NCBI RefSeq assembly: GCF_004340205.1 | Contig: NZ_SLWB01000012.1 | Location: forward strand, 1-64,000 | Length of the DNA: 64,000 nt | Direction of reading: 5' to 3' | Source of the DNA: Acetobacteroides hydrogenigenes | Lineage (GTDB): Bacteria > Bacteroidota > Bacteroidia > Bacteroidales > ZOR0009 | In this document: positions 1-64,000 of the stretch, piece by piece | Layout of the letters: each line of letters begins with the position of its first letter | Numbering within the stretch: position 1 is the stretch's first letter | Program-made: the position numbers and the translations under genes | The notes under the pieces: generated by a model | What the model was told of the DNA's origin: nothing | Database searches by the model: none | What the model saw: the letters and a program-made list of their open reading frames with translations, nothing else

Positions 1-42
1 ATCCTCGTAGCTGAAGCTCGCTGCTTTTTCTTTCTCTTCCAT
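1..42 (-). CDS. Start of an unidentified gene running off the left edge
   Basis: Only the first 14 codons are inside the window; they read MEEKEKAASFSYED on the minus strand. The call rests on an ATG preceded by a good Bacteroidetes -7 box and a 9-bp inverted repeat (annotated separately). The product cannot be identified from 14 residues. The start is highly charged and has no signal peptide, so the protein is probably cytoplasmic. Confidence 0.45.
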   Translation of the reverse strand, partial: MEEKEKAASFSYED

Positions 43-43
43 T

Positions 44-75
44 GTCTGCAAAGTTAACGTTATCATTTTGCAGAC
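44..75 (-). promoter_or_regulatory. Promoter -7 box inside an operator-like inverted repeat
   Basis: GTCTGCAAA at 44-52 is the exact reverse complement of TTTGCAGAC at 67-75, with 14 bases between. The sequence TAACTTTG, which fits the Bacteroidetes -7 consensus TAnnTTTG, is read on the minus strand at 49-56, immediately upstream of the ATG at 42. A regulator bound to the inverted repeat would cover the promoter. The close spacing implies an almost leaderless transcript. No clear -33 TTG is visible. Regulator identity is unknown. Confidence 0.5.
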
Positions 76-271
76 ACAGTTGCATGAACAGTCTCATTAC
101 CATAAATGGGTATTCGAAGCCTAACACCTACAATATAGCATTATAGCTCTACTATGGACAAATAAAAAAATATAAAACATTTAACTATATTTAATTTTAT
201 CACAAAGACTTAGTGGAAGTTTAGTTAAAGTCACCGTAATATGCATACATAACTACAAAAACCATTAGCAT

Positions 272-895
272 ATGGGGAAGAATTATATTAACACATGCTT
301 CGACAACAGCTCGGATAACGAGCTGCTTAACATTGGTAACATTGCTTACAGCAATCTAAAGGGGAATAAGTATTTCAACTTTTTGGATGGCCAGCTCGAA
401 TCGTTTAACAACGATATCGTTTCGTTTACCAACGCAAAGGCAAAGTGCGAAAACGGAGGTAAGGTTGAGATTGTTGCAAAGAACTTAGCTAGAACCAAGC
501 TTCTAGAAACAACATCGATAATTGCCAAGGTGGTAAACCAACAGGCTGGCGGCGATCTTATGATTTTAAAATCTTCTGGATTTCCAACACGCAAAGAAGC
601 AGAAAATTATCCTGAGTTTCCAGCACCTACATCGTTAAAGCTAAAGTCGGGCTTAGCCCATGGCGAAATTGTAGTGGACATACCGGTACAAAGGAATACC
701 CGTGTTTACAGCATATACCATGCTCCTATGCCTGCTCCCGAAAACATAAAGGAGTGGAACAACCTGCTATCTACCAAGCATAAGACAACTATAAGCGGAC
801 TAACGCCCGGAACTCAACAAGCCGTAAGAGCGGGTTACCTGGGAACCAACGGCAAGATTAACCTAAGCGATGTATTCACAATTTTTGTGCAGTGA
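272..895 (+). CDS. Hypothetical protein with a C-terminal FnIII-like segment
   Basis: This 207-residue protein has no signal peptide or membrane segment. Residues about 110-207 resemble a fibronectin type III fold: beta-rich, with the typical ISGLTPGTQQAVRAGY turn-and-strand pattern near residues 174-189. The N-terminal half contains a stretch ending in KVEIVAKNLARTKLLETTSIIAK, which looks helical. It stands alone, followed by a terminator hairpin at 928-957. I do not recognise a function. Small proteins with FnIII-like ends are frequent in Bacteroidota and usually uncharacterised. The ATG at 272 is the only reasonable start. Confidence 0.75.
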   Translation: MGKNYINTCFDNSSDNELLNIGNIAYSNLKGNKYFNFLDGQLESFNNDIVSFTNAKAKCENGGKVEIVAKNLARTKLLETTSIIAKVVNQQAGGDLMILKSSGFPTRKEAENYPEFPAPTSLKLKSGLAHGEIVVDIPVQRNTRVYSIYHAPMPAPENIKEWNNLLSTKHKTTISGLTPGTQQAVRAGYLGTNGKINLSDVFTIFVQ

Positions 896-927
896 TTGTA
901 CTAGTATAGGTTTTTACAGTGGTATGG

Positions 928-957
928 CAAAGGCATCCTTAGGGGTGCCTTTGTTTT
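928..957 (+). terminator. Intrinsic terminator after the FnIII-like gene
   Basis: An 11-bp stem (928-938 with 943-953, one G-U pair) closed by a four-base loop is followed by a short T-rich run (TTTTG). It lies 33 bases after the stop codon of the 272-895 gene. Confidence 0.7.
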
Positions 958-1058
958 GATCAGCCTATATCACAGCTACATCTCTTCTCCTTGCAAGCAT
1001 GTAAGCGAGGTGTTAGGTCGGCGGTTTACTTGCGCTACCGATATCCATCATAAAGGAC

Positions 1059-1094
1059 AACGGCCCATCTTCAACCATAGGAAGATGGGCCGTT
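1059..1094. repeat. Perfect 14-bp hairpin
   Basis: AACGGCCCATCTTC at 1059-1072 pairs exactly with 1081-1094 around an eight-base loop. No T-tract follows on either strand, so it does not look like an ordinary terminator. It may be a REP-like element or a processed RNA structure. Confidence 0.65.
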
Positions 1095-1112
1095 GGCTTA
1101 TCGGCGAACAAG

Positions 1113-1140
1113 GTAGAGGCGTATGGCCGTTCGCCTCTAC
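1113..1140. repeat. 28-bp REP-like palindrome, copy 1
   Basis: The arms GTAGAGGCG (1113-1121) and CGCCTCTAC (1132-1140) are perfect complements. The outer GTAGAG...TCTAC frame, the total length of 28 bp and a GCCGT just right of centre are all shared with the palindrome at 2551-2578, which suggests a dispersed family. Confidence 0.6.
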
Positions 1141-1280
1141 GGGTGCAATAAATTAGGTGCAGCGATTGGCGCTGTTGTGCTCGAATACGGTTATGCTTCC
1201 TTTCTCTTTCAAATATGGGCAAAGGATGGCCCTTACTGACGAGGCGATTGTAAAAACAGCAGAGCATAGAAAAAGCCAAT

Positions 1281-1310
1281 CGCCCAGCATCAACCTAACG
1301 ATGCTGGGCG
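1281..1310 (-). terminator. Hairpin, probable terminator of the cation transporter
   Basis: CGCCCAGCATC (1281-1291) pairs perfectly with 1300-1310 around an eight-base loop. On the minus strand it is followed, after a few bases, by a run of T (plus-strand AAAAAG near 1270). It lies about 50 bases beyond the stop of the minus-strand gene ending at 1363. Confidence 0.55.
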
Positions 1311-1362
1311 GCTTGCCATATTCATTGGCAGTATCGAACCGAACGGCCGGGCGGATCGCCCC

Positions 1363-2007
1363 TTATTCGTTGCTGCAATGGCAGCAGCAGCACTCCTTCC
1401 CCTTTGCCTTTTCGAAGGCCTCCCTACCCTCGGTAAACGAGAAGTAGGCTAAACCCGCTGCTCCAATGGCATCGGCATAGGCAAAGCCAGTAAGCTCGTA
1501 GATAAGGCTTGATATTAGCAGCACAACCGACATGTAAACGCAAACCTTGGTGCAGTTGCCATCGGCAATAATGGGATCGGAGCCGAGCTGCTTCCCTATG
1601 CTCTTTTTAGCATGGGTAAGCCAAAGCATCACCAGAATAGATACCGACGAGACCACAACACCCCAAAATGTGGTTTCGGGCTTATGGTTCGTAGCAACAT
1701 TTAGGATAACTCCGGCAAGCAGACCAACGGTTAGCAGGTAGAATGCCGCACCGGTAATCTGCAGCGCCCTTTTTTCGAATCGGGTCTTTTCGCTGCTGGG
1801 GTTTTGCCTGATCCGAAGAACCATAACCGCAATTCCAACACCCGACATTACCTCGATAAAGCTATCGGCACCAAACCCAAACAGCGCAATGGTTTCGTCC
1901 TGATACCCTAAAAGCATCGACACCACCCCCTCGACAATGTTGTAGAAGATGGTAAACAGGCTCAAGTACCACGCCTGTCGGTAAAGCTTTTGCTCCCTTT
2001 CTGTCAT
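1363..2007 (-). CDS. CDF-superfamily-like cation transporter with a cysteine-rich tail
   Basis: This 214-residue membrane protein has about six hydrophobic segments and the overall plan of the cation diffusion facilitator transmembrane domain. The usual cytoplasmic dimerisation domain is absent. The TM2 metal site region reads D48-S-F-I-E52, and the TM5 region reads A-D149-G-N-C152-T-K-V-C156 in place of the usual HxxxD. The C-terminus ends in four consecutive cysteines, then His and Cys (206-211). These changes suggest a soft or thiophilic metal, but that is inference. The reading frame extends to 2118, but the ATG at 2007 (MTEREQKLYRQ) is preferred because the extra 37 residues do not fit the family. 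Confidence 0.75.
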   Translation of the reverse strand: MTEREQKLYRQAWYLSLFTIFYNIVEGVVSMLLGYQDETIALFGFGADSFIEVMSGVGIAVMVLRIRQNPSSEKTRFEKRALQITGAAFYLLTVGLLAGVILNVATNHKPETTFWGVVVSSVSILVMLWLTHAKKSIGKQLGSDPIIADGNCTKVCVYMSVVLLISSLIYELTGFAYADAIGAAGLAYFSFTEGREAFEKAKGKECCCCHCSNE

Positions 2008-2270
2008 TTCAATCGATATTACGTAAGGTCTAAAAGTAGAGGTAAACAGGTAAAAGGCAATAATGTTTAGCGTTATCTCAGGGATTTCGCTTTTAAAGGA
2101 TATAGGTTCAACACGCAATTTGTTTTCGGTAGACCTGATAGGTTTTGAAAACCTGTTAGGTACACGTTCGTCTGAGGCTATTGCCCATAGCCGTCAACCT
2201 AAGAGTTGTATAGTCCTAAATTATAGAAATAAAAGGATAGAGATCAAGCATCAGCGCATGATTGAAGCTG

Positions 2271-2381
2271 CTTATCCCCTCCATGGGAGGGGTTGGGGTG
2301 GGTTAAGAACGTGAAATGGAGTAAAAATGTTGATTTAAACGAGTAAACCCACCTCCTACCCCCTCCAAGGAGGGGATAAAG
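2271..2381. repeat. Long imperfect inverted repeat, about 36-bp arms
   Basis: The left arm (about 2271-2306, containing TTATCCCCTCC) matches the reverse complement of the right arm (about 2345-2381) with a few mismatches; the spacer is about 38 bases. Each arm is itself locally palindromic around CCCCTCC/GGAGGGG. It has the form of a short non-autonomous or REP-like intergenic element. No target-site duplication is obvious. Confidence 0.6.
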
Positions 2382-2421
2382 CGCCATGATTATGCATTAG
2401 GCTTTGAAAAAAAACCTTAGT

Positions 2422-2505
2422 TTGACGGCTATGCCCCTTGGGGGTTGGGGATTCGGAATAGTTGTTTTTCAGCAGACCCTACTTCGCTTGACGGCTATGC
2501 CCCTT
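2422..2505 (+). repeat. 18-bp direct repeat, two copies 66 bp apart
   Basis: TTGACGGCTATGCCCCTT occurs exactly at 2422-2439 and again at 2488-2505. The first copy is followed by G-rich sequence, the second by TGGC. Function unknown. Confidence 0.6.
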
Positions 2506-2518
2506 TGGCAATACAATA

Positions 2519-2578
2519 GAGCCGCACCGCAGTGCGGTTCCATTGGTATCGTAGAGCCCCACAGCCGTGCGGTTCTAC
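2519..2578. repeat. Two adjacent REP-like palindromes
   Basis: Positions 2519-2540 form a 9-bp stem with a four-base loop. Positions 2551-2578 form a 28-bp palindrome whose outer GTAGAG and TCTAC arms match the element at 1113-1140. They abut the 3' end of the beta-mannosidase gene (stop at 2585) and could also influence its mRNA end. Confidence 0.55.
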
Positions 2579-2584
2579 ATGCTT

Positions 2585-5125
2585 CTATCTCGTCATGCAA
2601 TCGTACATGCTCTTGGTGGCAATGTCCTTTAGGGTGATTTTATTCTTGCAGCCGATGCGAACCTTTACCGAAGCGCCGGGCATAACATCGAAGAAGTTCT
2701 GGCTAAGCTCTAGGTCGTACTTGGAATCGATAAAGAGGTTCTTAACCACGTTACGCGCGGTAACGGTAAGGAACTGTCCCTGCCTATCGGCCCCTAGGGT
2801 GATGCTGAAATCGGGCTTTTCGAGCTTCAGCCACTTGGTTTTGGCGAGGTAGTGGGCGGCCTCAACTCCGTTAAAGCGGGTAACCAGCACCAAGGAGGTT
2901 GAATCGCCGTACGAAAGCAGCTTGCTCTTGGCAAGGGTAAGCACCTTGGCCGATGCGCTAGCATCGACGGTAGCGCTGCGGCCGTTGCTCCACAGCTCTT
3001 TTCCCGAAAGATTGTACAAGCGGCACGATAGCGTTCCCTTTTGGGCTTTGGTATGGTCGTTAACCAGGTAGATGCTCAAGTCATCGCCGTTATCGGCAAA
3101 GGAAACCAGCTGGGGCGCAAAGGCATGCTTTGCCATGTACTGTAAGGCCTTTGGGCGAAGGCGGTAGTCGATGCTCGACCACGAAACCACGGGCCAGCAG
3201 TCGTTAAGCTGCCAGTAGAGCGAGCCCATGCAGTAGGGCATGCTGCGGCGATGGGCCTCGATGGCAAGGGTGATGCCATCGCCCTGAAGCACCTGGCTTA
3301 GGTAGATGTAGTCGTCGAAGCTTTTAGGTTCGGGAAGATCGCGCTTAAGGTAGGTATCGATGGTTTCGAATCCACGGGCGTTCTTTTGGTGCACCTTAAA
3401 GATGGGCGAGCTGGTGCTCCATTCCGATCGAGGGATAAACTCCTCTAAAGTCTTGGCCGAAGGGACTGCCTGGAAGCCGTACTCGCTTGCAAAGCGGGGA
3501 ACCTTCTTCTCGTAGGTCTCAAAGGGTTCCATTCCCCACCAAACGCCCCAGTAGTGCGAGTCGCCCTCGGTTAGGCTCTTCGGAGAACCCCATCCGTAGT
3601 AGGGCGACGATGGCCAGTAGTAGCGGCTGTTATCTTCGGCCTTCAAAACGTTGGGGATAGTCTCCTCGAAAATCTTTAGGTAGCCGTGCCAAATGGCTGC
3701 CGAGTCAGCGGCCGACCACTTGTACACCTTTTGGTAGCCCCAGTGGTACCACGCTTCGCGTACTTCGTTGTTGCCGCACCACATGGCAATGCTTGGGTGG
3801 TTGCGCAGGCGGATAACGTTCTGGCGGAACTCCTCGGTGATGTTGTTTAGGTACGATTCGTTCCAAGGGTAGAAGCTGCAGGCGAACATAAAGTCCTGCC
3901 AAACCAGGATACCCTGACGATCGCACTCGTTGTAGAAAAGATCGTTCTCGTAAACGCCCCCACCCCATATGCGGAGCATGTTCATGTTGGCATTCTTCGC
4001 CTGCTTAATCAGCTTGGCGTAGTGCATCGAATCGACACGGGGTAGGAAATGGTCGGATGGGATGTAGTTGGCCCCCTTCATGAACACGGGCACGCCGTTA
4101 ACCTTGAACATAAACGACTTTCCCTTGGCGTCGGGCTGCTGAACAACCTCAACCGTTCTGATACCTATGCTTTGTGTATTGGATACGCTTTTGCTATCGG
4201 CTGCTTTAACACCGGCGGTAAGCTTGTAAAGGTAGGCATCGCCTAGCCCGTTAGGCCACCACAGCTTTGGATTGCTGATGGCAATTGGTATGGTGATGCT
4301 ATTCTCACCTTTCTGCAATGAAACCTCCTTGGTAGCATACACCTTACCCTTTACACCGGCAACCGATAGCTTTACCTTTTGGGTGGTGGTTGATGTTAGG
4401 TTGAATACCACATCAAGAGCGGCCAAAGCGGACGATTGGCTCTTTTGCTTGTACTGAATATTGTCGATACGAACCTTATCCCATGCCTGAAGCTCTACGG
4501 GGCGCCAGATACCGGCTGTAAGGAAGCGTGCACCCCAGTCCCAGCCGTAGTGGTGCTGTGCCTTGCGGGTAAAAACGCTGGTTTTGAATTCGCCACGGTC
4601 GTTGTCGTTCACCAGCTGAATGGGGAACTGCTTTAGCTCCTTTAGGCCCTCCTTGTAGGCCGATTTGAAGAGGATCACAAGTTCGTTCTTGCCCGCCTTA
4701 AGCAGCGGCTTAACGTCGACCCGCCATGTGCGAAACATGTTATTGGCTTGGAGAATTGCCTTACCGTTAAGGGTAACGTCGGCATAGGTATCGAGGCCGT
4801 TGAACACCAGCTCTACGCTCTCCCTATTAAGGGTAGCGGCATCAACAGTAAAGGTTGTTCTATACTCCCAAGCTTCATCGCCAATCCATTGCTGCTTTGT
4901 CTCCTCGTCACCATAAAAAGGATCGTTGATAAGCTTATTCTTTAGCAAATCGGTGTTTACCGTTCCGGGAACCGTAGCTGGATACCACTGATCTTTTCCT
5001 ACCTGCCTAAGCTGCCATCCTGTGCTAATCTTTTTAGTCACAAGAAGGTTCCCAGTAGGGCTTGCTTGGGCCATAGGCAGCTGCTGTACCACAAGTAGTA
5101 ATGCTGAATAAAGTAGCTTTTTCAT
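2585..5125 (-). CDS. Secreted beta-mannosidase, glycoside hydrolase family 2
   Basis: The 846-residue product removes terminal beta-mannose residues, probably in the periplasm. An N-terminal signal peptide (about residues 1-22, MKKLLYSALLLVV) is followed by a GH2 sugar-binding jelly roll (about 30-210), an immunoglobulin-like domain (about 215-320) and the TIM barrel. The acid/base is E454 in WCGNNE and the nucleophile is E548 in ASEYGFQ, both intact. Length and the WCGNNE form fit beta-mannosidases better than beta-galactosidases or glucuronidases. The ATG at 5125 is chosen over 5161 because it starts the signal peptide. No transporter gene adjoins it; the GH92 alpha-mannosidase of this window lies about 22 kb away. 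Confidence 0.85.
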   Translation of the reverse strand: MKKLLYSALLLVVQQLPMAQASPTGNLLVTKKISTGWQLRQVGKDQWYPATVPGTVNTDLLKNKLINDPFYGDEETKQQWIGDEAWEYRTTFTVDAATLNRESVELVFNGLDTYADVTLNGKAILQANNMFRTWRVDVKPLLKAGKNELVILFKSAYKEGLKELKQFPIQLVNDNDRGEFKTSVFTRKAQHHYGWDWGARFLTAGIWRPVELQAWDKVRIDNIQYKQKSQSSALAALDVVFNLTSTTTQKVKLSVAGVKGKVYATKEVSLQKGENSITIPIAISNPKLWWPNGLGDAYLYKLTAGVKAADSKSVSNTQSIGIRTVEVVQQPDAKGKSFMFKVNGVPVFMKGANYIPSDHFLPRVDSMHYAKLIKQAKNANMNMLRIWGGGVYENDLFYNECDRQGILVWQDFMFACSFYPWNESYLNNITEEFRQNVIRLRNHPSIAMWCGNNEVREAWYHWGYQKVYKWSAADSAAIWHGYLKIFEETIPNVLKAEDNSRYYWPSSPYYGWGSPKSLTEGDSHYWGVWWGMEPFETYEKKVPRFASEYGFQAVPSAKTLEEFIPRSEWSTSSPIFKVHQKNARGFETIDTYLKRDLPEPKSFDDYIYLSQVLQGDGITLAIEAHRRSMPYCMGSLYWQLNDCWPVVSWSSIDYRLRPKALQYMAKHAFAPQLVSFADNGDDLSIYLVNDHTKAQKGTLSCRLYNLSGKELWSNGRSATVDASASAKVLTLAKSKLLSYGDSTSLVLVTRFNGVEAAHYLAKTKWLKLEKPDFSITLGADRQGQFLTVTARNVVKNLFIDSKYDLELSQNFFDVMPGASVKVRIGCKNKITLKDIATKSMYDCMTR

Positions 5126-5164
5126 CTCTTCGTGTTTAGTTGCAGGGTAAAAGTACAACAAAAA

Positions 5165-5194
5165 GGGGGATGCTCCATGAATAGAGCATCCCCC
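5165..5194 (-). terminator. Strong minus-strand terminator
   Basis: An 11-bp perfect G/C-rich stem (5165-5175 with 5184-5194) has an eight-base loop and is followed on the minus strand by TTTTTG. It lies about 210 bases past the stop of the 5404-6633 gene and insulates it from the beta-mannosidase gene. Confidence 0.8.
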
Positions 5195-5403
5195 ACGCTT
5201 TAAATGTATATCTGTCCTAATATAACTTCTAGCTTTTCAGCACCTATGGTACCACGACACACGACAACGGTATCACGAAATACACCAATAACGTTTGTAA
5301 AAGCCCTCAAGTATTTTTGGCGTAAGCCTCGTGCTACTTGATACGTGAGTCATGATACCATAAATGAGAACAGAGCAGCTACTAATACTTGCTACTATTA
5401 ATA

Positions 5404-6633
5404 CTAACGGACGAAAGGAGTGGTTTCGTATTTACCCAGTAAACTATTTACCATTTCCTCCTTCATTTTCTTTTCCGCCATAGCTGCCTTCCCCTTTTTA
5501 TACGATTCTAAGGCGGCAGCTCTGTCGTTCTTCATGTCGTAGCTAAAGCCTAAAAGGCGGTAGGCGAAGAAATCGGGAACATCCTGCTTGTTTAGGTTGG
5601 GCGATTGAAGGAATGCGTTGGCGTACTCGATGCATTTGTCGTAGTTCTTAACAAGGAAATTGTACCAAGCCTGCTCGTACATCATTGTAGCCGACGTAGG
5701 CACATCCTTTTCCCAATTCTGGAGCACCTTTCCTACCGTCGAAAGGTCGAAATAGTCATTTTCCGAGAAGCTGGGCATGGAATGCTTCTTCATCAGTAGG
5801 GGCGAAATCATCGAGCTGTAGTAGCTGTTAGCTTCTGCCGTGTCAACCTTGGTAAAGTAGAGGTTAGGACGCGCGCTCACCATCACATCGCTAAGCTTAT
5901 AATCATTCAAAGGCAAGATGGAAGAAGCCGACAGTACCTCAACTGTACCATTCTCATTCAGGAAATCTTCAATGATGCTTTTATGCTCGCCACCGCAAAG
6001 CACTACCACCCGTTTTGCCTTGTACTTCTTTACTGCATCTATTATGCGTTGGGTCATCTTCTTGTTTCGGGTAACGGCGCTAAGGTTAACGGGGCTATCG
6101 CCAAAGATGGAAATGGACAAACGGTAGTATTCTCTGTTATATCCATTAAAATCGTCTCCATTGTAGAACTCAAAGCCAAGATCTTTCCTTTGAAATATGT
6201 TTTGTCCATATTTTGCCGTAAAAGCCTTCATAATTTCGCTGGCATTCTCCAACGAATCGAGCTGCCTCTGCATAGCCTTATAGTTATCCAGCTTCATCAG
6301 CGAGTCGCGAATAGTCCTATCGTTTCTTTTTGCATCGCCTGTATACCAGTCTATCGGAGCCACAGCTATTTTATTTAAATCGCCATAAGCCGTAGCATAC
6401 ATCATCTCCTGAAGGTAAGTTTTGGTACGAAACTCCTCGGGACGAATTTCTAAGCAGATCAAATCGGGCTTGTAGGAGTCAATGGCACGAATTACATCTT
6501 GGTAAGTATACTTGCTTTGAAGATGGAGCCCATGTATGGTAGCAAGAGTAACCACTTTTGTCTTTGTTCCCTTTGCTATTCCAGAATTTACAAGTAGCAA
6601 CGCCAGTAATGCTAGCAAAAACAGCTTTTTCAT
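5404..6633 (-). CDS. Secreted TraB/TIKI-like protein with TPR-like tail
   Basis: This 409-residue protein has a signal peptide (about 1-20). The core carries three spaced motifs typical of the TraB/TIKI/ChaN-like superfamily: TIHGLH with H34 and H37, LEIRPEE with E62, and GGEHK with E216/H217. In that superfamily, members bind metal and some are proteases. Residues about 305-400 form paired helices resembling TPR repeats (YEQAWYNFLVKNYDKCIEYA). The exact substrate is unknown. The gene is monocistronic, ends in a strong terminator and has no obvious functional link to the adjacent beta-mannosidase. Confidence 0.65.
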   Translation of the reverse strand: MKKLFLLALLALLLVNSGIAKGTKTKVVTLATIHGLHLQSKYTYQDVIRAIDSYKPDLICLEIRPEEFRTKTYLQEMMYATAYGDLNKIAVAPIDWYTGDAKRNDRTIRDSLMKLDNYKAMQRQLDSLENASEIMKAFTAKYGQNIFQRKDLGFEFYNGDDFNGYNREYYRLSISIFGDSPVNLSAVTRNKKMTQRIIDAVKKYKAKRVVVLCGGEHKSIIEDFLNENGTVEVLSASSILPLNDYKLSDVMVSARPNLYFTKVDTAEANSYYSSMISPLLMKKHSMPSFSENDYFDLSTVGKVLQNWEKDVPTSATMMYEQAWYNFLVKNYDKCIEYANAFLQSPNLNKQDVPDFFAYRLLGFSYDMKNDRAAALESYKKGKAAMAEKKMKEEMVNSLLGKYETTPFVR

Positions 6634-6749
6634 GTTTGAGTTTTAGATAAAAAAATCGTGCTTATTGTTTATGATGTCTTCTAGACGCTGTTCTTGGTAA
6701 AAAGTTACAAGAAATCTAGTGCCTCCCATCCCAAACAACCCCAAAAAAG

Positions 6750-6780
6750 AAACCCGAAAGCATTGCTGCCCCCGGGTCTT
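6750..6780 (-). terminator. Minus-strand terminator of the sensor gene
   Basis: A short stem of GACCCG with CGGGTT (6773-6778 with 6751-6756) is followed on the minus strand by TCTTTTTT. It lies about 30 bases past the stop codon at 6808. Confidence 0.65.
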
Positions 6781-6807
6781 TACATATACCTGTTTGAAGA
6801 AGTATCT

Positions 6808-9132
6808 TTAGTTCAGCTCGTAACCAATAATGGTGGTAGAGCCATTCGTGTCGCCATCGGCAACAAAAGTTGCCTTAACTTTTTTCGTATTTCCCGTAAG
6901 CTTACTGAACGAAATATCAGCAGAAACAAGCCTATCGCCATCCAAAGAGCCTAGGTTATTCAGCAGCTGCTGCACCTCCGTCTCATTCATAAGCTGATCG
7001 AGATGCTGCCCAATAACAGCCGATGGCACATTACCAAATATTCCGCTAGCAACCTCGTTGCAGTCAAGAATGGTAAGGTCTCGGCTAATGGTTATGGAAA
7101 CGAACGCCTGATCGATCGCCTTTTGAAGCAGATCGCTCTTTTGCGACTTACGCTTCATCTCCTCCTGGGTGGCGTGCAGCTCTTCGATGTTCTGACGCAT
7201 CTCCTCTTCCTGTGCGGCCATCTCCTCGGCCTGCATCTGCGATACCTGCAGCAGCTCGTTGGTACGTGCATTAACCTTTATGGATACAAGCGATGCGGCA
7301 AAGGTTTCGGCAATACGCTCCAGGTAAACCTTTTTATGATCGTCAATTTTAAAGAACGAGGCAACCTCAATGATTCCAATCACCATTTCGTTGTGGATAA
7401 GCGGAACCAGCATTAGCACTTTTGGCTTCGAAGTTCCCAAACCAGAGGTAATGCTTATGTAATCGTCAGGAATCTCGGTAAGCTCAATAGGAGCCTTTTC
7501 GAAGTAACAGGCACCAAGCAATCCTTCTTCTAAAAGGAAGCGCCCCTGTGCCATTTTTATACGGTCCCAGGCAATACAAGCCACCATCTCGAAGAACTTA
7601 TCATCCTCCTCGTTGTCGTTAAGCAGGTATAGCGCACCTTGGTTGGCCCCAAGATCGTTAACCAACAGCCTAACAATATTGTTGTATAATGTCTTTGTAT
7701 CGCCCGTATCGTTACGCAATTCCTGACCAAACTTAGCAACGCTTCGCTCTACCCAAGCCTGCTTGGCATCTTCTTCCTTCCTTACTTTTTCCTCTTTTGC
7801 AGCTTTTTCGAGGCTGTCGCGCATCTTAATCAGCGAGTTGCCCAAGCGATCGCCCTCGCCTTTCGAGTCGAGCCTTGCGGCCAAGTCCCCACTACCAATG
7901 GCATTGGCAAAATCCGACATCTCGCCAATAGAATGGTAAAGGCTATTAAGCGAGTTAGCCATGGTTTCAATTTCGTCGTCGGTCTTAATCTCGATGGTAG
8001 AGGCCCTATCGTAGTTGCCATCACCAAGATCCTTCAGCACAGAGGTAACCTTCTCCACAGGATCGACTATACCTTTAACAATTCGAACCGTAACTAGGTA
8101 GATTATCAATATTGCAATAACAATGAGAATAATTCCTGCTAGAACAGTCTCAATAATAGCGCTTCTAATAAACGAGTATGGGATTAGCAGAATGGAATGC
8201 TCTCCCTTGTTGAATATCTCAGATTCGCTAACATAGGCAATGTAGTTCTTTCCATCCTCGTCGTAGTAGGTGTAAAATCCGGAGTCTTTACTTGTCAACG
8301 CCTCCATCAACTTCTCATTCCGGCTATGCTGATTGGCAAGAACTTCAGCTGCAGCCTTACCAACTTTATCCTCCTTATCGTATAGAACTAGGTTCTGCGT
8401 TGCATCTACAACAAAGAATCGTCCTTCCTGCTCTTTTAGCGACTCCTTTATCTCCTTATTAATATGCGAAATATTGATATCGGCACCAATAACCCCCTTA
8501 ACTGCATTTCCAACAACTATGGGAGATGAAACGCTAATCATCAGAATTTGCGTATTGCCATCATAATCGTCTAGGTAAGGCTTTGTGATGTAAATGTTCT
8601 TGGAGTTTTTAGGGCCTAAGTAGTATTCGCTGTTAAGCGATTCGCTGTCGGCTGACGTGCTGTTGTTTTTCAGATCGACAGCGCCACCATTTCGATAGAT
8701 TGTTGCACAAAACCGACCGCTAGACGAAGAGCTTAGGGCTCCTAACAACTGGGCATCAAGACTATCAATCGCCATTGGCTCCCAATCTGTCCAAAAAGAA
8801 AGGATATCCTCAGAACTTGAAGCTAGCGCTTCTCTTAGCTCCTTCACAACAACGGGTCTACGCTCCTGTCGAGGTACATTATAGATATTCTCAAACGCTA
8901 AATCCAAGGTTTGTACCTGCTTCATGCTTTGATTAATCTGAGAGGATAACAGTAAAGTACTCCCTTTTGATAACGCTTGAATAGTCAGTTCTTTCTCTTG
9001 TATTAGAGATGTTCGTACTCTAAGAACAGTAACTAGAGCCGTGAAAATAAATATAATGCTAATACTTCCAATTATGCTCAGCAGCATCCTACGCTTTAGG
9101 CTACCGCTAACAAACTTTTTGATCAACTTCAT
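6808..9132 (-). CDS. Membrane sensor: Cache, HAMP, GAF and PAS domains, no kinase
   Basis: The 774-residue protein has TM1 (about 17-38), a large extracytoplasmic double-Cache-like domain (about 40-320, including the FFVVDATQNLVLYDKEDKVG strand-turn), and TM2 (about 326-348). HAMP and HAMP-like helices follow (350-445), then GAF (about 475-620), a Glu-rich coiled coil (about 620-665) and a PAS-like domain (670-774). There is no histidine kinase, GGDEF, EAL or MCP signalling hairpin. It ends within the PAS region at a normal stop followed by a terminator, so it is not obviously truncated. Cache domains usually bind small ligands outside the membrane. Output must come through a partner, which is not evident nearby. 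Confidence 0.8.
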   Translation of the reverse strand: MKLIKKFVSGSLKRRMLLSIIGSISIIFIFTALVTVLRVRTSLIQEKELTIQALSKGSTLLLSSQINQSMKQVQTLDLAFENIYNVPRQERRPVVVKELREALASSSEDILSFWTDWEPMAIDSLDAQLLGALSSSSSGRFCATIYRNGGAVDLKNNSTSADSESLNSEYYLGPKNSKNIYITKPYLDDYDGNTQILMISVSSPIVVGNAVKGVIGADINISHINKEIKESLKEQEGRFFVVDATQNLVLYDKEDKVGKAAAEVLANQHSRNEKLMEALTSKDSGFYTYYDEDGKNYIAYVSESEIFNKGEHSILLIPYSFIRSAIIETVLAGIILIVIAILIIYLVTVRIVKGIVDPVEKVTSVLKDLGDGNYDRASTIEIKTDDEIETMANSLNSLYHSIGEMSDFANAIGSGDLAARLDSKGEGDRLGNSLIKMRDSLEKAAKEEKVRKEEDAKQAWVERSVAKFGQELRNDTGDTKTLYNNIVRLLVNDLGANQGALYLLNDNEEDDKFFEMVACIAWDRIKMAQGRFLLEEGLLGACYFEKAPIELTEIPDDYISITSGLGTSKPKVLMLVPLIHNEMVIGIIEVASFFKIDDHKKVYLERIAETFAASLVSIKVNARTNELLQVSQMQAEEMAAQEEEMRQNIEELHATQEEMKRKSQKSDLLQKAIDQAFVSITISRDLTILDCNEVASGIFGNVPSAVIGQHLDQLMNETEVQQLLNNLGSLDGDRLVSADISFSKLTGNTKKVKATFVADGDTNGSTTIIGYELN

Positions 9133-9504
9133 TCTAACAGCAAATACGATTTAAAATATGCGTAAGAAACGCTAGGCAAATATGTGCAATAAAGATGATT
9201 TAAAAAAACAAATGCCATCTTTCGCGCCTAAGCAATACACTAAATGAAAAGCTTTTACAAACACAACTTAACATAAACCGCAAATTATCAACAGCATAAA
9301 TAAGCCATTCTATTCTTTATAAAAATTTTAATTTAACATTAAACGACTCTCATCATCGTAACAGTGATAGGTAATCTCCAATAAAGCCTACTTTGTCAAA
9401 GACAAAAAACACATTCATAACCATCCCATACAAGCAAATTCTCCTTGTATTCAAAATTAAAATACCTTTGCACCTTGTAAGTTTAGCATTAACAGCGATT
9501 GAGT
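9133..9504. other. AT-rich divergent intergenic region
   Basis: This gap separates the minus-strand sensor from the plus-strand sigma factor and must hold both promoters. Only the sigma-factor promoter is recognisable (9445-9470). I see no other structure. Confidence 0.5.
9445..9470 (+). promoter_or_regulatory. Bacteroidetes-type promoter of the sigma factor operon
   Basis: A TTG at 9445-9447 is followed after 15 bases by TACCTTTG at 9463-9470, matching TAnnTTTG exactly. The spacing is shorter than the usual 19-21. The start codon lies 35 bases downstream. Confidence 0.55.
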
Positions 9505-10077
9505 ATGCAGGTAAGTTTCTTATGGGAAAGATTTAAAAAAGGAGATGCAGCTGCATTCGAAACGCTATACAATAACCATATTGATGAGCTGCTACGGTAT
9601 GGCAGCCGGTTTACCCGCGACACTACGCTTATTGAAGACTGCATCCACGATCTGTTTGTTCGTCTATACGAGCGGCGGGATAGCCTAAACAGTCCAAACT
9701 CCTTAAAAGCATACCTGCTAACATCGCTTAGGCGCGAGATACTCCTAAACATCAAGCGCCAAAATGTACCTCAGAAAGATATTTCGCAATCCGAGTTCAT
9801 CCTTGATATCGATATTGAACAGGCAATTATCCGATCGGAGCTAAAGCAAGAGCAGCTAGAACAAGTACAACAAGTGATCGATAGCCTTAGCGATCGGCAG
9901 CGCGAGGTTATCTTCCTAAGCTTCTACAACGGATTGTCCAACGACGAGATATCCCAAATTCTTGGGATCAACAACCAATCGGTTCGCAACCTGCTCTCGC
10001 AGGGGTTAAAGCGCATGCGCAGCGAGACTCAGCTACCGTCGCTTCTGCTCATAACCACCCTCTCCAAATTCATTTAA
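9505..10077 (+). CDS. ECF-type RNA polymerase sigma factor, FecI-like
   Basis: The 190-residue sigma-70 family factor contains region 2 (about residues 12-60, with EDCIHDLFVRLYERRD for -10 recognition and core binding) and region 4 (about 120-175). Region 4 carries the helix-turn-helix LSNDEISQILGINNQSVRNLL. It is followed by FecR, a TonB receptor with STN domain and a DUF4249 lipoprotein, the classical order of a cell-surface signalling operon. The sigma factor is expected to be held inactive by FecR until the receptor is occupied. The ATG at 9505 is preferred to a TTG two codons earlier. Confidence 0.9.
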   Translation: MQVSFLWERFKKGDAAAFETLYNNHIDELLRYGSRFTRDTTLIEDCIHDLFVRLYERRDSLNSPNSLKAYLLTSLRREILLNIKRQNVPQKDISQSEFILDIDIEQAIIRSELKQEQLEQVQQVIDSLSDRQREVIFLSFYNGLSNDEISQILGINNQSVRNLLSQGLKRMRSETQLPSLLLITTLSKFI

Positions 10078-10141
10078 CACTATTTTGCCGTTATAGGCAA
10101 GTACAAAACCATTCCTTCTCGCTCTTTGGGGTATAAAGAGC

Positions 10142-11116
10142 ATGAAAATGGATCAGAAAAAGATAAACGAGCTGCTCGAACAGGAGGGCTTTATCCAATG
10201 GCTTTTCACTTCGAGCCCCGAAAGCCCATGGAACAGCTGGTACAAGCAAAACCTCGAAAACAGGCAGCTTGCCGATAAGCTAAGAACAGAGCTCAAATCG
10301 TTCCCTTTAAAAGGTGACGATGCTGAAAGGGTAAATAAATTTCTACTGCGGAATCGTATTGCTGAAACTATAGCTAGAAGCACATCAGCAAATCGTAGAG
10401 GATACCTTCTTAAAGTAACCAAGTGGGCTGCCGCTGCAGCCCTTGTAGGCATTATCTCGGTTTCGGCTCTAATCCTTAATGGGCGCAAGCTTATTGTTAC
10501 ACCAAACGGAGCACAACAAGCGATAGTGCTCCCCGATGGTTCGAAGGCAAAGCTCAACTCTGGATCATCCTTAGCCTACAACTCATTCCTGTGGAAGCTT
10601 ACGCCATCGGTAACCCTCGATGGAGAAGGGTATTTCTACGGCAATCACCAAAAAGGTTTTGGGGTAAAGACCTCGATAGGCGAGGTTAAGGTTCTCGGAA
10701 CCCAATTCAACGTTTACAGCCGCAACACCAAGTATAGGGTGGAGTGCTACCAGGGAAAAATTCAAGTTGGGACAAGCCTCCTAAATAAGCATGAAATACT
10801 TGAAGTTGGAGAATGCTTTAGCGCCGACATGCAAAGCAAAAAAGTTCACAGAGAACTGCTTTACTCCCAAATTACTGAGCCCAGATGGACCTCTGGTGAA
10901 TTCTACTTCGAAAAAGCAAGGTTTGAAGATGTTCTTAACGAGCTCGAGCGCCAGTTTAACATCAAGTTCGCAAGAAAAGACAGCTTTAAGAATCTATCCT
11001 ACACAGGCTACTTCAACACCAAAGATGTAAACGTTGCCCTAAAGATGACCCTAAGTCCCCTTGGCATTGGCTACAAAACATCAAGAAACGAGATTATACT
11101 AACAGAAAAGGAATAG
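10142..11116 (+). CDS. FecR-family anti-sigma factor
   Basis: This 324-residue inner-membrane protein should sequester the sigma factor encoded just upstream and respond to the downstream receptor. Residues 1-90 form the cytoplasmic sigma-binding part. A single membrane helix lies at about 92-111 (WAAAAALVGIISVSALIL). The periplasmic FecR domain (about 115-210, with LPDGSKAKLNSGSSLAY) follows, and then a DUF4974-type C-terminal domain (about 250-322). The gene begins 64 bases after the sigma factor gene and ends three bases before the TonB receptor start, so co-transcription is likely. A second ATG two codons in is also possible. Confidence 0.9.
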   Translation: MKMDQKKINELLEQEGFIQWLFTSSPESPWNSWYKQNLENRQLADKLRTELKSFPLKGDDAERVNKFLLRNRIAETIARSTSANRRGYLLKVTKWAAAAALVGIISVSALILNGRKLIVTPNGAQQAIVLPDGSKAKLNSGSSLAYNSFLWKLTPSVTLDGEGYFYGNHQKGFGVKTSIGEVKVLGTQFNVYSRNTKYRVECYQGKIQVGTSLLNKHEILEVGECFSADMQSKKVHRELLYSQITEPRWTSGEFYFEKARFEDVLNELERQFNIKFARKDSFKNLSYTGYFNTKDVNVALKMTLSPLGIGYKTSRNEIILTEKE

Positions 11117-11119
11117 TTC

Positions 11120-13786
11120 ATGCACATCAGACCCACAAAAATTAAAGTAACTCGAATTCTACTTCTCTTTCTGCTTGCCGTGCTGGGCATCGAGGTTCAG
11201 GCACAAGAAATGGTTAACGAGCGCTTCTACAAGATAACGCTAACACAGGCTCTAACCACGCTAGCAAAGAAGCACTACATCCATATTGCATACAACCCTA
11301 CCCTTACCGAAAAGGAACAGGAGAACTTAACCATTACCGACAAAAGCGTTGAAGATGCCCTTAAAATGCTCACCCGCAAAACCAGCCTTACGGTTCAAAA
11401 GGTAGAGTCCAGATCGTACATTATTAAGGAGAAAACCAATTCAAATAACGATTCCCAATCGAATAGGAAAAAAAAATATACCATTAGCGGATATGTATCC
11501 CAAGAGGGCAGCGGCGAAAAGCTAATTGCCGCCAGCGTTGCCGTCGAAGGGAAAGCTGCAGGAGCCATCTCGAATGAGTTTGGCTTCTACAGCTTAACCC
11601 TCGAAGAAGGAAGCTACAACCTAATCTTCACCTTTGTCGGCTATCAACCAACTGTCCAAAAGGTAGATCTTTCAGAAAATCGCCAGATAAACGTATCGCT
11701 CAGCGAAGGTCAACGCATACAAGAAGTAGTTATTACCCAAAAGAAGGAGAACGAGCTACACTTGAGACCGCAAATGAGCCTCAACACGCTTTCGATGAGT
11801 CAGGTGAAGGTTACTCCTGTACTGTTTGGCGAAGCCGATGTCCTTAAAACCATACAGCTGCTACCTGGAGTTAAATCGGGTAGCGAAGGAACGTCGGGAA
11901 TATACGTTCGTGGAGGGACTCCCGATCAAAACTTAATACTTTTGGATGGGGTTCCGGTTTACAACGCCTCGCACATGCTCGGCTTCTTCTCCGTATTTAA
12001 CGCCGATGCCATCAACAGCACCCAGATCTACAAGGGTGGCTTTCCGGCACGATATGGCGAACGCCTTTCGTCGGTGATAGACGTACGAATGAAGGAAGGT
12101 AACATGCAGAAGTACGAAGGGGAATTTGCCATTGGCCTCATATCTTCGAAACTTAGCGTAAGCGGGCCTATCGTAAAAGACAAAACCTCGTTCATCGTAT
12201 CGGCTCGCCGTACCTATGCCGATCTGCTGATTAAGGGCGCAGAGCTACTTAATAAAGTAAAAGATGACGACAACAGCAACAATGATGTGGCAAACATCTA
12301 CTTTTACGATATCAACGCAAAGGTTAACCACAAATTTTCGGATACTGATAGGCTTTACCTGAGCTATTATGGAGGCAAAGACATCACCAAAGCAGAGACA
12401 AAGGATACCTATACCGAAGGTACTTCAACAACCAATGACAAAACCAGCCTAGACCTCAGCTGGGGGAACACCATTGGTGCTGTACGATGGAACCACATTT
12501 TTTCGCCCCAGCTTTTTGCCAACACAACGGCAACCTATACAAGGTATAGCTTCAACGTAAATACCGACTTTAAAAGCTCAACAACAAATAGTAGTTCTGA
12601 TCCAAAATACAACCGAAGCTCCAGCAGCTTTTTTTCCGGGATTGATGACCTAGGAGCAAAAGTTGATTTCGACTACTTACCCTCTACGGCTCACGCCATC
12701 AAGTTGGGAGCCTCGGCAACCTACCATACCTTCACCCCTTCGGCCAGCGAAAGTAGCGTTATAAACGAGGATGATCCTTCGTCAAACATCAAACAAAAAG
12801 AACGAAAAAAAACATACGCAAAAGAGCTCGCCATCTACGCCGAAGACACCTACGACATCAACCAAACCCTCAGCTTAAATGCAGGTGTAAGAGGGTCGCT
12901 CTTCTTGGTTGATGGAGCCAGCTACCATGCGGTAGAACCTCGGCTATCCTTCAACATTAAAACAACGGAATCATCTTCCGTCAAGCTTTCGTACGTGGAG
13001 ATGACCCAATACCTCCACTTCTTGACATCGGGATCGATGGCACTACCTTCCGACTTATGGGTTCCTACCACCAGTAAGGTAAAACCACAACGCTCCAAAC
13101 AGGTAGCGCTTGGCATCACCAAAACCCTCAACAAGTACAACCTTACACTCGAAACGTACTACAAAAAGATGGACAGGATTATCGAGTATAAGGATGGGGC
13201 TTACTTCGACGAAAACGACACAAGCTGGGAGGATAAAGTTACGGCAGGAAAAGGAACCGGATACGGCGTAGAGCTTATGGGCGAAAAGAGGAGTGGAAAG
13301 CTAACCGGATGGATATCCTACACGCTTAGCTGGGCAGATCGTAAGTTCGACGATCTTAACGCGGGACGCACCTTTCCCTTTAGTTACGATAAGCGACACG
13401 ACATTAGCGTTGTTCTTAACTACAAACCATCTAACCGTATTGATTTTGGGGCAACCTGGGTGTATAACACCGGAAGAGCCTTTACCCTTGGCACCGAAAC
13501 CTACAAGCCCTATACATCTGATATACCCAATGTAATAAGCAGCACCGAGGTTTCGAACAACAGCGACAGGAATAACATCAGGCTACCAGCCTACCATCGC
13601 TTCGATATAGGGGTTAACTTCCGAAAGAAGAAAAAATGGGGAGAGCGCACCTGGTCGGTAGGCGTTTACAACGTCTACAACCGGAAGAACACGTTCTTTG
13701 TATACCCCAACACCGAAAAGGGAACATTGAAGTCGTTCAGCCTCTTTACCGTAATCCCATCAATCAGCTACAGCTATAAATTTTAA
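11120..13786 (+). CDS. TonB-dependent receptor with STN signalling domain
   Basis: The 888-residue outer-membrane receptor starts with a signal peptide (about 1-28). An STN domain (about 35-105) follows, which in such receptors contacts FecR in the periplasm. Next come a carboxypeptidase-regulatory-like domain (about 122-200), a plug (about 225-330, with IYVRGGTPDQNLILLDGVPV) and a 22-strand-type barrel ending in an aromatic residue (SYSYKF). It is the input component of the sigma/FecR switch. The ligand is unknown; partnership with a DUF4249 lipoprotein rather than SusD argues against a typical glycan SusCD system. It is paralogous to the receptor at 17466-19790. Confidence 0.9.
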   Translation: MHIRPTKIKVTRILLLFLLAVLGIEVQAQEMVNERFYKITLTQALTTLAKKHYIHIAYNPTLTEKEQENLTITDKSVEDALKMLTRKTSLTVQKVESRSYIIKEKTNSNNDSQSNRKKKYTISGYVSQEGSGEKLIAASVAVEGKAAGAISNEFGFYSLTLEEGSYNLIFTFVGYQPTVQKVDLSENRQINVSLSEGQRIQEVVITQKKENELHLRPQMSLNTLSMSQVKVTPVLFGEADVLKTIQLLPGVKSGSEGTSGIYVRGGTPDQNLILLDGVPVYNASHMLGFFSVFNADAINSTQIYKGGFPARYGERLSSVIDVRMKEGNMQKYEGEFAIGLISSKLSVSGPIVKDKTSFIVSARRTYADLLIKGAELLNKVKDDDNSNNDVANIYFYDINAKVNHKFSDTDRLYLSYYGGKDITKAETKDTYTEGTSTTNDKTSLDLSWGNTIGAVRWNHIFSPQLFANTTATYTRYSFNVNTDFKSSTTNSSSDPKYNRSSSSFFSGIDDLGAKVDFDYLPSTAHAIKLGASATYHTFTPSASESSVINEDDPSSNIKQKERKKTYAKELAIYAEDTYDINQTLSLNAGVRGSLFLVDGASYHAVEPRLSFNIKTTESSSVKLSYVEMTQYLHFLTSGSMALPSDLWVPTTSKVKPQRSKQVALGITKTLNKYNLTLETYYKKMDRIIEYKDGAYFDENDTSWEDKVTAGKGTGYGVELMGEKRSGKLTGWISYTLSWADRKFDDLNAGRTFPFSYDKRHDISVVLNYKPSNRIDFGATWVYNTGRAFTLGTETYKPYTSDIPNVISSTEVSNNSDRNNIRLPAYHRFDIGVNFRKKKKWGERTWSVGVYNVYNRKNTFFVYPNTEKGTLKSFSLFTVIPSISYSYKF

Positions 13787-13790
13787 AACC

Positions 13791-14675
13791 ATGTACAAAA
13801 CAAGCAAAATACCATACGTTCTAGTAGCCATTCTAGCAGTAATGCTAACCGCTTGCGAGAAGGATATAAACCTACCCCTTCCTCAAAGCAAGACCAAACT
13901 AGTAATTAACTGCGGAGCAAACCCCGATAGCACCTGGAAGGTATACGTAGGACAAACCATCCCTCTATTCGACAAAGCATCTACCCCAAAAGAGATCGAC
14001 AACGCAGAGGTAACCATAAAATCGGAGGATGGAGAGATTCGCCTTAAACCGGAAGGAAATGGGATATACACATCACCCTTAAAGCCTACAATAGGTAAAA
14101 AGTACACCATTGAAGCTAAAGCAACGGGATTAACCACAGCTACAGCATCCTGTACGATTCCATCGCTGCCATCATTAGAGAATACCACAGTGCATAGAAC
14201 CGAATCGTCATACAAAAAAATCTACTACATCTCCGTTACCATTGACGACCCCTCCGAAACCGAAGATTACTACATTATAGAAGTGAGAGATGTAGTTGAA
14301 GATAAATCGAGATTATACCCATGGTATGAATACCACAACCTATACACGAAGGATATATTTTGTGAGAATGTATCGGAAGACGAATCGAACCGTCAGCTAC
14401 TGTTTAAGGATATCTCCTTTAACGGCGAGAAGAGGAAGATTCAATTCTATTTTGAAACTATCAATGAGTATAATGACAGAACAGAATGCATCGTTAAGCG
14501 CTGCAGCAAGGATTTCTGGGAGTATAAGCGTACGCTCTTCCTTTACGATGAGAATGTAGACTCGCCATTCACGCAGCCTGTCCAAATCCACACCAACGTT
14601 AGCAATGGTGTTGGCATATTTGGAGCATATACGAGCACCATTCAAATCATACGAACCAACCAAAATCCCATATAA
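13791..14675 (+). CDS. DUF4249-family lipoprotein, receptor partner
   Basis: This 294-residue protein begins with a lipoprotein signal; the lipobox cysteine is C22, followed by EKD, an acidic pattern typical of surface-exported Bacteroidota lipoproteins. The body is beta-rich and resembles DUF4249 proteins, with an early beta-sandwich containing the conserved KLVINCGANPDSTWKVYVGQ type of strand. The gene follows the receptor by four bases and completes the operon. It probably acts as a surface-exposed ligand-handling partner of the receptor; this is inferred from context only. Confidence 0.8.
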   Translation: MYKTSKIPYVLVAILAVMLTACEKDINLPLPQSKTKLVINCGANPDSTWKVYVGQTIPLFDKASTPKEIDNAEVTIKSEDGEIRLKPEGNGIYTSPLKPTIGKKYTIEAKATGLTTATASCTIPSLPSLENTTVHRTESSYKKIYYISVTIDDPSETEDYYIIEVRDVVEDKSRLYPWYEYHNLYTKDIFCENVSEDESNRQLLFKDISFNGEKRKIQFYFETINEYNDRTECIVKRCSKDFWEYKRTLFLYDENVDSPFTQPVQIHTNVSNGVGIFGAYTSTIQIIRTNQNPI

Positions 14676-14704
14676 TTTCTATTCCCTTAGCCTTAGGCTA
14701 AGAA

Positions 14705-14740
14705 AAGCCCGCCCAGTAGATAATACTCGGCGGGTTTCTT
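14705..14740 (+). terminator. Terminator of the sigma/FecR/TonB operon
   Basis: AAGCCCGCC (14705-14713) pairs with GGCGGGTTT (14729-14737), with additional AGTA/TACT pairing in the loop, followed by CTT. It is placed 30 bases after the DUF4249 stop. Confidence 0.75.
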
Positions 14741-14837
14741 ATATCATCTTGTCTAAGATGCTTCTTATGGAGCAATAAGGCTAAAGGGGTTGCAAAGCTT
14801 AAGCATATCAACAAAAAACTAGTATCTAAAAACAAAA

Positions 14838-14864
14838 AAGGTTCTCATGCTTGACGAGAACCTT
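14838..14864 (-). terminator. Minus-strand terminator after the SMR gene
   Basis: AAGGTTCTC (14838-14846) pairs with 14856-14864. On the minus strand it runs into TTTTTTGTTTTT. It lies about 30 bases past the SMR stop at 14895. Confidence 0.8.
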
Positions 14865-14894
14865 CAAAGGAGTATGAAAAACATTTTTCGGCTA

Positions 14895-15221
14895 CTAGTT
14901 TGACACCACTTTTAATCCAATAATCGATATTATAAGCGTTGTAAGGAAAAACACCCTCCAAAAGGTTGCCGGCTCGTTAAAGTAGAAGATGCCAACGAGT
15001 ACGGAGCCAACAGCACCAACACCAGTCCAAACGCCATAGGCAGTTCCAATGGGCAGCGTCTTTGTTGCCTGCAACAAGAGTAGCATGCTCACCGATAGGC
15101 AAAGCAAAAATCCGCCAAACCAAAGCTTAGAGGTTAGCCCTACCGTTTCGTTTGCCTTGCCCAAGCAGGTGGCAAAGCCCACCTCGAATAGCCCGGCAAC
15201 TATAAGAATTATCCAATTCAT
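14895..15221 (-). CDS. sugE: SMR-family exporter, SugE/Gdx subtype
   Basis: The 108-residue protein has four membrane helices. The conserved membrane glutamate is E13 (VAGLFEVGFA), and the GTAYGVWTGVGAVG signature matches the SugE/Gdx branch, whose characterised members export guanidinium in exchange for protons. It functions as an antiparallel dimer in known members. The ATG at 15221 (MNWIILIV) aligns with family starts and is preferred over an in-frame ATG at 15245. It follows the UbiA gene by 25 bases on the same strand and may be co-transcribed. I see no guanidine riboswitch upstream. Confidence 0.85.
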   Translation of the reverse strand: MNWIILIVAGLFEVGFATCLGKANETVGLTSKLWFGGFLLCLSVSMLLLLQATKTLPIGTAYGVWTGVGAVGSVLVGIFYFNEPATFWRVFFLTTLIISIIGLKVVSN

Positions 15222-15246
15222 CTGTTTAATACTTTCGATCCTCAAA

Positions 15247-16227
15247 TTAGCTAAGCTGGTAAACGTTGCTTAGCACAACGTAAAATATCACCGTATAAAA
15301 AACTCCGGCAAGCATTATAAGCTTTATCAGCAAGCTTGTGAGCCTATAGTGGGAAGGAGCCTTTGCCTTTACAATCCTAAAAAGAAGAATAGCAAAAGGG
15401 ATGGCAATTGTAAGGGTAATGTACGAGAGCGAGAGCCAGTCTACCTCCCCCGTAGGAAGCACGGAAAGGTATCCGAAGTAAATTCCGTAAATAGCGGCAA
15501 CCTCAACAGCAGCAGCAATGCATGCAACGACCTTAGCAGCCGTCATTCCAAAAGCTACGGGAATGGTATTTCGGCCGGTCTCCGCATCGCCATCGAAATC
15601 TTCCATATCCTTAACCACCTCGCGAATAAAGGTTGTGATAAACGCAAAGAAGGAAAACCCAACAACCCAGTAGGCTATTGCATTAAGGGTTATCTGATTT
15701 TGCTGCAGTACGGGAAGAATGGTTTTGGTAATTCGTGCCACCTCGAACATGAGCACAATAAGCGGAACCATTGCGGCCATCAACGAAATGATGAGATTAC
15801 CAACCAGCAGCTGCGCCTTGTAGGTGGTAGAGTAAAGCCAAAGCAGCCCCCCTACCAGCGGAAATATGAGCGCATACTGCCATACCCCCACGTAAAAAGA
15901 AGCAGCAATACCCAATAGCGAGCCTATGGTGCTTAGCACAAAATGCAGCTTTATGGCAAACTGCCGAGTAAAGGCCTTGCCCACCAGCACCCGATTAGGA
16001 CGATTAATGGAATCAGTCTTGGTATCGAAGTAGTCGTTTATAGCGTAACCGCCAGCAGCCAGCAGAACGGTGGCCAGCACCAGCATAGCGAACCAAAACT
16101 CCGACATCTGTAGCGACAGCCCTTTAATGGTAAGTATCGGGGCAATTATGCAAAAGCGAACGAGGTACTGGGTGATGGCAATCATCACCAGGTTGTTCAG
16201 CCGTACGAGCTTAAAGAGATTGTACAT
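15247..16227 (-). CDS. UbiA-family prenyltransferase
   Basis: This 326-residue polytopic membrane enzyme has both Asp-rich motifs of the UbiA superfamily: NDYFDTKTDSINRPNR (from N64) and KDMEDFDGDAETGRNT (near residue 205), which bind Mg-prenyl diphosphate. Bacteroidota homologues are usually annotated as geranylgeranylglycerol-phosphate geranylgeranyltransferase-like, but the acceptor is uncertain. The gene overlaps the KdsC-like gene by 17 bases, showing tight coupling. Roles in menaquinone or lipid synthesis are alternatives that the sequence alone does not settle. Confidence 0.85.
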   Translation of the reverse strand: MYNLFKLVRLNNLVMIAITQYLVRFCIIAPILTIKGLSLQMSEFWFAMLVLATVLLAAGGYAINDYFDTKTDSINRPNRVLVGKAFTRQFAIKLHFVLSTIGSLLGIAASFYVGVWQYALIFPLVGGLLWLYSTTYKAQLLVGNLIISLMAAMVPLIVLMFEVARITKTILPVLQQNQITLNAIAYWVVGFSFFAFITTFIREVVKDMEDFDGDAETGRNTIPVAFGMTAAKVVACIAAAVEVAAIYGIYFGYLSVLPTGEVDWLSLSYITLTIAIPFAILLFRIVKAKAPSHYRLTSLLIKLIMLAGVFYTVIFYVVLSNVYQLS

Positions 16228-16741
16228 TGCGAGTAGTATTGGTTAGCCACTTATCGTTTAAACGAAGGACCTGCTCGATGACATCGCGAACACATCCCTC
16301 CCCACCCTTACGGTCGGAGATGTAACGGGCAATTGCCTTTACCTCGGGAGCCGCATCGGCAGGACAGGTAGGCATTCCGGCCTTTTGCATTACCGCCATG
16401 TCCGGAATATCGTCGCCCATGAAGAGCACCTCTTCGGGCTTCAAATCGTACTTAAAGCAGAAATCCATAAAATCGTCAACCTTATCGTGCGAGCCAAGGT
16501 AAATGTCGGTTACCCCTAGGCTGTTGAACCGAGGGCGCATAGAATCGCCTCGTCCACCCGAGATAACGGCCACCGGAAATCCCAGCTTTACGGCAAGCTG
16601 AACGGCATAGCCGTCTTTAACATTTTGCGTCCGGAGCATCTCCCCGCTGGGATGGATGAACACCGAACCATCGGTAAAAACACCGTCAATATCAAAGGCA
16701 AAAGCCTTTACACCACGTAAATCCTGCTTAAAGTTAGCCAT
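16211..16741 (-). CDS. kdsC: KdsC-like HAD phosphatase (Kdo-8-phosphate phosphatase)
   Basis: The 176-residue protein belongs to the small, capless HAD subfamily that includes KdsC. Motif I is FDIDGVFTDG, with nucleophile D17 and acid/base D19. Motif IV is GDDIPDMAVM, and the sequence ends with the C-terminal tail typical of the tetrameric enzyme. KdsC releases phosphate from 3-deoxy-D-manno-octulosonate-8-phosphate in lipopolysaccharide core synthesis. The frame runs up to 16825, but the ATG at 16741 (MANFKQDLRG) is the family start. It is the first gene of a minus-strand run with UbiA and SMR. Confidence 0.85.
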   Translation of the reverse strand: MANFKQDLRGVKAFAFDIDGVFTDGSVFIHPSGEMLRTQNVKDGYAVQLAVKLGFPVAVISGGRGDSMRPRFNSLGVTDIYLGSHDKVDDFMDFCFKYDLKPEEVLFMGDDIPDMAVMQKAGMPTCPADAAPEVKAIARYISDRKGGEGCVRDVIEQVLRLNDKWLTNTTRNVQSL

Positions 16742-16900
16742 TTGAAACGTTGAATTCTTTTGTGCCGAAAGATAGGAATTATAATGTAAGAAGTACGAGG
16801 TGAAAAACAACGATTTGAGCAACACCAGAGAACCTCAATCCATAAAATTTTCGAAAACCGATACCGTAGAGGAATTGTATTTTCCTGAAAATGGGAGAAC

Positions 16901-17204
16901 CAACTACAGGGGTGTAAGGGACTCACCGAACTCTGGCGGACCAATTACAGGGGTGTAAGGGACTCGCCGAACTCCGGTGACGCAATTACAGGGGTGTAAG
17001 TGACTCGCCGAACTCTGGCGGACCAATTACAGGGGTGTAAGGGACTCGCCGAACTTCGGTGACGCAATTACAGGGGTGTAAGTGACTCGCCGAACTCCGG
17101 TGACGCAATTACAGGGGTGTAAGTGACTCGCCGAACTTCGGTGACGCAATTACAGGGGTGTAAGTGACTCGCCGAACTCTGGTGACGCAATTGCAGGGGT
17201 GCAA
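16901..17204. repeat. 41-bp tandem repeat array, 7.4 copies
   Basis: Units start at 16901, 16942, 16983, 17024, 17065, 17106, 17147 and a partial unit at 17188, always exactly 41 bases apart. Each contains the palindrome TTACAGGGGTGTAA (CTACA in unit 1) and then GACTCGCCGAACT. Two unit types exist: units 1 and 3 end in TGGCGGAC, the others in GGTGACG. There are no unique spacers, so it is not a CRISPR. The 41-base period is not a multiple of three, which argues against coding. Confidence 0.9.
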
Positions 17205-17406
17205 CAGCCTATGGTTTCTTTAAGGGCTCTACTCTTCCTACATCAATGCTGCGAAACTTTTTCTCTCTATTAACATCTTTTCAACCACGCACCCGAGTAC
17301 AAAGCGCACAGCCCCCCCTCTATGCTCACAGAAAGCCCAAATATGACAACAAGAAGCAACAGGCAGTCGGCTTATCGCCATATTTCTGCCATTCGTCGAT
17401 ATTTTG

Positions 17407-17437
17407 TTGGGATAGGGCTTTAGAACAGCCAACTTTG
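17407..17437 (+). promoter_or_regulatory. Possible promoter of the second receptor operon
   Basis: TTG at 17407-17409 and CAACTTTG at 17430-17437 lie 20 bases apart; the second element differs from TAnnTTTG by one base. The ATG is 28 bases downstream. It is a modest match. Confidence 0.4.
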
Positions 17438-17465
17438 CAACGCATTACTTATTTAAACCAAACCC

Positions 17466-19790
17466 ATGTTTTACATTAGGAACATCTTTTTACTGCTGCT
17501 AATTGCAACCACCCTGCAGCTAAGCGCTCAAGGCCGCTACACGCTGAGCGGCTATCTGAAGGACAAGAAGAGCGGCGAAACGCTCATCGGAGCAACCGTT
17601 TTTATCAAGGAAACCAAGCAGGGCGTTGTTACCAACCCCTACGGATTCTACTCCATCACGCTCCCCAAAGGCGAGTACACGGTAGCCATCACCTTTGTGG
17701 GCTACAACAAGGTGGAAAAGCAGGTAAAGCTTACCGCCAATACCATCCTCAGCGAAGAGCTGGAGAACGAGAACGTCCAAATGGAGCAGGTGGTGATAAC
17801 CAGCACCCGCAAGGACGAAAACATTAGCCGCACCCAGATGGGCATGGCCAAGCTCGATCCCCGCAAGCTCAACACGCTTCCCGTGCTGATGGGCGAATCG
17901 GACATCATGAAATCCATACAGCTGATGCCGGGCGTGCAAACCGCCAGCGAGGGGTCGAGCGGTTTCTCCGTTCGCGGAGGATCATCCGACCAGAACCTCA
18001 TTCTGCTCGACGAAGCCCCCGTATACAACGCCTCGCACCTAATGGGCTTCTTCTCGGTGTTCAACTCCGATGCCATTAAGGATGCAACGCTCTACAAGGG
18101 TGATATTCCGGCTACCAACGGAGGTAGGCTATCGTCGCTGCTGGATATCCGCATGAAGGATGGCAACCGAAAGGAGTACCATGCCAACGGAGGCATTGGC
18201 CTTATCTCCAGCCGCCTTACGGTAGAGGGCCCCATAAAAAAGGATAAGGGATCGTTCATCGTATCGGCCCGTAGAACGTATGCCGATATGTTCCTAAAGC
18301 TATCCAGCGACTCGATGATGCGCAAGAACAGGCTCTACTTCTACGATGTGAACGCCAAGGCCAACTACGATATCAACCCGAACAACCGCATATTCGTTTC
18401 GGCCTACTTTGGACGCGACTTAACGGGCTTTGGCGACGACTTCTCGTTTAGCTGGGGTAACGCTACGGTAACCACCCGATGGAACCATACCTTTACCAGC
18501 AAGCTCTTCTCGAACCTCACCCTCATCTACTCCAACTACCAGTACAAGCTTGGCAACTCTAACGCCAAACCCAGCTTCAAATGGCGCTCCAACCTCGAAG
18601 ATGTTGGGCTGAAGTACGACTTCTCGCTCTACCAAGGTGCTAAGAACACCATTAAGTTCGGCTTGTCTAGCACGCTGCACTACATTCAGCCCGGCAAGTT
18701 TAAGGTAGATGGCAAAAGGAGCGACTTTGAAACATCCGACAGCCGAGCCATAGAGAATGCCATTTACCTGCTCAACGAGCAGAAGGTAGGACAACGGTTG
18801 ACCCTTAACTACGGGCTACGCCTATCGTCGTTCCACAACATGGGAGGTACAACCTACACCATTGACAGGAAAACCTTCGAGGTAACCGATACCGTTTCGC
18901 ATAAAACGAACAACATCTACCACTCCTCGTACGGGCTAGAGCCCCGCTTCAGCGCCAACTACCGCCTCAACGAAACCGCATCGATAAAAGCCGCCTACAG
19001 CCGTACCCATCAGTACCTGCAGCTGGCCTCGAACTCGGCTGCTGGATCTCCGCTGGATGTTTGGTTTCCCTCGTCGGACTACGTAGAGCCGCAGGTTTCC
19101 GATCAGGTTGGACTAGGGTACTTCAGGAATTTCGACGACAACACCTACGAGGTGTCGGTAGAAGGATTCTACAAGTGGATGGACCACCAAATCGACTTTA
19201 AGGATAACGCCGACCTGCTGATGAACAACCAGCTCGAAAAAGAGCTTCGCTTTGGCAAAGCTCAGTCGTACGGAGTCGAACTGTTTGCCCGTAAGAACAG
19301 CGGAAAGCTTACCGGATGGATTAGCTATACCCTTTCGAAGGCCACCCGTAAATTTCCGGATATCAACAATGGGAGAAAGTACAACGCCAACTACGACCAC
19401 CCCAACAACCTGAACGTAACGCTTACCTACAAGCTTACCCAGCGCGCCGAGCTAACCTCGTCGTGGGTGTACTACAGCGGCACGCCCATCACCTACCCCA
19501 CCATGCGCTTTAGCCATGGGAATATGAACCTTCCCATTTACGGCGAAAAGAATGCCTCGCGCCTACCCGACTACCACCGCCTCGACCTATCGCTTACCCT
19601 AAAGAATAAGCGCAAACCGGGTCGTCGTTGGGAAAGCGAATGGAACTTTGCCGTATACAACGTCTACAACCGCGGCAATGCCTACTCGGTTTACTTCGAG
19701 ACCGACGAAAAGGATCAGTCAAAGATCAAAACCTACAAGATGGTTATGTTCCCAATTATTCCATCTATAACCTATAACTTTAAGTTCTAA
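17466..19790 (+). CDS. TonB-dependent receptor without STN domain
   Basis: The 774-residue receptor has a signal peptide (about 1-21), a carboxypeptidase-regulatory-like domain (about 23-105), a plug (about 125-235, with FSVRGGSSDQNLILLDEAPV) and a C-terminal barrel ending in NFKF. It closely resembles the receptor at 11120-13786 but lacks the STN domain and has no sigma/FecR genes next to it. It should therefore transport without signalling through an anti-sigma factor. The downstream DUF4249 lipoprotein starts five bases after its stop. The ligand is unknown. Confidence 0.9.
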   Translation: MFYIRNIFLLLLIATTLQLSAQGRYTLSGYLKDKKSGETLIGATVFIKETKQGVVTNPYGFYSITLPKGEYTVAITFVGYNKVEKQVKLTANTILSEELENENVQMEQVVITSTRKDENISRTQMGMAKLDPRKLNTLPVLMGESDIMKSIQLMPGVQTASEGSSGFSVRGGSSDQNLILLDEAPVYNASHLMGFFSVFNSDAIKDATLYKGDIPATNGGRLSSLLDIRMKDGNRKEYHANGGIGLISSRLTVEGPIKKDKGSFIVSARRTYADMFLKLSSDSMMRKNRLYFYDVNAKANYDINPNNRIFVSAYFGRDLTGFGDDFSFSWGNATVTTRWNHTFTSKLFSNLTLIYSNYQYKLGNSNAKPSFKWRSNLEDVGLKYDFSLYQGAKNTIKFGLSSTLHYIQPGKFKVDGKRSDFETSDSRAIENAIYLLNEQKVGQRLTLNYGLRLSSFHNMGGTTYTIDRKTFEVTDTVSHKTNNIYHSSYGLEPRFSANYRLNETASIKAAYSRTHQYLQLASNSAAGSPLDVWFPSSDYVEPQVSDQVGLGYFRNFDDNTYEVSVEGFYKWMDHQIDFKDNADLLMNNQLEKELRFGKAQSYGVELFARKNSGKLTGWISYTLSKATRKFPDINNGRKYNANYDHPNNLNVTLTYKLTQRAELTSSWVYYSGTPITYPTMRFSHGNMNLPIYGEKNASRLPDYHRLDLSLTLKNKRKPGRRWESEWNFAVYNVYNRGNAYSVYFETDEKDQSKIKTYKMVMFPIIPSITYNFKF

Positions 19791-19795
19791 CAGCC

Positions 19796-20596
19796 ATGCG
19801 TAAGCTTACAATACTAATAGCCATAGCCTCCCTCTTTGCCAGCTGCAAGAAGGAGTTCGACCTCGACCTCAACGCCCAAAACAAGAACCTGCTGGTGGTA
19901 GAGGGAATGATTACCGACCAAAACGAACCTCAGGTAATAGAGCTAACGCGTACGGTTAGCTACCTTAAGCAGGTAAAGGCTCAGGCTGTCGAAAACGCCA
20001 CTGTTGTAGTTAATGTCGATAATCAAGTAGTACCTTTTACCCAAAAAGAGCCGGGCAGGTACTTTGCTCCCGATGGGTTTATCGGCCAAGTAAGCAAAAC
20101 CTACAACCTTACCATTACCGTAGATGGCCAAGTATACAAGGCATCGTCGAAGATGAATCCTGCACAGGTAATGGATGCCGCATCCACCAAAACGCACGAG
20201 TTTAACGCAGACTACTTCGAGATACGGCTTACCTTTACCGATAACCCCGAAAAGGGCGACTACATCCTTTTTAAGTATGCCCGAAATGGACAAATGATCG
20301 ATACGTTAGATAAGTGGTCGACCTACAGCGATAAGCTTACCAACGGGAAGAACTTTGAGGATATTATGGCATTTGGCGATGTTGAGGGTAGTGTTGGCGA
20401 CAACATCACCGTATACTCCTACTCCATCAGCAAGGAGTACCACGACTTTATTGATGCTGCTGAGAATGCCACAAGCGAACCGCTACCATTCTTTCCTCCT
20501 CCAGGCTCAGCCATCACCGGAAATATTACCAACGGTGCTGTAGGATTCTTCCAGGCCTCAGCGGTAAGAAAAGTCTCTACCAAGCTAAAAAAATGA
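19796..20596 (+). CDS. DUF4249-family lipoprotein, second copy
   Basis: This 266-residue lipoprotein has its lipobox cysteine at C17, followed by KKE. It shares the DUF4249 layout of the 13791-14675 product: an N-terminal beta-sandwich (NLLVVEGMITDQNEPQVIEL), a central domain, and a C-terminal segment ending in GAVGFFQASAVRK. Together with the upstream receptor it forms a two-gene unit. It is presumed to be the surface partner of that receptor. Similarity to its paralogue is recognisable but low outside the conserved strands. Confidence 0.8.
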   Translation: MRKLTILIAIASLFASCKKEFDLDLNAQNKNLLVVEGMITDQNEPQVIELTRTVSYLKQVKAQAVENATVVVNVDNQVVPFTQKEPGRYFAPDGFIGQVSKTYNLTITVDGQVYKASSKMNPAQVMDAASTKTHEFNADYFEIRLTFTDNPEKGDYILFKYARNGQMIDTLDKWSTYSDKLTNGKNFEDIMAFGDVEGSVGDNITVYSYSISKEYHDFIDAAENATSEPLPFFPPPGSAITGNITNGAVGFFQASAVRKVSTKLKK

Positions 20597-20621
20597 CCGA
20601 TACACATAACAATTAGTACTA

Positions 20622-20654
20622 AAAAGGATGGTTCACCTCGGTAGCCATCCTTTT
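20622..20654 (+). terminator. Terminator after the second receptor operon
   Basis: AAAAGGATGG (20622-20631) pairs with CCATCCTTTT (20645-20654), giving a 10-bp stem that ends in T residues, 25 bases after the DUF4249 stop. Confidence 0.75.
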
Positions 20655-20906
20655 ACAATACTACAGAAGCATTAATCGGCACCTAAAACACCTTCCGTAC
20701 CACTACGGAGGTATCAAATCATAGCCATTAAAGCAACAGCAATGTGCTCCTAAGAGCATTCCTGATTAGGTCTCATAAATGAAAAAGGCACCTCATCTTG
20801 ACAGCCTAATAAGCGCCATTACCCTTTGCCCACCAGATAAAATGCGCCTAGCGCAAAAAAAATTGCTCCATTTTTTCTATATTGGCGACTAGCGAATGTA
20901 AACCCG
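20655..20906. other. Intergenic region without clear signals
   Basis: The sequence upstream of the antiporter gene presumably holds its promoter. The nearest -7-like box, TATATTGG at 20878-20885, has one mismatch to TAnnTTTG and no well-spaced TTG. Nothing else is recognised. Confidence 0.4.
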
Positions 20907-22364
20907 ATGGAATTTACCTTAAACAACCTTCTTTTAGTTGGCTCTGCGCTACTGGTGCTGAGCATCTTTCTTAGTAAAACAAGCAAATATGGCATCCCCG
21001 CCGTAATTCTCTTTATGCTGGTAGGAATGCTTGCCGGTATTGATGGCCCAGGGGGCATAAACTTCTACAATACCCAAATATCAAAGTTTATTGGAACGCT
21101 TGCGCTTGTGCTTATTCTATTTTCGGGAGGTTTGGACACCCGATATACAGATATCCGTCCTATTGCCAAACGGGGAATCCTGCTATCAACACTGGGAGTG
21201 GTTATAACAGCCATTCTTACCGGCCTTTTTATAGCCTATACCACAGAGCTCAACATCAAGGAAGGGCTGCTGCTTGGCGCCATAATCTCGTCTACCGATG
21301 CGGCTTCCGTGTTTACCATTTTGCGCTCGAAAAGTATGGGATTGAAGAACAACATTCGACCTTTGCTCGAGTTCGAAAGCGGCAGCAACGATCCGATGGC
21401 CTACCTGCTTACCATTATCTTCATTATGCTTATTAAGCAGCCCGACACCAACATTGGTGGCTACATTTGGTTCTTTTTTAAGCAGTTTACGCTAGGAAGC
21501 ATTATTGGTGTAGCGATGGGGTTTGCCATTATAAAGATCATCAACCGCATCAACCTTAACTTCGATGGGCTTTACGCAGTGCTGCTGCTAAGCCTATCGC
21601 TACTCGTATTTGGGCTATCCGACTTTTTGGGAGGCAACGGCTTTCTTTCGGTTTATCTTGCCGCCATTATTCTTGGCAACCACGAGTTTGTCCACAAGCG
21701 CAGCCTCATAAAACATTTCGACGGTCAAGCTTGGATGATGCAAATCATCATGTTCCTAACGCTTGGGCTACTGGTAAACCCGTCAGATCTGCTCCCTCTC
21801 GTAGGCATTGGCCTACTGCTATCGGCCTTTATCATTCTGGTTGCACGACCTATTGCCGTCTTTACCTGCTTAGCAAAATCGCAGTTCACAACGCGCTCTA
21901 AGATCTTTATATCCTGGGTTGGCCTACGTGGTGCCGTTCCAATTATTCTTTCGATATATGCGCTAGATGCAGGAGTCGAGAAGGGAAAGCTCATCTTCAA
22001 CCTTGTTTTCTTCATCTCGCTAACCTCCGTGCTAATAAAAGGGACTACCATCCCGTATATTGCAAAAAGATTACGATTAAACGTGCCAATGCACATCCGA
22101 AAAAAGTCAACCGTAGATATCGAGCTCGCCAATAAAGTAAAATCCATTATTATAGAGCTGGATGTACTTCCAGAATACCGATGCGTGGGTAAAACGCTGG
22201 TAGAACTTGTGCTTCCCGAAGGCATTACCATATCAATGCTCCATCGCGATGGCAACATCTTTATCCCCGATGGCTTTACCCGCATTCGTCCAGGTGATAA
22301 ACTTACCATATTAGCCGACTCGGTAAACTCGCTAAAGGATTTCTACAAAAAAGTTTGGGGATAG
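20907..22364 (+). CDS. Potassium/proton-type antiporter, CPA1 family with RCK C-terminal domain
   Basis: The 485-residue inner-membrane protein has about 12-13 helices (residues 1-385) resembling the NhaP2/CvrA branch of monovalent cation/proton antiporters. Visible motifs are SSTDAAS in the ion-binding helix and FESGSNDPMA. The cytoplasmic end (about 395-485) resembles the TrkA-C/RCK_C regulatory domain, which in relatives senses ligands. The likely role is K+ (or Na+) efflux and pH or turgor control. It is a single gene. Ion specificity cannot be told from sequence alone. Confidence 0.85.
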   Translation: MEFTLNNLLLVGSALLVLSIFLSKTSKYGIPAVILFMLVGMLAGIDGPGGINFYNTQISKFIGTLALVLILFSGGLDTRYTDIRPIAKRGILLSTLGVVITAILTGLFIAYTTELNIKEGLLLGAIISSTDAASVFTILRSKSMGLKNNIRPLLEFESGSNDPMAYLLTIIFIMLIKQPDTNIGGYIWFFFKQFTLGSIIGVAMGFAIIKIINRINLNFDGLYAVLLLSLSLLVFGLSDFLGGNGFLSVYLAAIILGNHEFVHKRSLIKHFDGQAWMMQIIMFLTLGLLVNPSDLLPLVGIGLLLSAFIILVARPIAVFTCLAKSQFTTRSKIFISWVGLRGAVPIILSIYALDAGVEKGKLIFNLVFFISLTSVLIKGTTIPYIAKRLRLNVPMHIRKKSTVDIELANKVKSIIIELDVLPEYRCVGKTLVELVLPEGITISMLHRDGNIFIPDGFTRIRPGDKLTILADSVNSLKDFYKKVWG

Positions 22365-22740
22365 CTTTGTCGCTTTTGATTTATATATACACATGTAAGG
22401 TTATCTATTTAGGCTTGCATTCCTCTTCTATTATTTCGTTTATTCGCTCACTCCTAACAACAAACAACTCTTTCCTCACCTCAAAAAAGACTAGGATAAA
22501 AGAGTTCCTGTCGTCGCAAACTTTTATATTCTTTACAGGTTATTAAAAAATATATTCCCTCTGCTAAACAATGTTAGCCCCACCTCTGTTAGCAAGAGTA
22601 TCGGATAGCAATAATTCATTATTCCAGAGTCAGCAGAGGGTTAATTAAAGCGCATTATAGCGACTTTCAAATGGCAAAGGATAATAAAGGGTATCCGAAT
22701 CAATTCTTGCAACGAATTTCTAACTGCAAAAAAACTAATT
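22365..22740. other. Leader region upstream of SusC with a long-range inverted repeat
   Basis: CCCTCTGCT at 22557-22565 is the exact reverse complement of AGCAGAGGG at 22632-22640. The 66-base interior contains GCTAA...TTAGC pairing and a repeated GTTAGC. This could fold as a closed multi-branch leader RNA or be an operator pair. No known riboswitch core was recognised. The rest of the gap is AT-rich and shows no gene. Confidence 0.4.
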
Positions 22741-25700
22741 ATGAGGCGATTTCTTTCGTTACTTGTGATGGTACTTGTTTGTGTTGGTGCAACGTACGCT
22801 CAACCTAAACAGGTAACTGGTAGGGTGTTCTCTTCCGAGGACAAAAGCCCAATTCCTGGTGTAAGCGTATTCGTTAAGGAAGCTTCAAGTATTGGTACAA
22901 CAACCAATATTGATGGTCAGTTTACCTTAAAGAATATTCCAGCAAACGCCAAAACCCTAGTTTTTCGATTTGTTGGCTTCCAAACCCAAGAGGTCAACAT
23001 TAGAGAGGGTGAAATTAGCGTAACCCTCGTTCCTGAGACCCAAAAAATTGATGAGGTTGTGGTTACTGCAATGGGAATGAAACGCGACCGCAAGGCATTA
23101 GGATATGCCGTACAGGATATCAAAGCGGAAGCCATTACCCGGGCAGGGAGCAGCGCCGTAGGAACTGCACTGCAAGGCAAACTTGCCGGTGTTGAAATCA
23201 AACCTTCGAGCGGTATGCCAGGGGCCTCAACAAACATTACTATCCGTGGTGCACGTTCGTTTACAGGCAACAACGCACCTCTTTACATTATTGATGGAAT
23301 GCCAATCGCATCAAATGCAGACTACAGCACAGGAAATAGTGTAACAGGAACAGACGTTGCCAACCGAGCAGTTGATATTGATCCTAATGACATTGAGAGT
23401 ATCAATGTTTTAAAAGGCCAAGCCGCTGCTGCGCTTTATGGTATTCGAGCATCTAATGGCGTTGTTATAATTACCACAAAAAGCGGTAAGAATGTAAAAG
23501 GATCTAAAGCAGTTATAACATTCTCAACCAACTACAGCGCCGACCTCATATCGAGAAAGCCTGAAATGCAGTCGACATGGGCTCAAGGTGCACCTGCTGC
23601 TGGTGGTGGCTACTCTTTTAACCCATACGCTTCAACTAACTGGGGACCAAAAATTGCAGACCTTCCTAATGACAAAACATACGGAGGTAACGTAGCTAAT
23701 GCAAACAATGGTAACAATGCCTCTAAGTATCCTGGGAAATACTACGTGCCTCAACTAAAAGATGCGGGTTATGAAGAAGCCGACCGTTGGGTTACTCCTC
23801 AAGTATACAACAATGTCGATGATTTCTTTAAAACTGGGTATACGCTCAACAATTCATTTAACATCAGTCAAGCCATGGAAAAGGGCAACTACTCTTTTGG
23901 CGTAAGTAACACGACTCAAGAAGGCATTGTACCTAGCACCTCCATGGATCGCTACACTGCAAAAGCAGCAGCAGAAATTAAGGTAGCAAATTCTTGGAAG
24001 ACGGGATTCTCTACTAACTATGCCCAAACATATATAATGAAGGCTCCTGGTGCAAATGATGGTTTAGTAGCAACAGTATTTTCAGCTCCTAGAAACTATA
24101 ACTTAAAGGGGATTCCATACGCATCGCCTACCGATCCATACTACCAAATCCTTTATAGGGCCACCAACTTTAACAACCCTTACTGGGCTATTAACAATAA
24201 CAAATTTGACGAAAAGACCAACCGATTCTATGGAAATAGTTTTGTTGAATATTCCCCAAATATTTTTGGAGATAGTGATAAGAAGTTGAATTTCAAGTAC
24301 CAGTTAGGGATGGATTCATACTCTACTCACTTCCAAGATATCAATGAGTATAAGAGCAAGAACACCCTAGGATCTATAAACAACTATGGAATAACAGCAA
24401 CTACTTACAACTCGCTACTCACGGTTACCTTCGATATGAATATTACCAAAGATATCAAGTTTAACTTACTTCTTGGTAATGAAATAAATCAGGAGAACAA
24501 CAAGACCTACAGCGAATCCGGATCTAACTTCAATTTCGGAGGATGGGCTCATATAAACAATGCAACAATAAAGAATACTTCAGAAAACCAATCGCGTAGT
24601 AGGACTGTGGGATTTTTCGGAAACCTTTCTCTATCGTATCGCGACCTTATATACCTCAACGCTACCGGTAGACAAGACGTTGTATCGACGATGCCTAGAG
24701 GAAATAGAACATTCTTCTATCCCTCTGTATCCCTCGGCTTTGTCCTTACAGAACTAGAGGCCCTAAAGGGCAACAGCATTCTATCATTTGCGAAGTTACG
24801 TGCTTCATATGCAGAGGTAGGACAAGCAGGACGTTATTACGAGAACTACTATGTTACTCCATCCTACAGTGGTGGTTTCTGGACTGGGAATCCAATCCAA
24901 TATCCGCTATCAGGAGTTACAGCATATATTCCTAACACTACTCAGTACGATCCAAACTTAAAACCTCAAAATACAGTATCGTTTGAGGTTGGTGCAGATT
25001 TGAGATTCTTCAACAACCTGTTTGGTATTGACTACACCTTCTCAAGACAGGATGTTAAGGATCAGATTTTCGACGTTCCTCTTGCCGGTTCGACAGGAGC
25101 ATCAGCTCTTACTATGAACGGAGGAGCAATCTACACCAACGCACATGAAGTTGTCGTAAGCATTAACCCTATTCGCCAAAAAGACCTTGAATGGTCTATT
25201 AACGTTAACTTCACAAAGATGGACAACTATGTAAAGGAACTAGCAGAAGGTGTTGAAAGTATCTTCCTAGGCGGATTTACAACACCTCAAGTACGAGCTG
25301 GTGTAGGTTCAAAGTTCCCTGTAATATACGGTTCCTCTTTTAAGAAAGATGCTCAAGGACGAATTTTGGTAGACGAAAGAGCTACGATAAACGGTGTTGC
25401 CAACCCATATTACGGTTTCCCAATGCAGGGTAAGCCAGATGTAATAGGGTCGGCTGCCCCAGACTTTACACTTGGGGCATCCACCACTTTAAGATACAAA
25501 AGAATAACCATCTCATCAACAATTGATTGGAAAAAAGGTGGACAAATGTATCATGGCACAAATGGTCTTTTAAGCTATACTTATGGTCTAGCAAAGTCAA
25601 CTGAAGATCGTACTTCTGTGTTTGTTTATCCTGGATTTAAAGCCGATGGTACCCCTAACGACATTCAACGCGGAGGTTCCACCGACCAAGCAGCATACTA

Positions 25701-25980
25701 CAATCTATATGCAAATACTTTAGGAAACATTGATGAAGCGTTCATTTTCAACAATTCATACGTAAAGTTAAGAGAATTGACCCTTTCGTACCGTTTACCA
25801 AAGATCAAGGGTATCGATATCAATGTGACTGGATTTGCACGCAACATCCTAATTTGGACTAATCTACCAAACTTTGATCCAGAAGCAACTCAAGGTAACA
25901 CCAATATGGGAGGTGCTTTCGAACGCTTTACAACGCCACAGTCTATGAGCTTTGGTATGGGACTCAACTTTGTTTTTTAA
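22741..25980 (+). CDS. SusC/RagA-family TonB-linked outer membrane transporter
   Basis: This 1079-residue transporter has a signal peptide (about 1-20), a carboxypeptidase-regulatory-like domain (about 22-100) and a TonB-box-like KIDEVVVTAMG near residue 101. A plug (about 115-240, with TNITIRGARSFTGNNAPLYI) and a C-terminal barrel ending in LNFVF follow. It pairs with the SusD-like lipoprotein starting eight bases after its stop. No hydrolase lies on the same strand; the GH92 gene is convergent immediately downstream. Substrate is unknown, though the neighbourhood suggests a glycan. Confidence 0.92.
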   Translation: MRRFLSLLVMVLVCVGATYAQPKQVTGRVFSSEDKSPIPGVSVFVKEASSIGTTTNIDGQFTLKNIPANAKTLVFRFVGFQTQEVNIREGEISVTLVPETQKIDEVVVTAMGMKRDRKALGYAVQDIKAEAITRAGSSAVGTALQGKLAGVEIKPSSGMPGASTNITIRGARSFTGNNAPLYIIDGMPIASNADYSTGNSVTGTDVANRAVDIDPNDIESINVLKGQAAAALYGIRASNGVVIITTKSGKNVKGSKAVITFSTNYSADLISRKPEMQSTWAQGAPAAGGGYSFNPYASTNWGPKIADLPNDKTYGGNVANANNGNNASKYPGKYYVPQLKDAGYEEADRWVTPQVYNNVDDFFKTGYTLNNSFNISQAMEKGNYSFGVSNTTQEGIVPSTSMDRYTAKAAAEIKVANSWKTGFSTNYAQTYIMKAPGANDGLVATVFSAPRNYNLKGIPYASPTDPYYQILYRATNFNNPYWAINNNKFDEKTNRFYGNSFVEYSPNIFGDSDKKLNFKYQLGMDSYSTHFQDINEYKSKNTLGSINNYGITATTYNSLLTVTFDMNITKDIKFNLLLGNEINQENNKTYSESGSNFNFGGWAHINNATIKNTSENQSRSRTVGFFGNLSLSYRDLIYLNATGRQDVVSTMPRGNRTFFYPSVSLGFVLTELEALKGNSILSFAKLRASYAEVGQAGRYYENYYVTPSYSGGFWTGNPIQYPLSGVTAYIPNTTQYDPNLKPQNTVSFEVGADLRFFNNLFGIDYTFSRQDVKDQIFDVPLAGSTGASALTMNGGAIYTNAHEVVVSINPIRQKDLEWSINVNFTKMDNYVKELAEGVESIFLGGFTTPQVRAGVGSKFPVIYGSSFKKDAQGRILVDERATINGVANPYYGFPMQGKPDVIGSAAPDFTLGASTTLRYKRITISSTIDWKKGGQMYHGTNGLLSYTYGLAKSTEDRTSVFVYPGFKADGTPNDIQRGGSTDQAAYYNLYANTLGNIDEAFIFNNSYVKLRELTLSYRLPKIKGIDINVTGFARNILIWTNLPNFDPEATQGNTNMGGAFERFTTPQSMSFGMGLNFVF

Positions 25981-25988
25981 TTTTCAAA

Positions 25989-27431
25989 ATGAGAAGAAGA
26001 ATGAAAACAATTAAGTTATACTCACTGATCATGCTATTATCTATACTCTTTGGCTGCTCCGAAGATGCTATGGATACGATCAACAATAATCCAAACAACC
26101 CCAAAAAGGTTGAAAGCAGATTTATTCTTACCGATGTAATGACGTCTACAGCATTCAGCATAACAGGCTCCGACTATGCCTTCTACTCGTCCGTTTATAT
26201 GGAACTAAACGTTGGCATTTGGGGGCAGATGTATAATGCGGAGAAACGGTTAGTAGATCCAGCTAGCGCCACCACCTACAACAACAGTTGGAATGCACAG
26301 TATCGAAATCTTTACGAACTGAAGACTTCAATTGAACAATGTTCAGAAAATGGACCTGAAAAAGGAAATTTCGTAAATCTCGGTATTTCACAAATCTTAT
26401 TTGCCTACAACCTAGCAATGTTGACAGATTTAATGGGAGATATACCAGTAACAGAAGCACTTCAACCTGGCAAAGTTTATCAACCTAGAATTGACAAACA
26501 GGAAGCCGTCTATACAGAGGTGTTCCGATTGTTAGACGAAGCTATCCTAAATTTAGGAAAGGCAACAACCTACCCCTCCATTGGCAATCAGGATTTGATT
26601 TATAAAGGTGACAAAGCAAAATGGATCAAAGCGGCCAATGCTCTAAAAGCACGCTTTACGATGCGTTTATCGTTCCGAAGTGCTAAGTACGATAAGGTAA
26701 TTGAATATGCAAATGCATCGTTTACAGGGGCAGCAGAAGAACTTAAATACACCTATACAGGTTCCGCTTCTGTAAATCCATTTTCACGCTTCTTCCAAGA
26801 CAGAAACTACTTTGGTGCAAGCAAAAGCCTTAGCGATAAGCTAACAGAACGGAACGATCCTCGTTCTGCAAAATTCTTCAAGCCTGCAACGGGTCAATCA
26901 TCCGTCATTTTTGCGCCCAATGGAAATCCGGAACAGAGACAAGCTTATTACGGATATTCTGGCCTTACATCAGTAACGGCTCCAACCTATCTGATGAGCT
27001 ACCACGAACTTCAGTTCCTAAAAGCAGAAGCGCTTGTTCGCTCAACCCCTTCACAGGTTGCTGCTGCTGAAACTGAACTTGTCAAGGGTATCCAAGCAGC
27101 ATTTGTAAAAGTCGGGCTTACGGCAACCGATGCCACAACCTACTACAACAATAATGTAAAAGCCCGTTTCGATGCTAATCCACTAAAAGAAATCATGATC
27201 CAAAAGTATCTTGCTTCATATGAAGATGAAGGTATTGAGGCCTACAATGACTATAGAAGGTTGAAAGCAATGGGAGACGATTTAATCACCCTTGCAAGTA
27301 CCCTGCAATTTCCTCAACGATTTACATACGGGAGTAGCGATGTAACCACCAATCCTAATGTTCGTAATGCATACGGCGATGGTTCGTATGTTTATACCGA
27401 GAAAGTATGGTGGGCTGGCGGTACCCGTTAG
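25989..27431 (+). CDS. SusD/RagB-family nutrient-binding lipoprotein
   Basis: The 480-residue lipoprotein has its lipobox cysteine at C23 followed by SED, the acidic pattern of surface export. It has the alpha-helical TPR-like scaffold of SusD-like proteins, with the early INNNPNNPKKVESRFILTDV segment typical of the SusD-like_2 group. It should form the lid over the SusC channel encoded upstream. An in-frame ATG at 26001 is an alternative start. The gene is followed by a strong terminator, so the transcription unit contains only the pair. Confidence 0.9.
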   Translation: MRRRMKTIKLYSLIMLLSILFGCSEDAMDTINNNPNNPKKVESRFILTDVMTSTAFSITGSDYAFYSSVYMELNVGIWGQMYNAEKRLVDPASATTYNNSWNAQYRNLYELKTSIEQCSENGPEKGNFVNLGISQILFAYNLAMLTDLMGDIPVTEALQPGKVYQPRIDKQEAVYTEVFRLLDEAILNLGKATTYPSIGNQDLIYKGDKAKWIKAANALKARFTMRLSFRSAKYDKVIEYANASFTGAAEELKYTYTGSASVNPFSRFFQDRNYFGASKSLSDKLTERNDPRSAKFFKPATGQSSVIFAPNGNPEQRQAYYGYSGLTSVTAPTYLMSYHELQFLKAEALVRSTPSQVAAAETELVKGIQAAFVKVGLTATDATTYYNNNVKARFDANPLKEIMIQKYLASYEDEGIEAYNDYRRLKAMGDDLITLASTLQFPQRFTYGSSDVTTNPNVRNAYGDGSYVYTEKVWWAGGTR

Positions 27432-27460
27432 TAAAATTCTAGTAGTTTGTTTTTGCATTT

Positions 27461-27492
27461 AGGGCTGTCTATAAAACTAGACAGCCCTTTTT
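27461..27492 (+). terminator. Strong terminator after the SusCD pair
   Basis: An 11-bp perfect stem (AGGGCTGTCTA at 27461-27471 with 27478-27488) and a six-base loop are followed by TTTTATT. It separates the convergent SusD-like and GH92 genes. The T-tract is only on the plus strand. Confidence 0.85.
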
Positions 27493-27524
27493 ATTATTTA
27501 TCAATTCTAATAATTCAACAAGAC

Positions 27525-30440
27525 TTACTCAATCACAATTTCATCAATAAAGATGTAGGCCGGATTACCTACTCCTTCTACCCATTTAGGCAGATTTCCA
27601 TAGTTACGAGCAATAACTTTTACATAGCGGGCGTTAGCATTTACATTAGCAGAAATATCCTCAACTGTTGGCGCCAATTCTGGATCGGCAATTTTACTTT
27701 TTGCTTTAGCAACAAGCGTAAAGTTCTTACCATCGTTGCTGGTATAGAACTCAACCTCGCGAGGCATCATAATCCACGAACGAGCATCTTGAAGCAATCC
27801 CGCAGCAATTCTGCTAATCGACATTTCTGCGCCAAGATCTACTACAGCCTCAAAGTCTTGTCCTTGGTAGCCATGCCATCCACCTAAACGGTAGTTTTTC
27901 TCACCTCTAATCCCATCAATTAGACCTTTTGGACCACCTGCAAAGTAAATAGAGCTTGGCTTAGATGAGATGGTGATCTCCTTATCGGTAACAACACGAT
28001 AGAACTTACCCTCAACCGTAAAGCTTGTATCCCCATCAGCAACGGCCACTAACTTTACCTCCGTAGTAGATGTAATCGTAAATGGTTGTTCATACAGTTT
28101 CCCATTAGTGCGAGGATCGCGACCATCGGTGGTATACAAAATTTTCGAACCAGCATCAGGAGCATGAAGGGCAACCGTTAAACTTTCGGCGAAAGTTTTT
28201 CCGGCTGCTTTAATGTAAGGAATTGTAGTCTTCCCCTTCACTGCAATAGAGGTAACAGGCTCATTGCCCTCGCCTACACCCCACTGCTTATTAGGAACTG
28301 CCCCCATAGTAAAGGAAAGTTCGCCTCCATTCATTATATCAGAATGGTCGATAAAGCTTTTAGCATAAGCATTACCATTAAGCATTGCGCTTTGGATATA
28401 AAAATTCTGCTTACTAACATTCAATGCCGTAACGGTAAACTTTTTACCATTTTCGAGATGAACGGTAACTTTGGGGAACCAAGGCGTACCAATAGCGTAG
28501 TGTGTAGTCCCCGGACAAACAGGATAGAAACCCATTGCGCTCATTACCAGCCATGCGCTCATCTGCCCACAATCCTCATTGCCTATAAGGCCATCGGGAT
28601 TAACAGAGTACATCTCGTCCATAATCTGACGAGCCCTTTGCTGAGACTTCCATGGTTGTCCTACGTAGTTATAAAGATAGGCCATATGATGGCTAGGCTC
28701 ATTTCCATGCGCATACTGTCCAATAAGCCCGGTAATGTCTACCACCTCACGTCCAACTAATCCTAGCTGAGTAGTGAAAAGATCGTCCAACTTCTTGGCA
28801 AGGTTATATTTTCCACCGTGAAGAGCAGCAAGTCCCTTGATATCCTGAGGCACAAAGAAACTATACTGCCAACTGTTCCCTTCAGTGTAGTTAAAGTCAA
28901 CTTCTGATGGGCTAAATGGTATTTTAAAGCCACCGTTAACCCTAGGGCGCAAAAAGCCAGTCTCAGAATCGAAGAAGTTTTTATAGTATTGGGCTCTCTT
29001 CATATACTCGTTGTAGCCATTTATATCGCCCAACTCCTTTGCCATTTGTCCAATGCACCAATCGTCGTAGGCATATTCTACCGTTCTCGAAACACCTTCG
29101 GTTTCCTTATCACCAGGTACACAGCCAAGAGTTCGGTAAAATTCCAACCCGAAGTGGTTTTGCATAGCACTATGCTTCATAGCCTGAAGTGCAAGTTTGC
29201 TATCAAAGCCGCGAATTCCCTTCATATAGGCATCAACAATAACTGGAACCGAGTGGTAACCAATCATGCAAAAGGTTTCGTTACCAGCCAGTTCCCAGAC
29301 AGGTAGCAATCCTCCATTTTTGTAATGAGAAAGGAACGTATTAACAAAATCGTTGGTTCTACGGGTGTCAATAATTGTCATTAGGGGATGGTAGGCGCGA
29401 AAGGTATCCCATAACGAAAAGATGGTGTAGGGCGTAAATCCATTTGCCTTATGAGGCTTTAAATCGGTACCCAAGTACTGTCCATCAACATCCATAAACA
29501 GGTTTGGAACTACCATACAGTGGTATAGCGCCGAATAGAAAATGACTTCCTGATCGCGCGTGCCTCCAGAAACCTCTATTTTACTGAGTTCTTTATTCCA
29601 GCTAGCGTAGGTTTTTTTTCGAGCAGCATCGAAGTTCCATCCCGAGAATTCGGTCTTTAGGTTAGCCTTTGCACCTTCGAGGCTAACAGCAGAAATCCCC
29701 ACCTTTGCGATGATTTGCTCTCCTGATTTGGTTTTAAACCTGAAATTGCAAACACGAGGATTTCCCGAAAGCATCTTCTGAATTTTGCCATCGGAGGTGA
29801 AAGAAACGCCTTCGAAAGGCTTAGAGAATTGGATAACGAAGTAAACAATCTGGTTGGTAGCCCAAGCTTTGGATCGACGAAATCCTCTTACCTCACGGTT
29901 GCCTACCACCTCCATTTGTGTTTCAAGAACTTCATCGCGATGCTCTAAGTCAAGAACGATGTTGGCCTCATTACTTTTAGGAAAAGTATAACGGTGAATT
30001 CCCACACGAGGAAGCGCCGTTAGCTCAACCTTTACCTTTGGCTTTTCAAGAAAGACGGTATAGTAACCGGGTTCTGCCTTCTCCGTTGTCTTTTTAAAAG
30101 GGGAAGAATAATCTTTATTGGCAAGAACTGGTTTGCCAGTGGTTGCCATCAGAAGGATATCGCCGTAATCTGATACTCCTACTCCGCTAAGATGCGTATG
30201 CGAAAATCCATAAACCACGGAATCGGAATAATGATACCCCGAACATCCATCCCAACCTGTAAGACGAGTATCAGGGCTTAGCTGCACCATCCCAAAAGGA
30301 GCCGTTGCCCCAGGATAGGTATGCCCATGGCCTCCTGTTCCAATAAATGGATTTACCAGTTTTGCAGGCTGCTTCGGCTGACAAAACGCCCACCAAGGAG
30401 CAAGCAATGCCATTACAATTAAAAGTTTGCGTGTTCTCAT
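27525..30440 (-). CDS. Secreted GH92 alpha-mannosidase with C-terminal carbohydrate-binding-like domains
   Basis: This 971-residue enzyme has a signal peptide (about 1-20). The GH92 N-terminal beta-sandwich opens with NPFIGTGGHGHTYPGA, and the (alpha/alpha)6 domain (about 270-745) contains the conserved GNEDCGQMSAW, with the likely acid residue E622. GH92 enzymes are calcium-dependent exo-alpha-mannosidases acting on N-glycans or mannans. After the core come a chitobiase/hexosaminidase C-terminal-like domain (about 765-830, YTTDGRDPRTNG) and an F5/8-type discoidin domain (about 840-971), an extended architecture. It lies downstream of two same-strand SusCD pairs. Linkage specificity is unknown. 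Confidence 0.9.
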   Translation of the reverse strand: MRTRKLLIVMALLAPWWAFCQPKQPAKLVNPFIGTGGHGHTYPGATAPFGMVQLSPDTRLTGWDGCSGYHYSDSVVYGFSHTHLSGVGVSDYGDILLMATTGKPVLANKDYSSPFKKTTEKAEPGYYTVFLEKPKVKVELTALPRVGIHRYTFPKSNEANIVLDLEHRDEVLETQMEVVGNREVRGFRRSKAWATNQIVYFVIQFSKPFEGVSFTSDGKIQKMLSGNPRVCNFRFKTKSGEQIIAKVGISAVSLEGAKANLKTEFSGWNFDAARKKTYASWNKELSKIEVSGGTRDQEVIFYSALYHCMVVPNLFMDVDGQYLGTDLKPHKANGFTPYTIFSLWDTFRAYHPLMTIIDTRRTNDFVNTFLSHYKNGGLLPVWELAGNETFCMIGYHSVPVIVDAYMKGIRGFDSKLALQAMKHSAMQNHFGLEFYRTLGCVPGDKETEGVSRTVEYAYDDWCIGQMAKELGDINGYNEYMKRAQYYKNFFDSETGFLRPRVNGGFKIPFSPSEVDFNYTEGNSWQYSFFVPQDIKGLAALHGGKYNLAKKLDDLFTTQLGLVGREVVDITGLIGQYAHGNEPSHHMAYLYNYVGQPWKSQQRARQIMDEMYSVNPDGLIGNEDCGQMSAWLVMSAMGFYPVCPGTTHYAIGTPWFPKVTVHLENGKKFTVTALNVSKQNFYIQSAMLNGNAYAKSFIDHSDIMNGGELSFTMGAVPNKQWGVGEGNEPVTSIAVKGKTTIPYIKAAGKTFAESLTVALHAPDAGSKILYTTDGRDPRTNGKLYEQPFTITSTTEVKLVAVADGDTSFTVEGKFYRVVTDKEITISSKPSSIYFAGGPKGLIDGIRGEKNYRLGGWHGYQGQDFEAVVDLGAEMSISRIAAGLLQDARSWIMMPREVEFYTSNDGKNFTLVAKAKSKIADPELAPTVEDISANVNANARYVKVIARNYGNLPKWVEGVGNPAYIFIDEIVIE

Positions 30441-30461
30441 AAATAGTAGTTGTTAATCCTA

Positions 30462-30469
30462 CAAAGTAA
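30462..30469 (-). promoter_or_regulatory. Possible -7 box upstream of GH92
   Basis: TTACTTTG on the minus strand differs from TAnnTTTG at one base and lies 22 bases before the ATG. The same octamer precedes the LacI-type gene at 49399-49406. No good -33 element was identified. Confidence 0.35.
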
Positions 30470-30604
30470 ATTAATAATTGGCAGTAATGTTGATATTTAG
30501 CGTATCACAAGGTGAATTTGTACAAAGGTTGTTTCAATAATATATAGCAGATAGGAGCAATACAACATAGTATCTAGAGTATTAGAAAAATCTTTTTAAA
30601 AAAA

Positions 30605-30631
30605 AGGTACGGGAATTTAGTTCCCGTACCT
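30605..30631 (-). terminator. Terminator after SusD-like gene, copy 1
   Basis: AGGTACGGGAA (30605-30615) pairs perfectly with 30621-30631 around TTTAG. On the minus strand a run of nine T follows. It separates the SusCD pair from the GH92 gene, which therefore needs its own promoter or readthrough. Confidence 0.85.
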
Positions 30632-30664
30632 AAAAATTACATCATAATTATGGTTCTAATACGT

Positions 30665-32542
30665 TTACTTTGGACCTTCTCCAAAATTAGGAGCGGTTTT
30701 ATCTTGCCATAATCGTTCTGTGTTAAGAATGTTAGGTTCTTCCCGTTTCCCAAAGCTAAAGCCTTGCCGACTTGCCGCCTCCATTTTAATGTTATACATC
30801 AAATCGGTAGGATTTGGACTCGAGATATCGAAACGACGAGGGATGTATGTACTTCCTTGAGGGGCTATATCTGCCCATGGTAAAATTAAGCTTCCTTTCT
30901 TTGGAACACCAGAACGACGCACTGCTACAAATTGATCATCGGGTTGATACATGAAATGCAAGTACTGCTGAATGTAAACCTTTTCCAGCATTTCTGCAGT
31001 AGTTCCTGTAAGCTTATAGTCTGCATTTGCCATCATGGTTTCAATTTCACCGGCTTTAAGCGCAATTGTCACCTCGTTTTCATCATACGTAGTCGAATAG
31101 TAAGGAATCTTGTTCAGTTTAGCCATATTGTCGTATACTTTAACCGACATTTCAACACCCTTATTATAGTAGAACTCCGCTGTTTGAGGCAGATTTGCAC
31201 CCAAAAGTTTTAGCTCTGCCAAATACAGGTTTACTTCGGCTGTTGATAGGAATAGTCCATACCAAGGTATATCCTCCTTGTCCTGAACAACAGGAGCACC
31301 AGGCACGTCAGGGTAGGTATAGTCAACACGCCCTCTAACTAGCTCTTCCTGAAAAGTGGAACATGGATAGAACGTTTTTTCAGAGCCGCCAATAGTAATT
31401 TTCCATCGGTTAGAGTCAAAGTAGTCAAAGTAGATTTCCTTATCTCGTGCATTATAATCGGTTGGGAGACCATAGTAGCGTACCCAAGGCTCACCAGGAG
31501 CTTTCCATGCAACAAACGTCTTCTTTCCGGCACCATCTGTAGTATACACGACATTGCTTTCAATGTAGGCTGGAAGGGGTTTCCCAACATTGAAAAATCC
31601 CTGAACCACGCGAGAGTTGAAGTCATTTTTATTGTAGAAGAAACGAACACGAGGATCTCGGTTCTTTATTAGCATATCTACAACAGGCTTTGCTCCTGCA
31701 CCCGAAGATACCGAATTGCCAAAATGGTAAGGATCATCACCATTACCAGTTGAAGTGGTTGCCCTGTTGTAAATAAAGTCATCACCCAAACCATCTAAAA
31801 GACCTGCACTGTTGCTTACAGCCTCCTCTGCAATCTGAAGCGCTTTTGCTTTGTTTACATTCAGCAATCGAACTGCAATTTTCAGCTTCAAGGAATTGGT
31901 AAACTTAGCCCACTTCTTAACGTCTCCATTGTACACAAAATCCTGCTTTCCCAAAGCAACTTGTCCTGTTGCCTTAAACCCTTCTAGGGCTGTATTGAGC
32001 TCGCTCAACCATAAATCGTACAACGACTCCATGGTATCGTACTTTGGGGTTAGGAGCATAGGTTTTGTATACTTAGCCATACAAGCTTCGGTATAAGGCA
32101 TATCTCCAAACATGTCAGAATCGAACATGCCTAAGTAAACCATCAAAGGATAAAACATGCTCTTAACACTAACGTACTTTTTGGCTTCATCAGTATCCAT
32201 TTCGGAGATTAGCTTGTCCACCTCTCGATAGTATCTCATTACTCTAATCGTCTGCTCGCCTTGATCGCCTAAAGCGCCATGAACATTAAAGTTGTCAGTA
32301 AAACCAGACGTTGGCACATATGCCTGACTCCACTGATGGGTAAAGCTTGCGCTATAGAACCAAAACAGATAACCAGAAGGCTCAAAGCTTTGCAATCCTT
32401 GTGTAAACAAGTTTACCACATTACCTTCTGTAACAGTTGCTGGATTCGTGTTTATGTCAGCAAAATCCTCTTTACACCCGGTAGAAAGGGTTGCTGCTAA
32501 TGCAAATACTGCTATTGTCAATTTACCTTTCATCGTTTTCAT
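30665..32542 (-). CDS. SusD/RagB-family lipoprotein, tandem copy 1
   Basis: The 625-residue lipoprotein has lipobox cysteine C23 followed by KED, indicating surface export. It belongs to the SusD-like_2 type, longer than most SusD proteins. It starts 15 bases after its SusC partner. It is very similar along its whole length to the product of 37731-39623; the middle section (for example FDSDMFGDMPYTEACMAKYT) is nearly identical, while the N-terminal ligand-facing part differs (SQAYVPTSG versus CQAFTPSGG). An ATG at 32533 is an alternative start. Confidence 0.92.
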   Translation of the reverse strand: MKTMKGKLTIAVFALAATLSTGCKEDFADINTNPATVTEGNVVNLFTQGLQSFEPSGYLFWFYSASFTHQWSQAYVPTSGFTDNFNVHGALGDQGEQTIRVMRYYREVDKLISEMDTDEAKKYVSVKSMFYPLMVYLGMFDSDMFGDMPYTEACMAKYTKPMLLTPKYDTMESLYDLWLSELNTALEGFKATGQVALGKQDFVYNGDVKKWAKFTNSLKLKIAVRLLNVNKAKALQIAEEAVSNSAGLLDGLGDDFIYNRATTSTGNGDDPYHFGNSVSSGAGAKPVVDMLIKNRDPRVRFFYNKNDFNSRVVQGFFNVGKPLPAYIESNVVYTTDGAGKKTFVAWKAPGEPWVRYYGLPTDYNARDKEIYFDYFDSNRWKITIGGSEKTFYPCSTFQEELVRGRVDYTYPDVPGAPVVQDKEDIPWYGLFLSTAEVNLYLAELKLLGANLPQTAEFYYNKGVEMSVKVYDNMAKLNKIPYYSTTYDENEVTIALKAGEIETMMANADYKLTGTTAEMLEKVYIQQYLHFMYQPDDQFVAVRRSGVPKKGSLILPWADIAPQGSTYIPRRFDISSPNPTDLMYNIKMEAASRQGFSFGKREEPNILNTERLWQDKTAPNFGEGPK

Positions 32543-32557
32543 GTTTTTAATTGCTTA

Positions 32558-35500
32558 CTAGAAGCTTGCATTAATAGTAAACGTGTAGTTAGCTGTATAT
32601 GGGCTAAAATTACGAACACGGAATTCCGTTGATCTTGTACCACGAACAGACTCTGGATTTTCGTTATTCGGCATAGTATTGTACAAGTAGCCCAAATTAC
32701 GAGCAGAAAATGCAAGGCTCAAATTCTTAGCACCAATCTTCGAAGAAATATTAGCAGGCAACGTGTACCCAACCGAAATTTCGCGAAGAGCAATGTAGTT
32801 TAGCTTTTTATACCAATTATCGTTTAGCGTACCTGTTGCCCAAGCATTACTCCAGTAGTGGTATGCCGAAGCATGAACAGGATCAACCAAGCCCTGCTTA
32901 TACGCCTCCTCATAGGTCATTCCGCCTACATCCTTTTTAGAGCCATCTGGCATATTTATCTTTTGTCCCTGAGCAAAAACTCCATTAGGAATCATACCAT
33001 CGGTATAGGTCTTCCCATCCCAGATGCTTTTAAAAGTCATGCCTCCATGCTCCGGATCGCGCCACTTTAACGAAGCCTCAGTCAATCCGTATGCAGTTCC
33101 ATAACGCGAGCCATAAGATGCTATATAGCCACCGTATCGAGCATCAAAAGAAACTCGTAGGCTAAGGTCTTTCCAACGAAGCCCCGTTGATAAAGATCCT
33201 AGGAAGTCTGGCGTAATCTTACCAACCTCTTCCACTTTACCGTTCTGAGCAGGATAGGCTACTCGAAAATCGTCTCTCCATGCGAAAATTGTACGCCCTT
33301 GTCCATCCTTCTTTGGAGCATAGTCCGACATTAGAATACCATACGATCCTCCAACCCTGGCAACCGAGCCTACACGGTAGTTACCATAATCAGCAGTTCC
33401 CGATAGCGAAATATATTCGGCAACGTTGGGATGAAGCGAAATGATCTTGTTCTCGTTTCGGGTATAGGTTAAATCTAGGCTCCACTCCCAATCGTTATAC
33501 TTAAACGGTATCGTGTTTAAGGCTATTTCAATACCAGAGTTTTGAATATTACCAGCGTTGATAAACTGCGAGTTAATACCTGAAACCCAAGGTACCTTTA
33601 TTTCCATAATCTGATCCTTCGTATTCTCCTTATAGTAGGTAGCATCCAGGTTCAAACGGCTATTGAAAAAACGCCAGTCAAGGCCAATTTCCCAAGCGTT
33701 TTTACGTTCTGGCTTTATAGAAGGATCATAGGCCGTAGACGGTGTCGACAAACCATATATATAGCCATCCCCCTTAGCCCACTTGCTCAAGCTGTAGCCT
33801 GGATTAATGAGGTATGGATCGGTATCGTTACCTACCTGCGCCCACGAAGCTCGAATCTTTCCGAAAGAAATCCAGTCTGGGAACTTAAAGGTTTCGCTAA
33901 CCAACCACGATCCATTTATTGATGGATAGAAGTAGCTGTAGTTACCTTCTTCATTGGTATAAACCAAAGCCGAAGACCAGTCGTTACGACCGGTAATATC
34001 TACAAAAACCTGATTTTTCCAGCTAGCACTTGCTTGAAAGGCTACCGACATCATTCGCTTTGTACTCTCAATCAACCCTGTAGTCGATGGAGTTTCCTTG
34101 CTATTCGCTATGAAATACTGTCCGGGAATAACAAGCCCGCCCGAGGTTCCTATAGCCATATACTGGCTCCACGTATTAAATAATTCGCCTCGAAGGAAAC
34201 CTCCAAAAGTCCAATCTCCAATGGTCTTATTTACTAAAAAGTTCGCATTCAAGTTGGTTTGCTCCTTCGTTCGTTGGCTTAGCCCATAGTAGCCGCCCTC
34301 GTTTTGATACCCTTGTCCGAGCTGTTTTACCTCGCCACGGATGTAGTAGTAGTTGAAGTTACCCTCGGCCTTAAACTTTAACCAGCTCAAAAGATCAGCT
34401 TCTAACGAGAGCGTAGGCCTTACGTTGTTTTCCTTTTGCATGTTGGAGTTCTCGTATATGGAGAACCACAAATCAGCCCCTGGATTGTACCCATTAGGAT
34501 CGCCATACGCAGTGTTCGCAACACCTCCATAAACGCTCTTGTAATCCTTCATGTACTGTTTGGTATCATACGAGCGACCAAATAGCCCTTGAGAGAAGTA
34601 ATCGCCAAGGTTAGGCTGAGGATTCTTGGGGGTTGAGTTGGCAAACGAAACCGAAGCCTCCAGCTTTACGGCGTTCGAGATCATATGAGAAGCTTTTGCC
34701 ATTATGGCAACCCGCTCAAACGAGTTCTTGGGCAATGTTCCGGTTGCATGCTTGTACGAAAGCGATGTGTAGAACGTTGTTTTTTCGTTTCCGCCGGTTA
34801 CGGCTACGTTTGTATTGGTGTTAAAACCTGTTTTATAAGCATCCTTGTAGTTATCTTTTACAGGTGCATAAGGTATCATTGTTCCATTGTAGTCCTCAAT
34901 CATTTTTGTGCTATACTTTGCATAGTTTGGACCAAAATGGCGTACAGAGAATACCGCTCTTAACGATGGCTTTCCAGATGCGTTCAGGTAAAACTGGTTG
35001 GCGTTGTCGTACTTATAATAGCCACCCGTTGCAGGATCTTTCTCGCCATAGGCAACATTTCCAAAGTAGTTTCCTGGGCCATACTCGTTCTGCAAATCAG
35101 GAGTATTAAAGACATGATCAAAACCAAAGGTCTGGGATACAGTTATGCCTACTCCCTTCATGGCTTTACCCTTTTTGGTAGTAATTACAACGGCACCATT
35201 CAAGCCTCTAGACCCGTATAGTGCGGTTGCTGCAGCACCCTTTAGCACCGATACCGATTCAAAATCGTCGGGGTTTAAGTTCTTCAGCTCATTCCCAAAG
35301 TCGTTAGCATCACCGCTCCAGTCGGCATCACCCGAATTAGATACTGCATTATCGAGGATAACACCATCAACCACGTAAATTGGCTGATTGTTCCCCTTCA
35401 GGGTCGAAGCTCCTCGTATTTGAATCTTAGTAGAACCGAACATACCTCCATCGGAGTTGGCGATTTCGACACCGGCAACCTTACCTTGCAACGACGATAC

Positions 35501-35932
35501 AGGGTTAATGTTATTGGTCTTTAAGTCGTCGCCCTTCAGCTCGGTTACCGAGTATCCAAGCGCCTTAGTTTGCCGCTTAATACCCAAAGCTGTTACCACC
35601 ACCTCGTCTATCTTTTGGGTCGAGGGCTGTAGCAGCACCTCGATGCTGGCTTGGTTGGTAACAACCACCTCTTGGGTGGTGTAGCCAACAAACGAGAATA
35701 CCAGAGTTTGCGTTCCGGCAGGAAGCTTAATGGAGAAGGTTCCATCGATGGTTGTTGCGACACCTACTCCTCGCGCACCCTTCACCGCAACGTTTACGCC
35801 GGGTATGGTAGTACCATTGGTGGCATCTTTTACCGTTCCGGTGATGGTTCGTTGCGCAAAAGCGCTACCTGCGAAAGCCAATAACAGCAGCAACGTGGCA
35901 AGCCTAGCTGCCATTTTTACGTTTGTTACCAT
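32558..35932 (-). CDS. SusC/RagA-family TonB-linked transporter, tandem copy 1
   Basis: The 1124-residue transporter has a signal peptide (about 1-26), a carboxypeptidase-regulatory-like domain (28-105), a TonB-box-like KIDEVVVTALG near 107, a plug (about 120-245) and a barrel ending in FTINASF. It is a close paralogue of 39643-43014; the plug is almost identical (GSTKIQIRGASTLKGNNQPI). The start at 35932 is supported by the paralogue, which has no other nearby Met. Its upstream region aligns with the paralogue's, but the -7 box appears degraded (TACATCCC instead of TACATTTG). Confidence 0.92.
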   Translation of the reverse strand: MVTNVKMAARLATLLLLLAFAGSAFAQRTITGTVKDATNGTTIPGVNVAVKGARGVGVATTIDGTFSIKLPAGTQTLVFSFVGYTTQEVVVTNQASIEVLLQPSTQKIDEVVVTALGIKRQTKALGYSVTELKGDDLKTNNINPVSSLQGKVAGVEIANSDGGMFGSTKIQIRGASTLKGNNQPIYVVDGVILDNAVSNSGDADWSGDANDFGNELKNLNPDDFESVSVLKGAAATALYGSRGLNGAVVITTKKGKAMKGVGITVSQTFGFDHVFNTPDLQNEYGPGNYFGNVAYGEKDPATGGYYKYDNANQFYLNASGKPSLRAVFSVRHFGPNYAKYSTKMIEDYNGTMIPYAPVKDNYKDAYKTGFNTNTNVAVTGGNEKTTFYTSLSYKHATGTLPKNSFERVAIMAKASHMISNAVKLEASVSFANSTPKNPQPNLGDYFSQGLFGRSYDTKQYMKDYKSVYGGVANTAYGDPNGYNPGADLWFSIYENSNMQKENNVRPTLSLEADLLSWLKFKAEGNFNYYYIRGEVKQLGQGYQNEGGYYGLSQRTKEQTNLNANFLVNKTIGDWTFGGFLRGELFNTWSQYMAIGTSGGLVIPGQYFIANSKETPSTTGLIESTKRMMSVAFQASASWKNQVFVDITGRNDWSSALVYTNEEGNYSYFYPSINGSWLVSETFKFPDWISFGKIRASWAQVGNDTDPYLINPGYSLSKWAKGDGYIYGLSTPSTAYDPSIKPERKNAWEIGLDWRFFNSRLNLDATYYKENTKDQIMEIKVPWVSGINSQFINAGNIQNSGIEIALNTIPFKYNDWEWSLDLTYTRNENKIISLHPNVAEYISLSGTADYGNYRVGSVARVGGSYGILMSDYAPKKDGQGRTIFAWRDDFRVAYPAQNGKVEEVGKITPDFLGSLSTGLRWKDLSLRVSFDARYGGYIASYGSRYGTAYGLTEASLKWRDPEHGGMTFKSIWDGKTYTDGMIPNGVFAQGQKINMPDGSKKDVGGMTYEEAYKQGLVDPVHASAYHYWSNAWATGTLNDNWYKKLNYIALREISVGYTLPANISSKIGAKNLSLAFSARNLGYLYNTMPNNENPESVRGTRSTEFRVRNFSPYTANYTFTINASF

Positions 35933-36310
35933 AGTGTTTAGGTTATTTGATTAAAAAAACGTTAGCCCGGGATGTACGAAAAGGCTCTAGCTTTCATCTC
36001 TTATCGCATCAACAGCCCCATTGGGACCAATTGACAGGATCATACCGAGCAGCCGTTAACTTAGTGATAAACACAAGGGTAGTTTAAATTGTTTGCGGAA
36101 GGGTATTTTTTAATACACGATGGCATTATAGAATGCGAAAAATCTCAAAAAAGTACGCTAGAATTTAATTAAAGAGAGCCACTTGGTTATAATGTGACGT
36201 CCAGGTGCGGTTTGCACAAAAAAAGCCGCACCTCCAAGCATGGAAGCGCAGCTTCGTGAGCTACTATCGCATTAGTCAGGTTATCTCAAGAGACAACCTT
36301 GCAGCATAGG
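35933..36310. other. Intergenic region upstream of SusC copy 1
   Basis: About 40 bases next to the ATG align with the leader of the paralogous SusC. An 8-bp stem (36203-36210 with 36226-36233) has its A-rich segment in the loop, so it is a poor terminator candidate for the 36311 gene. Nothing else is recognised. Confidence 0.45.
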
Positions 36311-36961
36311 CTAGGATTTTGCCCTTATCACCTTGTTTAATCCCTCGAGCAGCTGGGGCGTTGCCGCTAAAGCAAAGCCTGCAACCTTTACATAGTCGCT
36401 CACCCACTCGTCGAGCTGGTCGAGCATACGGTCACGGTCAACTATCGCCTGCTGAGCCTCGCCCCTCTCGCGGCTATGGTCGTCCTTGAACTTGCGAATG
36501 GCCGTCAGCTCAGCTTTCTGAGCGGTGAGCAGTTCGGGTGTTACCTGCATCTTAGCCATAGCGGCCACCCAGCTGGCGTTGACGGTAAGCCGATCGTAGA
36601 AGTCTACCATTTGAGCGTAGTTCCCGGTAAATGAGTGTTTACGCCTCCCGTTCAGCTCCAACGTTGACTGGGCATCAGCATGGTTCTTAAACACAAACCG
36701 GGCAATCTCAAGATCGAGGCTGTAGCGCTCCCGGCAAGGGGCAAGGCGCGACTCTAGGGTTGCGTATGCCTGAAGCTGCTCGCCATACTCTTTGGCGTAG
36801 CGGTTACATGCAGCTCGGGTTGCCTCGAATAGCGTTTTACCCTCGCTGATCTTTGCCTCAGAATAGCCATACTTTTCCATGACTGGCTTTACGTTATCCG
36901 ACTCATGAAAGTTGAATACCCTTTCGGTATCGTCAAAAAGCTTGTTTACAGTTGTATTCAT
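36311..36961 (-). CDS. Hypothetical alpha-helical protein between duplicated SusCD pairs
   Basis: The 216-residue product has no signal peptide, no membrane helix and no domain that I recognise. It is predominantly charged and helical, with segments such as AVVEL-free acidic/basic stretches and LTAQKAELTAIRKFKDDH (about 160-180) that could form a helical bundle. The ATG at 36961 (MNTTVNKLFDD) is preferred; the frame extends 20 codons further but without protein-like character. It interrupts two homologous SusCD pairs on the same strand and has a repeat array upstream. I can give no function. Confidence 0.65.
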   Translation of the reverse strand: MNTTVNKLFDDTERVFNFHESDNVKPVMEKYGYSEAKISEGKTLFEATRAACNRYAKEYGEQLQAYATLESRLAPCRERYSLDLEIARFVFKNHADAQSTLELNGRRKHSFTGNYAQMVDFYDRLTVNASWVAAMAKMQVTPELLTAQKAELTAIRKFKDDHSRERGEAQQAIVDRDRMLDQLDEWVSDYVKVAGFALAATPQLLEGLNKVIRAKS

Positions 36962-37165
36962 CGTTATCTTTTTAAATAAGCTGTTAATCGCTGAAGCGCT
37001 AGCTCCAGCTGGTTTTCGCAAACGAATTCCCTATTGTGATTAAAACTTGCTTAAAAGCTACGATTGGAAACGGCTCCCCGGCAACGCGAGCAGGAAGTAT
37101 AGGAAGGTTCGGTTCGATAGTACACCTGCGTAAACCCTGAACAAAGTCTAAAATTCACCCCAAAG

Positions 37166-37374
37166 AGCCTGTCCCACTAATAGGAACACCTATCCCGCCA
37201 ATGCGAGGAGCTGTCCCTAAAAAAATGAGCCTGTCCCGTTTGAGGAAGGACTTGTCCCAGCCGAAAAAGCACCTATCCCGAAAAAAAAGGAGCTGTCCCA
37301 CCTAAAAGAGGAGCTATCCCAGAAAAAAAGGACTCGTCCCGTTGGGGAACAGAGCTGTCCCTCGTCTCGGAAGG
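37166..37374. repeat. Degenerate phased repeat, ten units of 20-21 bp
   Basis: The core GAGCTGTCCC (variants GCCTGTCCC, GCTATCCC, CACCTATCCC, GACTTGTCCC) recurs with TCCC starting at 37172, 37193, 37214, 37234, 37255, 37276, 37296, 37317, 37337 and 37358. Steps are 21 or 20 bases, on average 20.7, close to two turns of B-DNA. Between cores the sequence is A/G-rich and variable. The 20-base steps break any reading frame. Confidence 0.85.
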
Positions 37375-37666
37375 TAGCCCCAGGTTGATGCCGATTTACG
37401 CCGCGTATCAAAGATCCCGCTTAGATTTACCCCCACTCTTTGCCTTGGCAGGTAGACTACGAACTCGTTCGGTGAAACGTATTCACCGCTCAGAAATTCG
37501 CGCTGTACAGCGGCCCACAGCCCAAAGAAATAGAGCCTGCCGTACCTTCTGCCCTGGTAGGATGTAAAAGAGCCGGACTAAAAGTATTGAAAAAATTATT
37601 CGGCAGTACTTTTCGGTGTGATTTTTTGCGCTGAAGGGGAAATGCGTAACGGTATAGATCAAAAAA

Positions 37667-37694
37667 AGGCACGGGAATCGAGACTCCCGTGCCT
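37667..37694 (-). terminator. Terminator after SusD-like gene, copy 2
   Basis: AGGCACGGGA (37667-37676) pairs perfectly with 37685-37694; on the minus strand it is followed by TTTTTTT. It is the counterpart of the terminator at 30605-30631 behind copy 1. Confidence 0.85.
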
Positions 37695-37730
37695 AGAACT
37701 AGTATTATTCAGTTATACGTCTTTACTGAA

Positions 37731-39623
37731 CTACAATTTTGGACCTTCACCAAAGTTTGGAGCACCCTTATCGATCCAAACGCGTTCTGCGTTAAGGGTA
37801 TTAGGCTCCTCTCGCTTGCCAAAGCTAAAGCCCTGACGCTTGGCCGCCTCAACTTTAATGTTATACATCAAATCGGTTGGGCTTGGACTGGTAATGTCGA
37901 AGCGGCGAGGGATGTAGGTGCTTCCTTGAGGTGCAATGTCTGCCCATGGCAGGATTGCGCTACCCCTCATGGGAACACCCGAGCGACGTACAGTCATAAA
38001 CTGATCGTCTGGCTGATACATGAAGTGTAAGTACTGTTGTAGGTATACCTTCTCCAGCATTTCTGCGGGAGTTCCTGTTAGCTTATAGTCTGCATTTGCC
38101 ATCATGGTTTCAACTTCGCCAGCCTTCAAAGCAATCGCCACCTCATTTTCGTCGTACGTCTTAGTGTAGTAAGGTATCTTGTTCAGCATAGCAAGCTTAT
38201 CGTATGCCTTTACAGACAGCTCTACACCCTGGTTGTAGTACGATTCAGCAGTACCTGGAAGCTTAGCTCCTTGAAGCTTAAGTTCGGCCAAGTAAAGGTT
38301 AACCTCTGCTGCAGAAAAGAACATCCCGAACCATGGCTGTTGCTCCTTATCCTGAGCAACAGCAGCTCCTGGGACATCGGGGTAGGTGTATTCTATACGG
38401 CCTCTAACCAGCTCTTCCTGGAAAGTTGCGCATGGATAGTAGGTTTTTTCAATCTTTTCACCGTTAATCTCTTTAGAAATCTTCCAACGGTTGCTATCAA
38501 AGTAGTCGAAATACTTCGACTGATCCTTTGCATTATACTCGGTTGGGAGTCCGTAATAGCGAACCCAAGGCTCACCCGCACCTTTCCATGCAACAAACTT
38601 CTTCTTTCCGTTAGCATCAGTTGTAAACTCAACGTTGCTCTCAATGTAAGCAGGAAGTGGCTTACCGGCATCGAAGAAGCCTTGAACAACGCGCGAGTTG
38701 AAATCGTTCTTGTTGTAGAAGAAGCGAACGCGAGGGTCTCTATTCTTAACAAGCAAATCGACAACAGGCTTAGAGCCTACGCCAGAAGATACGCTGTTCC
38801 CAAAATGGAAAGGATCGTCACCATCTTTTGTAGTAGAGATCGCTCTGTTGTAAATAAAATCCTCATTCATGCTGGTTATAAGACCTGCGCTATTGCTTGC
38901 TGCCTCTTCGGCTATTTGTAGAGCCTTTGTCTTATTAACGTTTAGTAGGCGTACCGCGATCTTTAACTTCAAAGAGTTTGCAAACTTGGCCCACTTCTTC
39001 ACATCCCCATTGTAAACAAAGTCTTGCTTATCCAAGGCTACCTGCCCAGTTGCTTTAAACCCTTCAAGAGCAGTATTTAGCTCGCTCAACCATAGATCGT
39101 ACAACGACTCCATGGTGTCATATTTAGGAGTAAGCAGCATTGGAGAGGTGTACTTGGCCATACAGGCTTCAGAGTAAGGCATATCCCCAAACATGTCCGA
39201 ATCGAACATTCCCATATACACCATCAACGGATAGAACATGCTCTTAACGGCAGTGTACTTCTTTGCCTCATTGGGCTCCATCTTTGAAATAAGATCGTTT
39301 ACCTCACGGAAATACCTCATTACACGGATAACTTGCTCACCCTGATCTCCTAGTGCACCATGAACGTTGAAGTTATCGGTAAATCCTCCAGAAGGAGTAA
39401 ATGCCTGACACCATTGGTGGGTAAGGCTAGCATTGTAATACCAATACAGGTATCCAGAAGGTTCGAAGCTTTGCAATCCTTGGGTGAATAAGCTGACAAC
39501 ATTCCCCTTTGTTACTGTTGCTGGATTCGTATTTATGTCAGCAAAATCATCTTTACACCCCGTAAATAGGGTGGCAGCTAATGCGAAAACCGCTATTAAT
39601 GATTTACGTTTCATCGTCGTCAT
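37731..39623 (-). CDS. SusD/RagB-family lipoprotein, tandem copy 2
   Basis: The 630-residue lipoprotein has lipobox cysteine C23 followed by KDD. It is the close paralogue of the product of 30665-32542, with small indels (an extra EING-type insertion near GEKIEKTYYPC). It begins 19 bases after its SusC partner. The strong conservation of the scaffold with clustered differences suggests duplication followed by ligand-specificity drift. An ATG at 39614 is an alternative start. Confidence 0.92.
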   Translation of the reverse strand: MTTMKRKSLIAVFALAATLFTGCKDDFADINTNPATVTKGNVVSLFTQGLQSFEPSGYLYWYYNASLTHQWCQAFTPSGGFTDNFNVHGALGDQGEQVIRVMRYFREVNDLISKMEPNEAKKYTAVKSMFYPLMVYMGMFDSDMFGDMPYSEACMAKYTSPMLLTPKYDTMESLYDLWLSELNTALEGFKATGQVALDKQDFVYNGDVKKWAKFANSLKLKIAVRLLNVNKTKALQIAEEAASNSAGLITSMNEDFIYNRAISTTKDGDDPFHFGNSVSSGVGSKPVVDLLVKNRDPRVRFFYNKNDFNSRVVQGFFDAGKPLPAYIESNVEFTTDANGKKKFVAWKGAGEPWVRYYGLPTEYNAKDQSKYFDYFDSNRWKISKEINGEKIEKTYYPCATFQEELVRGRIEYTYPDVPGAAVAQDKEQQPWFGMFFSAAEVNLYLAELKLQGAKLPGTAESYYNQGVELSVKAYDKLAMLNKIPYYTKTYDENEVAIALKAGEVETMMANADYKLTGTPAEMLEKVYLQQYLHFMYQPDDQFMTVRRSGVPMRGSAILPWADIAPQGSTYIPRRFDITSPSPTDLMYNIKVEAAKRQGFSFGKREEPNTLNAERVWIDKGAPNFGEGPKL

Positions 39624-39642
39624 AATTTAAAAAATTTGCGTA

Positions 39643-42600
39643 CTAGAAGCCTACATTAAGCGTAAACGTGTAGTTTGCTGTGTATGGGCTAAAGTTACGA
39701 ACACGGAATTCTGTAGATTTTGTACCACGTACAGATTCTGGGTTTTCGTTGTTCGGCATGGTATTATATAGGTAACCAAGGTTACGAGCCGAAAATGCTA
39801 AGCTCAAATTTTTAGCCCCAATCTTAGAGTAAATGCTTGAAGGCATATTGTAGCTTACCGATATCTCACGAAGAGCAATATAGTTTAGCTTTTTATACCA
39901 GTTATCATTAATCGTACCAGTAAACCAAGAGTTGCTCCAGTAGTGGTATGCAGAAGCATGAACTGGATCAACAAATCCTTGCTTGTATGCTTCTTCATAG
40001 GTCATTCCGCCTACATTCTTTTGAGAGCCATCGGGCATTTGAACAACCTGTCCTTCCGCAAACACTCCGTTAGGAATCATCCCATCAGTATAGGTTTTTC
40101 CATCCCATATGCTGGTAAAGGTCATACCGCCATGCTCTGGATCACGCCATTTCAAAGAAGCCTCAGATAAGCCGTATGCTGTTGCGTAGCGAGAACCAAA
40201 GGATGCGACATATCCCCCGTAGCGAGCATCAAGTGCAACACGAAGGCTTACATCCTTCCAGCGTAAACCTGTTGAAACAGAACCTAGGAAGTCAGGAGTG
40301 ATTTTACCAATTTCTTCAACTTTTCCGCTTTGAGCAGGGTATGCAACTCGAAAATCATCTCTCCAAGCAAATATAGTACGCCCTTGAGCATCCTTTTTAG
40401 GGGCATAGTCAGACATCAGAATACCATACTCACCCCCAACTTTTGCAACAGAACCAATACGATAGTTCCCATAGTTAACATAACCAGAAAGAGAAATGTA
40501 GTCGGCAACGTTTTCGTGAAGCGATACAATCTTATTCTCATTTCTAGTGTAAGTGAAATCGAGAGTCCATTCCCAATCGTTGTTCTTAAAAGGAATTGTA
40601 TTAAGGGCTATTTCTATACCCGAGTTTTGAATATTACCAGCATTGATAAACTGAGAGCTGATACCAGAAACCGAAGGAACGCTAATTTCCATAATCTGAT
40701 CTTTGGTATTTTCCTTATAGTAGGTTGCATCTAAGCTAACACGGCTATTAAAGAAGCGCCAGTCCAAACCAACTTCCCATGCATTCTTACGCTCTGGTTT
40801 AATGGAAGGATCATACAACGTTGTAGGAACAGACAGCCCGTAAATATTACCTCCAGCTTGGGCCCATCTGTTTAAGGTATATCCTGGATTAATAACATAA
40901 GGATCAGTATCATTACCTACCTGAGCCCAAGATGCACGAATCTTTCCAAAAGAGATCCATTCGGGCATATCAAAGGTTTCACTTAGCAACCACGAACCAT
41001 TAACTGAAGGATAAAAGTAGTTGAAATTTCCAGTTTCATTAGTATAAACTAGCGCAGAAGACCAGTCGTTACGTCCGGTTACATCCACAAAAATCTGGTT
41101 TTTCCAGCTTGCACTAGCCTGAAAAGCAAGCGACATCATACGCTTTGTCGCTTCAACGCGTCCAGTAGTAGATGGAGTCTCCTTACTATTATCTAGGAAG
41201 TACTGACCAGGAATTACAAGTCCACCAGAGGTGTTAGCAGACATGTACTGGCTCCAAGTGTTAAAGTATTCGCCACGAAGGAAACCGCCAAAATTCCAAT
41301 CGCCAACATTCTTATTAATAAGGAAGCTCGCATTAAGGTTTGTTTGTTCTTTTGTCCTTTGACTAATCTCGTAGTAGCCTCCTTCATTTTCATATCCCTG
41401 ACCTAACTGAGTTTCCTCACCACGAACGTAGTAGTAGTTAAAGTTACCTTCTGTTTTAAACTTCAACCAGTTTAGAAGATCAACTTCTAAAGCAAGAGTT
41501 GGACGTACGTTGGTTTCCTTTTGGATGTTCGAATCTTCGTACAAAGAAAACCATAAACCCGAAGAAGGATTATAGCCGTTGGGATCCCCATACTTAGTAC
41601 TAGCAACACCGCCAAATACGCTCTTATAATCCTTCATATACTTCTTAGTATTATAAGAACGACCAAAAATCCCCTGAGCAAAGTAATCACCCAAGTTTGG
41701 TTGAGGGTTTTTGGGAGTAGAGTTAGCAAAAGAAATTGACGCATCCAACTTTACCTTGTCAGTAATCTTATGCGATGCTTTAGTCATAAATGCCACCCTC
41801 TCGAAAGAATTTCGGGGTAATGTACCTGTTGCATACTTATATGAAAGTGACGAATAGAACGTAGTCTTATCATTACCTCCTGTAACAGCAAGGTTAGTGT
41901 TAGTATTGTACCCCAACTCATAAGCATCACGATAGTTATTCTTTACTGGAGCATATTTCACCATAGAACCATCGTAGTCCTCTATCATTGTAGAGCCATA
42001 CTTGCTATAGTTTGGGCCAAAATGGCGATTAGTTGCAGGCCTTATGGTTGGCTGTCCTGCTCCATTTAAGTAAAACTGGTTAGCATTGTCATACTTGTAG
42101 TATCCACCAGTTGCAGGATTTACCTGACCATAACCAACATTCCCAAAATAGTTCCCATTTCCATACTCATTTTGTAGATCAGGAGTTGCATAAACATGAT
42201 CTATTCCAAAAGACTGGGTAAGAGAGATTCCTAATCCTTTCCTAGCCTTACCACTCTTAGTAGTAATAACAACAGCACCATTCAAACCTCTTGAACCGTA
42301 AAGAGCTGTTGCTGCAGCACCTTTAAGAACAGAAACCGATTCAAAGTCATCAGGATTTAGGTTTTTCAACTCGTTACCAAAGTCGTTAGAATTCCCATCC
42401 CAGTCAGCATCTCCAGAAGTGGAAGCTGCATTGTCCAGAATAACACCATCCACAACATAAATAGGCTGGTTGTTCCCTTTCAGAGTAGAAGCACCACGAA
42501 TTTGAATCTTTGTTGAACCAAACATTCCACCATCCGAGTTGGCAATCTCCACACCGGCAACCTTACCTTGCAACGAAGATACAGGGTTGATGTTGTTTGT

Positions 42601-43014
42601 TTTAAGATCATCCCCCTTTAATTCTGTTACTGCATAACCAAGTGCTTTAGTTTGCCTCTTAATACCCAAAGCCGTTACCACAACCTCGTCAATCTTTTGT
42701 GTTGAAGGTTGAAGGAGTACATCGATTTTGGTTTGATTGGTTACGGCTACCTCTTGGGTTGTGTAGCCAATGAAAGAAACAACTAGGGTTTGGGGCCCAT
42801 TGGGAAGCTTAATGGTAAAGGCACCATCAATGGATGTAACAGTACCCACTCCTTTTGCTCCCTTTACCGCAACGTTAACGCCCGGTATCGTAGAACCATC
42901 AGCCGCATCTTTTACCGTTCCGGTAATGGTTCTTTGCGCAAACGCGCCATTGGTAAACGCCAACAGCAGCATTACTGTGGCAAGTCGAATTGCCACTTTC
43001 ACGTGTGTTACCAT
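39643..43014 (-). CDS. SusC/RagA-family TonB-linked transporter, tandem copy 2
   Basis: This 1123-residue transporter has a signal peptide (about 1-26), a carboxypeptidase-regulatory-like domain, a TonB-box-like KIDEVVVTALG, a plug and a barrel ending in FTLNVGF. It is highly similar to copy 1 throughout. Although the proteins are near-identical in places, the DNA uses different synonymous codons (this copy is more AT-rich), so the duplication is not very recent or codon usage has drifted. A good -7 box precedes it (43049-43056). Confidence 0.92.
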   Translation of the reverse strand: MVTHVKVAIRLATVMLLLAFTNGAFAQRTITGTVKDAADGSTIPGVNVAVKGAKGVGTVTSIDGAFTIKLPNGPQTLVVSFIGYTTQEVAVTNQTKIDVLLQPSTQKIDEVVVTALGIKRQTKALGYAVTELKGDDLKTNNINPVSSLQGKVAGVEIANSDGGMFGSTKIQIRGASTLKGNNQPIYVVDGVILDNAASTSGDADWDGNSNDFGNELKNLNPDDFESVSVLKGAAATALYGSRGLNGAVVITTKSGKARKGLGISLTQSFGIDHVYATPDLQNEYGNGNYFGNVGYGQVNPATGGYYKYDNANQFYLNGAGQPTIRPATNRHFGPNYSKYGSTMIEDYDGSMVKYAPVKNNYRDAYELGYNTNTNLAVTGGNDKTTFYSSLSYKYATGTLPRNSFERVAFMTKASHKITDKVKLDASISFANSTPKNPQPNLGDYFAQGIFGRSYNTKKYMKDYKSVFGGVASTKYGDPNGYNPSSGLWFSLYEDSNIQKETNVRPTLALEVDLLNWLKFKTEGNFNYYYVRGEETQLGQGYENEGGYYEISQRTKEQTNLNASFLINKNVGDWNFGGFLRGEYFNTWSQYMSANTSGGLVIPGQYFLDNSKETPSTTGRVEATKRMMSLAFQASASWKNQIFVDVTGRNDWSSALVYTNETGNFNYFYPSVNGSWLLSETFDMPEWISFGKIRASWAQVGNDTDPYVINPGYTLNRWAQAGGNIYGLSVPTTLYDPSIKPERKNAWEVGLDWRFFNSRVSLDATYYKENTKDQIMEISVPSVSGISSQFINAGNIQNSGIEIALNTIPFKNNDWEWTLDFTYTRNENKIVSLHENVADYISLSGYVNYGNYRIGSVAKVGGEYGILMSDYAPKKDAQGRTIFAWRDDFRVAYPAQSGKVEEIGKITPDFLGSVSTGLRWKDVSLRVALDARYGGYVASFGSRYATAYGLSEASLKWRDPEHGGMTFTSIWDGKTYTDGMIPNGVFAEGQVVQMPDGSQKNVGGMTYEEAYKQGFVDPVHASAYHYWSNSWFTGTINDNWYKKLNYIALREISVSYNMPSSIYSKIGAKNLSLAFSARNLGYLYNTMPNNENPESVRGTKSTEFRVRNFSPYTANYTFTLNVGF

Positions 43015-43048
43015 AATGTTTAGGTTAATTGAATAATAATAGTCGTCG

Positions 43049-43056
43049 CAAATGTA
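43049..43056 (-). promoter_or_regulatory. Bacteroidetes -7 box upstream of SusC copy 2
   Basis: TACATTTG on the minus strand matches TAnnTTTG exactly and lies 35 bases before the ATG at 43014. No clear TTG is seen at the -33 distance. Confidence 0.5.
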
Positions 43057-43257
43057 CTATAATATTTATTCCGTAACGCTCGTTAACTAAAAATTTTTAC
43101 CGTTAACCTAATATTATAAAATACAGGCTGAACACAACAATATAGATTTACTGCAAAAGAATTGATTTCCAATACATACTCAACTATCAATCCAAAAGAC
43201 AGATTCACAAAAATCTAATTAACCTTCTGTTTAAGCCTTTAAACAGGCTTGTAGCAA

Positions 43258-43293
43258 AAAATAATCGGCCATAATCTTCACGACTATGACCGA
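43258..43293 (-). terminator. Probable terminator of the maltose phosphorylase operon
   Basis: An 8-bp stem with one mismatch (43265-43272 with 43286-43293) is followed on the minus strand by ATTATTTTTT. It lies about 260 bases past the GH65 stop. Confidence 0.55.
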
Positions 43294-43553
43294 CCTTCTA
43301 AAACCACATAAAAAAACGTATAGTAATTGCTAAATGCAATTCAATGTATGTAATTAGCGTCTCCTTCAGAATAAGCAATGCTTACTTAGAGTGCACGCCT
43401 GCCGCAACAAAGGTAACTTTTCTGTACAAGTTGCAGCATTCCTTTTACAAAAAAAGAGGCGTAGTTTGCGAACTATTTATAAATCTAACAATGAAAACAA
43501 GCAATCATCCCTACTACTTTAAAGTATGCTAGAGAATTACAAGGGCTAAAAGA

Positions 43554-45854
43554 TTAAACACCAATGGTACTATTTGCCGGTATGCAAATAGTTGCATCTT
43601 TAACCATTACAGACAAAGGCTGCTCGCTTTCATTCGTCAATATTGTCTTTCCGCCTTCAAATTTTGCTTTAATGGTTCTTCCTCTAAAAATAACCTTAAA
43701 AGCAAGGCTCTTCCAATTATCCGGAATAAAAGGATTGAAGTATAGCGTATCATTCTTTATACGAAGTCCTCCAAACCCTTCAACAACAGACATCCAGCTT
43801 CCAGCCATTGAGGTAATATGAAGTCCTTCATTTACTTCTTTGTTATAGTCATCAAGATCAAGACGTGCAGTGCGAAGATACATTGTCTTAGCTCTCTCCA
43901 TATCTCCAATTTTGCACGCTAATATTGAATGGACGCAAGGGGAAAGAGATGACTCATGAACGGTTCGCTGCTCGTAAAAGTCAAAATTCTTCCTTATTGT
44001 TTCAAGATCAAAATCATTCTCAAAAAAGTAGACACCCTGAAGAACATCTGCTTGTTTGATGAATACAGAACGAAGAATTCTATCCCAGCTCCACTTTTGG
44101 TTCAAAGGACGTTGACTTGGATCAAGATCTTTCACAAGGATTTGTTCCTTATCCATAAACCCATCTTGTTGCATTATTACACCTAACTTTTCGTTGTAAG
44201 GAAAGTGCATCTTTGCAACAATATCCGCCCATTTGGCTAGTTCAGCATCCTCTTTAAAGGATATCCTCCCCTTGATTGCAGCCCATGTGGAAGCATCCGT
44301 GTTATTAACATAACTAATAGCCTCTGCTGTGTATTTCAGCGTCCAAACAGCAAGATAGTTGGTATACCAGTTGTTGTTGACATTATTCTCGTACTCATTA
44401 GGCCCAGTAACCCCCAGCATTACATACTTTTGACGCTCATCCGACCATGTTATTCGTTGAGCCCAAAAACGAGAAATTCCAACAAGAACCTCAAGACCGT
44501 ACTCCGTAAGATACCCCTTATCTCCAGTATAGTCAATGTAACGTTTTATCGCATAAGCAATAGCACCATTACGGTGAATTTCTTCGAAGGTAATCTCCCA
44601 CTCATTATGGCACTCTTCTCCATTCATTGTTACCATTGGAAATAGAGCAGCACCATCTGTAAAGCCAAGTTTTGCCGCATTTTCGATAGCTTTATCCAGC
44701 TGTCGATAGCGATATATTAGCAGTTGCCTTGCCACATGCTCTCCTGCTGTCGACATATAGAAAGGCAAGCAGTACGCTTCAGTATCCCAATAGGTAGATC
44801 CACCATATTTTTCACCGGTAAAACCTTTAGGACCAATATTCAAACGCTCATCCTCGCCCGTATATGTCTGGAAAAGTTGGAAGATATTGAATCGAATACC
44901 TTGTTGTGCTTCAGCATCACCTTCAATAACAATATCGGCATGCTGCCATTTATCCAACCACTTATTTATATGCTCATTTTTAAGTACGGCATAACTATCA
45001 AGAGCAGCCTTAGAGAGAATCTCGTCAGACTTAGAAACAAGATTTTCAAAAGGATGGTTAAGGGTTGAGGTTACCGCGACATACTTATTCACGGTTAGCG
45101 TTTGGTTCTTTTTCAGATTAAATTCAACGCTATTCGAAACGTACTTCTCCCGCTCGATCGAAATAGCCTTAGCAGGCATCTCAGCCCCATCGATAGAATA
45201 CTCAAGACTCATGTTCCAACATACGTTGAAGTCAAGCTTCTTGGTCTTCATTACAAGGTAGCCACCCCTGCTAGTTGCACTTTTTGCGACCTCGTCCCAA
45301 AATTTTTCGTTGTAGTTCGAGTCTTCGTTCACCACATCTCCATCAACATAGCCTTCAACAGCTACTATTGAATCGCAGTCTAAAGCACAAACAGAATAGG
45401 AAATAGCAGCAATTTCAGGTCGAGCCATACTCATAAACCTCTCTGCCACAATTTCAATCTTGCCCCCATTGCGAAGTTCTACTACGAAGCTGCGCTGAAG
45501 CAATCCATGCTGCATATCAAGTATGCGCGAGAAACTTACCACCTTATTTTGGCTAAGGTCGATAGGCTCGCCATTAACCTTAACTCGAATACCAATAAAA
45601 TTAGCGGAGTTCAGCACCTTTGCAAAGTATTCTGGATAGCCATTTTTCCACCAGCCTACCCTAGTTTTATCGGGGTAGTATACGCCAGCAATGTAGCTAC
45701 CTCGCAGCATTTCGCCCGAATAATCTTCTTCGAAATTAGCACGTTGGCCCATCATCCCATTGCCGATGCTGAAAATACTCTCAGACCCCTTAACCCGCTG
45801 AGGCTCGAAGGTTTCTTCAATAATTTTCCATTCGTCAACTTTATAATTGTTCAT
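43554..45854 (-). CDS. GH65 disaccharide phosphorylase, probably maltose phosphorylase
   Basis: The 766-residue cytoplasmic enzyme has no signal peptide. It contains the GH65 N-terminal beta-sandwich (about 10-270), the (alpha/alpha)6 catalytic domain and the C-terminal beta-sheet cap. The general acid lies in GEECHNEWEITFEEIHR (E424/E425 are the EE). GPNEYENNVNNNWYTN is characteristic of maltose-type phosphorylases. The reaction is maltose plus phosphate to glucose and beta-glucose-1-phosphate. The next gene upstream is beta-phosphoglucomutase, 13 bases away, which uses exactly this product. Trehalose or kojibiose phosphorylase are alternatives, made less likely by the SusCDE/GH13 context. 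Confidence 0.85.
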   Translation of the reverse strand: MNNYKVDEWKIIEETFEPQRVKGSESIFSIGNGMMGQRANFEEDYSGEMLRGSYIAGVYYPDKTRVGWWKNGYPEYFAKVLNSANFIGIRVKVNGEPIDLSQNKVVSFSRILDMQHGLLQRSFVVELRNGGKIEIVAERFMSMARPEIAAISYSVCALDCDSIVAVEGYVDGDVVNEDSNYNEKFWDEVAKSATSRGGYLVMKTKKLDFNVCWNMSLEYSIDGAEMPAKAISIEREKYVSNSVEFNLKKNQTLTVNKYVAVTSTLNHPFENLVSKSDEILSKAALDSYAVLKNEHINKWLDKWQHADIVIEGDAEAQQGIRFNIFQLFQTYTGEDERLNIGPKGFTGEKYGGSTYWDTEAYCLPFYMSTAGEHVARQLLIYRYRQLDKAIENAAKLGFTDGAALFPMVTMNGEECHNEWEITFEEIHRNGAIAYAIKRYIDYTGDKGYLTEYGLEVLVGISRFWAQRITWSDERQKYVMLGVTGPNEYENNVNNNWYTNYLAVWTLKYTAEAISYVNNTDASTWAAIKGRISFKEDAELAKWADIVAKMHFPYNEKLGVIMQQDGFMDKEQILVKDLDPSQRPLNQKWSWDRILRSVFIKQADVLQGVYFFENDFDLETIRKNFDFYEQRTVHESSLSPCVHSILACKIGDMERAKTMYLRTARLDLDDYNKEVNEGLHITSMAGSWMSVVEGFGGLRIKNDTLYFNPFIPDNWKSLAFKVIFRGRTIKAKFEGGKTILTNESEQPLSVMVKDATICIPANSTIGV

Positions 45855-45867
45855 AGTACAGATACGA

Positions 45868-46530
45868 TTACTTTACGTTCAACAAACACATAAACTTCTC
45901 GTAGTTAAGATCTGCCAAACTACCTATAACTACGTCTGCCTTAGCTAGGATCTGATCGCTACCAACGCCAACTGCAAACATGCCGCCAGCCTTTGCTGCT
46001 TCAATACCAGCCTCCGCATCTTCAAACACTACGCTATGCTCTGGACTTACCCCCAAAACATTAGCAGCGGCTACAAACACCTCTGGATCTGGCTTAGCAG
46101 CGCTAACTTTATTGCCATCAATAATGGCATCAAAGTGGCTCATTAAACCAAGCCTAGAAAGAATTAGATTAGCATTTTTACTTGCCGACCCAATGGCCGT
46201 TTTAATGCCCTTTTGTCGCAATTCAACAAGAAAAGGAACAACTCCGGGAAGTATTTCATCAGCGCCCATTTTTGTGATATAGTCAACATACCACTCATTT
46301 TTATCGTGCGCCCATTTCTCTTTTTGTTCAGGGGTTGCATCTATATTGCCAACCTCTAGCAAAATCTCTAGCGATCGTACTCGGCTCACGCCTTTTAATC
46401 GCTCATTATCCTTCTCGGTAAACTCAAAACCAAGCATTTCGGCCAATCTTCTCCACGCTAAATAGTGATACTTTGCAGTATCGACTATAACTCCATCCAA
46501 GTCGAAAATACAGGCTTTTACATTTCTCAT
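45868..46530 (-). CDS. pgmB: Beta-phosphoglucomutase
   Basis: This 220-residue HAD-superfamily enzyme converts beta-glucose-1-phosphate to glucose-6-phosphate. Motif I FDLDGVIVDT gives nucleophile D10 and acid/base D12. The helical cap is at about 15-90, with the beta-PGM-type RLKGVSR substrate loop, and FEDAEAGIEAAKAGG near the C-terminus contributes the Mg-binding acids. It lies between the MFS transporter and GH65 genes on the same strand, linking phosphorolysis to glycolysis. Confidence 0.92.
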   Translation of the reverse strand: MRNVKACIFDLDGVIVDTAKYHYLAWRRLAEMLGFEFTEKDNERLKGVSRVRSLEILLEVGNIDATPEQKEKWAHDKNEWYVDYITKMGADEILPGVVPFLVELRQKGIKTAIGSASKNANLILSRLGLMSHFDAIIDGNKVSAAKPDPEVFVAAANVLGVSPEHSVVFEDAEAGIEAAKAGGMFAVGVGSDQILAKADVVIGSLADLNYEKFMCLLNVK

Positions 46531-46655
46531 TTTGCACCTACTATAAATTAACTAACAATTCAAACAAGAGTAAGTTACAGTGAATAATGGGCAAAAGGTA
46601 TTTCTAATGGTTAATAACCACTTTCACTGTAAACAAACTTTGCACTCCAAACAAA

Positions 46656-47987
46656 CTACGCTCCTTTTCTATCCTTAACAACAAAGACCATCATACTTGC
46701 AAGCAACCAAGAGATACCTGCCATAATTATCATGTAAATAGCACGTTCATGAAAAACGTACTTGAGAAGCGTTCCAGATAAAATCCCACTAATGATTTGA
46801 GGAACAACAACGGTAATGTTAAAGATTCCCATGTAAACGCCTGTCTTTCCAGCTGGTAAAGCCTGCGAAAGAATAGCATAAGGCATTGCAAGAATAGCAG
46901 CCCACGCAATTCCAACTCCTACCATTGAAAATATGAGCGCATACTGTCCCTTAAAAAAGTAGATCGATAAAAACCCCAGCGCACCAACAAAAAGCGCTAA
47001 AGAAAAAGTTCTCTTTCTTCCAAAACTATCAGCAACCTTATTCATTATGATAGAGAATAATGCTGCAAAAACGCTGTACAGGCCAAAGAGCACTCCTACC
47101 CAATTTGCAGCTTCGTTATATGCTGCAGACGAAGAATCTCCGATGGGGGTACCCCAGATATGTTGAGCGACAGCTGGAGTAGTGTACACCCACATAGTAA
47201 AAAGAGCAAACCAAGAAAAAAACTGAACTACAGCAAGTTGACCAAGCACTGCAGGCATATTTACGATAGTCTTAAAAAAGCTGGATTTCTCGGCAACTTT
47301 TTCTTCTTCCAAGGATTTTCCCTGATATTCTGCAAATTCCTTTGGAGCATATTCTTTTGTTCGAAATACAGTCCAAAGCACAGACAATAGTAATATTCCT
47401 CCACCTAAGTAGAATGACCATATCACAGAATCGGGCACCTGCCCCTCAGGTGCAGTGTTATCGATGTCCATAAAATTTGTAAGAACATAAGGTAGGAACG
47501 ATCCGATTATTGCCCCAACATTTATCAGAAATGTTTGTACAGAATAACCCAAAGTTGTTTGTTCGCCTGGCGTCATATCTGCAACCAATGAGCGGAATGG
47601 CTGAAAGGTAACGTTGAACGAAGCGTCCATAAGAGCCAACATGATGGCACCAAATATAATAGGAGGTATAATTGCAACGACCCAATTCGCATTTGGCATT
47701 AGGAACATCCCTAATGTTGCAGCAATAGCCCCCCCTAAGATGAACGGCTTTCTTCTCCCAAGCCTGTTCCAAGTTCTATCGCTAGCGGCACCAACCCAAG
47801 GCTGAATTACCAACCCCATAATAGGTGCGACAAGCCAAAAGAAGGAGAGATGATGCAGGTCGGCTCCAAAATTGGATAGTATGCGAGATACATTAGCATT
47901 TTGCAGCGCAAAGCCTGCTTGAACCCCTAAGAATCCAAAACTTAAGTTCCAAATTTGCCAAAACGACAGCTTAGGTTTAGATTTCAT
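46656..47987 (-). CDS. MFS sugar transporter, SLC45-like, probably maltose importer
   Basis: The 443-residue protein has 12 predicted membrane helices. The loop 2-3 MFS signature reads DRTWNRLGRRKPFI, and the N-terminal GFLGVQAGFALQNANVSRI resembles the SLC45/GPH-like sugar transporters found in Bacteroidota maltose loci. It is the first gene of the minus-strand run MFS, pgmB, GH65 and probably brings periplasmic maltose into the cytoplasm. A good promoter and LacI-type operators lie upstream. Confidence 0.85.
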   Translation of the reverse strand: MKSKPKLSFWQIWNLSFGFLGVQAGFALQNANVSRILSNFGADLHHLSFFWLVAPIMGLVIQPWVGAASDRTWNRLGRRKPFILGGAIAATLGMFLMPNANWVVAIIPPIIFGAIMLALMDASFNVTFQPFRSLVADMTPGEQTTLGYSVQTFLINVGAIIGSFLPYVLTNFMDIDNTAPEGQVPDSVIWSFYLGGGILLLSVLWTVFRTKEYAPKEFAEYQGKSLEEEKVAEKSSFFKTIVNMPAVLGQLAVVQFFSWFALFTMWVYTTPAVAQHIWGTPIGDSSSAAYNEAANWVGVLFGLYSVFAALFSIIMNKVADSFGRKRTFSLALFVGALGFLSIYFFKGQYALIFSMVGVGIAWAAILAMPYAILSQALPAGKTGVYMGIFNITVVVPQIISGILSGTLLKYVFHERAIYMIIMAGISWLLASMMVFVVKDRKGA

Positions 47988-48034
47988 TATCGTGCGTGCT
48001 TAAATTTTACGTTAAAATAAACTAAATACACTGC

Positions 48035-48066
48035 CAAAAATAGGAAAAAGAGCTTTTGAATTTCAA
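48035..48066 (-). promoter_or_regulatory. Promoter of the MFS-pgmB-GH65 operon
   Basis: Read on the minus strand, TTG (48064-48066) and TATTTTTG (48035-48042) are 21 bases apart, a full match to the Bacteroidetes TTG-N19-21-TAnnTTTG pattern. The start codon is 48 bases downstream. Confidence 0.65.
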
Positions 48067-48111
48067 CCCCACATTTTTCTTAAAAGGGTGCAAAAGACTG
48101 ATTTTTACATT

Positions 48112-48123
48112 TCAATCGTTTGC
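48112..48123. promoter_or_regulatory. LacI-type operator-like half-conserved palindrome
   Basis: TCAATCGTTTGC matches the GCAATCGTTTGC site upstream of the maltose susC at 11 consecutive bases. It lies about 45 bases upstream of the -33 element of the MFS operon. Confidence 0.5.
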
Positions 48124-48150
48124 AATGGCAAAAAAATCGCCAAATATTTT

Positions 48151-48180
48151 TGTTTTTATGTTTTATAACATGTTTTTATA
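48151..48180 (+). repeat. Shared T-rich block with ATGTT/AACAT palindrome, copy 1
   Basis: TTTTTATG, TTTTATAACAT and GTTTTTA follow each other here; the centre ATGTTTTATAACAT (48158-48171) is an interrupted inverted repeat. The block recurs at 49461-49490 with about two differences over 26 bases and in the same strand orientation. Confidence 0.65.
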
Positions 48181-48196
48181 CCACAATGTTTATCGC

Positions 48197-48210
48197 CGCA
48201 AAGGTTTGCG
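48197..48210. promoter_or_regulatory. Perfect LacI-type operator palindrome
   Basis: CGCAAAGGTTTGCG has perfectly complementary half-sites CGCAAA and TTTGCG around GG; LacI/CcpA-family operators typically read GCAAxCGxTTGC. It lies upstream of the MFS promoter and near the LacI-type gene, its most likely regulator. Confidence 0.6.
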
Positions 48211-48310
48211 AGAAAATTCTTTTTTAATAACAAGATACTAATCTCTCCAAAAAACAACAGAAAAAGCAAAAAAGTTCCATCTAAAAAGTAGTATTACAGA
48301 ACTACTAACA

Positions 48311-48352
48311 AATAAAAAGGGGAATGCTCAAACAGCACTCCCCTTTTTATTT
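48311..48352 (-). terminator. Terminator of the LacI-type regulator gene
   Basis: A long A/T-rich plus GGGG/CCCC stem (48311-48329 with 48334-48352, one mismatch) lies 14 bases past the stop codon. On the minus strand the 3' arm contains CCCCTTTTTATTT. Confidence 0.8.
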
Positions 48353-48365
48353 GTCGTATAGAAAA

Positions 48366-49370
48366 CTAGGTAGTCTCTCGAACAATAATACTTGCCTCAA
48401 GCGTATGGACACGTTCTTTCGTAGGAACTTTATCTATTTTATCTATCAAGGTCTGCATCGCGACACGTCCCATTTCCCTTCCAGGTTGCCGAACGGTCGT
48501 TAATGGAGGTTCCACCATTCGTGCGATATCTTCATCGCCAAACCCTACCACAGCAACCTGATCAGGAACCAATATCCCTTCTCTTTTCAAGGCTTTTAAA
48601 ACACCCATTGCTGTAAAATCATTGCATGTAAATATAGCATCAAACTCAATTCCTTTTGCAACTAAGGCCTCTACGCCAGCCCCTCCCTTTTCAAAAGAAT
48701 CGGCATAAAGCACTAGATCTTCACTAAAAGGAATACCATTATCTTGTAATGCTTTCTTATACCCTCTAAGCCTCTCTCGCCCCACATGCGTTGATGCTGG
48801 TCCTGCAAAATGGGCAATGCTTCGACGTCCAATTTTAAGAAGGTATTCAACCGCATCGTATGCTCCTTTATAATCGTCAAAAACAACAGAGTCTACGTTA
48901 TCCTGCTCAATAGGCCTATCGAAAAAAACTATCGGAATACCTTTGGCTTGAAGCTCGTCAAAATGCTCGTAGGTTGACGTTTCTTTTGAAATAGATACGA
49001 TTAAACCGTCAATCCATCCATCAGAAAATGCATCTAAAGCCTCTCCCTCTTGCTCAAAACTTTCGTTACTTTGCTGAACTATTACGCGCATTTTATGCTT
49101 ATCGGCAACCTCCTGTATTCCGGAAATAACAGAAGAAAAAAAGTAATGAACCAGTTCAGGAATAATCACCCCTACAATATTGCTTCGACTATTTTTCAGG
49201 CTAAGCGCCATCATATTTGGCTTATACTTAAGCCTTTGTGACAACTCAACCACGGCTTTTTTAGTTTCAACGCTGATATCAGGGTGATCTTTCAGTGCTC
49301 GAGACACCGTAGAAACAGACAGCCCTAGCTCTTTAGCAATATCCTTAATGGTTACTCGGCTATTTTTCAT
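48366..49370 (-). CDS. LacI-family transcriptional regulator of the maltose locus
   Basis: This 334-residue DNA-binding protein has an N-terminal LacI helix-turn-helix (TIKDIAKELGLSVSTVSRAL, about residues 7-26) and hinge helix. A periplasmic-binding-protein-like effector domain (about 60-334) follows, which in the family binds a sugar. It sits between and divergent from the SusCDE unit and upstream of the MFS-pgmB-GH65 unit. LacI-type palindromes occur in both control regions. Maltose or a maltodextrin is the likely inducer (inference). Whether it represses or activates cannot be told. Confidence 0.9.
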   Translation of the reverse strand: MKNSRVTIKDIAKELGLSVSTVSRALKDHPDISVETKKAVVELSQRLKYKPNMMALSLKNSRSNIVGVIIPELVHYFFSSVISGIQEVADKHKMRVIVQQSNESFEQEGEALDAFSDGWIDGLIVSISKETSTYEHFDELQAKGIPIVFFDRPIEQDNVDSVVFDDYKGAYDAVEYLLKIGRRSIAHFAGPASTHVGRERLRGYKKALQDNGIPFSEDLVLYADSFEKGGAGVEALVAKGIEFDAIFTCNDFTAMGVLKALKREGILVPDQVAVVGFGDEDIARMVEPPLTTVRQPGREMGRVAMQTLIDKIDKVPTKERVHTLEASIIVRETT

Positions 49371-49398
49371 TAGGTTAGATATTTCAATTATCCACTTG

Positions 49399-49406
49399 CA
49401 AAGTAA
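49399..49406 (-). promoter_or_regulatory. Possible -7 box of the LacI-type gene
   Basis: TTACTTTG on the minus strand has one mismatch to TAnnTTTG and lies 29 bases before the ATG at 49370. It is identical to the candidate box upstream of GH92. Confidence 0.35.
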
Positions 49407-49460
49407 ACAATTTAAAAAAAAAGATGTTACAATGATCAGAAAGCAGGTTTTGGGTTTGGT

Positions 49461-49490
49461 GTTTTTTATGTTTTACAACATATTTTTAAC
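49461..49490 (+). repeat. Shared T-rich block with ATGTT/AACAT palindrome, copy 2
   Basis: ATGTTTTACAACAT at 49468-49481, flanked by T-runs, repeats the block at 48151-48180. It lies about 150 bases upstream of the maltose susC start and just before the LacI-type palindrome at 49494. Confidence 0.65.
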
Positions 49491-49493
49491 ATT

Positions 49494-49516
49494 GCAATCG
49501 TTTGCGACAACGTTTG
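49494..49516. promoter_or_regulatory. LacI-type operator and adjacent CAACGTTTG site
   Basis: GCAATCGTTTGC (49494-49505) is a near-perfect LacI-family operator, and CAACGTTTG (49508-49516) follows at once. Both lie in the divergent region between the regulator and susC, about 100-120 bases before the susC ATG. Autoregulation and susC control are both possible. Confidence 0.6.
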
Positions 49517-49617
49517 ATAAAAATCCCCTCAACTAACACTGCTTAACGCTATTAAACTTATAATAAATTAGCGGTGCAAAAAGGTCAATTTCTAGAACGT
49601 AAATTAACACTTGAATT

Positions 49618-52596
49618 ATGAAACTACCCATTTCCGCATTAAGGAAATCCCTTATGACTCTACTGGTAGTTTCCCTATTTTCGGTAGGTGCCATGGCACA
49701 AGTACTGAAAGTTACAGGGAAAGTAACTGATTCGAAAACTGGTGAAGGTCTCCCAGGGGTAAGCGTAATCGTTAAAGGTACCACCACTGGTACAGCCACC
49801 GACATCAACGGTGCGTATTCTATTAATGCATCGAAAGGTGCTACGCTGGAGTTCTCTTTCGTTGGGTATACTCCACTCTCGGCTACTGTAGAAGGAGCAA
49901 TACTTAACGTAAAACTTGTAGAAGCAACAAAAACTATTGACGAGGTTGTTGTAATTGGCTATGGTTCTGTAAAGATTAAAGATGCTACCGGATCAGTACA
50001 GGCTGTATCGTCAAAGAACTTTACTAAAGGAATGGCAAGTTCGCCTCAAGAGTTGATTGCAGGTAAACTTTCTGGTGTTACTGTAACCTCTAATGGTGGT
50101 AGCCCAACCTCTTCTCCTACAATCAGAATTAGAGGAGGTTCGTCTGTGTCAGCCAGCAACGATCCTCTAATTGTAATTGATGGCGTTCCTGTAGACAACA
50201 ACGCCATTTCAGGTGTTGGAAATGCGCTACAATCAATCAATCCAAACGACATTGAAAGCATAAATGTCCTTAAGGACGCAAGTTCTACAGCCATCTATGG
50301 TGCTCGTGCTTCAAATGGGGTTATTATCATTACCACGAAAAAGGGTAAGAGTGGCTTTAACGTAACCTTCGAGAGCAAGAATAGCATTGCTACTCCTACT
50401 GAATCTCTAGAGGTTCTTTCTTCTAAAGAGCTAATTGATATTGCCAAAAACTACTATGCGAGCAACTCGCAAGCAATGGCTGTAATCAATGCTGCCGATA
50501 CAAAAGTTAATACAGACTGGCAAGATGCGATTTTAAGAAATGCATTTAGCTCAGACAACAACATTAGCGTATCTGGAACAAAAGGGTTCCTACCTTACCG
50601 TGTTTCGCTTGGTTATACCAAACAAGACGGTATCGTTAAGACTTCTGGCCTAGAAAGAACTACGATGGCTGTTAACCTTTCTCCTACCTTCTTTGACAAG
50701 AGCCTTTCTGTTAACTTAAACTTGAAAGGAACCTACTCAGAAAATAGGTTTAATCAGGCTGGAGCAATTAACGAGTCGCTTCTTTACGATCCTACAAAAA
50801 CTCCAAAATCAAGCGATCCTAAATATCAGCCATATGGAGGCTACTTTACTTGGCTTGACAATGCAGGCAAACCGCTAAAATTTGCCTACAACCCTCTTTC
50901 TCAACTAGAGCAACGCTATGACAAAGGATATGCTTACAGAAGCATCGGGAATCTACAGCTAGACTATAAGATCCCTTACCTAGAAGGATTAAAGGCTGTA
51001 CTAAACCTTGGATACGACTACTCTAAGAGTAATGGAAAGGTTTATGCTTCAGAAAATGCAGGTTTTGCATACTACGACAAAGGCATAAACAACAAGTACG
51101 ATCAAGAAAAAAAGAACGAGCTGTTAGACTTCTACTTTAACTACAATAAGCCTTTCGACTTCTTGAAAAGCAACCTAGACATAACTGCAGGTTACTCTTG
51201 GCAACATTTCTGGAGATCGGAAAGCAACGACAACTCTAATATTCCTGGTACAATTACCAGCAAATCTGACAACAAAACAGAGAACTACCTAGTATCCTTC
51301 TTTGGTAGAGTAAACTATTCGATTTTTGACAAATACCTGCTTACTGCAACTGTTAGAAGAGATGGTTCTTCAAGATTCCAAGGCGACAATCAATGGGGTA
51401 CATTCCCTTCTGCTGCAATTGCATGGAAGCTAGACCAAGAAGAAATATTCAAGAACATACCTGTTCTTTCTTCATTGAAGCTACGTGCAGGTTGGGGTAT
51501 TACAGGTCAGCAAGATATTACCAACAACGACTACCCTGCACTAGCAAGGTACACTTACGGTAACAACACCCACCAGTACCCACTTGGAGGAACTTACTAC
51601 AACGTAATTACCCCAGTTGCTTACGATGCAAATCTAAAGTGGGAGGAAACCGAATCGTACAATGTTGGCTTAGACTTTGGCGTTTTCAATAGCAGAATAA
51701 CAGGATCAGTTGACTTATACTACAAGTACACTTCTGACTTGATCAACAACATTGCTATTCCTGCAGGTACCAACTTTGCCGAAAACATTATCACCAACGT
51801 TGGCAACTTCGAAAGTAGAGGTATCGACCTCAACCTGACTGGCCAAGTTATAAACAAGAAAGATCTTAACTGGTCTTTAACCTATGTTCTTAACTACAAT
51901 AAGACGAAGATCAAGAAGCTTACCCTTCTTGAAGATCCTAGCTTTGTTGGAAATGAAGTTGGAGGTATTGCTGGTGCTCAAAACAACAACATTCAGCTCA
52001 ATGCCGTTGGCAACCCTCTTAACAGCTTCTACGTATTCAAGCAAGTTTACGACCAAAACGGAAAGCCAATCGAATCGCTATACGAAGATTTGAACGGTGA
52101 TGGCAAGATTGATGGAAAAGACCGTTACATCTACAAGTCGCCATATGCGCCTGTTACAATGGGATTAAACTCAGCCCTTACCTACAAGAACTGGATGTTT
52201 AACTTCTCAGGTCGACTTTCTCTAGGCAACTACGTTTACAACAACGTTGCGTCTAAGTCTACCTATAGTGAGATTTTCCCTAACAACCTTGGATTCCTTC
52301 AAAACATTCCAAGATCGACTGTAAAAACTGGATTTAAGACTCTTACTTCAAACCTATTAAAGTCTGACTACTTTGTTGAAAACGCATCTTTCTTTAAGAT
52401 GGACTATATCACGTTGGGCTATACCTTCAACAAGATATTCTCAACCAAGCTGTCGGCCGTTGTAACAGGAACTGTACAAAATGCCTTTGTTATTACAAAT
52501 TATAGCGGTTTGAACCCAGAGGTGTTTAACGGAATAGACAACCAAGTTTATCCAACTCCACGTACATACGTACTTGGCTTAACGTTAAATTTCTAA
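49618..52596 (+). CDS. susC: SusC-like maltodextrin outer membrane transporter
   Basis: The 992-residue TonB-dependent transporter has a signal peptide (about 1-27), a carboxypeptidase-regulatory-like domain (about 30-103), a TonB-box-like TIDEVVVIGYG near 105, a plug (about 120-235) and a barrel ending in LTLNF. Context with SusD, SusE, GH13, maltose-type GH65 and pgmB indicates starch or maltodextrin import. It is shorter than the other three SusC proteins of the window and not a recent duplicate of them. It is the first gene of susC-susD-susE. Confidence 0.92.
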   Translation: MKLPISALRKSLMTLLVVSLFSVGAMAQVLKVTGKVTDSKTGEGLPGVSVIVKGTTTGTATDINGAYSINASKGATLEFSFVGYTPLSATVEGAILNVKLVEATKTIDEVVVIGYGSVKIKDATGSVQAVSSKNFTKGMASSPQELIAGKLSGVTVTSNGGSPTSSPTIRIRGGSSVSASNDPLIVIDGVPVDNNAISGVGNALQSINPNDIESINVLKDASSTAIYGARASNGVIIITTKKGKSGFNVTFESKNSIATPTESLEVLSSKELIDIAKNYYASNSQAMAVINAADTKVNTDWQDAILRNAFSSDNNISVSGTKGFLPYRVSLGYTKQDGIVKTSGLERTTMAVNLSPTFFDKSLSVNLNLKGTYSENRFNQAGAINESLLYDPTKTPKSSDPKYQPYGGYFTWLDNAGKPLKFAYNPLSQLEQRYDKGYAYRSIGNLQLDYKIPYLEGLKAVLNLGYDYSKSNGKVYASENAGFAYYDKGINNKYDQEKKNELLDFYFNYNKPFDFLKSNLDITAGYSWQHFWRSESNDNSNIPGTITSKSDNKTENYLVSFFGRVNYSIFDKYLLTATVRRDGSSRFQGDNQWGTFPSAAIAWKLDQEEIFKNIPVLSSLKLRAGWGITGQQDITNNDYPALARYTYGNNTHQYPLGGTYYNVITPVAYDANLKWEETESYNVGLDFGVFNSRITGSVDLYYKYTSDLINNIAIPAGTNFAENIITNVGNFESRGIDLNLTGQVINKKDLNWSLTYVLNYNKTKIKKLTLLEDPSFVGNEVGGIAGAQNNNIQLNAVGNPLNSFYVFKQVYDQNGKPIESLYEDLNGDGKIDGKDRYIYKSPYAPVTMGLNSALTYKNWMFNFSGRLSLGNYVYNNVASKSTYSEIFPNNLGFLQNIPRSTVKTGFKTLTSNLLKSDYFVENASFFKMDYITLGYTFNKIFSTKLSAVVTGTVQNAFVITNYSGLNPEVFNGIDNQVYPTPRTYVLGLTLNF

Positions 52597-52615
52597 CCCA
52601 ATTTAAGCGATTACC

Positions 52616-54214
52616 ATGAAAAAAATAAAATATGGCATACTGATGCTGATCGCCGTTGTCTTCGGAATCACATCGTGTACAAAGGATTTGGATGTAAAGC
52701 CAATCGATCCCGATGATGTAACAGCAGAAGTTGTTTACTCAAAGCCTGAGGGGTACTCTCAAGGCCTAGCAAAAATATACGGTCTTTTTAGCTTAACCGG
52801 TGATGGTATCAAGGGAGACATCTCTGGTGATGAAGGTTTTTCTGGATTCCTTCGTGTTTACTGGAACATCCAAGAGCTAACTTCGGATAATGCAAAATGC
52901 GCCTGGGGTGATGCTGGTATCGATCAGCTAAACTTCGGACAGCTTTCGCCCGAAAACCAGTTTGTGTACTACATGTACTACCGCGTTATGCTCTCGGCAA
53001 CCTTTATGAACGAGTACCTACGTCAAACTACCGAAGACAAGGTAAAAGGACGTGGTCTTGGAAATATTTGGCCTGATGTACAAAAATACCGTGCAGAGGT
53101 TCGCTTCCTAAGAGCTTACATCTACTGGGTTGGCCTAGACCTATTCGGAAACATTCCTGTAGTAACCGAAGCCGACCAGATTGGGGCAGGTCTTCCAATA
53201 CAAAAAACTCAAAAAGAAGTTTTTGACTTCGTAGAAAAAGAGCTTCTTGAAGTGCAAAACGAGCTTGCTGCCCCAAACAGCAATGCTTACGGAAGAGTTG
53301 ACAAAGCTGCTGCATGGACTTTGCTTGCCAAGCTTTACCTAAATGCAGAAACCTACATAAAGGAAAAGCACTACACCGATGCTTACACCTACGCTAAGAA
53401 GGTTATTACCGAATCAAGCTACAAGCTACAAAACAACTACGCCTACAATTTCTTGGCAGATAACGATGTAAACAAGAGCGAGATCATTTGGCCTATCGCC
53501 AGCGATGGTACCAGAACTCAAAGCTTTGCCAACCTTACCTTCATCATGAACTCTTCAACCAACGGTGGCGATGCTGCATGGAAGTCGGCTATAGGCCTTC
53601 AAGGTGGATGGAATGGTAATAGAGGTACTGCAAAGCTAGCTGAGCTATTCGGCATTACCGATAAGGCATCTCTTGAAAGCTGCCCAGACAAGCGTGCTAT
53701 GTTTAGAATGCTCGACGACATCAAAATGAATGACTGGAAAACCTTTGTTCAAGGTGTCGGAATCATGAAGTTTAAGAATATTACTTCGACAGGTGCCGTA
53801 GGTAGCGATCCTACCGGAACGTTCCCTGATACCGACTTCCCTATGTTGCGCTTAGCCGATGTTTACCTAATGTACGCCGAAGCAGCAGTTAGAGGCGGTG
53901 GTGATGTTGATGCAACCGTTCCATTCGTAAACGACATCCGTAAGAGAGCATTTGGAGATGAGAACCACAACGTCGCTAAAGCAGATCTTACGCTAGACTT
54001 TATCCTTGCCGAGCGTGGAAGAGAATTGTACTACGAAGCAACTCGCCGTACCGACCTTGTCCGCTTTGGAAAGTTTACTTCGGCAGACTACCTATGGCCT
54101 TGGAAAGGTGGTGCAAAGGATGGTAAAGCTACCGATGTTAAGTACAACCTGCTTCCTCTTCCTTACCAAGAAGTTGGATCGAATCCTAACATGAAGCAAA
54201 ACCCTGGTTACTAA
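52616..54214 (+). CDS. susD: SusD-like maltodextrin-binding lipoprotein
   Basis: The 532-residue surface lipoprotein has lipobox cysteine C21 followed by TKD. It has the SusD TPR-like helical scaffold (KYRAEVRFLRAYIYWVGLDLFG, FDFVEKELLEVQNEL) and ends with the usual LLPLPYQEVGSNPNMKQNPGY segment of the RagB/SusD family. It follows susC by 19 bases and precedes susE by 18. Its expected role is to bind malto-oligosaccharide at the cell surface and close over the SusC channel. Confidence 0.92.
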   Translation: MKKIKYGILMLIAVVFGITSCTKDLDVKPIDPDDVTAEVVYSKPEGYSQGLAKIYGLFSLTGDGIKGDISGDEGFSGFLRVYWNIQELTSDNAKCAWGDAGIDQLNFGQLSPENQFVYYMYYRVMLSATFMNEYLRQTTEDKVKGRGLGNIWPDVQKYRAEVRFLRAYIYWVGLDLFGNIPVVTEADQIGAGLPIQKTQKEVFDFVEKELLEVQNELAAPNSNAYGRVDKAAAWTLLAKLYLNAETYIKEKHYTDAYTYAKKVITESSYKLQNNYAYNFLADNDVNKSEIIWPIASDGTRTQSFANLTFIMNSSTNGGDAAWKSAIGLQGGWNGNRGTAKLAELFGITDKASLESCPDKRAMFRMLDDIKMNDWKTFVQGVGIMKFKNITSTGAVGSDPTGTFPDTDFPMLRLADVYLMYAEAAVRGGGDVDATVPFVNDIRKRAFGDENHNVAKADLTLDFILAERGRELYYEATRRTDLVRFGKFTSADYLWPWKGGAKDGKATDVKYNLLPLPYQEVGSNPNMKQNPGY

Positions 54215-54232
54215 TCCATTTACAACCAAGAC

Positions 54233-55021
54233 ATGAAAAGATTAAAATATTTAGCATATGCCCTTGCTAGCATCTTTTTACTAGCATCATGCGAAAAGGA
54301 CGAAACAAAGGTTTATCTATCCGATAAATCAACAGCACCCGTGCTATCAACTCCAGCAGATAAGCTGACCATATCCTTAACCGAAGGAACCAAAGACGAA
54401 ACGTTTACGCAGTTTGTATGGAGCAAAGCCGACTACGGTTTTAAGGCTGCAATTGAGTACCAAATTCAGTTTTCGAAGAACAGCGACATGTCGAGGCCTA
54501 AGGTGCTTAGCACGGTTTCGCTTAGCAACAAGTACAGCCTTTCGAACTTAGAATTCGACAAGTTCCTTCTTGGAAGCTTAAAGCTAACACCAAACGTTGC
54601 AGCAACCATTTACTACAGAGTTGTTGCCGTTGTAGCAGGTCTTCCTCGCACCACCTACCCTGCTGGCGGTGCCACTACAGCCGTACAAACGATGACCGTT
54701 ACTCCTTTCAACACCCCTGTTGACGTAAAATCGTGGGGTATTGTTGGTAGCGCAACTCCAAACGGATGGAATGGTCCTGACTTTGTTATGGACGATGGCG
54801 ATGTAGAAGGACAGTACGAGGCTATTGTTACGCTAAACGCTGGCGAAATTAAGTTTAGGTTTAACAACGACTGGGGGTTGAACCTTGGTGGTACACCAGG
54901 AGCGCTAACCCAAGGCGGCAATAACATTGCAATTTCTGAGGCAGGTAAGTACAAAATCACCCTAACGGTGAAGAAGGATGGCAATACCTACACAGGAACC
55001 TACACCATCGTAAAGCTATAA
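54233..55021 (+). CDS. susE: SusE-like surface starch-binding lipoprotein
   Basis: This 262-residue lipoprotein has lipobox cysteine C20 followed by EKDE. The N-terminal SusE domain (about 25-155) is an Ig-like fold (FTQFVWSKADYGFKAAIEYQIQFSK). The C-terminal part (about 160-262, SWGIVGSATPNGWNGPDFVM and KFRFNNDWGLNLGG) is a starch-binding module of the SusE/SusF type with conserved tryptophans. It has only one such module, so it is smaller than the classical SusE. Co-transcribed with susC and susD and followed by a terminator. Confidence 0.88.
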   Translation: MKRLKYLAYALASIFLLASCEKDETKVYLSDKSTAPVLSTPADKLTISLTEGTKDETFTQFVWSKADYGFKAAIEYQIQFSKNSDMSRPKVLSTVSLSNKYSLSNLEFDKFLLGSLKLTPNVAATIYYRVVAVVAGLPRTTYPAGGATTAVQTMTVTPFNTPVDVKSWGIVGSATPNGWNGPDFVMDDGDVEGQYEAIVTLNAGEIKFRFNNDWGLNLGGTPGALTQGGNNIAISEAGKYKITLTVKKDGNTYTGTYTIVKL

Positions 55022-55036
55022 AGCACTACTAATTTT

Positions 55037-55070
55037 AAGAGGGGTTTCTTTAGGGAAACCCCTCTTCTTT
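55037..55070 (+). terminator. Terminator between susE and the periplasmic GH13
   Basis: AAGAGGGGTTTC (55037-55048) pairs perfectly with GAAACCCCTCTT (55055-55066), followed by CTTTTTAT. The GH13 start is only about 35 bases further, so GH13 expression must rely on readthrough or a promoter in this short gap. Confidence 0.85.
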
Positions 55071-55104
55071 TTATAATCACCAACAGAGGTCAACTATACG
55101 TAAT

Positions 55105-56430
55105 ATGAAACGATTTATCACAAGTGCTCTTGCGCTAATTGTTGCCGCTACCTCATTCGGCCAACCCAAGCAGAGCCCTCAGGCAACCATCAAGCATGTT
55201 GACTGGGCCAAGAATGCCGTAATCTACGAGGTAAACACCCGCCAGTACACCCCCGAGGGAACCTTCAAGGCCATGCAGGCACACCTCCCCCGCCTCAAGC
55301 AGCTCGGCGTCGATATCCTCTGGTTTATGCCCATCCACAAGATTGGCGTAAAGGACCGCAAGGGCGAGCTGGGCAGCTACTACTCCATTCAGGACTACAA
55401 GAGCATCAACCCCGAGTTCGGCAATATGGATGACTTTAAGGCCACCGTTAAGGAGGCCCACAAGCTCGGCTTTAAGGTAATCATTGACTGGGTGGCCAAC
55501 CACACCTCGCGCGACTCGAAGTGGCTCATCGAGCATCCCGAGTGGTTCGTAAAGGACAAGGACGGGAACGTGCTTGCCCCATTCGACTGGAGCGACGTGG
55601 CCAAGCTCGACTACACCAGCAAGGAGATGCGCGCCGCCATGGTCGACGCCATGAAGTTCTGGCTCACCGAGGCCAACATCGACGGCTTCCGCTGCGATGT
55701 GGCCGGCGAGGTGCCCACCGATTTCTGGGATGATGCCCGTCGCGAGCTCGACAAGGTGAAGCCCGTATTCATGCTCGCCGAAGCCGAGAAGCCCGAACTT
55801 ACCCTAAAGGCTTTCGACATGGACTACGCCTGGAACCTTCACCACATCATGAACCAGATTGCACAGGGCAAGCAGGATGTAAGCGCCATCTCCGGCTACT
55901 TCAAGAAGCAGGATTCGCTCTACACCAAAAGCGCCATCAGGATGAGCTTCACCTCGAACCACGACGAGAACACCTGGAACGGCACCGAGTTCGAGCGCAT
56001 GGGCCCTGCGGCCAAAACCTTCGCTGCGCTCTGCTACATGATGCCCGGCATGCCGCTAATCTACAACGGACAGGAGGTTGCCTTTAACCGCCGCCTCGAG
56101 TTCTTCAAGAAGGATTCCATCGCTTGGAAGGACGACGCCGCCTACACCACCTTCTACCAAAAGCTCAACCAGCTCCGCAAGGCCAACAAGGCCCTTTGGA
56201 GCGGCGACAACCGCAACGTTTCGTACAAGGTCGATCCAAAGGGTAATACGCTAATCATCGAGCGCACCAAGGAGCAGAACCGGGTAGTAGCCCTGTTCAA
56301 CATGAGCGGCAAAGAGGTCCAAATGGCGACACCTTCGTCAGCAAAGAAGGAGTACCTCAGCGGCAAAACCTACAAGCCCAACACCAAGGTCACCCTAAAA
56401 CCTTGGGAGTTCTTAATCTTCGTAAAGTAG
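55105..56430 (+). CDS. Periplasmic alpha-amylase-family enzyme, GH13
   Basis: The 441-residue enzyme has a cleavable signal peptide (about 1-19) without lipobox, so it is probably periplasmic. The GH13 barrel is complete: DWVANHT (region I variant), nucleophile D198 in DGFRCDVA, acid E226 in MLAEAE, and transition-state stabiliser D287 in TSNHDEN. A short C-terminal beta domain ends at PWEFLIFVK. At 441 residues it is much smaller than SusG and lacks starch-binding insertions, which suggests action on short maltodextrins. It is closely similar to the cytoplasmic paralogue at 57623. The codons are more G/C-rich than in susCDE. Confidence 0.9.
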   Translation: MKRFITSALALIVAATSFGQPKQSPQATIKHVDWAKNAVIYEVNTRQYTPEGTFKAMQAHLPRLKQLGVDILWFMPIHKIGVKDRKGELGSYYSIQDYKSINPEFGNMDDFKATVKEAHKLGFKVIIDWVANHTSRDSKWLIEHPEWFVKDKDGNVLAPFDWSDVAKLDYTSKEMRAAMVDAMKFWLTEANIDGFRCDVAGEVPTDFWDDARRELDKVKPVFMLAEAEKPELTLKAFDMDYAWNLHHIMNQIAQGKQDVSAISGYFKKQDSLYTKSAIRMSFTSNHDENTWNGTEFERMGPAAKTFAALCYMMPGMPLIYNGQEVAFNRRLEFFKKDSIAWKDDAAYTTFYQKLNQLRKANKALWSGDNRNVSYKVDPKGNTLIIERTKEQNRVVALFNMSGKEVQMATPSSAKKEYLSGKTYKPNTKVTLKPWEFLIFVK

Positions 56431-56446
56431 CATACCATAGCGCATA

Positions 56447-56477
56447 GAGGCTGCTCGCACGAGCAGCCTCTTATTTT
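56447..56477 (+). terminator. Terminator of the periplasmic GH13 gene
   Basis: GAGGCTGCTC (56447-56456) pairs perfectly with 56461-56470 around a four-base loop; TTATTTTT follows. It lies 17 bases after the stop codon. Confidence 0.88.
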
Positions 56478-56512
56478 TGCCTCCATCTCCGGGTTCTCCG
56501 GCCACCAGCCTC

Positions 56513-57037
56513 AGCTCTTTTACTTCCAGGCTGAGCTCTAGAGCAACTTAGCTCAGCTCTACTGCCTCCAGCCTGAGTACTATTGCTTCCAGCTTAAGCT
56601 CTAGGGCTTCCAGTCCGAGTACTTTTGCTTCCAGCCCCAGCTCTAGGGCTTCCAGTCCGAGTACTTTTGTTTCCAGCCCCAGCTCTACGGCTTCCAGTCT
56701 GAATACTTTTGCTTCCAGCCCCAGCTCTACGGCTTCCAGTCCGAGTACTTTTGCTTCCAGCCTGAGCTCTTTTGTTTCCAGCCTAAACTCTAGAGCAACT
56801 TAGCTGAGTTCTGAAGCTACTGCGCCGAGCTCTTCTGCTACTGCGGCCAGCTCTACCGTTACTGCGCCCAGCTCTTTTGCTACTGGGCTAAGCTCTGGAG
56901 CTACTGCGCCCAGCTCTGGAACTACTGTGGCCAGCTCTTTTGCTACTGCGCTAAGCTCTTTTGCTACTGCGCTAAGCTCTGAAGCTACTGCGACGAGTTC
57001 TAAAGCTACTGCGACCAGCTCTGGAGCTACTGCGACG
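56513..57037. repeat. Tandem array, 25 units of exactly 21 bp
   Basis: The AGCTCT core (or AGTACT, AATACT, AGTTCT) recurs every 21 bases from 56513 to 57017 without a single insertion or deletion, although units differ at many positions. Units 1-14 carry a GCTTCCAG second half, units 15-25 a GCTACTGCG second half. The variant TCTAGAGCAACTTAGCT appears in units 2 and 14, twelve units apart. In one frame each strand is open except for a stop in those two units; the minus strand would encode Leu-containing heptads, but no ATG starts it. Confidence 0.9.
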
Positions 57038-57432
57038 AGTAAAGGGGGAGCTACCGTTCGCCAAGCAGTTCCCCATCCAGCATACGCACATCCGTGCAGG
57101 CCAGCGCCACCTCAAGCGGTGAACGCCCCCAATAGCAAACGACAACCAACCCCTAACGCATCTTATCCCCTAGGGATTCCGCTTTTACAGATTGAAGAAA
57201 ACGATCATTGGAAGAACAACCAACCAACAGAGGACATGCTTACTCGTACAGAATAAAGTTTCTCCGTGAACACCATGGCGAAGCCATACCAGATCGGCGC
57301 GAATTCTGTTCGAGCGAGCGGAGCTGCTACAACGCCAATTCTCGTAACAGCGACGAAAGGACTAGAAGCAAGCCTTTAAGATAGAGACATTCCACCGCGA
57401 CCGAGCGAGTTAATTCGGGCCAAGGGTTTTTC

Positions 57433-57457
57433 GTTCTTTTTGCCCTTCAAAAAGAAC
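57433..57457. repeat. Perfect 10-bp hairpin
   Basis: GTTCTTTTTG (57433-57442) pairs exactly with CAAAAAGAAC (57448-57457) around CCCTT. There is no T-tract after the stem and no gene ending nearby, so it is more likely a dispersed element than a terminator. Confidence 0.5.
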
Positions 57458-57556
57458 AGATAAGAAGAGAAAATCATCTTTATAAAGTTCTCTCCTCTTC
57501 TAATTACTGATCCTGCATTTTTTTAGGCGAAATCCCGCATCTTATTCCCCACCCCC

Positions 57557-57588
57557 TTGAATCCCCAACCACTTCTTCCCTATATTTG
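57557..57588 (+). promoter_or_regulatory. Promoter of the cytoplasmic GH13 gene
   Basis: TTG at 57557-57559 and TATATTTG at 57581-57588 are 21 bases apart and match the Bacteroidetes consensus fully. The GTG start is 34 bases downstream. No LacI-type palindrome is seen here, so its control may differ from the rest of the locus. Confidence 0.7.
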
Positions 57589-57622
57589 AGGCAGCACCAA
57601 AGAGGCATACAGCAAAAAAAAC

Positions 57623-58876
57623 GTGAAGCACCCCGATTGGACCAAGAACGCAACCATCTACGAGCTCAACGTTCGTCAATTCACCCCCGAGGGAACCTTT
57701 AGGGCCACCCAACAGCATCTAGTTCGCCTAAAAGACCTCGGCATTGGCATCGTATGGCTAATGCCGATCCACCCTATCGGAGAGCTCGAGCGGAAGGGAA
57801 CGCTGGGCAGCTACTACTCCGTAAAGGACTATACGGCCATCAACCCCGAGTTTGGAGACTTCGACGATTTCAAGGCTTTTGTTGATGAAGCCCACCGAAA
57901 CGGAATCCGGGTAATCATCGATTGGGTAGCCAACCACACCTCGCGCGATGCGGTTTGGATTACCGAACACCCCGACTGGTACAAGAGGGATAGCGCAGGA
58001 AACATTCGCGTCCCCTACGACTGGACGGACGTAGCCCAACTCGACACCAACAACCGCCACATGTGGCAGGGCATGGCCAGCTGCATGAAGTACTGGATCT
58101 CCGCGGCCAACATCGACGGCTTCCGCTGCGACATGGCCAGCCTGCTGCCCGTCGAATTTTGGGAGTACATCCGCCAAGAGATCGACAAGGAGCATCGCCT
58201 ATTCATGCTTGCCGAAAGCGAAGACCCCCTACTGCACCGAAAAGCCTTCAACGCCACCTACTACTGGGATCTCCACCATACAATGAACGGCCTTGTGCAG
58301 GGTAAGAATACCGTTGAAGACCTAGATCGATGCTTCAAGAAGCAGCACACCCTATTCTCCCCAAACGACATGAGGCTCATCTTTACCTCGAACCACGACG
58401 AGAATAGCTGGAACGGAACCGAGTTCGAACGAATGGGGATTGCGGCTAGGCAGATGGCCGTATTCTCGTTCCTTATCCCCGGAATGCCCCTTATCTACAA
58501 CGGACAGGAGGCAGCCCTTAGCCACCGCCTTAAGTTCTTCGACAAGGACAGCATCGAGTGGAATGTAAACCGCAACTTCGAGGAGCTATACAAGAAGCTA
58601 ACCGCACTAAAAAAGGAGCACGAAGCACTTTGGAATGCCGAATGGGGAGGCTCCTTTGGCTACCAGTTCAACGGACAAAGCAAAACATTTACGGTTGAAC
58701 GCAAAAAGAAGGGGGATATCGTTATAGGGCTCTTCAACTTTAGCTCCAATACGGCAAGCGCCAGCACTCCACCTTACCCCACAACCGACTACCTGAAGGG
58801 CTCCGTACACGGAGCCTCGAGAGGGATACGCATGCTGCCTTGGCAGTACATCGTACTAGTTAACAGCATCAGTTAA
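57623..58876 (+). CDS. Cytoplasmic alpha-amylase-family enzyme, GH13 paralogue
   Basis: This 417-residue enzyme begins directly with MKHPDWTKNATIYELNVRQF and has no signal peptide, so it should be cytoplasmic. The GTG at 57623 is the start because the homology with the periplasmic paralogue begins there and a promoter lies just upstream. Catalytic residues are D170 (DGFRCDMA), E198 (MLAESE) and D259 (TSNHDEN). It aligns with the 55105 product from start to end. It may hydrolyse maltodextrins that reach the cytoplasm, feeding GH65; transglycosylation is also possible. Confidence 0.88.
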   Translation: MKHPDWTKNATIYELNVRQFTPEGTFRATQQHLVRLKDLGIGIVWLMPIHPIGELERKGTLGSYYSVKDYTAINPEFGDFDDFKAFVDEAHRNGIRVIIDWVANHTSRDAVWITEHPDWYKRDSAGNIRVPYDWTDVAQLDTNNRHMWQGMASCMKYWISAANIDGFRCDMASLLPVEFWEYIRQEIDKEHRLFMLAESEDPLLHRKAFNATYYWDLHHTMNGLVQGKNTVEDLDRCFKKQHTLFSPNDMRLIFTSNHDENSWNGTEFERMGIAARQMAVFSFLIPGMPLIYNGQEAALSHRLKFFDKDSIEWNVNRNFEELYKKLTALKKEHEALWNAEWGGSFGYQFNGQSKTFTVERKKKGDIVIGLFNFSSNTASASTPPYPTTDYLKGSVHGASRGIRMLPWQYIVLVNSIS

Positions 58877-58908
58877 GCAGCCAACAACAAAACGCACTAC
58901 GTGCTACT

Positions 58909-58943
58909 CCCTATTCCCTATTCCCTATTCCCTGTTCACTGTT
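58909..58943. repeat. Heptanucleotide microsatellite, five units
   Basis: CCCTATT occurs three times in a row (58909-58929), then CCCTGTT and CACTGTT. It lies between convergent GH13 and acylphosphatase genes, six bases past the acylphosphatase stop, and could vary in copy number by slippage. It is outside coding sequence. Confidence 0.7.
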
Positions 58944-58949
58944 CACTAG

Positions 58950-59216
58950 CTATCGTACCCCAAAATATGTGTAGCCAACCAATGGCTGCGAGTGCGCCTC
59001 TACCCTATCAACAAGCGCTCTGGCAGGTCCAACTCTACAGTAGTCAACAAGCGTTTCTACGGCCACATCGTCGCCTTCGGCTTCCACCTCAACCTTTCCG
59101 TTCGGAAGATTACGAACAAAGCCAACAACACCAAGTTCCTGCGCCCTTCGTTCAACAAAATAACGAAACCCGACACCTTGAACACGCCCACTTACAACAA
59201 TACGCTTGCTTACCAT
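58950..59216 (-). CDS. acyP: Acylphosphatase
   Basis: The 88-residue protein hydrolyses acyl phosphates. The signature GRVQGVGFRYFVERRA contains the phosphate-binding loop and catalytic Arg, and GFVRNLPNGKVEVEAEG contains the catalytic Asn. The length is normal for the family. The ATG at 59216 (MVSKRIVVSG) is preferred over an in-frame GTG four codons earlier. A longer open frame on the other strand (58901-59218) is its shadow. Confidence 0.92.
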   Translation of the reverse strand: MVSKRIVVSGRVQGVGFRYFVERRAQELGVVGFVRNLPNGKVEVEAEGDDVAVETLVDYCRVGPARALVDRVEAHSQPLVGYTYFGVR

Positions 59217-59336
59217 AGCTACTAGCACATTACGATTAACAAAGTCTTAACAAAAATAGGCCAAAACCATGCAATTCTACAATGGGAATGGTGTCTAAAT
59301 CCGAGTAAAGCCAATACGTAAATCAAAAATCGACTA

Positions 59337-61853
59337 ATGAGTTCGAACACTTTTAAAATTGTAATCCTAGCATTCATCTTAGGATCTGCCCTAAGCAGTG
59401 CTGCCCAGCAGCGTTCGGGTGGGTCGGGGGCAAGCCATGGAGCTAACCCAGCAGGATCGCTTAAGCTTACCAAGATAACGGGAACCGTTATCGACAAATC
59501 GACCAGTAAGCCCGTCGAATACGCCAACATTGCCATCTACCGGGCAAAGGATAGCACGCTTGTTACCGGAGGCATTTCCGATAATGCAGGAAAGTTTTCC
59601 ATAGATAGAATACCTTACGGAATATACACGCTAAAGGTTAAATTCATCGGCTACTCGACATCGGTAGTTAAGGATGTGAAGGCAAACCAACCAACAACCG
59701 ATGTGGGGAAAATAGACATTAACCCTTCATCAAAAAACATAGAAGAGGTAACGGTAGTTGGCCGTAAAAACGAGGTGCAAAACAACCTCGACAAGAAGGT
59801 GTACAACATCGACCGAAGCATGTACGGCACAGGTGGAACTGCACTAGACATTATGCAATCGCTGCCTGCTGTTGCAGTTGATTTCGACGGCAACGTATCC
59901 ATGCGAGGATCGAGCGTTACCATTCTTATTGATGGAAGACCTTCGAACCTTGTAAGCCTCGACCAAATGCCAGCACACCTTATTCAGCGCGTTGAAATTA
60001 TTAGCAACCCTTCGGCCAAGTATGATCCCGAAGGTATGTCGGGTATCATCAACATTATCCTAAAGAAGAACATACAGCGCGGACTAAACGGCATGGTAAA
60101 CCTAAATGCCGGCTACAACAACAAGTGGATGGGATCGGCAACCCTAAACTACCGCAAGAATAAGGTTAACTTCTTCACCAACTACACGCTTCGCTCATTC
60201 AATGGAGAGAGCTACCAAGACTCATGGTCGAACAGCACCTTTAATGGAACCAACACCTTCCAGCAAAGAAACACGACTACTGACAATAAAATGAGGATGC
60301 AGAACATTCAAGCGGGAATAGACTACTACCTCAACGATAAAAATACGCTGAACACCTCGTTTACGCTTGAGCCCAGAAGCATGAGATCTAACGATGAAGC
60401 AACAGGCTACACCAATAGCAACGGAGTGAAGATGTACGACTACAATCGATACACCAAGAACAAAGGCTCTAACAAAGGTGGCTTTGAGTACGACTTAGCC
60501 TACAAGCGTACCTTTGCCCGCGAAGGCGAAGAGCTTACTGCCGAGTTTAACATCGATAGGGGAAACAACGAGATGGAGCAAACCTCCATAGAGCAAAACA
60601 CAAAGACGCCAGAAAATAATTTTACGAAACCTTTAACCCCCTACACCCATCAGCTTACCAATAGCAATAACGACAACGTAAGAACCATGTTCCGTACAGA
60701 CTACGTTCTTCCTTTGGCCGAAATGGGACGCGTAGAGGTTGGCTATATGCTATCGAACAGCCTAAGCAAATCGACCTACGATCTGTCAAAAGCTTACGCC
60801 GAAAATACGGCACCCGTTCTACAGCCTCAATACACCAATGATTTCGACTACCGCCAAACAGTAAATGCTGTATACGCAAACTACGGTATTAGCATCGGCA
60901 AATTTAAGGCTCAAGCAGGGCTTCGTGCCGAAAATGCCGACACCCATGGCGAGCAGAAGACCGAAAATACCTCGTTCAGGAAGAACTTCTTCGACTTCTT
61001 CCCTTCGGCATTCGTAAAGTATGCACCCAACGATAACAACGAGTTCGGCATTAACTATAGCCGACGCACCAACAGACCAAGAATGTGGTCGCTAAACCCA
61101 TTCGTTAACCGTGCCGATACGCTCAATACATCACAGGGAAATCCCGACCTAGATCCTGAGTACATCAATTCGTTCGAAGTTGGATACACTCGCATCTTCA
61201 ACAAGAATTCGGTATCGCTTACCGCTTTCTACCGTAAAACAACCGGCATTGTTGCCACTATACGCCAGCAGGTAGATGCCCTTCGCTCTTTCACCACCTT
61301 TGTTAACCTCAACAGCGGCGAATCGTATGGTGCCGAAGCTGCGGCAAACATCAACATTTTTAAGTGGTGGAATACCAACTGGAGCTACAGTTACTTCCAC
61401 ACAAAGCTTACCGACAACAGCAGCGTGCTTGACAATAAGACAAAGGACTCCGACTCGTGGACGCTAAGGGCCACATCAAACTGGTTCCTAAGCAAGCAAT
61501 TTAGCCTACAAGCCATGTACAACTACAGATCACCAGTTGTTACTACTGGGGCTGGAGGATTCCGTGGAATGGGCGGTGCTTCTCAAGGAAAATCTCATGC
61601 GAGCTACACCGTAGACATGGGAGCTCGTTACTCCATACTTAAAGGGAAAGGCGACGTTAGCCTAAGGGTTAGCGATATATTTGACACCGGAAGGTATATC
61701 ACTGATGGGTTTGGACCTAACTATACCTCCTACTCTAAGAGCTGGAGGCAGACACCAAACGTCTTCCTAGGGTTTACCTACCGCATTAACGACTTTAAGC
61801 GTAAACCACAAAAGCAGCAAGATCAAAATAGCATGGACGAAGAAATGATGTAA
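59337..61853 (+). CDS. TonB-dependent-receptor-like outer membrane protein, OMP_b-brl_3 type
   Basis: The 838-residue protein has a signal peptide (about 1-23), a Gly/Ser linker and a carboxypeptidase-regulatory-like domain (about 45-130, GTVIDKSTSKPVEYANIAIY). A plug-like domain (about 155-245, with VSMRGSSVTILIDGRPSNL) and a large barrel (250-825) follow. It ends in a hydrophilic tail rich in Gln, Asp and Glu after FTYRINDFKRKP, which is unusual because barrels normally end in an aromatic residue. It has no SusD or DUF4249 partner. Such receptors are often linked to metal or peptide uptake; the substrate here is unknown. Confidence 0.85.
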   Translation: MSSNTFKIVILAFILGSALSSAAQQRSGGSGASHGANPAGSLKLTKITGTVIDKSTSKPVEYANIAIYRAKDSTLVTGGISDNAGKFSIDRIPYGIYTLKVKFIGYSTSVVKDVKANQPTTDVGKIDINPSSKNIEEVTVVGRKNEVQNNLDKKVYNIDRSMYGTGGTALDIMQSLPAVAVDFDGNVSMRGSSVTILIDGRPSNLVSLDQMPAHLIQRVEIISNPSAKYDPEGMSGIINIILKKNIQRGLNGMVNLNAGYNNKWMGSATLNYRKNKVNFFTNYTLRSFNGESYQDSWSNSTFNGTNTFQQRNTTTDNKMRMQNIQAGIDYYLNDKNTLNTSFTLEPRSMRSNDEATGYTNSNGVKMYDYNRYTKNKGSNKGGFEYDLAYKRTFAREGEELTAEFNIDRGNNEMEQTSIEQNTKTPENNFTKPLTPYTHQLTNSNNDNVRTMFRTDYVLPLAEMGRVEVGYMLSNSLSKSTYDLSKAYAENTAPVLQPQYTNDFDYRQTVNAVYANYGISIGKFKAQAGLRAENADTHGEQKTENTSFRKNFFDFFPSAFVKYAPNDNNEFGINYSRRTNRPRMWSLNPFVNRADTLNTSQGNPDLDPEYINSFEVGYTRIFNKNSVSLTAFYRKTTGIVATIRQQVDALRSFTTFVNLNSGESYGAEAAANINIFKWWNTNWSYSYFHTKLTDNSSVLDNKTKDSDSWTLRATSNWFLSKQFSLQAMYNYRSPVVTTGAGGFRGMGGASQGKSHASYTVDMGARYSILKGKGDVSLRVSDIFDTGRYITDGFGPNYTSYSKSWRQTPNVFLGFTYRINDFKRKPQKQQDQNSMDEEMM

Positions 61854-61870
61854 GCCTTGTTCTAACATAG

Positions 61871-61908
61871 AAAAGCGGGAATCCCTACGGGTTTCCGCTT
61901 TTTTCTTT
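61871..61908 (+). terminator. Terminator after the 59337-61853 gene
   Basis: AAAAGCGG (61871-61878) pairs with CCGCTTTT (61895-61902), followed by TTCTTTT. It lies 18 bases after the stop codon. Confidence 0.85.
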
Positions 61909-61985
61909 TGCTAAGCATTTACATGCTAGCAAGGTCGAATATTCATACAAAATCGAAATCTAAGAAGCAACGTATATTATGCATA

Positions 61986-64000
61986 CTACTTCCTTCTCAC
62001 ATCGCCACCAAACTTATTTAGGGTATAGGATAGCGTGGCCATAAACAGCTGAGACATGGATTTGTACCTCACCTCTTCGATATAGCTGGCAGATACGTTT
62101 CTGCTATAAGGCTTATACTTATTCAGAATATCAAATGCCATAACGGTAAGAGACAACGATTTATTCTTAAGAAACTTCTTGGTTATCGCACCATTCCACA
62201 GGTAGGATTTGTCGCCACCGCTAGACAAATCGCCATACTTGCGCGAAGCATCTAGTGTAGACTTAACCTCAAAATTGCCCGGTAAACGAGCCGTTATGCT
62301 TCCCTCTACGGCAAGAGATGAATAACGCTTACGCGTGTACTGAATCGAAGAATAGCCAGAAAGCCCCTCGTAGCGAACTAAGTTGTAGGAGTAGCTGCAA
62401 TCAGCCCCAACCTCAAGAAAATCAAGCGTCAGATAAGCTTTTAGCCCTTCTTCTACTGCAAATTGATTAGAGAAATACTTTACCAAATTGGCAAAGCCCG
62501 GCGTGCGGCTATAGTCTACATCCACCGATACTGACAGGTGCAGCTTATTTGCAAGCACTGATTTCCCAACAGTAGTAAAACTGCCTAATTGATAGCGCCC
62601 ATCGACATTAACAGCCTGATGGTAGTACTTTCCTAAGTCATCACGGTAGCTTTTCCCTACTATTGCATCGGAAGTGATGCTTCCGCTAAGGCTATTGTTA
62701 AACGAAAAGAAAGTTTCCTTATTAAAATAGCTATAGCTAAGCGAAAGGTTGTGGTTGAACTCCTCTTTTAGCGATGAGTTGCCCAACTGTATGCTGTTAG
62801 GCGTACTTGGATTTTGAACAGGGTGCAACTGCTCTACGCTCGGCTGACGGGTATTCCCATTGTAGCTAAAGCGTACATCGTGGCTTTCTTTATGGCTAAA
62901 CGACACAACCAACGAAGGAGAAATATTCCGAAAAACAAGAGCCGTATCCAACCACACAAACCCAATCTGGTTTCGGTAATCCTGGTTAACTACGTTAGCA
63001 TTAGCGCCTATGTTGGCTACTAGCGCTCCTTTTGCAAAGTTCAGGTAAACACCAGCAGCATTCTTACACTCGCTGTTCCTGTAGTTTTTTGAGTAGAGGC
63101 TATTCTCAACATCGTAGTTTCCGGTAGAAGGATTAAAGTCGAATGCTGCATTCGTGCTCCTCGAAGTCCCGTACTGAAAGCGGTAGCTAAACTCTGCCGT
63201 AAGGTATTTTCCAATAGGGTGCGTATAGGCTAGTCGAGAAGAAAACGAGCCACCTCCGCCATCAACATCGATGCTTTGGTTACGGATGTTGGTAGAATCC
63301 TTTACAGCATAGTAGTTTTTCTGAAAGGTAAGAACATCGCTGCTGCTATCATTAGCACGGCTATCCATACTAACCGAAAGCGTTTGGCGGGGATGCTTAA
63401 GCCGCTTCTGCACCAAAAGTCCTAATCCATAGTTTACAGATTCAGAAATACGCGAGGAGGTGCGCTCCTCCGAGTTTACCAGCGCAGCGTTTTCGTCAAA
63501 GAGATGCGAACTCCCCTCATCGTACGAATCGCCAGTAGAAAGTTGCACGTTGGGCGTAATGATAAGCGAGAGCGTTGTATCGTGCCGATACTCGATGCGC
63601 GAGTACATGCTATGCGAACGGCTTAAGGAGTTGCCAGAGGAGTAGCTATCGCTGTTAAAGGTTCCTTTATCCTCAAAGGTCTGCCTATTGGAGTTCGTTT
63701 CCCTATCGGAACTACCATAACCAAAACGGTAGCTCCCATTTGCATTCAGCTTAGAGTTGGGTTCGTAGTTGAGGTTTAAGGCCGCATTTCCGGAGGTTAG
63801 AATCCCCTGCCGGCTGGCATTCGGGAAAGCAACACCGCTACCCGTTCCCTGTCGGTTTATATTGTTGTAGTTCCCCATAGCAACCGCCTGTGTAGCGTTT
63901 CTAAATCCACCAATCCGCGCACCCAAATCGTAGCTATCATTCGATCCTGCTCCAAGCCTATACGAACCAAATATCCCCCTTTTCTTCTCCTTTTTTAGTG
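61986..64000 (-). CDS. Outer membrane beta-barrel protein, 5' end beyond the window
   Basis: The minus-strand frame is open from the right edge to a stop at 61986, giving at least 671 residues; no start lies inside the window. The sequence is a barrel domain of amphipathic strands separated by Asn/Ser-rich loops (KLNANGSYRFGYGSSDRE), of the OMP_b-brl_3 type seen in TonB-receptor-like proteins. It ends in YTLNKFGGDVRRK. The missing N-terminus probably carries a carboxypeptidase-regulatory-like domain. It is convergent with the 59337 gene but not an obvious duplicate of it. Confidence 0.8.
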   Translation of the reverse strand, partial: LKKEKKRGIFGSYRLGAGSNDSYDLGARIGGFRNATQAVAMGNYNNINRQGTGSGVAFPNASRQGILTSGNAALNLNYEPNSKLNANGSYRFGYGSSDRETNSNRQTFEDKGTFNSDSYSSGNSLSRSHSMYSRIEYRHDTTLSLIITPNVQLSTGDSYDEGSSHLFDENAALVNSEERTSSRISESVNYGLGLLVQKRLKHPRQTLSVSMDSRANDSSSDVLTFQKNYYAVKDSTNIRNQSIDVDGGGGSFSSRLAYTHPIGKYLTAEFSYRFQYGTSRSTNAAFDFNPSTGNYDVENSLYSKNYRNSECKNAAGVYLNFAKGALVANIGANANVVNQDYRNQIGFVWLDTALVFRNISPSLVVSFSHKESHDVRFSYNGNTRQPSVEQLHPVQNPSTPNSIQLGNSSLKEEFNHNLSLSYSYFNKETFFSFNNSLSGSITSDAIVGKSYRDDLGKYYHQAVNVDGRYQLGSFTTVGKSVLANKLHLSVSVDVDYSRTPGFANLVKYFSNQFAVEEGLKAYLTLDFLEVGADCSYSYNLVRYEGLSGYSSIQYTRKRYSSLAVEGSITARLPGNFEVKSTLDASRKYGDLSSGGDKSYLWNGAITKKFLKNKSLSLTVMAFDILNKYKPYSRNVSASYIEEVRYKSMSQLFMATLSYTLNKFGGDVRRK

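Follow-up and report, generated by a model that had tools for sequence, protein, structure and literature searches.

A 21-bp intergenic tandem array in Acetobacteroides hydrogenigenes and the clustering of array unit lengths near multiples of 21 bp in its genus

Named VNTR loci have unit lengths that are specific to each locus. Plasmid iterons are direct repeats of roughly 20-22 bp with near-helical spacing, and eukaryotic satellite DNA, which extends over megabases, displays homogenisation, exchange of units between arrays, and higher-order periods. In the accessible part of the article consulted here, REPs are described as palindromes of 20-40 bp with a tagged end (PMC3733652). The repeats of archaeal Borgs, as far as the available text of their description goes, are perfect, varied in length, and enriched in A; about half lie in genes and have lengths divisible by three, and 14-38% of intergenic unit lengths are divisible by three (PMC9879509). 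A survey of structure-related repeats in prokaryotes found close direct repeats to be generally normal or slightly over-represented, and the portion of that paper available to us makes no mention of a 21-bp quantum (PMC4060949). Among the titles and opening lines of abstracts searched, which covered few subscription journals, there was no description of intergenic arrays quantised at 21 bp in bacteria. Here we analyse an array of this kind in a 64,000-nucleotide stretch of DNA from Acetobacteroides hydrogenigenes, referred to as the window, and compare it with arrays elsewhere in its genus.

The array between two alpha-amylase genes

The window is part of contig C12 in a draft genome of 3.86 Mb in 32 contigs (G000). 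The initial annotation had described an array of 25 units of 21 bp, and this array is real: steps of 21 bases from position 56513 hold a single register to 57037, with no internal indel across the 25 units, the copy number being a count from the 32-contig draft assembly. Over 56505-57034, TRF returns periods of 21, 42, and 84 with 0-2% indels and 63-89% matches. On the plus strand the unit reads AGYNCT-NNN-GCNNC followed by seven looser bases. Columns 6, 1, and 14 hardly vary, and columns 8, 9, and 18 come close to random. The heptad frames noted in the same annotation are also present, one on each strand (Ser/Thr/Ala-rich on the plus strand, Leu-rich on the minus strand), and each contains two stops, in the units that begin at 56534 and 56786. 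The features of the locus are as follows.

55105..56430, plus strand: upstream alpha-amylase gene in a SusC/SusD/SusE-type locus (PF00128, E 8.1e-39)
56446..56471, no strand: perfect 12-bp inverted repeat, then T-rich DNA, 3' of the upstream amylase gene
56492..56512, no strand: decayed in-register unit 5' of the array, with 7 of 8 consensus positions
56513..57037, no strand: tandem array of 25 units, each exactly 21 bp and reading AGYNCT-NNN-GCNNC-NNNNNNN on the plus strand
56513..56806, no strand: units 1-14 (block A), of GCTTCCAG type, most similar to two arrays of G000, on contigs C13 and C23
56534..56554, no strand: unit 2, TCTAGAGCAACTTAGCT type, with a stop in both heptad frames
56786..56806, no strand: unit 14, the other unit of TCTAGAGCAACTTAGCT type, where block A meets block B
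56807..57037, no strand: units 15-25 (block B), of GCTACTGCG type, most similar to the array at the orthologous site in the congener G002
57623..58876, plus strand: downstream alpha-amylase gene on the same strand (PF00128, E 1.6e-32)

The array therefore occupies the gap between two co-directional alpha-amylase genes. The inverted repeat at 56446..56471 is likely the terminator of the upstream gene, as judged from its sequence and position, and its hairpin was the sole one found in a search of 56400-57200 for inverted repeats. Downstream, a 7-bp tandem repeat (CTATTCC x 6.4) is located at window positions 58904-58948.

Units related to those of the window array are found elsewhere in G000, in arrays on C13 (17 units taken), C23 (13), and C6 (11). 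The congener G002 has one array with the window-type unit, which sits at the orthologous position between two amylase genes and contains 11 units, compared with 25 at the same site in G000. Comparison of arrays with one another adds two more distant relatives in G002, bringing the family of the window array to seven. A transposase gene, which we take by eye to be IS256-like, adjoins the orthologous G002 array (L010 3755-5002) and may have truncated it. A DNA model of the unit, built from 22 three-unit stretches, gave no match in the third genome of the genus, G001, and matched 5 of 393 genomes of the order, including G000 and G002. The other three genomes had one match each, apparently in ordinary coding genes and without a 21-bp array, and were set aside, as were a weak hit of the model to G000:C6:145762 (E 0.009), where there is no tandem repeat, and three single matches to the exact pattern in genome contigs, none of which has an array of the window family. 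A pattern search of viral contigs and a comparison of the array with phage records found nothing.

The two blocks of the window array have different closest relatives. Block A has a mean identity of 0.68 to the C13 array and 0.67 to the C23 array, both in G000, but only 0.53 to block B and 0.51 to the orthologous G002 array. Block B has a mean identity of 0.74 to the orthologous G002 array. By unit identity, then, the window array is a chimera of two unit types joined in register, with the 21-bp register kept across the junction. Because block A is nearer to the C13 and C23 arrays than to the orthologous G002 array, it probably derives from a different G000 array by in-register copying, and block B is probably the inherited portion.

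The proposal that unit length has been conserved over sequence was borne out beyond expectation. Among 77 units of five related arrays, a minimum spanning tree contains 231 substitutions, an upper bound that is at most twice the parsimony count, and no indel, in units that were picked as in-phase runs from arrays whose ends could hide indels. Non-coding DNA outside arrays differs between G000 and G002 by 1850 substitutions and 190 indel events over 8607 aligned positions, a rate at which roughly 12-24 indels would be expected among the 77 units. Alignment of the C23 array with a related G002 array has 12 gaps in 225 columns, mostly compensating pairs that keep the unit at 21 bp, although alignments of such diverged repeats are not unique.

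Array periods, sequences, and positions in the genus

Syntenic places in G002 revealed 21- and 42-bp arrays of other sequences, which prompted a systematic survey. Stretches of 20 kb were taken from G000 (400 kb), G002 (400 kb), and G001 (290 kb, where 16 of 20 stretches exist and several are shorter), a total of 1.09 Mb that covers 7-10% of each of the three genomes. A strict set was defined with TRF (length >60 bp, period ≥9), and fundamental periods were assigned by autocorrelation with a subharmonic rule devised for this analysis. In this set, 49 of 58 arrays have a fundamental period of 21 (16 arrays), 22 (4), 41 (8), 42 (19), or 43 (2) bp, and the remaining nine have periods of 15, 15, 28, 29, 33, 52, 84, 99, and 112 bp. 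Across the sampled stretches, unit length clusters at about 21n.

When a wider band was used (21, 42, 63, 84, or 126 bp, with slightly shorter arrays admitted), 58 of 70 arrays in the genus fell inside it, or 5.3 per 100 kb. The controls, 692 kb drawn from 20 other genomes of the order, gave 6 of 17 (Fisher p 2e-4), or 0.87 per 100 kb, so that the two densities differ by a ratio of 6.1; the control stretches include contigs down to 387 bases, and the second half of them comes from 9 of the 20 genomes. The in-band fraction is 30/34 in G000, 19/23 in G002, and 9/13 in G001. At the 3.1-7.5 band arrays per 100 kb seen in the genus survey, extrapolation gives roughly one to three hundred per genome. 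Combining the systematic stretches, targeted stretches, and the window gives 75 band arrays, with periods of 21 (32 arrays), 22 (8), 41 (9), 42 (23), and 43 (3) bp, so that 20 of 75 have the off-multiple periods of 22, 41, or 43 bp. Two further arrays lie in the window, the first of which belongs to the same family as a G002 array at L106:15635-15769.

16901..17201, no strand: second array, 7.3 copies of a 41-bp unit, containing a TTACA-GGGG-TGTAA palindrome (TTACAGGGGTGTAA)
37246..37340, no strand: weak third array, with periods of 41 (x2.3) and 20 (x3.4)

The sequences of these arrays are diverse. The 75 band arrays comprise 11 sequence families, of two to seven members, and 44 singletons, and comparison of the arrays with one another found no sequence common to all of them. 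One 42-bp family is common to G000 and G001 (L082 124-380, L079 10691-10781, and L114 10527-10724); its G000 members have TTTAC...GTAAA-like stems, and the G001 member is not scored as a hairpin. In a 42-bp hairpin array at L077 15256-15643, the TRF consensus units carry different palindromes, of CCCTATGGG and TATGCATGCATA types, and the differences look like compensatory change.

A preference for the same spacings appears outside detected arrays, among intergenic sequences of 9 or more bases that recur exactly. With short-period repeats masked, the genus sample has 16 such repeats at lag 21 and 16 at lag 42, of which 4 come from one stretch, over a background of 1.5 per lag that reaches 6 at most. 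The lags adjoining 21 hold 3 repeats each (lags 20 and 22), and higher lags hold 7 at 105, 5 at 63, 4 at 126, and 1 at 84. The controls have 3 at lag 21, 6 at lag 22, and 1 at lag 42 over a background of 0.8, and an excess near lag 22 is thus not absent from them. Before masking, peaks at 14 and 21 were found in the controls too; the lag-14 peaks, in genus and controls alike, disappeared after masking and were probably caused by heptanucleotide repeats such as CTATTCC.

Most band arrays are intergenic, with an excess in gaps where genes converge. Placement between called genes was found for 63 of 75: 21 arrays lie in the 116 convergent gaps, 14 in the 153 divergent gaps, and 28 in the 409 codirectional gaps (Fisher p 0.0012; p 1.8e-4 by length), where gaps of at least 60 bp were considered, arrays rather than gaps were counted, and targeted stretches were included. 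Synteny was compared between G000 and G002 at four anchors, covering 164 kb and 180 kb, respectively. Five intergenic sites hold arrays in both species: the amylase, threonine aldolase, and cstA sites, C13:33229, and C6:22354 (joined coordinates), with the cstA and C13:33229 gaps anchored by alignment on one side only. The gene names used (threonine aldolase, cstA, C69 peptidase, and transposase) are provisional and come from our own reading of the ORF translations. In the threonine-aldolase gap (L131 649-1001 and L133 1129-1520) the arrays of the two congeners give no alignment, and the C6:22354 and cstA arrays of G000 and G002 are linked only via other arrays of their families. Sorting by hand gave at least 2 sites with an array in G000 only and at least 5 in G002 only. 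With such gain and loss between congeners, no single array looks essential.

Possible origins of the 21-bp unit length

Our preferred reading, to which we assign a probability of about 45%, is that the window array is non-coding and satellite-like, and that a sequence-independent ruler of 21 bp, or two helical turns, holds its units to length. Because periods stay near 21n across unrelated sequences, the ruler would be one that does not read sequence. Two turns of B-DNA are a natural length for 21 bp, and a ruler of about this size would act on arrays throughout the genus, most likely as a DNA-architectural or DNA-processing protein that touches one unit length at a time. Blocks would be copied and retained in 21-bp steps while their sequence drifts. 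More tentatively, the arrays that are retained might buffer torsion or act as spacers coated with protein, chiefly in convergent gaps.

The initial annotation had offered a non-coding, helix-phased array as one interpretation. The conserved length and the clustering at 21n agree with it, but the results do not point to strict phasing. No 10.5-bp harmonic of A/T content was found inside the units, and intrinsic curvature, or helix-phased curved DNA, was rejected on this basis. In addition, the 22-, 41-, and 43-bp arrays (20 of 75) would rotate out of phase, and strict helical phasing is therefore not required. With no 10.5-bp harmonic and with off-phase arrays present, the helix argument is one of length alone. 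Matches to the HU family (3 in G000, 2 in G001, and 3 in G002) are uninformative because 9 of 14 control genomes have such matches too.

The main rival is that the arrays are neutral minisatellites, produced by a replication, repair, or recombination enzyme of the genus that duplicates DNA in 21-nt steps, and that they subsequently expand, swap units, and erode with no function. We regard this explanation as a serious possibility, if one somewhat short of even odds. The window array has the head-to-tail non-coding units, copy-number change, and unit exchange of a minisatellite. A ruler that operates by mutation would also fit the unrelated sequences at most loci, the repeats that persist at lags of exactly 21 and 42 once arrays are set aside, and the gain and loss of arrays between species, while the convergent-gap enrichment can be a by-product of promoter avoidance. 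However, the lack of indels in 77 units suggests that length is maintained after birth as well, and the compensating gap pairs that restore 21 bp between the C23 and G002 arrays, as well as the five array sites common to two species, argue in the same direction. We lean slightly towards a ruler that acts through a protein on whole units rather than at unit birth. A stronger version of the preferred reading, in which a protein machine with a 21-bp ruler builds or maintains intergenic arrays as a bacterial counterpart of phased satellite chromatin, appears rather unlikely on present evidence. If the quantum holds genome-wide, cells would measure DNA in 21-bp steps regardless of sequence. The construction or packaging of intergenic DNA in bacteria would then be under a previously unrecognised constraint, and one open to direct testing.

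A further possible origin lies in palindromic elements of the REP/BIME kind, mobilised by a RAYT (Y1 tyrosine) transposase. In arrays of the 42-bp type hairpins are enriched, occurring in 12 of 35 (shuffle p≤0.05; mean stem score 6.1 versus 4.6). Y1_Tnp matches are present in G000 (3) and G002 (7), and REPs likewise favour unidirectional and convergent gaps according to the available part of the source (PMC3733652). This origin is nonetheless improbable. Arrays of the 21-bp type lack hairpins as a group (3 of 40), and the window array is of this non-hairpin form, with a stem score of 3 against a null of 4.7 and no palindrome. Furthermore, no Y1_Tnp match was obtained in G001, which does have arrays; none of the six Y1_Tnp loci retrieved, each about 3.3 kb long, contains a 21n array; and the arrays share no common sequence. 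Two-copy repeats of 255-256 bp lie near Y1_Tnp matches at L187 1904-2414 and L189 930-1413 (G000, G002).

The other interpretation in the initial annotation was a decayed gene for a heptad-repeat protein, Ser/Thr/Ala-rich if read on the plus strand or Leu-rich on the minus strand, and the evidence makes this origin very unlikely for the window array. Several signals resemble coding. Both heptad frames are stop-free in the other four family arrays when read by unit, and within these frames codon position 3 appears to vary most and position 2 or 1 least. Over the six frames pN/pS is weak, ranging from 0.61 to 1.38, with values of 0.71 and 0.61 in the heptad frames and 0.68 in a third frame. The minus frame of block B passes the cut-off of PF20859 (28.2 versus 27 bits), and the final units of the array overlap a plus-strand ORF of 109 aa that begins with GTG (56927-57256). 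Against this, the frequency of stops equals that predicted from shuffled columns: 2 observed versus 1.6 expected in the plus heptad frame of the window array and 2 versus 1.4 in the minus frame. The count was extended to 45 arrays of period 21 or 42 that have three or more units and neighbours at least 55% identical. Their 183 consensus-open frames contain 263 stops where 275 are expected, and a fully open frame is kept in 38 arrays where 36.4 are expected. Neither in the window array nor in the 45-array set, therefore, is a reading frame kept free of stops beyond what composition gives.

Periods of 22, 41, or 43 bp occur in 20 of 75 band arrays, and only 3 of 75 lie within called genes (simple ORFs of at least 100 aa). 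Since these periods break the frame and stops are not avoided, codons are a poor candidate for the ruler. The PF20859 match covers a short, helix-like repetitive stretch of 24 residues, six other translations have no match above the Pfam cut-offs and only weak matches to PHROGs, and no ORF of at least 80 aa spans the window array. An intact version in relatives, which the annotation had named as decisive for a pseudogene, was absent from 393 genomes at the level of the DNA model, which would miss a version with other codons. We judge the coding-like signals, namely pN/pS, the open frames, the codon-position pattern, the PF20859 match, and the 109-aa ORF, to be by-products of composition. Heptad-like open frames can follow from a 21-bp period, and such frames risk being mis-annotated as small repeat proteins.

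Finally, a structured or regulatory RNA transcribed from the window array, as might be imagined from its position 3' of one amylase gene and 5' of another on the same strand and from the hairpins in some sibling arrays, has very little probability, given fold energies that are not significant on either strand (z -1.4 and -0.3), no Rfam match within the array up to E 1, and a likely terminator that precedes it.

Comparison with known repeat systems

Like plasmid iterons, the window array is made of direct repeats in the range of roughly 20-22 bp at near-helical spacing, but the arrays of the genus are many, unrelated in sequence, and chromosomal. With REP/BIME elements, as presented in the available text, the genus arrays share an intergenic, dispersed distribution, occurrence in convergent gaps, and a possible role in supercoiling; they differ in that the window array is not palindromic and the genus class is without a common sequence (PMC3733652). 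The Borg repeats, in the accessible part of their description, resemble the genus arrays in forming many independent, element-specific arrays of unrelated units with rapid turnover, whereas the genus arrays are diverged, mostly intergenic, and clustered at 21n (PMC9879509). With bacterial intergenic tandem repeats and VNTR minisatellites the window array shares head-to-tail non-coding organisation, variable copy number, and decayed units. Unlike VNTR loci, however, the arrays of this genus cluster at 21n across mostly unrelated sequences. Compared with eukaryotic satellites, they are bacterial, intergenic, and only hundreds of bases long, but they have in common with them homogenisation, the exchange of units between arrays, and higher-order periods, here of 21, 42, 84, and 126 bp.
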